DNA of 34,817 nt from Gemmatimonadaceae bacterium. GTDB taxonomy: Bacteria > Gemmatimonadota > Gemmatimonadetes > Gemmatimonadales > Gemmatimonadaceae. Shown in pieces: positions 1 to 34,817 of this stretch. How positions within the stretch are numbered: position 1 is the first letter of the stretch; each line of letters starts with the position of its first letter. The notes beneath the pieces were generated by a model that saw only the letters and a program-made list of their open reading frames with translations, was not told the DNA's origin and ran no database searches. Both the position numbers and the translations under genes were made by a program. Location of the stretch: positions 1 through 34,817 of the forward strand of contig JANYHT010000068.1 of NCBI GenBank assembly GCA_025358925.1, in the 5' to 3' direction.

Positions 1-610
1 GTTGCTCGTCGGCGTGCGCAAGCGGCGTACTTTGCCGTGGATCCGCGAGTGTCGTGAGAGGACCGCCACCACGCATCGACGTGCGGTTTCCTTGGCCGCC
101 GGCGGGCGCATACGTTTGCATCGTAATCAGTGCCATTGCAGCCGCTGGCCGACCGAGTTGTTCAAAACGACCGGCCTTCACAAAGAGCGTTTTATTGAAC
201 TTGACCCCCTGCTCACCGGGTGAATCGATCGCGAGTCGGTCGATGGGCAGCACCACCTGGTCCGCCAACGCAGACGGATCGAAGTCTTGCAGAAATCGTG
301 GTCCGATCTCAGCGTCGAGATCAAATGCGGCCGGAAGTGCGTTGAGCACGCGTTGCACCTGCTCCGGCGATGGCGGACTGTCCCAGAGTTCGCGCCACGC
401 ATCGTCGTCCGCGACGCTGAACGCTGATGTGAGCACGCCAACGAGAAACTCCTGTAGCGCGCCATCAAAATCTGCGCGTGGCGCGGCTGTCGCGATGACG
501 GCGTCATCGCCCCCTAGGCCGTCTGTAAGCATGGAAATTGGTCCCCAGACGATTCCGCTCTGACGGCGTCGCCACGGGATCCACGGTGCGGTGCGAAGGT
601 CATAACTCAT
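1..610 (-). CDS. cas8e: Cas8e (Cse1/CasA), large subunit of type I-E Cascade, 5' part only
   Basis: This frame opens with ATG at 610 and stays open to the window edge, giving the first 203 residues of a protein that is usually about 500 or more. It begins MSYDLRTAPWIPWRR, continues with VWGPISMLTDGLGG and VKAGRFEQLGRPAAAMALITMQ, and reaches NRTSMRGGGPLTTL at residues 175-188. The N-terminal 'PWIP' segment and the RTS-RGGGPLTT motif are hallmarks of Cse1. That glycine-rich segment corresponds to the loop near the PAM-recognition site in Cascade (family knowledge). Cse1 recognises the PAM, starts target unwinding and recruits Cas3. A GAGG lies 5 nt before the ATG. The gene follows cas3 on the same strand after 72 bp, the usual I-E order; cse2, cas7, cas5 and cas6e would lie beyond the left edge. 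The N-terminal half shows no lesion. Confidence 0.93.
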   Translation of the reverse strand, partial: MSYDLRTAPWIPWRRRQSGIVWGPISMLTDGLGGDDAVIATAAPRADFDGALQEFLVGVLTSAFSVADDDAWRELWDSPPSPEQVQRVLNALPAAFDLDAEIGPRFLQDFDPSALADQVVLPIDRLAIDSPGEQGVKFNKTLFVKAGRFEQLGRPAAAMALITMQTYAPAGGQGNRTSMRGGGPLTTLADPRQSTPLAHADEQ

Positions 611-682
611 TTTGGCCTCGTCGAAAGTGATGAAACACAATTGCTGATCGATCCAACAGTGACACCTGCTGCTATCCCGCGA

Positions 683-3436
683 TCATTCTTTGACATAGCG
701 CAGCCCGAAAGCCGTCGTGTACTCAACCCGCTTTTCTTGCTTTCCGCCTGTCGCCATGACGACGCCGCTCGAAACATCGGCCACACATTCGTCGAGCACG
801 ATGACCGGCGTGTCTTGCTCGAAGCGTCCCCACTCAGCACGCACCGCATCGATCTGCGTGCGCCACTTCGTCGTCGGCTCTGCATTTCGAGAAATTTGTC
901 CGGCGCTCAGCTTCACTTCGGACAGCAGCCATCGTTTCCACTCAGGCATCGAGGCATCATCATACCAAGGTCTGATTCGACCGGTACCCACGCGCGCGAG
1001 ACGCACAACGACTTGCTCGTCGCCAAGTCGAGTACGCGCGCGTAGGTCATCAGACCACGATCGACCAAACGAATATCCCGCGTTTAAAACCAGCACAGTG
1101 TATTCCGCAATTGCTTCATCGGAGAACGACTTGCCCTTCGCCGTGTCAGACGCCGCTATTAGCGCGTCCGGTACGTCACTGGCCTCGTACACGCGACGCA
1201 GCAGTTCGCGTAGGCCGTCGGGTGCGCGGATGGCGCACTCGGAAGCGAGAACCATATGCGTTCGCCACAGCACGCCAACGTCTGGATATACAGCACGCGT
1301 TCCCGGCAGCAGTGCGCTACACCAATCGTTGTTGACCATCTCTGCTTGCGCTGGTGCGAGTACCACGAGTTCTGCAGTAAGTCCGATTGGGCGTAGTGCA
1401 TCGCGCGTTGCGTGTCGCCACAAACGACCTGCGCGTTGAATGAGCAAATCGATTGGCGCCAAGTCCGTCACCATTGCATCGAAATCAAGGTCGAGCGACT
1501 GCTCCACAACTTGCGTCGCGACGAGCACGGTACCCTTACGACGCTCAGGCGTCGACTCCATCCCGAAACGCCGCACGACTTCACGCTCACGGTGCTGACG
1601 ATCGCCCTGCGCGAAGCGAGCATGGAATACTATTGGTGCAATGCCACTGGCCTCAAGCATGGCGGCGGCACGCAGACATTCGTCCACCGTATTCCGAATC
1701 CACAACACCGCGGCGCCCGCATTTGAGGCGCTAACTACTGCCGCCAGCGCGGCGTCAACGCTGTGTACCATCCGGACTGGTACGTTACGAATAGTCCACG
1801 GCGCTGCCGCCGTGGATGATGCCGACACGGCTCGGTCGTCCGCACTGACCATTGTCGCCATCGGATACGGCGAGGATTTCTCACCGACCGAGGCATCCTC
1901 GTCCTCTATCCGGAACTGCTCGACATTTTCAATGCTGCCGTTCCACGCACCTTCAAATTCACGACGTCGTTTTTCCGTCAGCGTCGCCGAGAGTAGCACA
2001 GCAGACCCTCCAAGCGCTGCATGAAATCGCAGCAAGTGCGTCGCTTCCGTCGACATGTACGCATCGAAGGCATGTACTTCGTCAAACACTAAAACCTTTT
2101 CGGCGACGGCAAACAATCGCAGCGCGTTAAACCGTGTTGGCAGCACACCGAGAAACACCTGATCAACAGTGCCGGCGCCAATATCCGCGAGGAGCGACGC
2201 ACGTCGATCATCAGCGAGAAACGCGGCGCACGCGGCGCTGGCGGAGCACAACGAATCTGCATTATCTGTACACTCATGGGTCGAATCTCCGGATACAACA
2301 CGCGGTAATACTGTAGCGCGGTACTCATCGTGCAACCGTGCTTGTCCATGCCCAAGCGTTAGTGAAGGCTTGCGTGCACCGCCCGTTGCGAACAGCGCGC
2401 CGATTGCTTCATGCTGACGCTCGTACATGGCGTTCGCGGTCGCCTGCGTCGGCATTGCCCAATATGCCCCGGTAGCGCGTCCGGTCGCCATCAAGCGATG
2501 CACTAACATCTGCGCTGCCTCGGTCTTGCCTGACCCCGTTGCGTCTTCTATGATCGCCAGCATGGGCGCATTGGGAAGTTCAACCGTTGCAGCCCAAAGC
2601 TGCGTCGGCGTAGGTGAACCTTTCTTAGTCAGACTTTCGAAGGTCGCGAGCGAAGCGCTCGGAATCGCGCGAAGTCCAGCCTCATCGACCGCGCGCCGAG
2701 CGCGAGTTCGCGCAATGTCCCAATACTGAGCGAGATCATGGTCTCCCTCAATCGGCGCGACATACGGGAACCACGCATCGCTCGATCCGACCCAATCGCA
2801 CAGAGTCAAGAGACCTGCGAGCCACCAGGAAGCGATTTTCAAACGCGCCTTGTTCGGAATGGGCGCATCGATCGGCGTCGCGTGCACACGGTCGAGCACG
2901 AGGTCCGCGCACGTGCGTGCCGCGTCGATGGCGCCTGTGCTAAACACACTTTCAAGCGGTGCGCGGCGGACGTCGACCGGTCTCCCGTGATGCCCAAATA
3001 CCGCGCACTCCAACGCGCGCACAGACACGGTACCGTCCGACCACAGTCGCTCAGAAAGTTGGCTTCTGAGTTCCCTATCCCACAGTAAAAGGCCGTCCGT
3101 GGTGTGGACGGATTTTTCGTATCTCGACGCATCGATACCGGCGAGAGAGTTAGGCCACGTCCAGCCTCGCGGGTTGGCCATAGACTGAAACCGCGGCGTA
3201 AATTTCCCAATGTCATGCAGCGCCGCAAGTGAAACAATGAGTTGGTGTGCAGCATCCTCGCTCGTTCCCAGCAACCAAGCGGCGCGTTGACGAGTGAGCG
3301 GCCGGTCACAGAGTACCCGATCCGCAACGGCCGCTACGTCAAGCAGATGATACGCAACCGGATGCCACGAAACCGTCGCGTCGTCGGACGCGCGCGCCTT
3401 CCCCCAGTATTGCAGTACTTCGCGACCAGAAATCAT
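683..3436 (-). CDS. cas3: CRISPR-associated helicase/nuclease Cas3 (type I-E)
   Basis: Cas3 is the effector of type I interference: recruited by Cascade, it nicks and then unwinds and degrades target DNA 3'-5'. Numbering from the GTG at 3442, the N-terminal HD nuclease domain shows H27 (WHPVAYHLLDVA), H76-D77 (ALHDIGKFTPRF) and HH at 151-152. The SF2 helicase follows: Walker A ATGSGKT at 301-307, DEVH at 454-457, SAT at 485-487, VVEQSLDLDFD near 645 and motif VI QRAGRLWRH at 669-677. The DWVGSSDAWFPY segment and 'LHDIGKF' fit the I-E subfamily, as does the cas8e gene downstream. The length (about 917 residues) is normal and all key residues are present, so it looks active. I prefer the ATG at 3436 over the GTG two codons upstream; neither has a clear Shine-Dalgarno. 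No adaptation genes or repeat array are in the window. Confidence 0.96.
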   Translation of the reverse strand: MISGREVLQYWGKARASDDATVSWHPVAYHLLDVAAVADRVLCDRPLTRQRAAWLLGTSEDAAHQLIVSLAALHDIGKFTPRFQSMANPRGWTWPNSLAGIDASRYEKSVHTTDGLLLWDRELRSQLSERLWSDGTVSVRALECAVFGHHGRPVDVRRAPLESVFSTGAIDAARTCADLVLDRVHATPIDAPIPNKARLKIASWWLAGLLTLCDWVGSSDAWFPYVAPIEGDHDLAQYWDIARTRARRAVDEAGLRAIPSASLATFESLTKKGSPTPTQLWAATVELPNAPMLAIIEDATGSGKTEAAQMLVHRLMATGRATGAYWAMPTQATANAMYERQHEAIGALFATGGARKPSLTLGHGQARLHDEYRATVLPRVVSGDSTHECTDNADSLCSASAACAAFLADDRRASLLADIGAGTVDQVFLGVLPTRFNALRLFAVAEKVLVFDEVHAFDAYMSTEATHLLRFHAALGGSAVLLSATLTEKRRREFEGAWNGSIENVEQFRIEDEDASVGEKSSPYPMATMVSADDRAVSASSTAAAPWTIRNVPVRMVHSVDAALAAVVSASNAGAAVLWIRNTVDECLRAAAMLEASGIAPIVFHARFAQGDRQHREREVVRRFGMESTPERRKGTVLVATQVVEQSLDLDFDAMVTDLAPIDLLIQRAGRLWRHATRDALRPIGLTAELVVLAPAQAEMVNNDWCSALLPGTRAVYPDVGVLWRTHMVLASECAIRAPDGLRELLRRVYEASDVPDALIAASDTAKGKSFSDEAIAEYTVLVLNAGYSFGRSWSDDLRARTRLGDEQVVVRLARVGTGRIRPWYDDASMPEWKRWLLSEVKLSAGQISRNAEPTTKWRTQIDAVRAEWGRFEQDTPVIVLDECVADVSSGVVMATGGKQEKRVEYTTAFGLRYVKE

Positions 3437-3528
3437 TGGCACGTCAGGAATCTGTATGTTACAGCCATGGGATTTTCAAAATACACCTTTTACAGCACCG
3501 CTATTGTATTTGCGGGAAATCGTTCGCG

Positions 3529-3702
3529 CTAGACGCGGCGGGCGACGGCGTCAAAGAAACCCTCATGCAACTCCTGTATGGCATTCACGTTCGAAACGCT
3601 CGGCGAAGCGCGCACCGACACATCGCACGCGGCAACCATCATTACAATGCCTCCGTATAGCAGGCCGGCGGTTCCCAATCCGAGATGGTGCGGGCGCAGC
3701 AT
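3529..3702 (-). CDS. Possible small lipoprotein or membrane peptide (57 aa), uncertain
   Basis: The gap between cas3 and the MFS gene contains a minus-strand frame that could be real. Read from the ATG at 3702 it gives 57 residues: a short His/Arg-containing start (MLRPHHLGLG), a hydrophobic stretch (GTAGLLYGGIVMMVAAC) ending in VAAC, which resembles a lipobox, then a polar tail ending ELHEGFFDAVARRV. The frame extends upstream to a GTG at 3792 without a stop. The third codon position is mostly G or C, as in the flanking genes. I recognise no family and see no Shine-Dalgarno. It lies directly upstream of cas3 on the same strand, with 92 bp between them, so it could be co-transcribed with cas3. 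It may equally be a chance ORF over the cas3 promoter. Confidence 0.35.
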   Translation of the reverse strand: MLRPHHLGLGTAGLLYGGIVMMVAACDVSVRASPSVSNVNAIQELHEGFFDAVARRV

Positions 3703-3802
3703 CTTGACCGGACACAAAATCGCATGGCTTGCGCCAAACCATACCATCGACAAAGTACCATGCATCCGTGCAGTACACGCGACACTACCCACGCCGTCGT
3801 CG

Positions 3803-5158
3803 ATGTCCCTCCTAAATCGTACCCACTCCGTCGCGCCTCTTCGCTACAATCGATGGCGCGTGCCGCCGTCGGCGTTGGCCATTCATTTGTCCATCGGACA
3901 AGCCTACGCCTTTAGCGTGTTCAACCTGCCGCTCTCGCGTTTGCTGGGCGGCACGAGCGCATTGCCTACCGATTGGTCGATCAGTCGCATCGGGTGGATT
4001 TTCAGCACCGCCATTGTCGCTCTCGGACTGTCCGCCGCGCTGTTCGGACGTTGGCTCGAACGCGTCGGACCTCGGCGCGCGATGTTCACCGCCGCGTGTT
4101 GTTTTGCCAGTGGATTTTTCGTGGCGGCAATCGGCATCGCCACGCATCAGTTCTGGCTATTGCTCTTTGGCTACGGGGTATTGGGCGGCATCGGACTCGG
4201 CATCGGATACATCTCGCCAGTCTCCACGTTATTAAAATGGTTTCCCGACAAGCCTGGTATGGCAACAGGTCTCGCCATCATGGGCTTTGGCGGCGGTGCG
4301 ATGATCGCCTCACCACTGTCGGTATTACTGATGGCGCACTACCGCACCGCGACATCATCGGGCGTTGCACAGACGTTCGCCACGCTGGGCGTACTGTATC
4401 TCGCGCTGATGATGTTTGGTGCGTTTACCGTGCGCATTCCAGCGCCTGATTGGACGCCGCAGCACGCCGTGTCTTCTACGAACGCCGCGCGCATTGTGCC
4501 AACAACCGTAACGTCGACGAGCGTGCACGACGCAGTCCGCACGCCGCAATTCTGGCTCTTGTGGGTGATGCTCTGCACCAATGTCACGGCCGGCATCGGC
4601 GTGCTCGGACAAGCGTCGGCCATGATTCAAGAAACCTTTCCGGGTCGCATTGATGCCGCAGCCGCTGCTGGTTTTGTGGGACTGCTCAGTCTCGCGAATT
4701 TAAGTGGACGTTTTTTGTGGTCCTCGCTGTCGGATCACATCGGACGCCGAGCGACGTACCTCACGTTCTTCATACTTGGCACGTTGCTGTACGCGGTCAT
4801 TCCATCGACCGGGCGCGGCGAAAGCGTCCCACTTTTTGTGCTCGCATTTGTCGTCGCGCTGAGCATGTATGGCGGTGGCTTTGCGACCATTCCAGCGTAC
4901 TTGCGAGATTTATTTGGCACGGAAGAAGTTGGTGCCATCCACGGCCGGTTGCTCAGCGCGTGGTCGGTGGCTGGCATTATCGGTCCTGCATTGGTGAACT
5001 ACGTGCGCGAATATCGCATCGCATCGGGAGCACCCAAAAGTGAGGCATACGGCGTGACGATGTACGTCATGTCCGCGCTGCTGGTGGTTGGACTCGTCGC
5101 GGCGGCTCGCCTGCGCGCAATGCCGCGAGTACCCTCTTACCAAGCAGTCGTGACATGA
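3803..5158 (+). CDS. MFS transporter, OFA (oxalate/formate antiporter-like) family
   Basis: A 451-residue integral membrane protein of the major facilitator superfamily. The segments GGIGLGIGYISPVSTLLKWFPD, GMATGLAIMGFGGGAMI and WLLWVMLCTNVTAGIGVLGQ are characteristic of the OFA branch, whose studied members exchange oxalate and formate or carry other small carboxylates. The true substrate cannot be read from sequence. Two six-helix halves are visible, with the MFS loop motif RWLERVGPRR after helix 2 and DHIGRR in the second half. I chose the ATG at 3803 (MSLLNRTHSV) because the 75 codons upstream in the same frame look non-coding and the first helix follows soon after. The stop overlaps the start of a 39-residue membrane protein (ATGA), implying translational coupling. 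Confidence 0.88.
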   Translation: MSLLNRTHSVAPLRYNRWRVPPSALAIHLSIGQAYAFSVFNLPLSRLLGGTSALPTDWSISRIGWIFSTAIVALGLSAALFGRWLERVGPRRAMFTAACCFASGFFVAAIGIATHQFWLLLFGYGVLGGIGLGIGYISPVSTLLKWFPDKPGMATGLAIMGFGGGAMIASPLSVLLMAHYRTATSSGVAQTFATLGVLYLALMMFGAFTVRIPAPDWTPQHAVSSTNAARIVPTTVTSTSVHDAVRTPQFWLLWVMLCTNVTAGIGVLGQASAMIQETFPGRIDAAAAAGFVGLLSLANLSGRFLWSSLSDHIGRRATYLTFFILGTLLYAVIPSTGRGESVPLFVLAFVVALSMYGGGFATIPAYLRDLFGTEEVGAIHGRLLSAWSVAGIIGPALVNYVREYRIASGAPKSEAYGVTMYVMSALLVVGLVAAARLRAMPRVPSYQAVVT

Positions 5159-5274
5159 GTGACTTACCGCGCGGTCAACGCACGCTGCTCATTGTCACGT
5201 GGATGGTTGTACTATTGCCCGCGCTGTGGGGCATCGCGCAGACCATTCAAAAGTCGACTGCACTGTTTCGTTAG
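5155..5274 (+). CDS. MFS transporter small subunit (39 aa, one transmembrane helix)
   Basis: A short ORF starts in the ATGA overlap with the MFS stop codon and encodes 39 residues: MSDLPRGQRTLLIVTWMVV then LLPALWGIAQTIQKSTALFR. It is a charged N-terminus followed by one hydrophobic helix and a short amphipathic end. The pattern 'W...LPALWGIAQTIQKSTALF' matches my recollection of the tiny 'MFS transporter small subunit' proteins annotated next to OFA-family transporters. The four-base overlap and strict co-orientation support a coupled partner of the transporter. Its function in such pairs is not well established; a stabilising or assembly role is inference. Confidence 0.75.
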   Translation: MSDLPRGQRTLLIVTWMVVLLPALWGIAQTIQKSTALFR

Positions 5275-5277
5275 TCA

Positions 5278-5293
5278 GCGGCCATTTGGCCGC
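5278..5293 (+). terminator. Short perfect hairpin after the MFS small subunit
   Basis: GCGGCC-ATTT-GGCCGC forms a 6-bp GC stem (7 bp if the inner A-T pair forms) starting 3 nt after the small-subunit stop. There is no T-run, so a canonical intrinsic terminator is not shown; it may be an attenuator or an mRNA 3'-end stabiliser before the next gene at 5325. Confidence 0.4.
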
Positions 5294-5311
5294 AGTATGA
5301 TCAATTTCTCA

Positions 5312-5317
5312 CAGGAA
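5312..5317 (+). promoter_or_regulatory. Ribosome binding site that favours the start at 5325
   Basis: CAGGAA lies 7 nt before the ATG at 5325 but only 1 nt before the in-frame ATG at 5319. The spacing favours 5325, which also gives a cleaner signal peptide. Confidence 0.5.
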
Positions 5318-5324
5318 AATGCAC

Positions 5325-6269
5325 ATGGAACGTTTCTCACTATTTCTTGTCATGGCCATGTACGCACCAGTGGTGCACGCGCAGACGATTACGCCGCGAT
5401 TCGCGTGGCCCGCAAATGCCATCGCTGAGATTTCGGGCGATGGTTTTACGGTAACGACACGCGACGGGAAAGCCGATTCGGTAAGTCTTCGCAGCACATC
5501 ACGGCTTGAGGTGCGCGCGCATCGAGAGGGTCTGCTCATTCTTATGGGACCAAGCACTGGGAGTATGCTCCCCGACACGTTCGGCGGCACCGGTATTTCT
5601 CGTAGAGCGATTGAACAACTCATCACGAAATACGTCGTCAGCAGCAGCGGAAGCTTTGTTCGACTCGACGATTCGGTCGGCTTTGTGCGGCAAATGGATT
5701 CAATCATGGCGCCAATATTTGTGCGAGCGAGCGCGTTGCCGGCAGCCACGGTGGCCAACATGCGAAGGGCTCTTTCTGCTGGTGTTTCCACAAGTGCGAC
5801 CGCGCGCCTTGCGTGGACTGGGATGACGGGAACGGTCTTTGACCGATCATGGACGGCCGGTGATAGCGTCGCTGAAATTCTCAAACAGCCGCTTACTGGA
5901 TTTGCGGGCGCGGAGATGACCAATACACAGATCACACACTTTCGCGGGGTGGTCACGTGCCCCAGCGGATCCGCCGCATCCGTGTGCTGGCGCTTCACGA
6001 AACAATCGCATATCGACATGTCCGCTATGCGCGCGTCGATCGCGAAGCTTGCTTCGTCATCGGGCGCGCCCGACGTCGGGTTATTCGATCGCATGCCCAT
6101 CCCTCAAACGACGAGCGACGGATACGTGATTTACGACGCCGCGACAGGCCGCCCTCTTGAAATTGGCGGCACTGTCGATAGCCACACTAACGCCTTGGCC
6201 GGTAATGTCACCATTTCGACGTCTTCACGCTTGGTGTTGGTGACGCACTACGAGTGGCACGCGATGTAG
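5325..6269 (+). CDS. Secreted protein of unknown function (314 aa)
   Basis: From ATG 5325 the protein begins MERFSLFLVMAMYAPVVHA-QT, a typical Sec signal peptide with an AHA-like cleavage site. The mature part has an early beta-rich stretch (AEISGDGFTVTTRDGKADSVSLRSTSRLEVRAHREGLLI, roughly residues 35-75), then an alpha-helical middle, and two cysteines about 9 residues apart (VTCPSGSAASVCWRF) that may form a disulfide. The C-terminus is again beta-like (GNVTISTSSRLVLVTHYEW). I do not recognise a family and assign no reaction. It lies 50 bp after the MFS small subunit on the same strand with a hairpin between, so co-transcription is possible. It ends 16 bp before the convergent M1 peptidase gene. 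Confidence 0.8.
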   Translation: MERFSLFLVMAMYAPVVHAQTITPRFAWPANAIAEISGDGFTVTTRDGKADSVSLRSTSRLEVRAHREGLLILMGPSTGSMLPDTFGGTGISRRAIEQLITKYVVSSSGSFVRLDDSVGFVRQMDSIMAPIFVRASALPAATVANMRRALSAGVSTSATARLAWTGMTGTVFDRSWTAGDSVAEILKQPLTGFAGAEMTNTQITHFRGVVTCPSGSAASVCWRFTKQSHIDMSAMRASIAKLASSSGAPDVGLFDRMPIPQTTSDGYVIYDAATGRPLEIGGTVDSHTNALAGNVTISTSSRLVLVTHYEWHAM

Positions 6270-6285
6270 TCGTGTGCCTTACGCC

Positions 6286-8295
6286 CTACGGCTTCTCCAC
6301 CCGCGCCCACACGTTGTCTGCCGGATTGCGGTCTGGAAAACGCTTCTGTGGATCGAGCGTGAGCTTCTCGATCTTGCGCGCACCAAACGTGAGGTCCGCC
6401 ACAAACGCGCGATTGCCACCGAACCACACGTCTACGGGATATGTGACCACCGCTGTCACGCTATCCGTCATCACCGCATTTTTCATCAACCGAATTGCCG
6501 GACCTTTCTCGGCGAATTTTACTTCGAGAATGATCGGCGATGGCATCTGCCCATCTTGGCGCACCGTGACCGATGTGCGCGCCGCGGTCGCCACGACTTT
6601 CTCGATGCGACCATCGACACTTTCCGTCGTGAACAGCCACGCGTACCAAAACCAGCCGAGGTCGCGGCCGAGTGCGTTGTTCATGAAAAACATGTAGTCC
6701 CAGGGCGACGGATGCTTAAACATCCACGCGTTCGCCCACGCTTTGTGCGCACGTTGCACCCCGCTATCACCAACAACGCCGCCGAGGGCTGAGAGCATGA
6801 GCGGCGTCTTGCTATACGTTTGAAATCCGTAAAACTGTGGTCCCGCATAGTTCGCATTCCACATCATCGGCGGTTCCGCTTCGTTGCCGCTCGTTGCGCC
6901 GTAGCGTTGGCCCAATCCATCAAACACCGGCGGCAATTTCGAGACATCCGCACCCGATAAAATGTTCATGTATTGATTGAAGCCCTCGTCCATCCATCCA
7001 TACATTGTTTCGTTGTTGCTCACCACCATGGGCCACCATTGATGGCCCGTCTCATGATCCGCCGCGCCCTGATTGGAGTTGATGACCATGGGATATTCCA
7101 TGCCGGCACTTGGTCCGTCCTGCAACGTCAGCTGCGGAAACTGATAGGGGAACCACAGCTTGGAGTAGTACTCGAGGGCATGGCGAGATATTTCACCCGC
7201 ACGCGCGAACGCGTTTGCATTGCCGGGCTGAAAATACATGTTGATCGGTACGACACTTTTTCCGGGAATGGTTGCGCGCGTTGCTTGCCACACAAATTTC
7301 TTGGCTGTTGCCCACGCAAAATCGTTGACCGTATCTGCATGAAAGCGCCAAATCAGTCGTCCATTCGCGTTGCCCAGCGCAGTCGCCTGCCCCGCACCAA
7401 TTTCGTCGGCTCCAACAATTGTGGTGATGGCATCTGTCGTCAGCGCTTGCACAAGTCGCGCACGTGCGCTTGCCGTCAGCACTTGCTCAGGATTCTGTAG
7501 CACACCAGTACCGCCAACTATCCATCCTGCCGGGACATCGATACGCACATCAAACGTACCAAAATTGTTATAGAACTCCGACGGGCCAAGGTACAACTCG
7601 GTATCCCAACCGCGTAAATCGTCGTACACGGCAACGCGTGGAAACCATTGCGTTGGTTGATACAACGTGTCGGCCCACCGTTGCGTCATGCGATGACCAA
7701 CGCCCGGCCCGCCAGGCAGTTTGTGATTCCATTCGATCTCGATGACCGTCGTGCCTTTCGCCGGTACCGGCTTGGGCAGCAAAATGCGCGCATTGGTCGA
7801 CGTGCCCGACATCAGCGTTGGTTCGCTCGGCGCACGTGGCGGTCCGCCGCGACCGCCTTGTGTCGGCGCATTGAGGATTGCGGTGCGACCGTCAACCACG
7901 AGCTTCGTGATAACGATGCCCTCGGTATTCTCAGCCGGCGTCCATGTCGCGGCACGGGGGTTTGTCCCAATAAAGTGATTGGGATCGAGTCGGAGTCCGA
8001 TGTACGGCAACGAGTCAGTGCTGTTGTTATGCACTGTGATGATGGCCGTGCCACTCAATCGCGAGGTGCTCGGGTCGAGCGCGACATCGATGGAGTAATC
8101 GGTACGCAGCTGCCAATAGTTGCGCCCTGGGCGACCCGTAGAGTCGCGGGAACCAGACGCATACGCACGCCGAATGGCGTTTGTAATTGGAATGTCGCGC
8201 CGCACCGCACGCGGCGGAACAAGCGTCGCAGCCTGCGCATGCACAGCGTTTGGCAGTAGCGCAACGGCGCACAGAACAACAAGTCGACGAATCAT
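6286..8295 (-). CDS. Secreted M1-family zinc metallopeptidase
   Basis: A 669-residue exported peptidase. The signal peptide is MIRRLVVLCAVALLPNAVHA; this decides the start at 8295 rather than the longer frame to 8445. An N-terminal beta domain precedes the catalytic domain, which has GMEYP at about residue 398 (the GxMEN-equivalent that binds the free amino group, here the GMEYP variant), HETGH at 414-418 and the third zinc ligand E437 in GWMDEGFN, exactly the HExxH-x18-E spacing of clan MA family M1. Such enzymes remove N-terminal residues from peptides; the export signal suggests use of extracellular or periplasmic peptides. A proline/glycine-rich insertion (TQGGRGGPPRAP) sits near residue 147. 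It stands alone on its strand and is divergent from the HEAT-repeat gene. Confidence 0.93.
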   Translation of the reverse strand: MIRRLVVLCAVALLPNAVHAQAATLVPPRAVRRDIPITNAIRRAYASGSRDSTGRPGRNYWQLRTDYSIDVALDPSTSRLSGTAIITVHNNSTDSLPYIGLRLDPNHFIGTNPRAATWTPAENTEGIVITKLVVDGRTAILNAPTQGGRGGPPRAPSEPTLMSGTSTNARILLPKPVPAKGTTVIEIEWNHKLPGGPGVGHRMTQRWADTLYQPTQWFPRVAVYDDLRGWDTELYLGPSEFYNNFGTFDVRIDVPAGWIVGGTGVLQNPEQVLTASARARLVQALTTDAITTIVGADEIGAGQATALGNANGRLIWRFHADTVNDFAWATAKKFVWQATRATIPGKSVVPINMYFQPGNANAFARAGEISRHALEYYSKLWFPYQFPQLTLQDGPSAGMEYPMVINSNQGAADHETGHQWWPMVVSNNETMYGWMDEGFNQYMNILSGADVSKLPPVFDGLGQRYGATSGNEAEPPMMWNANYAGPQFYGFQTYSKTPLMLSALGGVVGDSGVQRAHKAWANAWMFKHPSPWDYMFFMNNALGRDLGWFWYAWLFTTESVDGRIEKVVATAARTSVTVRQDGQMPSPIILEVKFAEKGPAIRLMKNAVMTDSVTAVVTYPVDVWFGGNRAFVADLTFGARKIEKLTLDPQKRFPDRNPADNVWARVEKP

Positions 8296-8544
8296 GAATT
8301 GAGGGAACGCAGAGTAAAAGTGGCCGAGCATGAGGAGGCGACTCACCGAACACCGAAGAAATACCAGATGCGCGGGCGATTCGTGAGTGCCGACGGTCGA
8401 CAACGGCGCGAACTGTTTCCATGGTGCACGTTGCCTCGTCCTCATGATACCTGCGGGTCACGCCAGTCCGTCGTGAAGGGCGATCACGGAAGCGGTCGCC
8501 GCAACACGCGGCCGCGTCCCGCATCATTGTGACAACAGAGAGCC
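8296..8544. other. Divergent intergenic region, nothing recognised
   Basis: These 249 bp separate the divergent M1 peptidase and HEAT-repeat genes and must hold both promoters unless these lie further out. I see no convincing -35/-10 pair, RNA gene or repeat. Confidence 0.5.
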
Positions 8545-9870
8545 ATGTTGGAACGGAATTTCACTGCATATGGGATTGCGATTGCCGAGTTGGTGCTGCA
8601 CTTGCGCAATCAGTGCCATCCGGACGAGCTGCGTCACAGCTTGGCCCGCGCACACATGCATACGCGACACGGCGACGTGGTTTTTGCCGATCGCGATGGT
8701 GCATTGATCATTGGCGAGGGTGCGCTTGGCGTTCCAGTGACCGGCGCTGACGCATTATTGGACGCCATGCGTGCGCACGAGGTTCGGGCAATTGCCGTGA
8801 ACGGCGCGTCGACATCAAAAGAATTATTGTTGCTCGCGACGCTGTTGTCCGGCATGCCTGGCGATGGCAAGCAGTCTGTTTTTGCATTGGCTAACGAATT
8901 GGGCGTCTGGAATGTTCGACTCACGGCGGACGATGCACCAGCGGACACAGAAACTCCGGAAACGAGCGCTGACGATCTCGATACCCTCGTCGCGCGTGCA
9001 CTCGCATTTCTTAAGACAGAACGAGACTCCGTTCCCGCCGCCGACGACACGGTGCCGGTTGATCAAAGCAGCGAGCAATTCGAGTCAATCGTGACACCGA
9101 CGGCCCTAAGAGAAATCGTCCAACTGTTGCCGTGCAATCAAGAACGGCACGCCAATGTGCTCACCATTCTTCGTCGGGCTGGCGATGATGGCGCAACCGC
9201 ACTCTTTTCGGCACTCGTTGCTGCACTGCGGCTCGGCAAACGTCGCGCAATGTTTGATGCGATCGTTGAACTCGGTGCCGGCATTCCGATGCTCGTCGAG
9301 CACCTGTCGCACCCGCAATGGTTTGTTGTGCGTAACGCCACCGCGTTACTCGGCGACATGCATGCCGCGATCGCTGAAACGCCACTCACACAATTGCTGT
9401 CGCACGCAGATGAGCGTGTGCGTGCGGCCGCCGTGACGGCACTCGCCGAACTCGGGACGCCAACGTCAGCGCGCGCGCTCGACGTCGCGTTGCGCGATAA
9501 GTCACCAACCGTGCGCCGCCGCGCGTTACACGGCATGCGCGCGGTGCCAGACACTCCGATCAGTGTGACCGCGCTGAGCGACGCGATCGAGCTTGAACGT
9601 AGTCCGTCAATGCAGCTCGAGTTTCTGGCCGCAATGGTGGTGCAACAATCGCCAGAAGTCGCGCAACGCCTTGCACGACTCTGCTCGCCCTCTTCCAGTG
9701 CGTCGTACGCGCCCGAGTTTCGCGTTGTCGCGATCGACGCGCTCACGCGTCTCAAACCCGGCATCGCGAGGCGTTTCTTACGCGTTTTGAGCGCAGATCG
9801 GAATGAAATTGTGCAATCCCATGCGGTGCGGTTGCTACGGGGCTTAGGCGAAGAAAGGCGCGCAAGTTAG
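8545..9870 (+). CDS. HEAT-repeat-containing protein (441 aa)
   Basis: The protein has no signal peptide or membrane segment and is probably cytoplasmic. Residues 1-130 form an unassigned N-terminal domain that includes an acid-rich linker (TADDAPADTETPETSADDLDTL). From about residue 190 to the end the sequence is a run of paired helices typical of HEAT repeats, for example NATALLGDMHAAIAETPLTQLLSHADERVRAAAVTALAELG near residues 265-305, ALDVALRDKSPTVRRRALHGM, and VVAIDALTRLKPGIARRFLR. HEAT solenoids are protein-protein scaffolds, so no enzymatic role is claimed. It is followed 77 bp later by the Bax-inhibitor gene on the same strand. The ATG at 8545 is preceded only by a weak GAGAG. Confidence 0.85.
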   Translation: MLERNFTAYGIAIAELVLHLRNQCHPDELRHSLARAHMHTRHGDVVFADRDGALIIGEGALGVPVTGADALLDAMRAHEVRAIAVNGASTSKELLLLATLLSGMPGDGKQSVFALANELGVWNVRLTADDAPADTETPETSADDLDTLVARALAFLKTERDSVPAADDTVPVDQSSEQFESIVTPTALREIVQLLPCNQERHANVLTILRRAGDDGATALFSALVAALRLGKRRAMFDAIVELGAGIPMLVEHLSHPQWFVVRNATALLGDMHAAIAETPLTQLLSHADERVRAAAVTALAELGTPTSARALDVALRDKSPTVRRRALHGMRAVPDTPISVTALSDAIELERSPSMQLEFLAAMVVQQSPEVAQRLARLCSPSSSASYAPEFRVVAIDALTRLKPGIARRFLRVLSADRNEIVQSHAVRLLRGLGEERRAS

Positions 9871-9947
9871 GGCAACGCTCGAACCCGGCAGTCGCCGTGG
9901 TGTATTATTGAAGTCCACGTTGTCTGTCCCACGACCCACGGTTTGCC

Positions 9948-10634
9948 ATGACATCGCCTAGCGTAGCCATTTCGCCGCCATTTGCCGGTGCGGCGCGCAT
10001 GACTTTGATTCGTCGAACATACGCACTGCTCACGGTCACGATTCTTTGGACGATCGTGGTGGTGGCCGGTGCTATCGCAACACCCGCAGTTCTCGAGCTC
10101 GCGGTCGCGCACCCGTTCATCATCATGCTGCTTAGCATCGGCGCGTTGCTGGGCACGAATTTAGTGCAAGCGCAGCCGCTCAAGCTTGCGTGGCTTGCGC
10201 TTTTCATCACGTTGATGGGAATATCGCTCGCACCCGTCATGTTGATGTACAACACGCGCGCGCCTGGCGTCATCTCGCAGGCCGCGTTGCTCACCGGCTC
10301 GACGTTCACCGTGCTCACGTTGTATGCGCTATTGAGTCGTCGTGATTTTTCACAACTTGGTGGCTTTCTCACCGTTGGCTTGTGGGTACTGCTCGCCACA
10401 TCGCTGCTGAACATGTTTTTCCATAACGAAACGGCGTCGCTGTGGCTTGCCGGCGTCACGGTGTTCTTGTTTAGCGGCTTCATTGTGTACGACACGAGTA
10501 AGCTGAAAGGCAACCTTGGGCCAAACGATTACATCACCGCCACCGTGTCGCTGTACCTCGATGTGCTGAACCTGTTCATGGCGTTGCTGCGTATTTTGAG
10601 CTTTTTTCAGGGCGGCGGTCGGTCGCGAAACTAG
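9948..10634 (+). CDS. Bax inhibitor-1/YccA family membrane protein
   Basis: A 228-residue inner-membrane protein with about seven hydrophobic helices. The signature lies in the C-terminal half: FIVYDTSKL (near residue 183) followed by TATVSLYLDVLNLFMALLRIL, the conserved 'YDT ... LYLDxxNLF' pattern of the BI-1/TMBIM family. Studied bacterial members include a pH-dependent calcium leak channel (YetJ) and E. coli YccA, which modulates FtsH; which role applies here cannot be read. The length is normal. A Ca2+/H+ antiporter is encoded elsewhere in the window but is not linked to it. The gene is convergent with the 1295-residue fusion gene, and a perfect hairpin sits between them. Confidence 0.92.
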   Translation: MTSPSVAISPPFAGAARMTLIRRTYALLTVTILWTIVVVAGAIATPAVLELAVAHPFIIMLLSIGALLGTNLVQAQPLKLAWLALFITLMGISLAPVMLMYNTRAPGVISQAALLTGSTFTVLTLYALLSRRDFSQLGGFLTVGLWVLLATSLLNMFFHNETASLWLAGVTVFLFSGFIVYDTSKLKGNLGPNDYITATVSLYLDVLNLFMALLRILSFFQGGGRSRN

Positions 10635-10654
10635 CCGTTTCGCTACACCTGTTT

Positions 10655-10689
10655 CACGAAACGCTGACAGTATCTGTCAGCGTTTCGTG
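10655..10689. terminator. Perfect 16-bp hairpin between convergent genes
   Basis: CACGAAACGCTGACAG, loop TAT, then its exact reverse complement. It begins 20 nt after the Bax-inhibitor stop, and its right arm covers the last codons and TGA of the opposing fusion gene. The perfect symmetry would act on both strands; there is no T-run on either side. Confidence 0.6.
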
Positions 10690-13600
10690 CGTGCAGACTC
10701 TGCGTCGGCACCACGGACGAGCGCTCGGGCGATAGCGGCCTGTAATGGGGTGAGATTTGCGAAATTCCCTTTGTCATTCGCGCCAAGATTTTGCTTGTTG
10801 GTGAGCAGCACGACCGAAAGTCCCGCGCTTGGAACGCCAAGGACCCACGTCCCTGTGAAGCCGGTGTGCATGAAGCTCCCGGCGGGCAAATCTGCGGGGT
10901 ACATCCAACCGAGATAATTGTCGTATTGGTCGCGTGTGAGGAATTGTCGCACCACCGTTGGCGCGATGTATTCTCGACCACGCGCACTTCCGTTGGTGCG
11001 CAGTAAGTCCAGTAAGACGCGTAGCTCCGCCGCCGTCGAAAATAATCCAGCGTGTCCAGCCACGCCGCCATTGGCGTACCACGAATTGCCATCGTTCGTT
11101 TCACCATTCAACACGCCTGCTCGCCACCCATTCCACGCCGTGGGGTCACCGCGATAGCGATAGCCGAACGTGGAGTCGTACACCATATGCTTTTCGTATC
11201 CGTTCCCAATCTCGGTCGCGGCGAACGCGGTAAACCCATGCGTTTTGGGAACGAACGTTGTGGAGTGTAAACCGAGCGGCGCGTAGAGCGCGTCGCGCAC
11301 AAAGACGTCCAGCGGCTTGCCGCTCACCTGTTCGACGATGTAACCGAGCAGCATGAAGCCGAGATCGCTGTAGTGCCGACCTTCACCGACCCCCCAACCG
11401 AGTGGCATGTCGCGAATGACCGCGTACGTCTGCGCTTTGTTGGACGCGTGATAGTACAACGGCTGCCATTGAACGAGGCCAGCCGAATGTTGGAGCAGGT
11501 GCCGTACGGTGATGCTGTCGAGATGCGGGCCTCGAAAATCGGTGAGGTAGCGCGACACCGGTGCATCGACATCGATTTGTCCGCGAGTCGCAAGCATCAT
11601 CACAGACATTGTTGTGGCCATCACCTTCGTGACGGAAGCAAGGTCGAACATAGTCGTTGCGTGCATGGGTCGTGGAGTCGGCAAGCGACGCAGCATAGCA
11701 TCGTTTAACTGTGCGTCGCCAAACGCTCGGTTATGCAGCACCACGCCATTGCGCGCCACCACGAAGACCGCGCCGGGAAACTGTGTGCCGAGCGCAGACT
11801 GGATGAGGGAGTCGGCTGTCTGGATTGCCGCAGACATGTACGTTCGGTGTTTTTCAGGTTTTCCCTCCCGCTCATCGTCTGCGACATCCACCGCCAGCGG
11901 AAAGAACAGCGCCCGCTTGACGATCGGATATTTCGCCGTCCAACCTTTCGCGTCAGCCCACAAAATACGGTTGAGTTTTTCGCTCGGCGCCGCATCGGGG
12001 TCACGGAAGTTCATGCGCGCGCTGGCCTGCGCGGCCGTGCGCCGAATCGCAGCATTGGGCCCCGTGATCGCGCCCACTTTGAGGTTCGTTTCGTAGAGCG
12101 ACTGCGTCGGCACGAGCGCGGTGTATGGACGCAAATCCGGTTTCTCTGTCGGACCGATGAAGCTCGCACGCATGTCCGTCGCTACCAAATCAAACATGCT
12201 CAGCGCTGGCAATCCGAGCATGAGTTCGATGGTTTTCACCATGCTTGGCTGACTGTAGAACGTGCTGTCGATGATGCCACGCCTCGCGTACGGACTTGCA
12301 ACGAGCGCGACCGTACGATGCCCATCGATATGATCGACGCCGTTCTGCGCATCATCTTCAACAACGACGATGGCCATGTGCTTCCAGAACGTCGATTTAC
12401 TGAGCGCTTCGACAATTTTGCCGAGCGCGAGATCGTTGTCGGCGACGCAGGCTTTCGGCACGCACCATCCGGCCAACGTGCCTTGCGTGTGGTCGTTCGG
12501 CAAGACGAGGAACGTGAGATGCGGCATTTGCTTCGCGGTTTCCCACTCTTTGAGATGCTCAATGACAATGTCCGCTTTGATCACGTCGGGCACTTCTTGC
12601 GTCCAGCCAGGATATTCGCGAACAAGAATTTTATCGAGACTCGGAATCTCGCTGTGCGTGTTGTACATGTTCTTCAGCTGCGCTCGAAAAAACGCGGCGT
12701 TGTGCGGCAATGCGTCACGATATTGCGCCAACAATCGTGCGCGGACGTTCGGCACTGAATCACTGGGCGCCGGCGCATACTCACCGAAGCTCACGACGCG
12801 TTTGCCTTTCGCTGTCGCCGCTTCCCACAAAAAACCGCCTGCGGAATACGTGAGCGGATCATTGCCTTCGCTTGGGTAGCTGCGGCCGAAATACAGCGGC
12901 CACACCGGATACGTGGTCTCATTCGCCTGCGTGAGCCAATTGTGACCGTCTGCCGAATTCCCTCCTGACGCAAAAAAATGATCGAGCAATACAAACTGTT
13001 CACTCAACGCGTGTGCGTTGGGCGTGACGTCGCGACCATACATCGTAAGACTCGAATCACTCGCCCCTTTGCCGATGTCACCGAGCACTTGATCGTACGT
13101 GCGATTTTCTTTGATGATATAGACGACGTGCTCGATGAGGCTTGCTTCGCCGGGCCGCTCTGGTACCGCGCGCGCTGCAATGTTTAGCCGTGGTGCCAGC
13201 GACGGTGCGTGCTCACCCGTCGCCAGATGGAGACGATTGTTTTGCGCGACACTGGTCGTGTATGCCGACAGTTCCGCATCAGTTGGAATCGCAATCACGT
13301 TCACCGAGCCACGCTCGGCGAAGACATATCGTCCCGACTTACCCGAGGTCTTTCCTGTACCGGCACCCACACCAAAGAGCGTCCCGACCGCGAGCGTTTT
13401 TCCGTCCGCGCTAACGTCGAGACTACCAGGATACCATCCAGTGGGAATGAGACCTTTCAGCGTCGCTAGCGATCCCGATGCGGTTTCGCCGAGTGCATAC
13501 ATGGCGACCGCGTTCACTCCGCCGAGTGCGACGAAAAGCGTTGTTGCATCTGGTGAGAGCGCTACGGCAGTTGGTGCAAGTCCAATCTTTCGTTCGTGAA

Positions 13601-14564
13601 ACGGTGCGATTGCAATTGTGCCGAGCGAGACGTTGCGACGTGTGTCGATGACACTGACCGAATCGGAGTTGCCGTTCGCGACATAGAGACGTCCACGTAA
13701 CTGATCCCACGCAAGCCCTGTTGGATGCAGCCCGACTTGCACGCTATGCGTGACGATGCCGGAATTCAGATCAACCCGCACCACGGTTCCGCGCGCTGCA
13801 ATTCCGCGCGCATCGACACGTACGGGTTCGGCAGCGGGATCGCAGCATTGCGTCGCTTTACGTTCGCCTACTTTGGGTTTCGGGCCGCCGAAAACACTGA
13901 CCCACGCGATTGCACCATCGTTGGCAATGACGGATGCGATCGGGAGCACCCCTAACGCGACGGATCGTAGCAATTTGCCGTTGTCAGCGCTCAGAATCGC
14001 CAGTTTATCGTCGGCGGGAAGCGGCAATACGGCGAGTCGTTCTTGTCCAGCGGTTGCGCTGCGAGCGTAGGATGGGGAGCCCGCCATGAAATCGCCGAGC
14101 GGGCCGGATGACGTCGCGATATTTAACGCGGTATCGCGCGCCGTGCCGTCTCGCGCATTCGCGCTGAACGACACCATTTGTGCGACTGACTTCGCGCGTG
14201 CAAGTGGCGGTCCGCCTGGTGTTCGACTCTTGGCGACGTCTTCTGGCAGCTTGCCTACCGATGCGATTACCGCACGGTGCGTAGCGGGATCAATCGTGAT
14301 ACCGTGCACACCGGGTCGCCCGTTGAATTCCGCGTGTCCACGCACGCGGTTGTCTCGCCAAGCGAGGCGCCACGCACTGCCGGGCACCACTACCCACAAC
14401 TCATCTGCCGACGCTCCGAACCGCACGCCCGCGACACGACCCGTGAATACGCTTTGTACACCGGCGGGTGTGACACGCGCGTTGGTCGCTATGATCCCGG
14501 GATCGTTAATGAGGCGCTGCGGTGCTTGCAGTTGCAGGACGAGCAATAGAGGAAGGAGCATCAC
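10677..14564 (-). CDS. Secreted fusion: beta-propeller + phosphoesterase + serine beta-lactamase-like domain (1295 aa)
   Basis: Three modules lie in one uninterrupted frame. After a hydrophobic N-terminus (MMLLPLLLVLQLQA), residues about 30-450 form a YVTN/NHL-type beta-propeller with repeats such as GLAWDQLRGRLYVANGNSDSVSVID. Residues about 475-820 are a phosphoesterase-family (PF04185-like) domain: VVYIIKENRTYDQVLGD, DHFFASGGNSADGHNW, LPNDHTQG and VVVEDDAQNGVDHIDGHRT supply the expected acidic and histidine metal ligands. After a linker near 890-910, residues about 915-1285 form a class C beta-lactamase/esterase fold with S977-V-T-K980 (SxxK), Y1065-S-D and H1233-T-G in the KTG position. 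Catalytic residues are visible in both enzymatic parts. The domains are usually separate proteins; the fusion is unusual. Substrates are unknown. It is divergent from the PI-PLC-like gene. Confidence 0.88.
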   Translation of the reverse strand: MMLLPLLLVLQLQAPQRLINDPGIIATNARVTPAGVQSVFTGRVAGVRFGASADELWVVVPGSAWRLAWRDNRVRGHAEFNGRPGVHGITIDPATHRAVIASVGKLPEDVAKSRTPGGPPLARAKSVAQMVSFSANARDGTARDTALNIATSSGPLGDFMAGSPSYARSATAGQERLAVLPLPADDKLAILSADNGKLLRSVALGVLPIASVIANDGAIAWVSVFGGPKPKVGERKATQCCDPAAEPVRVDARGIAARGTVVRVDLNSGIVTHSVQVGLHPTGLAWDQLRGRLYVANGNSDSVSVIDTRRNVSLGTIAIAPFHERKIGLAPTAVALSPDATTLFVALGGVNAVAMYALGETASGSLATLKGLIPTGWYPGSLDVSADGKTLAVGTLFGVGAGTGKTSGKSGRYVFAERGSVNVIAIPTDAELSAYTTSVAQNNRLHLATGEHAPSLAPRLNIAARAVPERPGEASLIEHVVYIIKENRTYDQVLGDIGKGASDSSLTMYGRDVTPNAHALSEQFVLLDHFFASGGNSADGHNWLTQANETTYPVWPLYFGRSYPSEGNDPLTYSAGGFLWEAATAKGKRVVSFGEYAPAPSDSVPNVRARLLAQYRDALPHNAAFFRAQLKNMYNTHSEIPSLDKILVREYPGWTQEVPDVIKADIVIEHLKEWETAKQMPHLTFLVLPNDHTQGTLAGWCVPKACVADNDLALGKIVEALSKSTFWKHMAIVVVEDDAQNGVDHIDGHRTVALVASPYARRGIIDSTFYSQPSMVKTIELMLGLPALSMFDLVATDMRASFIGPTEKPDLRPYTALVPTQSLYETNLKVGAITGPNAAIRRTAAQASARMNFRDPDAAPSEKLNRILWADAKGWTAKYPIVKRALFFPLAVDVADDEREGKPEKHRTYMSAAIQTADSLIQSALGTQFPGAVFVVARNGVVLHNRAFGDAQLNDAMLRRLPTPRPMHATTMFDLASVTKVMATTMSVMMLATRGQIDVDAPVSRYLTDFRGPHLDSITVRHLLQHSAGLVQWQPLYYHASNKAQTYAVIRDMPLGWGVGEGRHYSDLGFMLLGYIVEQVSGKPLDVFVRDALYAPLGLHSTTFVPKTHGFTAFAATEIGNGYEKHMVYDSTFGYRYRGDPTAWNGWRAGVLNGETNDGNSWYANGGVAGHAGLFSTAAELRVLLDLLRTNGSARGREYIAPTVVRQFLTRDQYDNYLGWMYPADLPAGSFMHTGFTGTWVLGVPSAGLSVVLLTNKQNLGANDKGNFANLTPLQAAIARALVRGADAESARTKR

Positions 14565-14711
14565 GAGTCCGTTAAGATTTCTGATGGCGTATTAGCGACA
14601 CCATACGTCCAGTATGCGGCACGGGGCAAGCTCGCGCATGCAACGATCTGCGCAAGGATGCAACAATTTCACGACGCTTGCGAAAGCGATGCGCGCGAGG
14701 GAAGCTTCGGC

Positions 14712-15755
14712 ATGAGTGATTGGTGGAGACAACGCGGCGCGGTGACACTCGCACTCACCGTCATCATGGCTGGCGCGACGGCCGCAGGAATGTCGCGACC
14801 GCTGCATCCCCAGTTTGCGCCGGGTGAACGCGTGCTGTTGGATGCGCACAATGCGTATCCGGAGGCCGGACGCTGGGCAGATCGCATTGATCGCGCGCTC
14901 GCAACGGGCGTGCCGCTCGCGATTGAACAGGATTTGTATTGGCATCGTGATACGGCCACCGGTACCTACGAAATCGTTGTTGCACACGACTCGGATGCAA
15001 CGCAGGGTGCGCCAACACTCGAGGCGTATTTTTTCGGGAAAATTCGCCCCTTGATGGAACGCGCACTTCGTGAAAACAAGCGTGATACGTGGCCGTTGAT
15101 TGTGCTGAATCTCGATTTCAAGACCAACGAATTCGCGCATCACGATGCCGTATGGACTTTGCTTGGGAAGTATGAGAAGTGGCTCACCACCGCACCGCGC
15201 ACGCTGACGCCAAATACGCCGGCCGCGCTCTCGGTCGGACCATTGCTCGTGTTCGCTGGCGCTGACAGCGGACAACGTGCGCGGTTCCACGATCTTGTGC
15301 CTGTTGGTGAGCGGCTCCGCGCGTTTGGTGCGATTCCCGTTCCCGCACCCAGGGGATCGACGCGCGAAGCACGCGCCTTCGCGCAGGTACACACGCCGGC
15401 CGCTGCGCTCGTCAAGCCACGCGCCAGCAATTACGCGCGCTGGGTGAATTTTCCGTGGAGCGTCGTTGAAGAGGGAGGACAAAATAGAGCGAGCGTTTGG
15501 ACATCAGCCGACAACGCACGCCTCAGTGCCCTTGTGCGTCGCGCGCACGCGCAAGGACTGTGGATTCGTTATTACACGCTCGATGGGTTTGCACCCGACA
15601 GTGATCGCGGATACACCGCGTCATACAATTTTGGATCGCAGACCATTGCCGCGCAGCGGTGGCGCGCCGCCATCAAGGCGGGCGTGGACTTTGTGGCGAC
15701 TGATCAGTATGAGGCGTTCGCGGAAACGCGAAACACCATGCATTTGTCACGGTAG
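14712..15755 (+). CDS. Secreted PI-PLC/GDPD-like phosphodiesterase superfamily protein
   Basis: A 347-residue exported protein. The start MSDWWRQRGAVTLALTVIMAGATAAG gives a signal or anchor helix; the frame extends 18 codons upstream but without a helix. The mature part opens with VLLDAHNAYPE, then AIEQDLYW, VAHDSDATQGAPTLEAYF and LIVLNLDFKT, the succession of barrel strands with His, Glu/Asp and HD ligands seen in the PI-PLC-like/glycerophosphodiester phosphodiesterase superfamily, including the Aim6-like group. The C-terminal part has RRAHAQGLWIRYYTLDG and GVDFVATDQYEAF, typical of the last strands of the GDPD barrel. A phosphodiester substrate is likely, but the exact one is not determinable. 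GAGGG lies about 12 nt before the ATG. Confidence 0.8.
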   Translation: MSDWWRQRGAVTLALTVIMAGATAAGMSRPLHPQFAPGERVLLDAHNAYPEAGRWADRIDRALATGVPLAIEQDLYWHRDTATGTYEIVVAHDSDATQGAPTLEAYFFGKIRPLMERALRENKRDTWPLIVLNLDFKTNEFAHHDAVWTLLGKYEKWLTTAPRTLTPNTPAALSVGPLLVFAGADSGQRARFHDLVPVGERLRAFGAIPVPAPRGSTREARAFAQVHTPAAALVKPRASNYARWVNFPWSVVEEGGQNRASVWTSADNARLSALVRRAHAQGLWIRYYTLDGFAPDSDRGYTASYNFGSQTIAAQRWRAAIKAGVDFVATDQYEAFAETRNTMHLSR

Positions 15756-15827
15756 CGTATCGCGGCCTGCACCTTGCAACGCTCCCAGCCGCAGCGCGAC
15801 CTGTAGCACACATTTTTAGCCCAACAC

Positions 15828-17048
15828 ATGGCAATCCCTCCCACGTACGCGGCGAAATCCGCCGAAGTCGAGCCCGCTCTTTCACCCGTGCGTGCGCGAC
15901 TGCACCGCATCGAGATTACGGCACGCACCATGTTCACGCTGGTGCTCGTAGTCGCCGCCTGCTGGCTGCTGCTGCACCTCGCGCCTGTTCTGCTGGTACT
16001 GGTCACGTCATTGATGCTGGTTGGCTCGTTGAGTCCGGCCGTTGAGTGGCTCGAAGCACGAGGCGTTCGACGCGGTTTCGGCATTGCGCTCGTGTTCGCG
16101 ATCCTCTTCGCTGTGGCACTGCTGCTGATCACGCTCACCATCCCCGAAGTGCTCGCGCAAGCGAATTCGTTGATGGAGCAAGAGCCACTGCTCCGCGAAC
16201 GACTGGCCACATGGCTCTCGAAGTCGCGCGTTACCTCATCGCTCGCGTCCTCACTCCGTCAGATTAAATACTCGGCGCTCCTGGGTTCCTCGACGCAAGT
16301 GGCGCTCAGCACATCCGTACGCATCGCCGAAATTGTGGCGTACGGCGTTGGCGCGGTGTTCCTCTCGTTGTATATGATGATTGATCGCGACCGGCTACGC
16401 GGTGCGCTGTTCGCCATCGTTCCGCGTGCACAGCACATCCGCCTTTCTCGAATCACGCTCAATCTCGAGCGTATTGTTGGCGGCTACATTCGCGGTCAAT
16501 TCATCACGTGTGTACTGATGGGCATGTTCATGTTCATTTTGCTCACCGCATTCGGCGTGAAGAGTGCGCTCGCCCTCGCCGTACTCGCGGGTGTCGCTGA
16601 TGTCTTGCCATATATCGGCATCTTCCTCGTTCTCGGTCCTGCCCTTCTCGCCACACTCTCACTCGGTCCCGTCGTCACAACGACGGTGGCCATCGCCATT
16701 CTGATCTACGAGGAAATTGAGAGCCGATTGCTGGTACCAATGGTGTATGGTCGCGCACTACGATTGCCCTCGTCGGTGGTGCTGTTCGCACTGATCGCGG
16801 GCGGCACATTGATGGGCATTGTTGGCGCACTGCTCGCGCTCCCCGTCGCCGCCGCAATCTTGATGCTCATTGAAGAACTTCGCGTCGAACTGCCCGGTCA
16901 ATCAGAAAGTATTGAGAAGGAGCAACGACGCGAACGCGACGTGGTGAGCGAACAAGAATACACGTTGCGTACGGAAGGCTTACCGGTACTTGAGGCGGCC
17001 GCCATTGCCGTAGAAATTACCGAGGTGCGCGTGCAGGAAGAGAAATAG
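15828..17048 (+). CDS. AI-2E family transporter (PerM/TqsA-like permease)
   Basis: A 406-residue inner-membrane protein with about seven to eight transmembrane segments. LVTSLMLVGSLSPAVEWLEARGVRRGFGIALVF near the N-terminus and GGYIRGQFITCVLMGMFMFI with ALAVLAGVADVLPYIGIFLVLGPALLA in the second half are the core signatures of the AI-2E transporter (UPF0118) family. Studied members include TqsA, an exporter affecting autoinducer-2, and Na+/H+ antiporter-like members, so the substrate here is open. The hydrophilic tail (about residues 360-406) is rich in Glu, Arg and Gln. The gene begins 73 bp after the PI-PLC-like gene and is followed at once by a perfect GGGGTTA hairpin and the convergent M14 gene. 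Confidence 0.9.
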   Translation: MAIPPTYAAKSAEVEPALSPVRARLHRIEITARTMFTLVLVVAACWLLLHLAPVLLVLVTSLMLVGSLSPAVEWLEARGVRRGFGIALVFAILFAVALLLITLTIPEVLAQANSLMEQEPLLRERLATWLSKSRVTSSLASSLRQIKYSALLGSSTQVALSTSVRIAEIVAYGVGAVFLSLYMMIDRDRLRGALFAIVPRAQHIRLSRITLNLERIVGGYIRGQFITCVLMGMFMFILLTAFGVKSALALAVLAGVADVLPYIGIFLVLGPALLATLSLGPVVTTTVAIAILIYEEIESRLLVPMVYGRALRLPSSVVLFALIAGGTLMGIVGALLALPVAAAILMLIEELRVELPGQSESIEKEQRRERDVVSEQEYTLRTEGLPVLEAAAIAVEITEVRVQEEK

Positions 17049-17095
17049 GGAAGAGGGGTTAGGGGTTAGGGGATGATGCCTAACCCCTAACCCCT
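17048..17095. terminator. GGGGTTA hairpin (17-bp perfect stem) with G-quadruplex motif
   Basis: Positions 17054-17070 and 17079-17095 are exact reverse complements around an 8-nt loop. The arms are tandem GGGGTTA/TAACCCC units. On the plus strand the G-runs at 17048-17050, 17055-17058, 17062-17065 and 17069-17072, with loops of 4, 3 and 3 nt, also fit the canonical intramolecular G-quadruplex pattern. It fills most of the 60-bp gap between the convergent AI-2E and M14 genes and probably ends transcription from both sides, although no T-run is present. Confidence 0.65.
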
Positions 17096-17108
17096 CGCCC
17101 TTACCTCG

Positions 17109-20100
17109 CTATTTACCAGTGGCTGACAAATCGTTCCAGTTCAACAACGTATTGAACCCAAGAATAAACGTGCCTTGCGTCTGCCAACGCCAGAACGGCC
17201 GAATGGTAAACATCACGACGTGGCCCTTCCCGATAGGTGAATCGATCACGTTTGGACGATTTGACAAATTGGCGCCGCCCTCAAGCACGCCCGACAACAG
17301 CATGTCACGCGGGCTGGCCGGCCACGACATCACTACGCGTGGCTTCATATCATCAAGGGTGCGTGACGCTGAACCAGCGGCAGCACCACCAAATCCGCCG
17401 CCGCCGCCGCCACGACCGCCGAACGCGTCAGCGTTCGGCGCCATTACGGTGCTCGAGCTCCATTGCTGCATGGGATCCCACACGGAGTGTTCAACCCACG
17501 TCGCCATTGGCTGCGTGTTCTGATACACACCAGCGGTTGTCCCACCGCCCGCGCCTGCACCACCACCAAGCGCTGTGCCTGATAGCGCAGCGGAGCTTCC
17601 CGGACGCAATACGTCCGTCTTGCTGATCGGTGCGGCATTCGGCGTCATCGCTATGCCTGATTCCAGCAACGTCCCGCCGCTGAAGTACACGGGCAACTGA
17701 TTCACGTCGAAGCCGTAGGCGATCGGGCTTGTCATGTCGGTAATCACACCGCGCAAAATCGTTCCGCGATTGACGAGGCCTGGAGCCGTCGTTGTGCGAA
17801 TGCCTGGCGTCAGGTTGTAGGTCGGGAAGATGGCGGACGTGCCGCCTTCCGTGACCAGCGTGCCGCCGGCCTGCACAAACTCGTACAACATCTTCAGTCC
17901 ATCTTCGCCGAGCCCACCGCGTGTGTCCGCGGTTGAGTCGGGATAGCCAAGCGCCGGATATTCTTTGGTCCGCTGATAAGGGATTGGCGCACCCGTTGTT
18001 GGCGCTGCAACGCCAACTGCACCACCATGCGGCCACAGGATCACATCAAACTTTGTGCGTAACGCGCCCATTTTGCGGACGGCGTTTTCGCCAAAGTAGT
18101 TGAACGGAATTTTGTAATAGTCGAGCGCGGCACGCACCCATCCTTCGTCCTGCGTGTTGCCCCAACTGTGGATGTATCCGATGCGCGGAATATCGAGATC
18201 ATGTGACCTGACCGTCAGCGCGGCATCCGTTCCCCACGCCGAGAGTCCGAGTTCTTTCAACACTGGGTCAAGCGCGGCGCGGTTCGCTTTCGCAATGATG
18301 AAAGAACCCGCGCCAAACTTGTGGCCGGCCGCTTCGAACGGTGCTTCGGCAGCGGACATCTTTGTCGTCGCGAGACGATAGCGAAGAGCGACCATGTTGT
18401 TATCGCCCGTGTGATCGACAATCACCGTAGAACCTGCACCGCTGATGCCACCCGCTGCGGTCACATGCCCCGTCACTGGCGTCATGGACGCCGTCAAAAA
18501 CGACGCATCTTTAACTTCGTTCAGGATGATGTTGCGCATCATCTGGTACGTCCAACCAGTGTCGTCATAGGGCGACGGATTCGTGGTCGGATAATTCTGA
18601 ATCGCGAAGTACATGTCCGCGATCGTGCGGAACGGCTGATCGCCGCGAATGATCCAGTCACCCTGCTTCACGTCTACGGTACCAAACTTCATGTCGCTGT
18701 TCGCGACGTTGAACTCGAGACCTTGATCGATCAGTTCGTTGACGGCTTCTGCGGCATTCGCTTTCGAATGTTGACTCGCAGGAATGACCCAACCCTTCAC
18801 CGGACCAACGACACCCTTCTTGATCGCATTCTTGTTTTTGATCCAGTAGTTCTCAAGGAAGCGATCGCGCTCCTTACCCGTGTTCCACAACGCGTAGAGC
18901 ACAGCCGACTGTTGAATGTTCGTGTTGGCGCGCGAGCCCCACTTGATGTCGTTCGGTGTTGGGTTTGGACGGAACCACTCGCGACTTTGATTGTAGTTCG
19001 TGCCGCCGAGGATCTGCGTCAGTGCCGCATTGGAATCGGGTGTTGTAGCTGCACCACCACCACGTCCACCGCGACCACCAGCAGCAGCAGCAGTAACAAC
19101 AGGCGCAGCACCAGCAGCTGGCGGCGCTGCGGCGGCGAGCGGGCCGGGCGCTCCACCCCGACCACCGGCACTCACGACACCATCACAACCCGAACCGAAG
19201 CTCTGCACTTCGTAGAACCGACCGATGCCGTTGTGCGAGTGCACGAGGAAGAACATGTAGTTCGGCACCCAGCCATCGTAAAATCCATACGTCCACACCC
19301 CCGGAACGCCCTGCTTCGTCATTTCCATGACGTCGTTCTCGGCCATGTACCACCATTCGTTAATGGTGATTGGATCGAGCTGTTCGTTATACGGACCGGT
19401 ACCTGTGGAGACGTAGAGCAACGTCTGCGCTTCATGCAAATCGTGCAAAATTGTCGGGTGCCACTCGTTGGCAATCTTGCGCACGTTTTGCGTGAGCTTG
19501 AGGTACTGTCCCATGCCGTCGCGATTATTGTCATGCGCGACATACTTGCCCCAATACGGCGTGGGCAGGTTGAGACCCGTGCGCTGACGGAAGCACGCAC
19601 CGTCAACAATTTTGTCGCGACCGTCAGTTTCGATGACGGGCGTAATCATCGTCAATACGTTTTTGCGAATGCCCTGAATCATCGGCGTCTCTTCAACGAC
19701 CAATCGATAGGCCAGCTCCATGAGCATTTCTGGACCACCAGTTTCGGTGGAGTGCATGCCACTGGTCAGGTAGTAAACTGGTTTAGCAATGCCGAACAAC
19801 TGCTTCGCGCGGGCTTCTGGTGTCTTGCGCGGATCGGCCAGCTCGTTGAGGTAACCTTTGTACGTGTCGAGATTTTTGATCGTCTCTTCATCGGCGATGA
19901 CGAGTACCACCATGTCGCGACCTTCTTCGGACTTGCCGATCGACCAGTATTTCGCACGCGTGGGCGCCGCATCGGCAACCGCTTTCAGATAGCGATTAAT
20001 GTCGCCCGAATGCGTGAGGTAGCCGGGCATGCCCACGATGTGGTTGATGCCTGGAAACTTCAGTGTGGTGGGCACCTTATCCGAAAACGGTAGGTGGTCG

Positions 20101-20273
20101 ACCAAATTGGTGGTGATACGCGGATCGGTCAGCGTACTCTTGATCAGCTTTGTGTACTCTTCGTCCTGCCGTTGTGCCGCCTGCGCCGATACGGTTGATG
20201 CAACGCCCGTCGCAACGGCGGTGACCAACGCGGACCAAACGAGCCGACGCATTGTACGTCTCATGCGCGACAT
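17109..20273 (-). CDS. Secreted M14-family zinc carboxypeptidase (1054 aa)
   Basis: The start at 20273 gives MSRMRRTMRRLVWSALVTAVATGVASTVSAQA, a clear signal peptide with AAGGAGG 4 nt upstream; the frame upstream to 20480 looks non-coding. The catalytic domain of the M14 (carboxypeptidase A) family follows: H174-S-T-E177 in YYLTSGMHSTETGGPE is the HxxE zinc motif, with a conserved substrate-binding stretch PVIETDGRDK, AHDNNRDG (Asn-Arg) and LHDLHEAQ (His 277-280) carrying the third zinc ligand. A long insertion of Gly, Ala and Arg (residues about 360-420) looks disordered. The C-terminal half resembles a glutamine-amidotransferase-like Rossmann domain (VILWPHGGAVG, LKMLYEFVQAGGTLVTEGG). Many Gemmatimonadota and Bacteroidota have such large secreted M14 proteins. 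It stands alone on its strand; an extracellular peptide-degrading role is inferred. Confidence 0.9.
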   Translation of the reverse strand: MSRMRRTMRRLVWSALVTAVATGVASTVSAQAAQRQDEEYTKLIKSTLTDPRITTNLVDHLPFSDKVPTTLKFPGINHIVGMPGYLTHSGDINRYLKAVADAAPTRAKYWSIGKSEEGRDMVVLVIADEETIKNLDTYKGYLNELADPRKTPEARAKQLFGIAKPVYYLTSGMHSTETGGPEMLMELAYRLVVEETPMIQGIRKNVLTMITPVIETDGRDKIVDGACFRQRTGLNLPTPYWGKYVAHDNNRDGMGQYLKLTQNVRKIANEWHPTILHDLHEAQTLLYVSTGTGPYNEQLDPITINEWWYMAENDVMEMTKQGVPGVWTYGFYDGWVPNYMFFLVHSHNGIGRFYEVQSFGSGCDGVVSAGGRGGAPGPLAAAAPPAAGAAPVVTAAAAGGRGGRGGGAATTPDSNAALTQILGGTNYNQSREWFRPNPTPNDIKWGSRANTNIQQSAVLYALWNTGKERDRFLENYWIKNKNAIKKGVVGPVKGWVIPASQHSKANAAEAVNELIDQGLEFNVANSDMKFGTVDVKQGDWIIRGDQPFRTIADMYFAIQNYPTTNPSPYDDTGWTYQMMRNIILNEVKDASFLTASMTPVTGHVTAAGGISGAGSTVIVDHTGDNNMVALRYRLATTKMSAAEAPFEAAGHKFGAGSFIIAKANRAALDPVLKELGLSAWGTDAALTVRSHDLDIPRIGYIHSWGNTQDEGWVRAALDYYKIPFNYFGENAVRKMGALRTKFDVILWPHGGAVGVAAPTTGAPIPYQRTKEYPALGYPDSTADTRGGLGEDGLKMLYEFVQAGGTLVTEGGTSAIFPTYNLTPGIRTTTAPGLVNRGTILRGVITDMTSPIAYGFDVNQLPVYFSGGTLLESGIAMTPNAAPISKTDVLRPGSSAALSGTALGGGAGAGGGTTAGVYQNTQPMATWVEHSVWDPMQQWSSSTVMAPNADAFGGRGGGGGGFGGAAAGSASRTLDDMKPRVVMSWPASPRDMLLSGVLEGGANLSNRPNVIDSPIGKGHVVMFTIRPFWRWQTQGTFILGFNTLLNWNDLSATGK

Positions 20274-20277
20274 CCTG

Positions 20278-20284
20278 CCTCCTT
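20278..20284 (-). promoter_or_regulatory. Strong Shine-Dalgarno for the M14 peptidase
   Basis: AAGGAGG (minus strand) lies 4 nt before ATG 20273 and 13 nt before the next in-frame ATG at 20264. It is the strongest ribosome binding site I saw in the window and fixes the start near the signal peptide. Confidence 0.6.
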
Positions 20285-20321
20285 CATGGTGGATACGAGT
20301 GCCGGACGCGCCGGCCATAGG

Positions 20322-20359
20322 GACGTGAAGCGCATTCGTGGACGTGGAGCGCATTCTGA
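20322..20359. repeat. Two tandem 19-bp units upstream of the M14 gene
   Basis: GACGTGAAGCGCATTCGTG is followed directly by GACGTGGAGCGCATTCTGA; the first 16 bases differ at one position. The pair lies 49 bp before the M14 start, next to a TATACT box on the minus strand (20363-20368), and could be a regulator site or a chance duplication. Confidence 0.4.
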
Positions 20360-20529
20360 GAGAGTATACGCAGTAGAGGGGTATTTCGTGGAGTCGGCGG
20401 ATGGGTCGGGTCGAGGGCTGGAGTTTCTTCGCGATCCGCGTCCACCTCGAACGTCGGTTCTGCGCTATTGACGTGTCCATTATATCGAGGGAGCCTCAGT
20501 CAGTAGTTCCGTTAAAAACAATGACTGGC

Positions 20530-20690
20530 CACGAATGACGCGAATGACGCGAATTCGAACGAAGCGAGAGAGACGATCGACGCGCTACACGAATGAGCGA
20601 CTTTTTATCAAAAAAAAACCGCGTGCCCGACGTGTCGTAGCGACGCTCGTCACCACACGAAGCAGATTCGCGTGATTCGTGTAATTCGCG
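20530..20690. repeat. Inverted clusters of 9-bp CRCGAATNN repeats
   Basis: On the plus strand CACGAATGA, CGCGAATGA and CGCGAATTC lie end to end at 20530-20556, with a fourth CACGAATGA at 20588-20596. On the minus strand CGCGAATTA, CACGAATCA and CGCGAATCT lie end to end at 20690-20664. The two clusters face each other across about 107 bp. Similar short flanks (TAGTT...AAAACAAYGACTG) occur at 20505-20526 and 20696-20714. This occupies most of the 451-bp gap between the M14 and cation antiporter genes and looks like an intergenic repeat element. Confidence 0.6.
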
Positions 20691-20724
20691 GTCGGTAGTT
20701 GAAAACAACGACTGCCGAACTCGC

Positions 20725-21780
20725 TCAGCCCCACCAAAACGCAGCGGCGATGATGCAATAGAGCCCAATCAACGCCAAACCTTCCAACCAGATTGACTCA
20801 CCGTCGTACACGACGAACGCCGTAACAATGGCCGTCAATGCCATCGCGACGACCAGCAGCGGTGGAAGCACCAATGTCAACACGGGGCCACCGATCACGA
20901 ACGACAGCAGCACCAGCGCGGGAATCAATCCGAGCGCGACTTGCAGCGAACTATTCAGGATAACGCTGACCGCGTAGTCCGCCTGATTTCGCCACGCGAG
21001 TTGAATACCCACCAAGTTTTCGATGGCGTTCCCGGCGATCGCCACAACCACCAAGCCCGCAAATGTCTCAGAGATGCCGAGAATCTTCATTGCCGGTTGT
21101 AGCCCTGCTACGAACCAGTCCGACACGAACGCTGCGCCAACGGACGAGAGTGCGAGCAGACCAATGGTTAATGGCATACCCCATGGCGCATGTTCCGAAC
21201 CAATATCTTGCGGCGCAATCGAGGGATCGCCCTTCACTGAGAAGTAAATGCTTGCCGCCATCACGATGAGCAGAATGATCGAACAAAACACGCTCAGTAC
21301 TGCGATGTGCGACTCGGCCGCCGCGTGCAATTCTTTGGCAAGCGTTGGAATCATCAGTGCGGCGACCGCCAGCAACATGAGCGTCGCGATCATTTTTGGC
21401 GGTTCTGATTTGAATTGTTGCTTCCCGTTTTTCAGTCCGCCGAGAAACAGCGCAAGCCCGAACACCAGCAGCGAATTACCAAGAATAGACCCAATCAGCG
21501 CCGCTTTCACGACGCCGGTCAAACCCGCCCTGAGCGCAAAGATGCACACAAAGAGCTCCGGCAAATTCCCAAGACCGGATTGCAGAATACCCGTCGCGCC
21601 CGGACCAAGTCTGCTGCCAAGCTGCTTCGTTGCATCGCCGACAATGACGGCGAGGAGCGCCAACGCGGCGGCAGTTGTGCCGAACGTGAGCACTACGTTT
21701 GCGTCGGCAAAGTGCAGCGCACCAGCCGTCACCGTTGCGAGGAGCGCCGCTAGGGCAGCAAATTTTTCCCTCTTTCCCAT
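20725..21780 (-). CDS. cax: Ca2+/H+ antiporter (CaCA superfamily, CAX/ChaA type)
   Basis: A 351-residue inner-membrane protein with about eleven helices. The two alpha-repeats that define the CaCA superfamily are both present: GNLPELFVCIFALRAGLTGVVKAALIGSILGNSLLVFG (around residues 92-130) and VAIAGNAIENLVGIQLAWRNQADYAVSVILNSSLQVALG (around 246-285), each with the essential acidic residue (E in NLPE and NAIE). The family exports Ca2+ or other divalent cations against H+. The acid-rich loop between the halves is short, as in prokaryotic CAX proteins. The gene is monocistronic, divergent from the DinB-family gene, and ends at the 9-bp repeat region. Confidence 0.92.
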   Translation of the reverse strand: MGKREKFAALAALLATVTAGALHFADANVVLTFGTTAAALALLAVIVGDATKQLGSRLGPGATGILQSGLGNLPELFVCIFALRAGLTGVVKAALIGSILGNSLLVFGLALFLGGLKNGKQQFKSEPPKMIATLMLLAVAALMIPTLAKELHAAAESHIAVLSVFCSIILLIVMAASIYFSVKGDPSIAPQDIGSEHAPWGMPLTIGLLALSSVGAAFVSDWFVAGLQPAMKILGISETFAGLVVVAIAGNAIENLVGIQLAWRNQADYAVSVILNSSLQVALGLIPALVLLSFVIGGPVLTLVLPPLLVVAMALTAIVTAFVVYDGESIWLEGLALIGLYCIIAAAFWWG

Positions 21781-21887
21781 GGTTGCTGATTACGCGACAA
21801 TTCACGACTTCGCAACTCGTGGATCAAGCGCCATCTTATTTGCTACGCCGTGCCCTCCGTCTGTTCCCTCCATCGCCAGAGATCCGT

Positions 21888-22433
21888 ATGAAACGTCCGG
21901 TCGCCATTTACGTGCTCGCTCTTAGTCTCGCCGTTGCGTGCGCCTCTGCGCCTGCGTTCGCTCAGCCGTCCACCGGCGGTCCCGACGCCGCCATTGCCGC
22001 ACTTCGCTCGCAGTGGAAGAGCACCACCACGTACATCACAGTGGCCGCCGAAGAACTCACCGAAGCAGAATATGGGTATCGTCCCGTGGCTGGCGTGCGC
22101 ACATTCGGCGAACTTATTGGCCACGTGGCCGGCACGCAAAACATGCTCTGTGCCTTGGTGTTAGGCGACAAGCAACCGGCCGAGGATGCCATTGAAAAAT
22201 CGGCGACAACGAAAGCCACGTTGGTCGCCGCACTGAAAGCATCAAACGTGTATTGCGCGAAGGCGTATGCGATCAGCGCCACGGTTTCGAACGCCGCCAT
22301 CGACGTGTTCGGAGAGAAGAGTACAAAGGTCGGCGCGTTGGCGCTCAACGCGGTGCACGACGGCGAACACTATGGCAACATTGTTACCTACATGCGGATG
22401 CAGGGGAAGGTACCGCCGTCAAGCAAGCGATAA
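21888..22433 (+). CDS. Secreted DinB-family (DinB_2-like) protein
   Basis: A 181-residue protein beginning MKRPVAIYVLALSLAVACASAPAFAQ, a Sec signal peptide, which fixes the start at 21888 although the frame is open further upstream. The mature part is a four-helix bundle of the DinB/YfiT type with the metal-binding histidine triad: H79 in FGELIGHVAG, and H157 and H161 in AVHDGEHYGNIVTYMRMQG. DinB-like proteins bind a divalent metal; many of the thiol-transferase or unknown type are cytosolic, so an exported one is notable but common in this kind of genome. Substrate unknown. It starts 107 bp from the divergent antiporter gene. Confidence 0.88.
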   Translation: MKRPVAIYVLALSLAVACASAPAFAQPSTGGPDAAIAALRSQWKSTTTYITVAAEELTEAEYGYRPVAGVRTFGELIGHVAGTQNMLCALVLGDKQPAEDAIEKSATTKATLVAALKASNVYCAKAYAISATVSNAAIDVFGEKSTKVGALALNAVHDGEHYGNIVTYMRMQGKVPPSSKR

Positions 22434-22456
22434 GGACGTGCATGCACGCGACGTGA

Positions 22457-23215
22457 CTACTTAAATCGCAAACACACCACGCGCTCCACTTGGTCGCTGT
22501 CCACGGCCAACAAACACGTGTATCGATTGCCGATAAACGTCCGACCACGCGTCACCTCAAGCTCCGCTTCGCGCGGTTGCCCGTCGGGCGTCGGGCGTTC
22601 CACCCACAGCGTGCCATCCGTCGCAGACGCAAGTCCGACGAGCGGCGGATGTACGCGTGGCACGCCGAACGGCAAATTGCCTGCCGACGCGGATACGGCG
22701 TTCGCAACACTTTTCAGTCGCGCCTCACCGGTCGCGCGTTCTTTCTCGGAGAGCGGTATCTCCGGCACTGTGCGCACCACGAGCACCGTATGCGCGCACC
22801 CACTGCGGTCCGTACGGTTGATAGATGCGCTGTTCCGACGTACCGATCACCGTGCCAGATGCGGATTTTTCTGCGGTGACAATTTTATATTCGCCGGCGT
22901 CCGCTCCAATCGGAATTGGTAACGTATCCGTTTGCAGACCAACGCCGGCCAACGAAAGACGCACACGTGTCGGACGAAACCGTTTTGTATTCGCGTCAAA
23001 AACACTCCACTCGTCGATGACATTACCCGCGACATCGAACGTAATCGGCTGCCGACTGCCACACTTGCTCCACCAATTGTGAGTGTACGCGCACCACGCC
23101 AATGCGGCAGTTCGACCTCGGCCTTCATTTGCGCGCGCATCACGACCGGAGACATCAGCGCCCCACAGAGCGGAAACGCCAGAGCAAATGCAGGGATGTA
23201 TCGCTTGGTCGACAT
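22457..23215 (-). pseudogene. Secreted-protein gene with two compensating frameshifts
   Basis: Three minus-strand reading frames join into one plausible exported protein. It starts MSTKRYIPAFALAFPLCGALMSPVVMRAQ (signal peptide, from 23215), continues MKAEVELPHWRGARTLTIGGASVAVGSR, then must shift by -1 near 23045-23055 to read ITFDVAGNVIDEWSVFDANTKRF through GTSEQRIYQPYGPQWVR, then shift by +1 near 22790-22797, inside a GCGCGC run, to read HTVLVVRTVPEIPLSEKERATG to the stop. The first and last parts share one frame and the middle is in another, so the two indels cancel. Without the middle shift the first frame stops at 22847. I do not recognise the family. It may be a real pseudogene or two base-call errors. 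Confidence 0.65.
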
Positions 23216-23277
23216 CGGAGCGAGATTGAAGTTGATATGAAGGAATGTCACTGGATACGCACACTCAAGAGTCACTC

Positions 23278-24195
23278 ATGCGCGTTGTTCCGCAAGCCGC
23301 CGTGATAATCGCGACCGTGATATTCCGCGCGACCGTTCTACGCGCGCAGGTGCTGGCGCCGCAAAATCCGTCGCCGATGACCGAGCACACACGTGCACAC
23401 GGACGGATCACACCAACAGAACTCGCTGGCACAAAACGCACGTTTAATGGTCCACTCGACAAACCGGTCGAACTTTTTATAACGGCGAAGAGTCGCAGCA
23501 CACACGGCCTTAAACTTGTCGTGCATTTTCTCGGCGCACCATTCATTCCCGAATATGCGGTGTCACAGCTCGGCGCGGACTATGCCGTGGCTGTCGTGAA
23601 CATCGGCTCTGGCAGCGGCATCTATGATCGCACCTTTTCCGATCCATCGGCATTCGACTCCTTGCTCTCCAGCATTCAACGCGAAGCTGCCACTGCACTC
23701 AGCGTAACCGTGAGCTTTCGGAGCATCACGCTCTCCGGCTTTAGTGCGGGTCACGGCGCTATTCGTGCGATCCTGCGCGACTCCGTGCATTTCGCGCACG
23801 TCAATGCGGTGCTGCTCCTCGATGGGATGCACACGAGCTACGTGCCAGAAGGAACGGTGATTGAAAAAGGTGGCACGCTTGACACGTACAATCTTGACGC
23901 GTTTGTACGCTTCGGCCGCGCCGCAATGCGCGGTGAGAAGCGCTTTGTTGTCACGCACTCGGAGATATTTCCAGGAACATTTGCGAGCACCACCGAGACA
24001 ACGGACTATCTCGCACTCACGCTCGGCGCCGTGCGAAGGCCGGTGTTGCGCTGGGGACCCGGCGGCATGCAGCAGCTGAGCGACGTGAGGCGCGGGCGCT
24101 TTGAAATTCTTGGCTTCGCCGGTAACACCGCACCGGATCACATTGATCAGTTTCAGGGCATGCCGACATTTCTCCGATTGTTGGAGCGACGCTAG
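23278..24195 (+). CDS. Secreted alpha/beta-hydrolase-like protein
   Basis: A 305-residue exported protein starting MRVVPQAAVIIATVIFRATVLRAQ, a plausible signal peptide; the frame begins 11 codons earlier (ATG 23245), which I reject because it would put polar residues before the signal. The nucleophile elbow is G154-F-S156-A-G158 in ITLSGFSAGHGAI. An oxyanion-loop-like LVVHFLGAP lies upstream, an acidic residue at D182 (VLLLDGMH), and a late DHIDQF supplies a candidate catalytic histidine. Together these fit the serine alpha/beta-hydrolase fold; the substrate is unknown. It is divergent from the frameshifted gene and overlaps the convergent regulator gene by 4 bp at its stop. Confidence 0.75.
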   Translation: MRVVPQAAVIIATVIFRATVLRAQVLAPQNPSPMTEHTRAHGRITPTELAGTKRTFNGPLDKPVELFITAKSRSTHGLKLVVHFLGAPFIPEYAVSQLGADYAVAVVNIGSGSGIYDRTFSDPSAFDSLLSSIQREAATALSVTVSFRSITLSGFSAGHGAIRAILRDSVHFAHVNAVLLLDGMHTSYVPEGTVIEKGGTLDTYNLDAFVRFGRAAMRGEKRFVVTHSEIFPGTFASTTETTDYLALTLGAVRRPVLRWGPGGMQQLSDVRRGRFEILGFAGNTAPDHIDQFQGMPTFLRLLERR

Positions 24196-24836
24196 GGCGT
24201 CGAAGGGCGCGCCGAAATCTTGAACGAGCATCGTGGGTGTCCATCGGTCCGGTCACACTGCTCGTGCACGTCAGCTCGTGTCGTCTCAGCGAGCAATTGC
24301 TCGACCGCACGACACGCCTCCGGACGCGCACGCACCGCGGTGGCCAGCGGACACCCATACCCCCGCATCACAAACGACTTCCCGTCGCGTTCGATATCCG
24401 CAACGGCGCCAAGCTCGCCAAGAAACGCCACGGCGGCGTTAACGCGCGCACCCAGCGTACTCGCGGAACTATCGGCCTTGGCACCGAGTCGTTTGCCGAC
24501 TTCGCGCATGAGCGCGTTGAGTTGCGCGTGCGTGTGCCGCTCACCAAGCACCTCCAGCAGCGTCGCAAGTGTCGGCGCATATGCGGACGAAAACGCAACT
24601 TCGGCGTCGTCCGCAACACCGTAAAACGTCGGCGGCTTGCCGACGAGTCCCTCGCGACGCGGACCTGCGTCAGTCACTACACCGTCACGTGCCAGCGATA
24701 AAAGCTGCGCGCGCACTGCATTGTCCGTGATCCCTAACTCGGCCGCCAAATCGTCGACGCTTCGATGTCCGCGTCTGAGAAGTGCCACGAGGCGCCCTCG
24801 CGTCGATTGCCCGAATTGCCGCTGCCACCATGCCAT
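24192..24836 (-). CDS. HTH transcriptional regulator with C-terminal four-cysteine motif (SufR-like)
   Basis: A 214-residue regulator. Residues about 10-60 form a winged helix (STRGRLVALLRRGHRSVDDLAAELGITDNAVRAQLLSLARDGVV), and the remainder is the sensor part. Near the C-terminus four cysteines lie at 162, 175, 194 and 203 (GCPLA, EACRA, HEQCDR, PRCSF): the first pair is spaced C-x12-C and the tail ends CSFKI, much like SufR-type regulators that bind an iron-sulfur cluster and repress Fe-S assembly genes. The later spacings differ from classic SufR, so the ligand is uncertain. I prefer ATG 24836 to a TTG at 24881. No suf genes are nearby. It is divergent from the DUF4142 gene, the natural first target to consider. 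Confidence 0.82.
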   Translation of the reverse strand: MAWWQRQFGQSTRGRLVALLRRGHRSVDDLAAELGITDNAVRAQLLSLARDGVVTDAGPRREGLVGKPPTFYGVADDAEVAFSSAYAPTLATLLEVLGERHTHAQLNALMREVGKRLGAKADSSASTLGARVNAAVAFLGELGAVADIERDGKSFVMRGYGCPLATAVRARPEACRAVEQLLAETTRADVHEQCDRTDGHPRCSFKISARPSTP

Positions 24837-25001
24837 TTTGGGCCCCGTGATGAGTTGCCAGTAACCTACGATGCATTCCAAAAAAATCCTAGTATATCAA
24901 AGTTTTATTTGCCTTATTAATACTCGCCCCCCATCTTTATCGTCACGCCGAGTACTCGGCTTGGATGTATTTCACCACACGCAGGCAAGGGAGAGCGATC
25001 G
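24837..25001. promoter_or_regulatory. AT-rich divergent promoter region
   Basis: The 165 bp between the SufR-like regulator and the DUF4142 gene contain a strikingly AT-rich stretch (24880-24925) in otherwise GC-rich sequence. On the minus strand TATACT (24891-24896) can serve as a -10 for the regulator; its -35 is weak. No classical SufR operator (CAAC-N6-GTTG) was seen. AAGGGAG at 24987-24993 is the ribosome binding site of the DUF4142 gene. Confidence 0.4.
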
Positions 25002-25556
25002 ATGCTGAGACGAAATGGAGTGTTGAACGGGACGGTTATGACCGGTCTCGTCGCGATAACAGCGGCTTTGATGGGCGCGACGAGCAGCGCGGTCGCCCAA
25101 GCCGCTGCGTTGGACGATCCAACAATTGTGGCAATTTTCGATGCCGCCAATACGTGGGACATTGCGACCGGCGCTCTCGCGAAGACCAAGGGCACCAGCA
25201 AGGAGATTCGGGAGTTCGGCGCGATGCTCGTGCGCGATCATACCATGGTGCGCAAACAGGGGCGCGACCTCGCGGCAAAATTGCACGTCACGCCAACACC
25301 GCCGAAGAACTTCGGCATGGCCAAGGATCACGACGTGGCAATGACGAAGCTCAAGGCGCTCAAGGGTGCAGCGTTTGATCGCGCATTCTTCGCCCATGAA
25401 GTGGCGTACCATAAGGCGGTGATCGACGCCGTCACCACGACACTGCTACCGGCGTTGCATAACCAAGAAGTCAAAGACCTTGTGACCAAAGTGGCGCCCG
25501 CATTTCAAGCGCACATGATCGCGGCGCAGACCATGCTCGACAAATTACCGAAATAG
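25002..25556 (+). CDS. Secreted DUF4142 (ferritin-like fold) protein
   Basis: A 184-residue protein with a long N-terminal signal sequence (MLRRNGVLNGTVMTGLVAITAALMGATSSAVAQA). The mature part is all-helical with the DUF4142 pattern: IVAIFDAANTWDIATGALAKTKGTSKEIREFGAMLVRDHTMVRKQG, followed by FDRAFFAHEVAYHKAVIDAV and a final helix QAHMIAAQTMLDKL. The family has a ferritin-like four-helix bundle with conserved His and Asp residues (here RDH and EVAYH) and is periplasmic in most bacteria; its role is not established. The Shine-Dalgarno AAGGGAG lies 8 nt before the start. The divergent cysteine-rich regulator suggests possible redox or metal control, which is inference. Confidence 0.9.
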   Translation: MLRRNGVLNGTVMTGLVAITAALMGATSSAVAQAAALDDPTIVAIFDAANTWDIATGALAKTKGTSKEIREFGAMLVRDHTMVRKQGRDLAAKLHVTPTPPKNFGMAKDHDVAMTKLKALKGAAFDRAFFAHEVAYHKAVIDAVTTTLLPALHNQEVKDLVTKVAPAFQAHMIAAQTMLDKLPK

Positions 25557-25575
25557 CGTACGGGTGTTGACGAGG

Positions 25576-25608
25576 CTCGGCGCGTGATCACTCTCATAGC
25601 GCGCCGAG
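25576..25608 (+). terminator. GC-rich hairpin after the DUF4142 gene
   Basis: CTCGGCGCG pairs with CGCGCCGAG across a 15-nt loop, starting 19 nt after the DUF4142 stop. No T-run follows, so it is terminator-like rather than canonical. Confidence 0.4.
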
Positions 25609-25638
25609 TCGCCTGTTAAAGACTCTCTAGCGCTGCCT

Positions 25639-25890
25639 ACCATCTCAGCGAGCAAGTTCAAGGCAACACGCTTGGTGCTCATGGATGACTTTGCAGGGCG
25701 ATATCGTATCCCCGGACTTTGATGCATGGGAGATGTCTGACTCTGACCCGCTCGGTGGTGTGAAGTGGTAATCATTAAAGCGAAACGACAAACACGACCG
25801 ATCGTTACTGGCAAACGTCGTGTGGCCGAATTGAGTCCTCCTTGTCTTGCGACACCGATGCTGTGGCGCGCGTCACTGTCGCTCGATCGT
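25639..25890 (+). pseudogene. Decayed Phd/YefM-type antitoxin in permuted pieces
   Basis: Three pieces of a Phd/YefM antitoxin can be read, out of their normal order. The N-terminal piece (25639-25695) reads TISASKFKATRLVLMDDFA, like the usual start of these antitoxins. Directly after it, in the next frame (25697-25771), comes the typical C-terminal, toxin-binding part GDIVSPDFDAWEMSDSDPL, ending in TAA. The piece expected between them, EVVIIKAKRQTRPIV followed by VAELSPP, appears only afterwards (25762-25890), in the first frame, and runs into the toxin. So the middle has been lost from the first copy or moved. A rearranged single copy, or two tandem copies each with a deletion, would both explain it. 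It cannot encode a working antitoxin. Confidence 0.6.
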
Positions 25891-25899
25891 ACGGCTGCC

Positions 25900-26307
25900 C
25901 TGCTGCTGGATACACACACGTGGATATGGACGCTTAACGACGCCCGTGATCGAATGTCTGAAGGCGCATGAACGCTTATTGAATCTGCCGCGCAAGCGCG
26001 ACGACTGTTTGTGAGTGATATCTCGTTTTGGGAAGTGTCGCTCAAGTCCATGAAATCGCAGGTGCCATTGCCCATGCATCCAACTATCTGGCTCGGGCTT
26101 GCCGCCCGCGCTCCGAGGATTCAGGGCTTAGCGCTCAGCCGCGACGTGCCAGTTCAAAGCACTGTGCGAAGTGGCAATCTTCGCGGAGATCCTGCCGACC
26201 GCATCCTAATCGCGCAAACGCAGCTCGCGAACATGTCGTTAATAACGTGTGACAGTCGAATCATTTCGTACGCCAAGCGACAGCCCGGCGTACCCGTGTG
26301 TGACGCA
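25900..26307 (+). pseudogene. PIN-domain (VapC-type) toxin pseudogene with in-frame TGA
   Basis: The frame reads LLLDTHTWIWTLNDARDRMSEGA, then TGA (25969-25971), then continues in the same frame with TLIESAAQARRLFVSDISFWEVSLKSM, ALSRDVPVQSTVRS, GDPADRILIAQTQLANMSLITCDSRIISYA. These are the PIN ribonuclease landmarks: the first Asp in LDTH, the Glu in FWEV, GDPADR and the final Asp in TCDSR. Apart from the TGA the catalytic residues remain. No start codon stands before LLLD, and no stop follows the family's usual end before the convergent SEC-C gene. Intact members are RNases held in check by a Phd-type antitoxin, whose remnant precedes it. Confidence 0.75.
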
Positions 26308-26324
26308 CACACCACGCATCACCA

Positions 26325-28358
26325 CTACCGGTGCGCTTTACGACGCTCCTGCCGGATGACCGCCAGTGGCGACTTTCCATATTGCACGTGCTTGGTCGTT
26401 TCCCACACGCGTTGCTGCGTGGCGCAGTATGCACGCACCGAGGCCGGATCAGTAATTCCCAGAGCGATTTGCGATTCGCGCCAGTTCAGCGTGAGCCACT
26501 GGAGCTCGTCGTTTAACATCCCTTCGCGCTCGCCCTCATACTCGCCTTCAGCGGGCTGTTCTGGCATTAATGCGTCGGGCAGCATGACGCGATGATACAC
26601 GTCATACGAAAACTGCTCGGTCCACCAACGTGTGCTCTGATCAGCTGACACGGCAATTGGAGCAGTCTCGAACCGCGTTTGCATCGCAGCGTGATCCGCG
26701 AGCATCGACGGCGCCCACGCGCAAACAATGCCATCGCGCTCGATCCATGTGAAAAACAACTGCAGGTTGGTGAGGATAACGAGCACATCGCGCATCGTGT
26801 ATGGCGTACCCATGAGCAGCCACGAATACAGATAGCAGCGCAAGTGATACTCGTGCATCGCCGCAACGGTGACGCCGTGGGCGAAGGCGAGATATTCAAC
26901 AAAGTGCGTGGCGTGTAGCTGCTGCTTCGCGATTGTTTCCTGCGCGCGTGCACGCCGTCGACCAACGTCGCGCGACTCTAGCCATCCCACAAAACCATCT
27001 ACGCGCGCCATCTCGGGCTCGAAACGCACTTCAATTTCTGTCTCGGTGCCGTCATACCGCGCAAAAGTTTTTGTCGGATCGGCCGCAACGCCGTCGGCAA
27101 ATCCGCGAGTGAGCGTCAGTGGTACGATCCACGGCGATAGTACAATGGGCGAACGGTTGCCCCGATACGCGAGCTGTAGTCCCGACGCGACGTCGCGCCA
27201 AATAACGGGTTCCGCACGCGGCGTTTTCTCGACCGGCAGCACGTGAGGTGCCCCCATCAATCGCGCAATGGCATCAAGCGTTCGCGTCAGCAACGCGACC
27301 TGCGCGCGTGAAATTCCACCCGCTGGCGTGTTGGCTGCGCTCAGTGACGGATGCGCGCCCGGTCCGGCCACATGAAAGTGCTGTGCTTTAAACTCTTGTT
27401 GCATCGCGCGCGGTAATGCCGCGCGCGGATCGAAATACAGTGTGAGCACCGCTCCATCGATGCCTCGCAGTGTGTCGCGTGGGTCATCGATTTTAAATAC
27501 TCGTTCAAAATCGACATCGTATTCATACAAACTGAGTCCGTACTGTTCGCCACCGGCACCCATCACGCAAACGGTCCATATGACATCTGGCGCCTCATCG
27601 GCCGTGATGGCAAGCGTTTCTTCGTTATCGAGTCGCGCCCACGGTTGCGCTTCGTAAAAGCGCGCCGCTGCGGCAAACAGTTGTGTGCGCGCATCCGCGT
27701 CGATACCCCACGCGCTCCACACGTGCGGAAAACTCAACAACGTGATGCCCGGTCGACCACTTGAAGGCGCTGCTGCCCCGTCCGGATCGTCACCAATTCC
27801 CCATTCGGGTCCGACGAGATTCTCGCGCATGTCGCGAGCAGCGTGGTCGAGCTGTGGCAGCAGTGATGCGTGTTCCACGCGCGTCGTTGCGCCGAGCATC
27901 GTGGCCATATGTTCGGCGACGATTGCGTGACGTACGCGCACCGTCGCGGGCATCGCGAGTGCTACGCCGCTTTCGGCGCGATGACGTTCGACGACTGCGC
28001 GTAGCCACTGTGTCAATGTCGATGCGACGTCGACCGGCTCCGTTGGCGGCGATTGCGTGATATGCGCATCGAGCACATATCCGTCGGCCACCACGAGCAA
28101 GACGCAGGTGCGCCCACTTGACTCTCCTTCAATGGCGAGCGGCACGGGCACGGCATCGAGCTCCCACACCGAACTTTCGTCCAGCGAACGGAGAACCTCA
28201 GCCGATAGCGACACGCCAGCACGGTCTGATTTTGCACGCTCGGTCTCCGACTGCACGAGGCGGAGTGACCGCTCGCGCACCATGTCAGCGTCGAGATGAC
28301 AAAGCTTGTACTTCTTGCCGGAACCACACGGGCAGGGATCGTTGCGATTGGCTGACAT
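26325..28358 (-). CDS. SEC-C motif zinc-binding protein of unknown function (677 aa)
   Basis: From ATG 28358 the protein begins MSANRNDPCPCGSGKKYKLCH; C9, C11, C20 and H21 form the SEC-C zinc motif known from the SecA tail, where it contacts SecB and ribosomes, and found fused to many unrelated proteins. The remaining 650 residues match no family I recognise. They are acidic-to-neutral, contain tryptophan-rich segments (SFPHVWSAWGI, SPWIVPLTL, LQLFFTWIERDG) and an alpha-helical C-terminal third, and have no signal peptide or membrane helix. A GTG at 28373 is an alternative start. The start is 17 bp from the divergent DDAH gene. A cytoplasmic role in protein handling can only be guessed from the zinc motif. 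Confidence 0.85.
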   Translation of the reverse strand: MSANRNDPCPCGSGKKYKLCHLDADMVRERSLRLVQSETERAKSDRAGVSLSAEVLRSLDESSVWELDAVPVPLAIEGESSGRTCVLLVVADGYVLDAHITQSPPTEPVDVASTLTQWLRAVVERHRAESGVALAMPATVRVRHAIVAEHMATMLGATTRVEHASLLPQLDHAARDMRENLVGPEWGIGDDPDGAAAPSSGRPGITLLSFPHVWSAWGIDADARTQLFAAAARFYEAQPWARLDNEETLAITADEAPDVIWTVCVMGAGGEQYGLSLYEYDVDFERVFKIDDPRDTLRGIDGAVLTLYFDPRAALPRAMQQEFKAQHFHVAGPGAHPSLSAANTPAGGISRAQVALLTRTLDAIARLMGAPHVLPVEKTPRAEPVIWRDVASGLQLAYRGNRSPIVLSPWIVPLTLTRGFADGVAADPTKTFARYDGTETEIEVRFEPEMARVDGFVGWLESRDVGRRRARAQETIAKQQLHATHFVEYLAFAHGVTVAAMHEYHLRCYLYSWLLMGTPYTMRDVLVILTNLQLFFTWIERDGIVCAWAPSMLADHAAMQTRFETAPIAVSADQSTRWWTEQFSYDVYHRVMLPDALMPEQPAEGEYEGEREGMLNDELQWLTLNWRESQIALGITDPASVRAYCATQQRVWETTKHVQYGKSPLAVIRQERRKAHR

Positions 28359-28375
28359 ATTCAGCAATTTCACCG

Positions 28376-29158
28376 ATGTTCTCTCGCTTCTCTATGGCCG
28401 TTGTGCGCCCGCCCGCCCGCAACTTCGCCGACGGTCTTACGACCGTTGCGCTCGGCGTCCCCAACGTTGACCTCGCGCTTACGCAGCATGCAGCCTATTG
28501 CACTGCCCTCGTCCGCAACGGGTGTACGCTTGTCCAACTACCGCCTGATGAGCGCTACCCCGACTCCACGTTTGTTGAGGACACGGCGCTCATATTGCCC
28601 GGCAGTGGGGCCATTCTCACACGTCCGGGTGCGCCGACTCGGGCGGGAGAGGTCCACGCGATACGTGACGCACTCATGCCATTTTTCTCGAATGCCGAGC
28701 AGATTGTCGCGCCCGGTACGCTCGACGCGGGCGATGTGTGTGAAGTAGGAGCGCACGCGTTTATTGGCGTGTCGCATCGCACCAACACCGAGGGTGCTCG
28801 CCAACTGTCAGCGTGGTTTGCCCGTCACAACGTGAGTGCAAAAACGATCGACATTCGCGGCATCCGCGGCATCTTGCATTTGAAAAGCGGCGTAACGGCG
28901 CTCGACGAACAACGGTTGATCGTCGTTGATGCACTCTACGATCATCCTGAGTTTCGTCTGTTTAAACGCATTCGTTCACCTCGTGGTGAGGAATACGCGG
29001 CAAACTGTGTTCGTGTGAATGATATACTTTTTGTCGCGCACGGATATCCGCAAACGCAGCAAGTGTTGCGCGCACTCGGCTACCGGCTCGAAGTGCTCGA
29101 CATGAGCGAATTCGCCAAGATGGACGGCGGCTTAAGTTGCCTTTCTCTACGGTTTTAG
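28376..29158 (+). CDS. Dimethylarginine dimethylaminohydrolase (DDAH-like)
   Basis: A 260-residue cytosolic enzyme of the guanidino-group-modifying (pentein) superfamily. DDAH hydrolyses N-omega-methylated arginines to citrulline and methylamines. Landmarks: MAVVRPPARNFADGLTT at the start, DERYPDSTFVEDTALILPG (Asp/Glu substrate contacts near residues 59-75), LDAGDV near 117, the catalytic histidine H168 in GILHLKSGV, and the nucleophile C255 in MDGGLSCLSLRF. All positions of the Cys-His-acid set are present and the length is normal. Related pentein enzymes (arginine deiminase, amidinotransferase) cannot be fully excluded. The ATG at 28376 gives the usual 'MFSR' beginning; ATG 28394 is an alternative. 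No Shine-Dalgarno is visible. The 3' end overlaps the convergent MFS gene by 12 bp. Confidence 0.9.
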   Translation: MFSRFSMAVVRPPARNFADGLTTVALGVPNVDLALTQHAAYCTALVRNGCTLVQLPPDERYPDSTFVEDTALILPGSGAILTRPGAPTRAGEVHAIRDALMPFFSNAEQIVAPGTLDAGDVCEVGAHAFIGVSHRTNTEGARQLSAWFARHNVSAKTIDIRGIRGILHLKSGVTALDEQRLIVVDALYDHPEFRLFKRIRSPRGEEYAANCVRVNDILFVAHGYPQTQQVLRALGYRLEVLDMSEFAKMDGGLSCLSLRF

Positions 29159-30349
29159 GCGCGCGTTCGGCATAGTTGGCACACGTGCTCCCCTGAGCAT
29201 TACCAGCATGTAGACAATCACGGTCGTGGTCATTACCCCAGTCACGGCAAAGCAAACGGCTGGTCCAAACATGGACCACAAGAGCCCGGCCAACGAACTC
29301 GCGAACAGTGCGCACACACTCTGAAATCCGGAATACGTGCCAATCGCGGTGGCCGTGTCCTTTGCATCAGAAATTCCGGTGATCCAAGCCTTTGCAATGC
29401 CGTCAGTGGCGGCGGCAGACAGCCCGTACACGAAAAATAGCGCGGCTAAAAACCATACACCGCCACCAATCGCCATCCCAAAATACACGCTGGCAAAAAG
29501 GACCAACCCCAACACGAATATGCGCTTTAGTCCAACACGATCGGCAAGTATTCCAAGCGGCAGCGAAAACAGTGCGAAGACGAGATTATAGAAAATGTAC
29601 AGTGTGATGGTTTGCGTATCGTTCAACCCAACACTTCTCGCGCGCAGCAAGAGAAAGACATCGGAGCTATTGAACAACGCAAAGATGAGTAACCCGCGCA
29701 CGACCAGACGATAGTGTGCCGGGCTTCTTCTCCAATATTCCATGAACGCGAAAAATGAAACTGGCCGTGTATTCGGTACAACCGTTTTGCCTTTGTCTTT
29801 CAGCAACAGCGAGATCCCGATCGCCAACAGCGCAGGTGCAAACGCGATGAAAAACAATGGTCGGTAGTGGCCGGGAAAGTACTGGAGGTATACAAGCGCG
29901 ATTGCCGGCCCTAACACGGCGCCCATAGTATCCATGCTGCGATGAAATCCGAATACTGTTCCCTTCGTTGTCGGCGTTGCTTCGTCGCTGAGCATCGCAT
30001 CGCGAGCACCTGTTCGAATGCCCTTTCCCAACCGGTCAATGGTGCGCGCGAAGAAAATCCACAGTGGAGCAGCGAACACACCCATCATCGGTTTGCTCAC
30101 GGAGCTCAACAAGTACCCCAATTGCACAAACGGAACGCGACGTCCCGATGCGTCAGACTTCTTACCAAAATATCCTTTGCTCAGTCCCGCTGTGGCTTCG
30201 GTTAATCCTTCAAGCACACCAATGAGCACGAGCGAAAAACCGATGCTCTTTAGATAGATCGGCATAATTGGATAGAGCATCTCACTTGCCGCATCCGTGA
30301 GGAGGCTGACGAGTGAGAGCATCCACACGGTGCGCGTAATGTGCTTCAT
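29147..30349 (-). CDS. MFS transporter
   Basis: A 400-residue major facilitator with twelve hydrophobic segments. The start MKHITRTVWMLSLVSLLTDAASEMLYPIMPIYLKSIG and the loop KKSDASGRRVPFVQLGYLLSSVSKPMMG (a variant of MFS motif A) match the branch of MFS proteins that carry 'LTDxxSEMxYPxxPxFL'; DRLGKGIRTGARDAMLSD is also typical of it. Members of this branch are mostly annotated only as MFS transporters, so the substrate is open. It follows vapC on the same strand by 21 bp and may be transcribed with it, although the ATG has no visible ribosome binding site. Confidence 0.88.
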   Translation of the reverse strand: MKHITRTVWMLSLVSLLTDAASEMLYPIMPIYLKSIGFSLVLIGVLEGLTEATAGLSKGYFGKKSDASGRRVPFVQLGYLLSSVSKPMMGVFAAPLWIFFARTIDRLGKGIRTGARDAMLSDEATPTTKGTVFGFHRSMDTMGAVLGPAIALVYLQYFPGHYRPLFFIAFAPALLAIGISLLLKDKGKTVVPNTRPVSFFAFMEYWRRSPAHYRLVVRGLLIFALFNSSDVFLLLRARSVGLNDTQTITLYIFYNLVFALFSLPLGILADRVGLKRIFVLGLVLFASVYFGMAIGGGVWFLAALFFVYGLSAAATDGIAKAWITGISDAKDTATAIGTYSGFQSVCALFASSLAGLLWSMFGPAVCFAVTGVMTTTVIVYMLVMLRGARVPTMPNARLKP

Positions 30350-30370
30350 GCGTGCAAATGTGTCATCGCG

Positions 30371-30802
30371 TCATGCTATCATCGCTTTCCACTCGGACGG
30401 CATGCGCACCGTGACGGCTGCGTCGCCACGCTCTCGCACCTCTCGGTCCAGCGTAAGCAGCACGCTGTTTGCTTTTACCGCCGTCGCGACGTACACCGCG
30501 TCAGCGCCCCGCAGTGCATAAGTTGCGGCAATTTCCGAAGCGGCGGCGGCGAGTCGATGATCCAGCTCGTACATCATGAGGTACGGCGAGGCCAGGGCGA
30601 CCCGACCCGCTTGGAGTGCGAGCGCCTTATCTCGTGTACGGCGCGCAATGGTCGCACACACCTCAACGACAAACAGTCCTGGCTGGTGCAGCGGAATACG
30701 CTGCGTCACCAACGATTGAATCAGCGTCGCACATCGCTTGTGCTCTTGCTCAATCGACGACAAGGCGGACAGCCATACCGAGGCGTCGAGCGTGACCCTC
30801 AC
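30371..30802 (-). CDS. vapC: VapC-family PIN-domain ribonuclease toxin
   Basis: A 143-residue PIN protein. The four acidic residues of the metal site are visible: D6 (VTLDASVWLSAL), E47 (FVVEVCATIAR), D101 (LRGADAVYVATA) and D119 (LLTLDREV). VapC toxins cleave RNA, often tRNA or rRNA, and are neutralised by the VapB partner. The start is a GTG whose last bases overlap the stop of the upstream antitoxin gene (GTGA), the usual coupled arrangement. No lesions are visible, so the pair looks functional. The RNA target cannot be predicted. Confidence 0.88.
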   Translation of the reverse strand: MRVTLDASVWLSALSSIEQEHKRCATLIQSLVTQRIPLHQPGLFVVEVCATIARRTRDKALALQAGRVALASPYLMMYELDHRLAAAASEIAATYALRGADAVYVATAVKANSVLLTLDREVRERGDAAVTVRMPSEWKAMIA

Positions 30803-31050
30803 CGTCGATCGTGGTGCAACTGTTCAACCAGCGATCCATCCTGCGTGGTCGCGCCAGACACGGCCTCGCCGAGCGCCCCCCAGGACCGCAACCACTTGGC
30901 CTGGGGTTTCGCTTCGCTGACGTGCGCGCGTTCATCCACCCACGCCGTGAAGAGCGCGGTTGCCACCTCACGCACGGCACGACCTTCGAGCGCGCTCTTC
31001 GATTTGATACGCCTGTAGAGGTCGTCCGGAAGATCGATGCTGGTTTTCAT
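30799..31050 (-). CDS. vapB: VapB-like ribbon-helix-helix antitoxin
   Basis: An 83-residue protein. Its N-terminal half is a ribbon-helix-helix DNA-binding domain: MKTSIDLPDDLYRRIKSKSALEGRAVREVATALFTAWV, with a basic-hydrophobic beta strand (KTSIDL) followed by two helices. The C-terminal half (about residues 45-83, including KWLRSWGALGEAV and DGSLVEQLHHDRR) is the flexible part that would wrap the toxin. It overlaps vapC by 4 bp. RHH antitoxins bind their own promoter; an inverted repeat lies 14 bp before the start codon. Confidence 0.87.
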   Translation of the reverse strand: MKTSIDLPDDLYRRIKSKSALEGRAVREVATALFTAWVDERAHVSEAKPQAKWLRSWGALGEAVSGATTQDGSLVEQLHHDRR

Positions 31051-31063
31051 GCTAAGAGTATTG

Positions 31064-31075
31064 CGGTATTTACCG
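31064..31075 (-). promoter_or_regulatory. Candidate VapB operator
   Basis: CGGTA-AA-TACCG (minus strand) is a perfect 5-bp inverted repeat 14 to 25 bp before the vapB ATG, in the 41-bp gap after the propeller gene. Its place next to AT-rich sequence fits an autoregulatory RHH site. Confidence 0.4.
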
Positions 31076-31091
31076 TAAAACGCAAGAAGGC

Positions 31092-34000
31092 TCAGAACGG
31101 CAGTTGACCGAGCCGCGTTGCCATCGTCTGGTAGTACGCGAGCTGTGACCGCTGGTCAGCCGTAGGCAACCCCGTCCAACGCGCACTCGCGTTGTAGAGT
31201 GTGCCAAGTCGCGCGAGCAATTCTTGGGCTTGCCGTTTGTTGTCGGTGGTTTGTGCATCACGCGCGTTTGCACGACGCGCACGATCAGCAACAGGAGCGA
31301 ACTGCGTAACCACGGCCGCAACGTGGCGCTGGAATTCGGTCCAGTTTTTTCTGTCGGCACGCGAAACGCGAATGCGTGGATCTTCGCGAACGACGACACG
31401 CTGCGTGCTTTTCGCGCCGGCGGCATCAAGCGAAACGGTGTATGTGCCGGGCAATGCCAATGGCCCTGGCGAGGTCGAGCTCGGACCGGCATCATCGTCT
31501 TCACCACCACCGCTCCGCAACGGAATATCTGCATATCGCAAATTCCACACGGCGCGATTCAGTCCGCGGACGGTTGTGGTTTTGAGTACTTGCACGAGGG
31601 CGCCGACTGAGTCGCTCACCGTCAGCGTCGCGCTACCACCGCTCTGCGCCAACCAATAGTCCACCAATGCGCCGTTGATTGGATTTTCGCCGCGAAACAG
31701 CATGTCACCAGTATGTGGACGCAGATTGGTCGTGCGGATCTCGAACGCGGGTTGCACGCTGAATAAATGCGATGCCTTTGCGACAACAGCCGGTGTCAGC
31801 TCCTGCAGCGCATTGATTTGATCGAGCACCCACACGCCGCGTGCGTGTGATGCCAACACCAATGCATTGTCGCGCGGATGGATGGCGATGTCGTTGAAGG
31901 GCATCGTCGGCATGTTGTTGCGCAGCGCGATCCACTGCGTGCCACGCGTTGGCGAGATGAACACGCCAAATTCTGTCGCGAGATAGAGCAGTTGCGGATT
32001 GCGCAGATCTTCGCGGACGGTGCGCGCGACGCGATCGGCCGGCAAATCTGAAGTGATCGACATCCACGTCTGGCCGAAGTCAGTCGTCATGTACACATAG
32101 TTGTGGAAGTCGTTGCTGCGATGATTATCCACCGTGACGTACGCGGTGCCGTCGACGTAATGTGACGGTTCAACGCCGGCAAACCACGCTCCTGTCGGTA
32201 ATCCCGGGAACCGTGACTGTTGATCATCCCATGTTGTGCCCCCATTGCGCGAAACGCGAAAGCGGCCGTCATCGGTGCCAACGTATAGCACGCCTTTGCG
32301 ACGTGGCGATTCCGCGAGTGCAGTGATGCCCGGAAAGTATGGTACGCCGTCGTCTATAGAGAGGGTATTCTCGGTCGACAACCGGCCCATCAGCGGCAGT
32401 GTCGAACGATCAACGCCGGTCGTCATGTCACCGAGATCACTCCAGGTGCGACCGCGATCGCGCGAGCGAAACAGATGTTGCATGCCCACGTACAACGTTC
32501 CGCTATCGTGCGGAGACAACACGATCGGTGAGTCCCAATTTGCCGGATGCATTGCGTTGCCGAGTACCGCTGTTGCACCAGGCTTGCCCCATGTATCCCA
32601 ATTCCGACGTCCGGATATGTGCCCCTGCGGATCGCCCGGACGAATGTCTTGCGCTTCCCACGTGACGGTGTTGTTGCGCTGCAATCCCAAAAACTGCGAG
32701 CCGGAAAACACTGTGCCCGGATGCTTCACGTCGGGGATCGCCCAAAAGCCGTCGCCACCACACAGACGCGACCAATGCTCGTTTAATATGCCGTTGGTGT
32801 TCCAACTTGCGCTGGGGCCCATCCAGCATCCGTTGTCTTGCAGTCCGCCATACACGTTAAATGGTACCGCGTTGTCTAAGGCAACACGATAGAATTGCGA
32901 AAGTGGGAGCGACGAAACAAACAAAAACTTATTGCCGCGATCATAACTGATTCCAATGCCGCCGTCGTCGAGCTTCACCACGTGGCGACTGTCTTTCGGA
33001 TCAACCCACACAAATCGATCATCACCGTGCGTGGTGGTGCGCGGCGCAACAAATGTTTTGCCACCATCATCGCTGTATGAGTACGCGTTCAACATGTACA
33101 CGCGCTTGTCATCATTGGGATCAATCGTCGGCTGACTGCCGTACATTGGTCGCGGATTCCAGTCAGACTGAAACGTCCACGTCGCGCCTTTGTCTTCGCT
33201 GCGATACAAGCCCGCCTTGCGCTGGGTATATGCGGTCGACGCATTGTATCGCGCTCCCTGCTCGATGCTCACCAGCAACACGTTGGTGTTCTTGCGATAA
33301 ATCGCGATGCCGATACGCCCGTACTCGCCAGTCGGCAGGCCGTGACCGGTAATTTTAGACCACGACGTACCCGCATCCGTGCTTTTCCAAAGCGCGCTGC
33401 CGGGCCCACCACCATCAAAACCGTACGCGCTGCGACGTCGTTGATATGTGGCCGCATACAGCGTTGACGGATCACTACCGTCAATCGCGATGTCGGTCGC
33501 CCCTGTTTCGTCATCAACGGACAGCGTGCGTGACCATGTGCGTCCACCATCATTTGTTTTGTACACGCCGCGATCACCACCCGGCCCCCACACCGATCCC
33601 TGCGCCGCTACGTATGCGATATCGGGATTGGAAGGATGCAGCACAATGCGTCCGATGTTTTTACTATCGCGCAGACCGACATTCATCCACGTTTTGCCGG
33701 CGTCGATGGATTTATAAATGCCATCGCCCCAGCCCACACTCTGCCGACTCGCACGTTCGCCCGTGCCAACCCAAATAATTTTCGGATCGGGTTGAAACAC
33801 GACAACATCGCCAATGGAATGCACCGGCACGGCGTCAAACAGTGATTCCCACGTTACGCCGTTGTCGCGCGTGCGCCAGAGTCCACCAGTCGCTGCAGCG
33901 ACATACATGGTATACGGATCAGACTCCACCACATCCATATCAACAACGCGACCGCTCATTGATGCAGGGCCGATGTTCCGCAGACGCAGTGCAGAAAGGT

Positions 34001-34100
34001 CCGACGACACGAGTTGTGCGTTCGCCGTGGCGGCATAGGCAACAACGCATAGCCCCGACGCGACACCCAAGCGCAGGCACTGGAAAATGCGCGCCATCAT
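31092..34100 (-). CDS. Secreted sortilin/BNR-type beta-propeller protein (1002 aa)
   Basis: The signal peptide MARIFQCLRLGVASGLCVVAYAATANA is followed by LRLRNIGPASMSGRVVDMDVVESDPYTMYVAAATGGLWRTRDNGVTWESL and many BNR/Asp-box repeats (GIYKSIDAGKTWMNV, GVYKTNDGGRTWSRT, LYRSEDKGATWTF, LFRSRDRGRTWSDL). These S-x-D-x-G-x-T-W boxes mark a VPS10/sortilin-like or sialidase-like propeller over about residues 30-750. A C-terminal part (about 790-960) ends in helices. Family members are often labelled glycosyl hydrolase, but no catalytic residue can be assigned, so I describe only the fold. The gene starts directly after the stop of the upstream propeller gene (TAA then ATG), so the two are probably coupled. 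Confidence 0.88.
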   Translation of the reverse strand: MMARIFQCLRLGVASGLCVVAYAATANAQLVSSDLSALRLRNIGPASMSGRVVDMDVVESDPYTMYVAAATGGLWRTRDNGVTWESLFDAVPVHSIGDVVVFQPDPKIIWVGTGERASRQSVGWGDGIYKSIDAGKTWMNVGLRDSKNIGRIVLHPSNPDIAYVAAQGSVWGPGGDRGVYKTNDGGRTWSRTLSVDDETGATDIAIDGSDPSTLYAATYQRRRSAYGFDGGGPGSALWKSTDAGTSWSKITGHGLPTGEYGRIGIAIYRKNTNVLLVSIEQGARYNASTAYTQRKAGLYRSEDKGATWTFQSDWNPRPMYGSQPTIDPNDDKRVYMLNAYSYSDDGGKTFVAPRTTTHGDDRFVWVDPKDSRHVVKLDDGGIGISYDRGNKFLFVSSLPLSQFYRVALDNAVPFNVYGGLQDNGCWMGPSASWNTNGILNEHWSRLCGGDGFWAIPDVKHPGTVFSGSQFLGLQRNNTVTWEAQDIRPGDPQGHISGRRNWDTWGKPGATAVLGNAMHPANWDSPIVLSPHDSGTLYVGMQHLFRSRDRGRTWSDLGDMTTGVDRSTLPLMGRLSTENTLSIDDGVPYFPGITALAESPRRKGVLYVGTDDGRFRVSRNGGTTWDDQQSRFPGLPTGAWFAGVEPSHYVDGTAYVTVDNHRSNDFHNYVYMTTDFGQTWMSITSDLPADRVARTVREDLRNPQLLYLATEFGVFISPTRGTQWIALRNNMPTMPFNDIAIHPRDNALVLASHARGVWVLDQINALQELTPAVVAKASHLFSVQPAFEIRTTNLRPHTGDMLFRGENPINGALVDYWLAQSGGSATLTVSDSVGALVQVLKTTTVRGLNRAVWNLRYADIPLRSGGGEDDDAGPSSTSPGPLALPGTYTVSLDAAGAKSTQRVVVREDPRIRVSRADRKNWTEFQRHVAAVVTQFAPVADRARRANARDAQTTDNKRQAQELLARLGTLYNASARWTGLPTADQRSQLAYYQTMATRLGQLPF

Positions 34101-34817
34101 TTACTTGCCGACCACGAGAATCGTGAACGTGCCCGGAATGGCCGGTGCTTGCCCGCCTCGTCCACCACCCACTGGCGGCGGTGGCGCGGGACCGCGTTCG
34201 ACACTCATCGTCAAGATATGATTGGTCTTGCTATCAAACGTGAGCGTCCGTGCACCGAGCATCGTTTGCAAATTCTGCTCGACTTCAAACGTCGTCGCAT
34301 TTTTCTCTTTCACCACCGTCATCGTGCCGTTGCCGTGCGAGCTAAATGCTTCCATCGTTGTCGGATTAAATACGGCGCCATCGGAGCCACCGGCTAACGG
34401 AAGATTGGCGAGAATTTTTCCGCCGTGCGCACTGAGTACCACCATCATTGGTTGCGGCGGTGTCGTGGGCGGATTGCCCGAGCGCGCGCACGCTGCAAAT
34501 AACACATGATGTTTTAAGTCCATTGCGAGCCCGTTGCACCCACCCCTGTCGCCGAGTGAGTAGTGGGCTGTGGCTTTCATTGTCTTCACGTCGACGGCGG
34601 TCACGCTGCCCTCCGCATCTTGCATCACGACATACAACATGCCCTTTCCATCAGCGACGCCTTGCTCCGGCACGCCACCCAAATCGATCGTGCCAATTAC
34701 GGTGCCGTCTTTCGCGTTAATGACCGTCGCGTCTTTGGTGGGATGACTGAACACATAGATGCGCTCATTGAACGCATCGAACAAAATGCCGTCGGGCTGC
34801 GCTGCGCCGACATCAAT
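34101..34817 (-). CDS. YncE-like beta-propeller protein, 3' part only
   Basis: The frame is open from the right window edge, so the N-terminus is missing; 238 codons precede the TAA at 34101-34103. The visible part has repeated propeller blades: ATVINAKDGTVIGTIDLGGVPEQGVADGKGMLYVVMQ, GSVTAVDVKTMKATAHYSLG and AVFNPTTMEAFSSHGNGTMTVVKE, ending in a Gly/Pro-rich tail before GTFTILVVGK. These are YVTN/YncE-type lactonase-like blades, which bind ligands or proteins; the actual role is unknown. Only six bases separate its last sense codon from the second ATG of the next gene, and it probably forms an operon with the BNR propeller gene. Confidence 0.8.
   Translation of the reverse strand: MDVGAAQPDGILFDAFNERIYVFSHPTKDATVINAKDGTVIGTIDLGGVPEQGVADGKGMLYVVMQDAEGSVTAVDVKTMKATAHYSLGDRGGCNGLAMDLKHHVLFAACARSGNPPTTPPQPMMVVLSAHGGKILANLPLAGGSDGAVFNPTTMEAFSSHGNGTMTVVKEKNATTFEVEQNLQTMLGARTLTFDSKTNHILTMSVERGPAPPPPVGGGRGGQAPAIPGTFTILVVGK

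Follow-up and report, generated by a model that had tools for sequence, protein, structure and literature searches.

The window analyzed here is a stretch of 34,817 nucleotides from a Gemmatimonadaceae bacterium (contig 37 in a 72-contig, 4.0-Mb genome that is 96% complete; G000). On its minus strand, translation revealed a stop-free single frame at positions 10677 to 14564, which encodes 1,295 amino acids and begins with a GTG codon followed by ATG as codon 2. According to Pfam and to the same fusion in a second genome (G060; see below), the product comprises, in order, a signal sequence, a propeller, a PF04185 phosphoesterase, a charged linker, and a PF00144 serine hydrolase. The signal sequence was recognized as a hydrophobic N terminus (residues 1 to approximately 20; 14505 to 14564) that lacks a lipobox cysteine and is similar to the N termini of orthologues. 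Elsewhere in the window, type I-E CRISPR-Cas genes, represented by Cas3 and a fragment of Cse1, are cut off by the start of the contig (1 to 3442), and a gene divergent from the fusion gene (14658 to 15755) encodes a secreted 365-amino-acid protein that, by eye, resembles a phosphodiesterase-type barrel. The latter protein matched no Pfam or NCBIfam family, and it was not found upstream of the fusion gene in G060.

The propeller, of the seven-bladed YncE/YVTN type, covers residues ~33 to 428 (13281 to 14468). Its Pfam hit to a seven-bladed family was weak and sub-threshold; a profile search matched it to the YVTN/YncE structures 1l0q and 3vgz, and the same residues of an AlphaFold model matched seven-bladed propellers in a fold search (Z of about 35 over ~280 residues). 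The two halves of the protein were modeled separately because a mixed alignment (A1) misplaced hydrolase rows. When the propeller-phosphoesterase model was used in the fold search, propellers filled the match list, and the phosphoesterase region drew no match of its own.

Residues 470 to 905 (11850 to 13157) form an AcpA/phospholipase-C-type phosphoesterase region, recognized by Pfam and alignment (PF04185, 45.1 bits against a cut-off of 23). A profile built from 22 phosphoesterase sequences matched AcpA (2d1g, E = 1.8e-10) and several phospholipases C, with E486/N487 and D737/D738, invariant across the 22 sequences, aligned to the catalytic positions of 2d1g. The first pair lies in ENRTYD (residues 486 to 491; 13092 to 13109), whose EN falls, in the alignment, on the metal/catalytic EN of AcpA and phospholipase C; the second lies in EDDAQNG (residues 736 to 742; 12339 to 12359), whose DD aligns with the acidic metal pair of AcpA. 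Two further motifs are PNDHTQG (residues 689 to 695; 12480 to 12500), with invariant His and Thr, and GNSADGHNW (residues 535 to 543; 12936 to 12962), in which S, D, G, H, and W are invariant. The Ser of GNSADGHNW falls in the nucleophile region in a weak alignment to AcpA and phospholipase C and is the candidate nucleophile. By sequence, this part of the protein is assigned to the PF04185 AcpA/phospholipase-C superfamily, for which the catalytic residues of NPC4 (E23, N24, T158, D299, and E300) have been compared with those of AcpA (PMC9837106).

The C-terminal domain (residues 918 to 1265; 10770 to 11813) was identified as a PF00144 serine hydrolase by Pfam (197 bits, cut-off 27) and by a model with a pLDDT of 81.6. 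It carries SVTK as the SxxK nucleophile motif (residues 977 to 980; 11625 to 11636), YSD as the YxN/D motif (residues 1065 to 1067; 11364 to 11372), and HTG as the KTG equivalent (residues 1233 to 1235; 10860 to 10868). These motifs are conserved across the hydrolase clade, with HNG in two relatives and HSG in two others. The model matched beta-lactamase-fold proteins, namely macrolactin acyltransferase homologues, EstB, EstG, and the R61 DD-peptidase. Its best NCBIfam match was PBP4B (NF002968; 180.5 bits, under the equivalog cut-off of 385); at 58.1 bits, under the cut-off of 415, it is not a member of the class C beta-lactamases (NF033085). Sequence and model together point to a PBP4B-like serine hydrolase of PF00144/S12. 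Beta-lactamase-fold enzymes act on many substrates, and the score lies far below the PBP4B equivalog cut-off; for both reasons, no substrate can be named for this domain. The Escherichia coli PBP4B gene sits in a MurNAc recycling operon (PMC5061867), and no mur or MurNAc recycling genes were recognized near the fusion gene. The single frame and the Pfam and profile matches agree with a sequence-only reading of the window, which had described one gene with a propeller, a PF04185-like phosphoesterase, and a beta-lactamase-fold hydrolase: a domain search of the full protein returned PF04185 and PF00144 above their cut-offs beside the weak propeller hit, and every motif named for the two active sites, which had looked intact in that reading, was found in the translation.

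To place the fusion among its relatives, we compared it with separately encoded copies of its parts. Besides the two genomes with the fusion, 47 family genomes carry an orthologue of the propeller-phosphoesterase (residues 1 to 905) at 53 to 75% identity, mostly 60 to 75%, a tally that includes fragments at contig ends. These unfused proteins stop at about residue 905 to 915, ending in a charged K/R/D/E-rich tail. Again leaving aside the two fused genomes, 21 of the family have a hydrolase orthologue that is not joined to the phosphoesterase (58 to 73% identical to residues 910 to 1295). Unfused hydrolases begin at about residue 910, after their own export signal, and 11 of the 18 hydrolases lacking an N-terminal fusion have a lipobox-like motif. 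The idea that these families normally occur separately thus holds for the hydrolase, which has its own gene, and fails for the propeller and phosphoesterase, which are one protein in those 47 genomes. Comparison with the unfused relatives places the fusion seam at residues 900 to 910 (11835 to 11867), where the charged phosphoesterase tail passes directly into the mature hydrolase, the junction itself being at about residue 905 to 910 (11835 to 11850). Codon composition does not change across this seam, and the 22 bases preceding the internal Met910 contain no Shine-Dalgarno-like sequence, on which ground an internal start there was rejected; the sequence-only reading had likewise described the linker as ordinary coding sequence with no start signal.

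No genome among the loci examined had the phosphoesterase and hydrolase genes adjacent to each other, and an origin by merging of neighboring genes was rejected for that reason. The hydrolase tree singled out no donor. The same genome also encodes a second, unfused propeller-phosphoesterase, a paralogue with 40% identity (G000:C66:26415-28160, L001). In G053 and G018 the phosphoesterase paralogue, and in G129 the orthologue, lie in long open reading frames with no recognizable extra C-terminal domain; the surplus sits at the N terminus and has the look of mere open frame.

Among the 179 family genomes searched, the same in-frame fusion with an identical seam was found in a metagenome-assembled genome (MAG) of a second species in the same genus (G060, JANYFO). 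Contig C234 of that genome covers residues 2 to 1078 unbroken at 90% identity, and contig C468 encodes residues 1077 to 1295, so that the last 217 residues are on a separate contig; in the named collection, the fusion contigs are JANYFO010000310 and JANYFO010000104. Downstream genes for a Bax1-I family membrane protein (plus strand, 9948 to 10634; context only), a HEAT protein, and an M1 peptidase are syntenic in both genomes. The two fused copies are 88.6% identical in amino acids over 1,294 codons with zero indels, with a dS of 0.72 and a dN/dS of 0.088 overall (propeller, 0.091; residues 471 to 800, 0.070; hydrolase, 0.075 at dS 0.91). These ratios indicate that the fused gene is kept by purifying selection on both enzymes. 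Among 395 genomes of the phylum, a 173-amino-acid query spanning the seam gave full-length matches in G000 and G060 alone, the remaining strong matches ending near residue 905 or starting near residue 910, and no further propeller-PF04185-PF00144 fusion was found in that set. The named genomes closest to this one in the public collection are Gemmatimonadaceae/Gemmatimonadetes MAGs. Other phyla were covered by a single pattern-based scan of 84,980 species, which matched close relatives alone.

Because the fusion was seen only in these two genomes and has a low dN/dS, it appears to be recent, lineage restricted, and under purifying selection. The fusion is genuine, and we consider it likely that it serves the co-export and tethering of two scavenging activities rather than a coupled reaction. 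A complete propeller-phosphoesterase gene would have acquired, in the same frame, the mature portion of a PBP4B-like S12 hydrolase that had been a gene of its own, and in the process the hydrolase would have lost its signal peptide or lipid anchor. A single export step, via the signal sequence of the phosphoesterase, would serve the whole product, with the propeller probably scaffolding the phosphoesterase. The PF04185 domain probably hydrolyzes phosphomonoesters or diesters by AcpA/phospholipase C chemistry in phosphate scavenging, and the SxxK/YSD/HTG domain probably cleaves ester or amide bonds of envelope-derived or scavenged D-amino-acyl/peptide material. The most likely effect would be to place an envelope hydrolase that is otherwise lipid anchored on a phosphoesterase that is secreted or periplasmic, presumably to some advantage.

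The same hydrolase clade has other partners, each seen in one or two draft genomes. A GH13 alpha-amylase and the hydrolase share one 953-amino-acid frame in G160 (L108:1840-4698); their genes are adjacent on the same strand in G162 and about 2 kb apart in G161, G168, G169, and G164, where, at least in G161 and G169, the gap contains what by eye are PII and ammonium-transporter genes. The hydrolase is joined to a calcineurin-like phosphoesterase in an 851-amino-acid frame in G094 (L095:1489-4041), to a PD40 propeller in G012 (L107:2217-5129), and to a CehA/McbA metallohydrolase in G166 (L089:1339-3588; 89 bits, cut-off 80). A second hydrolase-CehA/McbA fusion, in G173 (L110, 6674-8389), is missing the C-terminal part of the hydrolase, including HTG, through either a real deletion or an assembly error. 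Among more distant hydrolases, GH3 lies N-terminal to PF00144 in the Gemmatimonadota genomes G310 (L073:5023-8682) and G345 (L105:1714-4896), an arrangement of the RmNag3 kind (PMC6987092); Pfam found no GH3 match in the fusion protein described here. Given these partners (GH13, calcineurin-like phosphoesterase, CehA/McbA, and PD40), the clade appears to behave as a fusion-prone module. In G166, G172, and G173, TonB/SusD-type uptake genes or amidohydrolases are found close to the hydrolase gene, neighbors that fit, indirectly, the scavenging of D-amino-acyl or peptide material. A wider generalization is doubtful, though worth stating: within Gemmatimonadaceae, the hydrolase may have been joined repeatedly and independently to secreted enzymes of unrelated folds, two unrelated phosphoesterases among them, as a "plug-in" whose reaction would complete the products of many scavenging steps or set them free.

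The foremost competitor of co-export and tethering is a coupled bifunctional enzyme acting on one substrate, for example an envelope polymer or lipid that is phosphorylated and also D-alanylated or peptide bearing. It would suit the similar purifying selection on both sites since the fusion, and the G094 protein, from another genus, is a second pairing of this hydrolase clade with a phosphoesterase, albeit an unrelated one. However, among the 177 family genomes without the fusion, the phosphoesterase was present in 47, the hydrolase in 21, and both in 4, versus 5.6 expected (Fisher P = 0.6), and where both unfused genes occur they are on different contigs. Co-occurrence at chance level was rejected as evidence for a shared pathway and, with no linkage, argues against an obligatory one. 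Nor are the partners of the hydrolase specifically phosphoesterases, as its fusions to GH13, CehA/McbA, and PD40 attest. We therefore regard a coupled enzyme as unlikely. The single target suggested for the two activities in the sequence-only reading, for instance a phosphorylated envelope polymer, found no support here, the unfused genes being independently distributed and never adjacent in the loci examined and the hydrolase's partners varied.

Less probable still is a chance fusion by read-through that is close to neutral, with the hydrolase carried along as a passenger. The confinement of the fusion to one genus and two genomes would be in keeping with it, as would the limited spread of the hydrolase (23/179 family genomes), but the hydrolase part has kept its low dN/dS, its gap-free alignment, and its catalytic motifs at substantial synonymous divergence, and neither fused genome retains a separate orthologous copy. 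Finally, an assembly or binning artifact joining two genes, which had been raised as an alternative at the outset, was rejected as highly improbable and would require the same error in both assemblies: all of the evidence comes from draft genomes, but the identical in-frame seam recurs in a second, separately assembled species with 87% DNA identity across it, the G060 homologue runs unbroken from the phosphoesterase across the seam into the hydrolase, so that the refutation proposed in the sequence-only reading (no homologue spanning both domains) fails, the flanking synteny is common to both genomes, and codon composition is continuous along the whole gene.

Co-export and tethering thus remains our preferred account. 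In the open-access literature searched, we found no description of the propeller-PF04185-PF00144 architecture. The presence of fused and unfused relatives within one family makes the function of tethering directly testable, and the partners in the fusion series of this hydrolase clade could reveal substrates of beta-lactamase-fold hydrolases of this kind, which form a large group that is poorly understood.

Among known systems, the unfused Gemmatimonadaceae propeller-phosphoesterase has the same domains in the same order as the first part of the fusion but lacks the hydrolase. The Francisella acid phosphatase AcpA, phospholipase C, and plant NPC4 share the EN and DD catalytic positions with its phosphoesterase, which scores above the PF04185 cut-off, whereas AcpA and NPC4 have neither the N-terminal propeller nor the C-terminal hydrolase and are of low sequence similarity. 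PBP4B (YfeW, of the E. coli murQ operon) has SxxK, YxD, and HxG motifs like those of the hydrolase domain; the latter differs in its subthreshold score and in being fused. RmNag3 of Rhodothermus marinus, a characterized GH3 beta-N-acetylglucosaminidase with a C-terminal beta-lactamase domain (PMC6987092), differs in that its first enzyme is a GH3 rather than a phosphoesterase and its hydrolase comes from a different clade. Like the fusion protein, however, it carries PF00144 at the C-terminal side of a secreted catalytic domain, and the principle is thus already known (PMC6987092).

Follow-up and report, generated by a model that had tools for sequence, protein, structure and literature searches.

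A decayed chromosomal Phd/YefM-VapC toxin-antitoxin operon: probable loss by deletion and point changes, with no segment moved

Results

The relic locus and its genomic setting

The window (the whole 34,817-nucleotide stretch analysed here, from a 4.0-Mb host genome in 72 contigs) holds, between a DUF4142 gene and a SEC-C/DUF7309 gene, about 700 bases whose translation yields pieces of an antitoxin and of a toxin (Table 1). The antitoxin lies directly 5' of the toxin on the same strand, and the GTG at 25765 overlaps the antitoxin's TAA, as in an operon. In type II pairs of these families, the small antitoxin binds the operator through its N-terminal part, while its C-terminal part binds and blocks the toxin, a PIN-domain RNase. 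A sequence-only reading had proposed that this locus is a decayed Phd-VapC pair scrambled by rearrangement; profile matches, an antitoxin deletion and an in-frame TGA in the toxin bear out the decay, while the scrambling does not stand up to comparison with relatives (below).

Table 1. Features of the relic locus and its surroundings (window positions)
Feature	Positions	Strand	Basis or remark
DUF4142 gene	25002-25556	+	Upstream neighbour of relic
Antisense ORF over most of relic, 176 aa	25545-26075	-	ORF list
Putative antitoxin (Phd/YefM-like) N-terminal remnant	25639-25698	+	Profile of 11 intact relatives; codon listing
Deletion junction	25690-25696	+	7 nt versus 41 codons in 11 of 11 relatives
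Putative antitoxin C-terminal remnant	25694-25771	+	Next frame, ends at TAA 25769-25771; profile match
Putative toxin N-terminal part (family N-terminal extension and PIN start)	25765-25968	+	Toxin profile; relatives
In-frame TGA	25969-25971	+	Inside PIN-domain frame
Toxin (VapC/PIN) C-terminal part	25972-26310	+	Toxin profile, Pfam PIN; terminal stop lost
SEC-C/DUF7309 gene	26325-28373	-	Downstream neighbour of relic
Second toxin-antitoxin pair, open	30371-31050	-	PIN toxin clear

Toxin-antitoxin pairs are accessory and often decay, and sequence comparison within the genus indicates that this Phd-VapC cassette is accessory as well. One genome of the genus (G018) carries an orthologue of the SEC-C gene at 79% identity on an 8260-base contig that aligns to both flanks of the relic locus, with 193 bases in place of the window's 2124 (24203-26326). 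The stretch missing from this syntenic contig is thus a 2.1-kb accessory segment comprising a winged-helix gene, the DUF4142 gene and the relic. Whether the cassette was gained here or lost in G018 is a choice on which this single comparison may be read either way. Four flanking proteins of the window (encoded at 23245-24195, 24192-24881, 25002-25556 and 26325-28373) were not found around 11 intact relatives of the locus, within the up to 1.5 kb covered on each side, so the cassette appears to sit elsewhere in those genomes.

Intact relatives

The toxin half downstream of the TGA, used as query, finds matches (E up to 0.001) in 20 of the 30 genomes searched within the genus, own genome included, and 11 loci outside the window reach E 4.2e-21 or lower. 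Of 395 genomes drawn from the phylum, 23 have a match at E up to 1e-15, again including the own genome. No stop interrupts the matched stretch in any listed row of either search, the query starting after the window's TGA, which the own row therefore cannot show. Over the toxin half, identity to even the nearest relatives is just 57-60%, and part of the length of the relic's branch may therefore reflect ordinary divergence. Nineteen relatives (L008-L018 and L087-L094) were read around the toxin. In all 19, the antitoxin runs from N-terminal part through middle to C-terminal part in one frame, and behind it, on the same strand, comes a toxin frame that stays open across an N-terminal extension and on into the PIN domain. 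In 11 of them, the toxin start codon was set at the candidate closest to the antitoxin stop, at a distance of -3 to +9 nt.

Profiles were built from the antitoxins and toxins of 11 intact relatives, and each piece of the relic was compared with 500 shuffles, the counts below covering only those shuffles that HMMER scored. Two of the 11 antitoxins, L009 and L014, were tested against known families: both match phd_fam (Phd/YefM, TIGR01552) above its cut-off of 20.8 bits (29.4 and 31.1 bits, respectively), while L014 passes the cut-off of 29.8 for PF02604 (32.7 bits) and L009 falls under it (26.3 bits). Plasmid relatives of the L009 toxin are annotated as VapC family toxins, some of them beside Phd/YefM antitoxins. 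Plasmids searched at the DNA level gave no match, nor did solved structures queried with the L009 toxin, nor PADLOC models compared with the L009 antitoxin, the L009 toxin and the C half of the window toxin. A scan of a species genome collection gave a single match, of 29 residues, on a Micromonospora contig.

The antitoxin remnant

Two pieces of the antitoxin can be recognized. The N piece (25639-25698) scores 18.1 bits on the relatives' antitoxin profile, a value reached by none of 377 scored shuffles, and the C piece (25694-25753), in another frame, scores 22.2 bits (0 of 450). Between two conserved points that are 41 codons apart in every one of the 11 relatives measured, the relic has 7 nt, which implies that about 116 nt of the antitoxin middle are gone and that the frame has shifted. 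No in-frame ATG, GTG or TTG occurs from the upstream in-frame stop at 25597 to the conserved core. What is left of the antitoxin is an N piece and a C piece, its middle being absent: compared with Phd/YefM antitoxins, it retains two pieces that match the relatives' profile but lacks a middle, a start codon and, owing to the frameshift at 25690-25696, a continuous frame.

The general databases do not recognize these fragments. Searched alone against Pfam and NCBIfam, the antitoxin pieces give no Phd/YefM match, and with E values up to 1 allowed, neither they nor 25765-25968 match any antitoxin or PIN model of Pfam; the sole Pfam line for the N piece is an irrelevant DUF220 (E 0.21). Assignment of all three is based on the relatives' profiles.

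The disputed third piece

Three antitoxin pieces had been described, in the order N-terminal, C-terminal, middle. The first two hold, but the supposed middle (25765-25887, 41 codons) scores -0.5 bits on the antitoxin profile, and 94 of 467 scored shuffles do as well or better. Against the toxin profile the same stretch scores 5.4 bits (2 of 384 scored shuffles as high), a match that is modest by itself. Extended from 25765 through to the TGA, it matches the toxin profile without a break at 39.9 bits (0 of 448), whereas the antitoxin profile gives it -1.0 bits (133 of 443 scored shuffles as good). Beginning at the GTG, it occupies the position and frame that N-terminal extensions have in intact toxins. 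On the strength of its position, its frame, the overlap with the antitoxin stop and the continuity with the PIN start, we assign 25765-25887 to the N-terminal part of the toxin rather than to the antitoxin middle.

The stretch IVTGKRRVAEL does resemble a generic Phd motif by eye, which could point to an antitoxin rearranged into the order N-C-middle, or to the remains of two antitoxin genes in tandem, both carrying deletions. We regard either history as very improbable. Besides its score at the level of shuffled sequence, the stretch aligns with the toxin extension directly ahead of the PIN start, and the start codons of intact operons likewise overlap or touch the antitoxin stop; both variants were rejected on the strength of the profiles and of the intact relatives. 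Once the third piece is recognized as toxin N-terminus, the locus, apart from the missing antitoxin middle, has the order and strand of an intact operon, so that an intact homologous locus with the same order exists and the proposed scrambling falls away.

The extension itself (L008-L018; window 25765-25890), which places about 25-50 residues ahead of the PIN domain and has a tryptophan that recurs shortly before that domain, sets these relatives of the relic apart from VapC. All eight listed plasmid matches to the L009 toxin begin at query residue 22 or later, and the L009 extension, tested alone, has no Pfam match.

The toxin remnant and its lesions

The C-terminal part of the toxin scores 141.5 bits on the relatives' toxin profile. 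Alone, this half reaches 24.4 bits on Pfam PIN (cut-off 23.6), and the whole locus with the stop read through passes that cut-off as well, with 35.4 bits (PF01850, the PIN-domain model for VapC family toxins). Five acidic residues are kept in the translation (D 25909, E 26032, D 26188, D 26197 and D 26251), which we take to be the residues generally regarded as catalytic in PIN domains; the description of a toxin with an in-frame TGA and retained catalytic residues is therefore correct. Compared with VapC, however, the relic toxin has an internal TGA and no terminal stop, and its frame is not open. It extends to 26593-26595, into the antisense of the next gene, and so 94 residues beyond the conserved C-terminus, after which a stop follows within a few codons in 10 of 11 relatives, the eleventh being truncated at its contig end.

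Point changes are also apparent. Four near-identical sequences were dropped, and the toxin columns from the PIN start onward that are invariant in the remaining 15 open relatives were counted: the relic is changed at 6 of 34, while each of the 15, tested against the others, departs at 0-3 of 34-36. An earlier count with six closer relatives had put the relic at 14 of 64, five relatives at 0-4 of 64-67 and L018, the most divergent of the open relatives in that set, at 22 of 81. Several of the relic's departures vanished once L087 was added; because the open L018 departed as often and L087 shares some of the relic's states, the larger count replaced the earlier one. Synonymous divergence from the relatives is saturated, which makes dN/dS uninformative, and it was dropped as a decay test. 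We consider the evidence for point decay of the toxin good but not overwhelming.

Retention of the catalytic acids, and a PIN frame open on either side of the TGA, might suggest that the codon is recoded or read through and that the toxin is still made. TGA, however, closes 7 of the 19 listed ORFs of the window and is thus a working stop here; its alignment column is variable among relatives, and the toxin has also lost the stop at its end and has changes at conserved residues. With the antitoxin destroyed, moreover, any toxin still produced should do harm. Recoding was rejected on the variable column, the use of TGA in the window and the other toxin lesions, and we give it almost no credence.

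Discussion

Taken together, these comparisons make it very likely that a chromosomal Phd/YefM-VapC type II toxin-antitoxin operon has turned into a pseudogene through deletion and point changes, with no segment moved. One internal deletion with a frameshift has removed the antitoxin middle, and a start codon is missing as well; on the toxin side there are an in-frame TGA, the loss of the terminal stop and changes at conserved residues. Since an active toxin left without its antitoxin would be selected against, inactivation of the toxin probably came before, or together with, the loss of the antitoxin. Decay had been ascribed to rearrangement rather than slow drift, a contrast we do not uphold: comparison with the relatives shows that no segment was moved, and point decay is evident in the six changed invariant residues, the startless antitoxin and the lost toxin stop.

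The lesions are known from the assembly alone, in 72 contigs, and the single-base ones could be assembly errors. That such errors have merely disfigured a working pair seems highly unlikely, because at least four independent lesions of different kinds (a missing start, a deletion of about 116 nt, an internal TGA and a lost terminal stop) occur at the locus as a whole, besides the changed toxin residues. There is hardly any likelihood, in our estimation, that the remnant makes something useful, for example a re-initiated C-terminal PIN fragment or an antisense-frame product (25545-26075) that would interfere with other PIN toxins of the genome. The antisense ORF has no Pfam match, and a stop-free run as long arises in 10 of 1000 mononucleotide shuffles; as shuffles reach its length and the 11 relatives have antisense runs of 112-259 codons, we do not treat it as a gene.

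The relic is an ordinary member of known families and, taken by itself, of little importance. It does offer a caution: a short motif resemblance can suggest rearrangement where intact operons show just a deletion.

The window also contains, as had been noted, a second pair, consisting of an open PIN gene and a small upstream ORF. For the 83-aa partner, neither Pfam nor NCBIfam gives a match above cut-off (ParD, E 0.064). G018 lacks this pair at the syntenic position, with 24 bases in place of the window's 723 (30369-31091). Across the genome there are seven Phd/YefM matches and 19 PIN matches, 17 of them stop-free and two, the relic included, with one TGA. The other (L083, G000:C53:149689-150030) has its single TGA in frame and a small open ORF upstream that presumably encodes an AbrB-type antitoxin.
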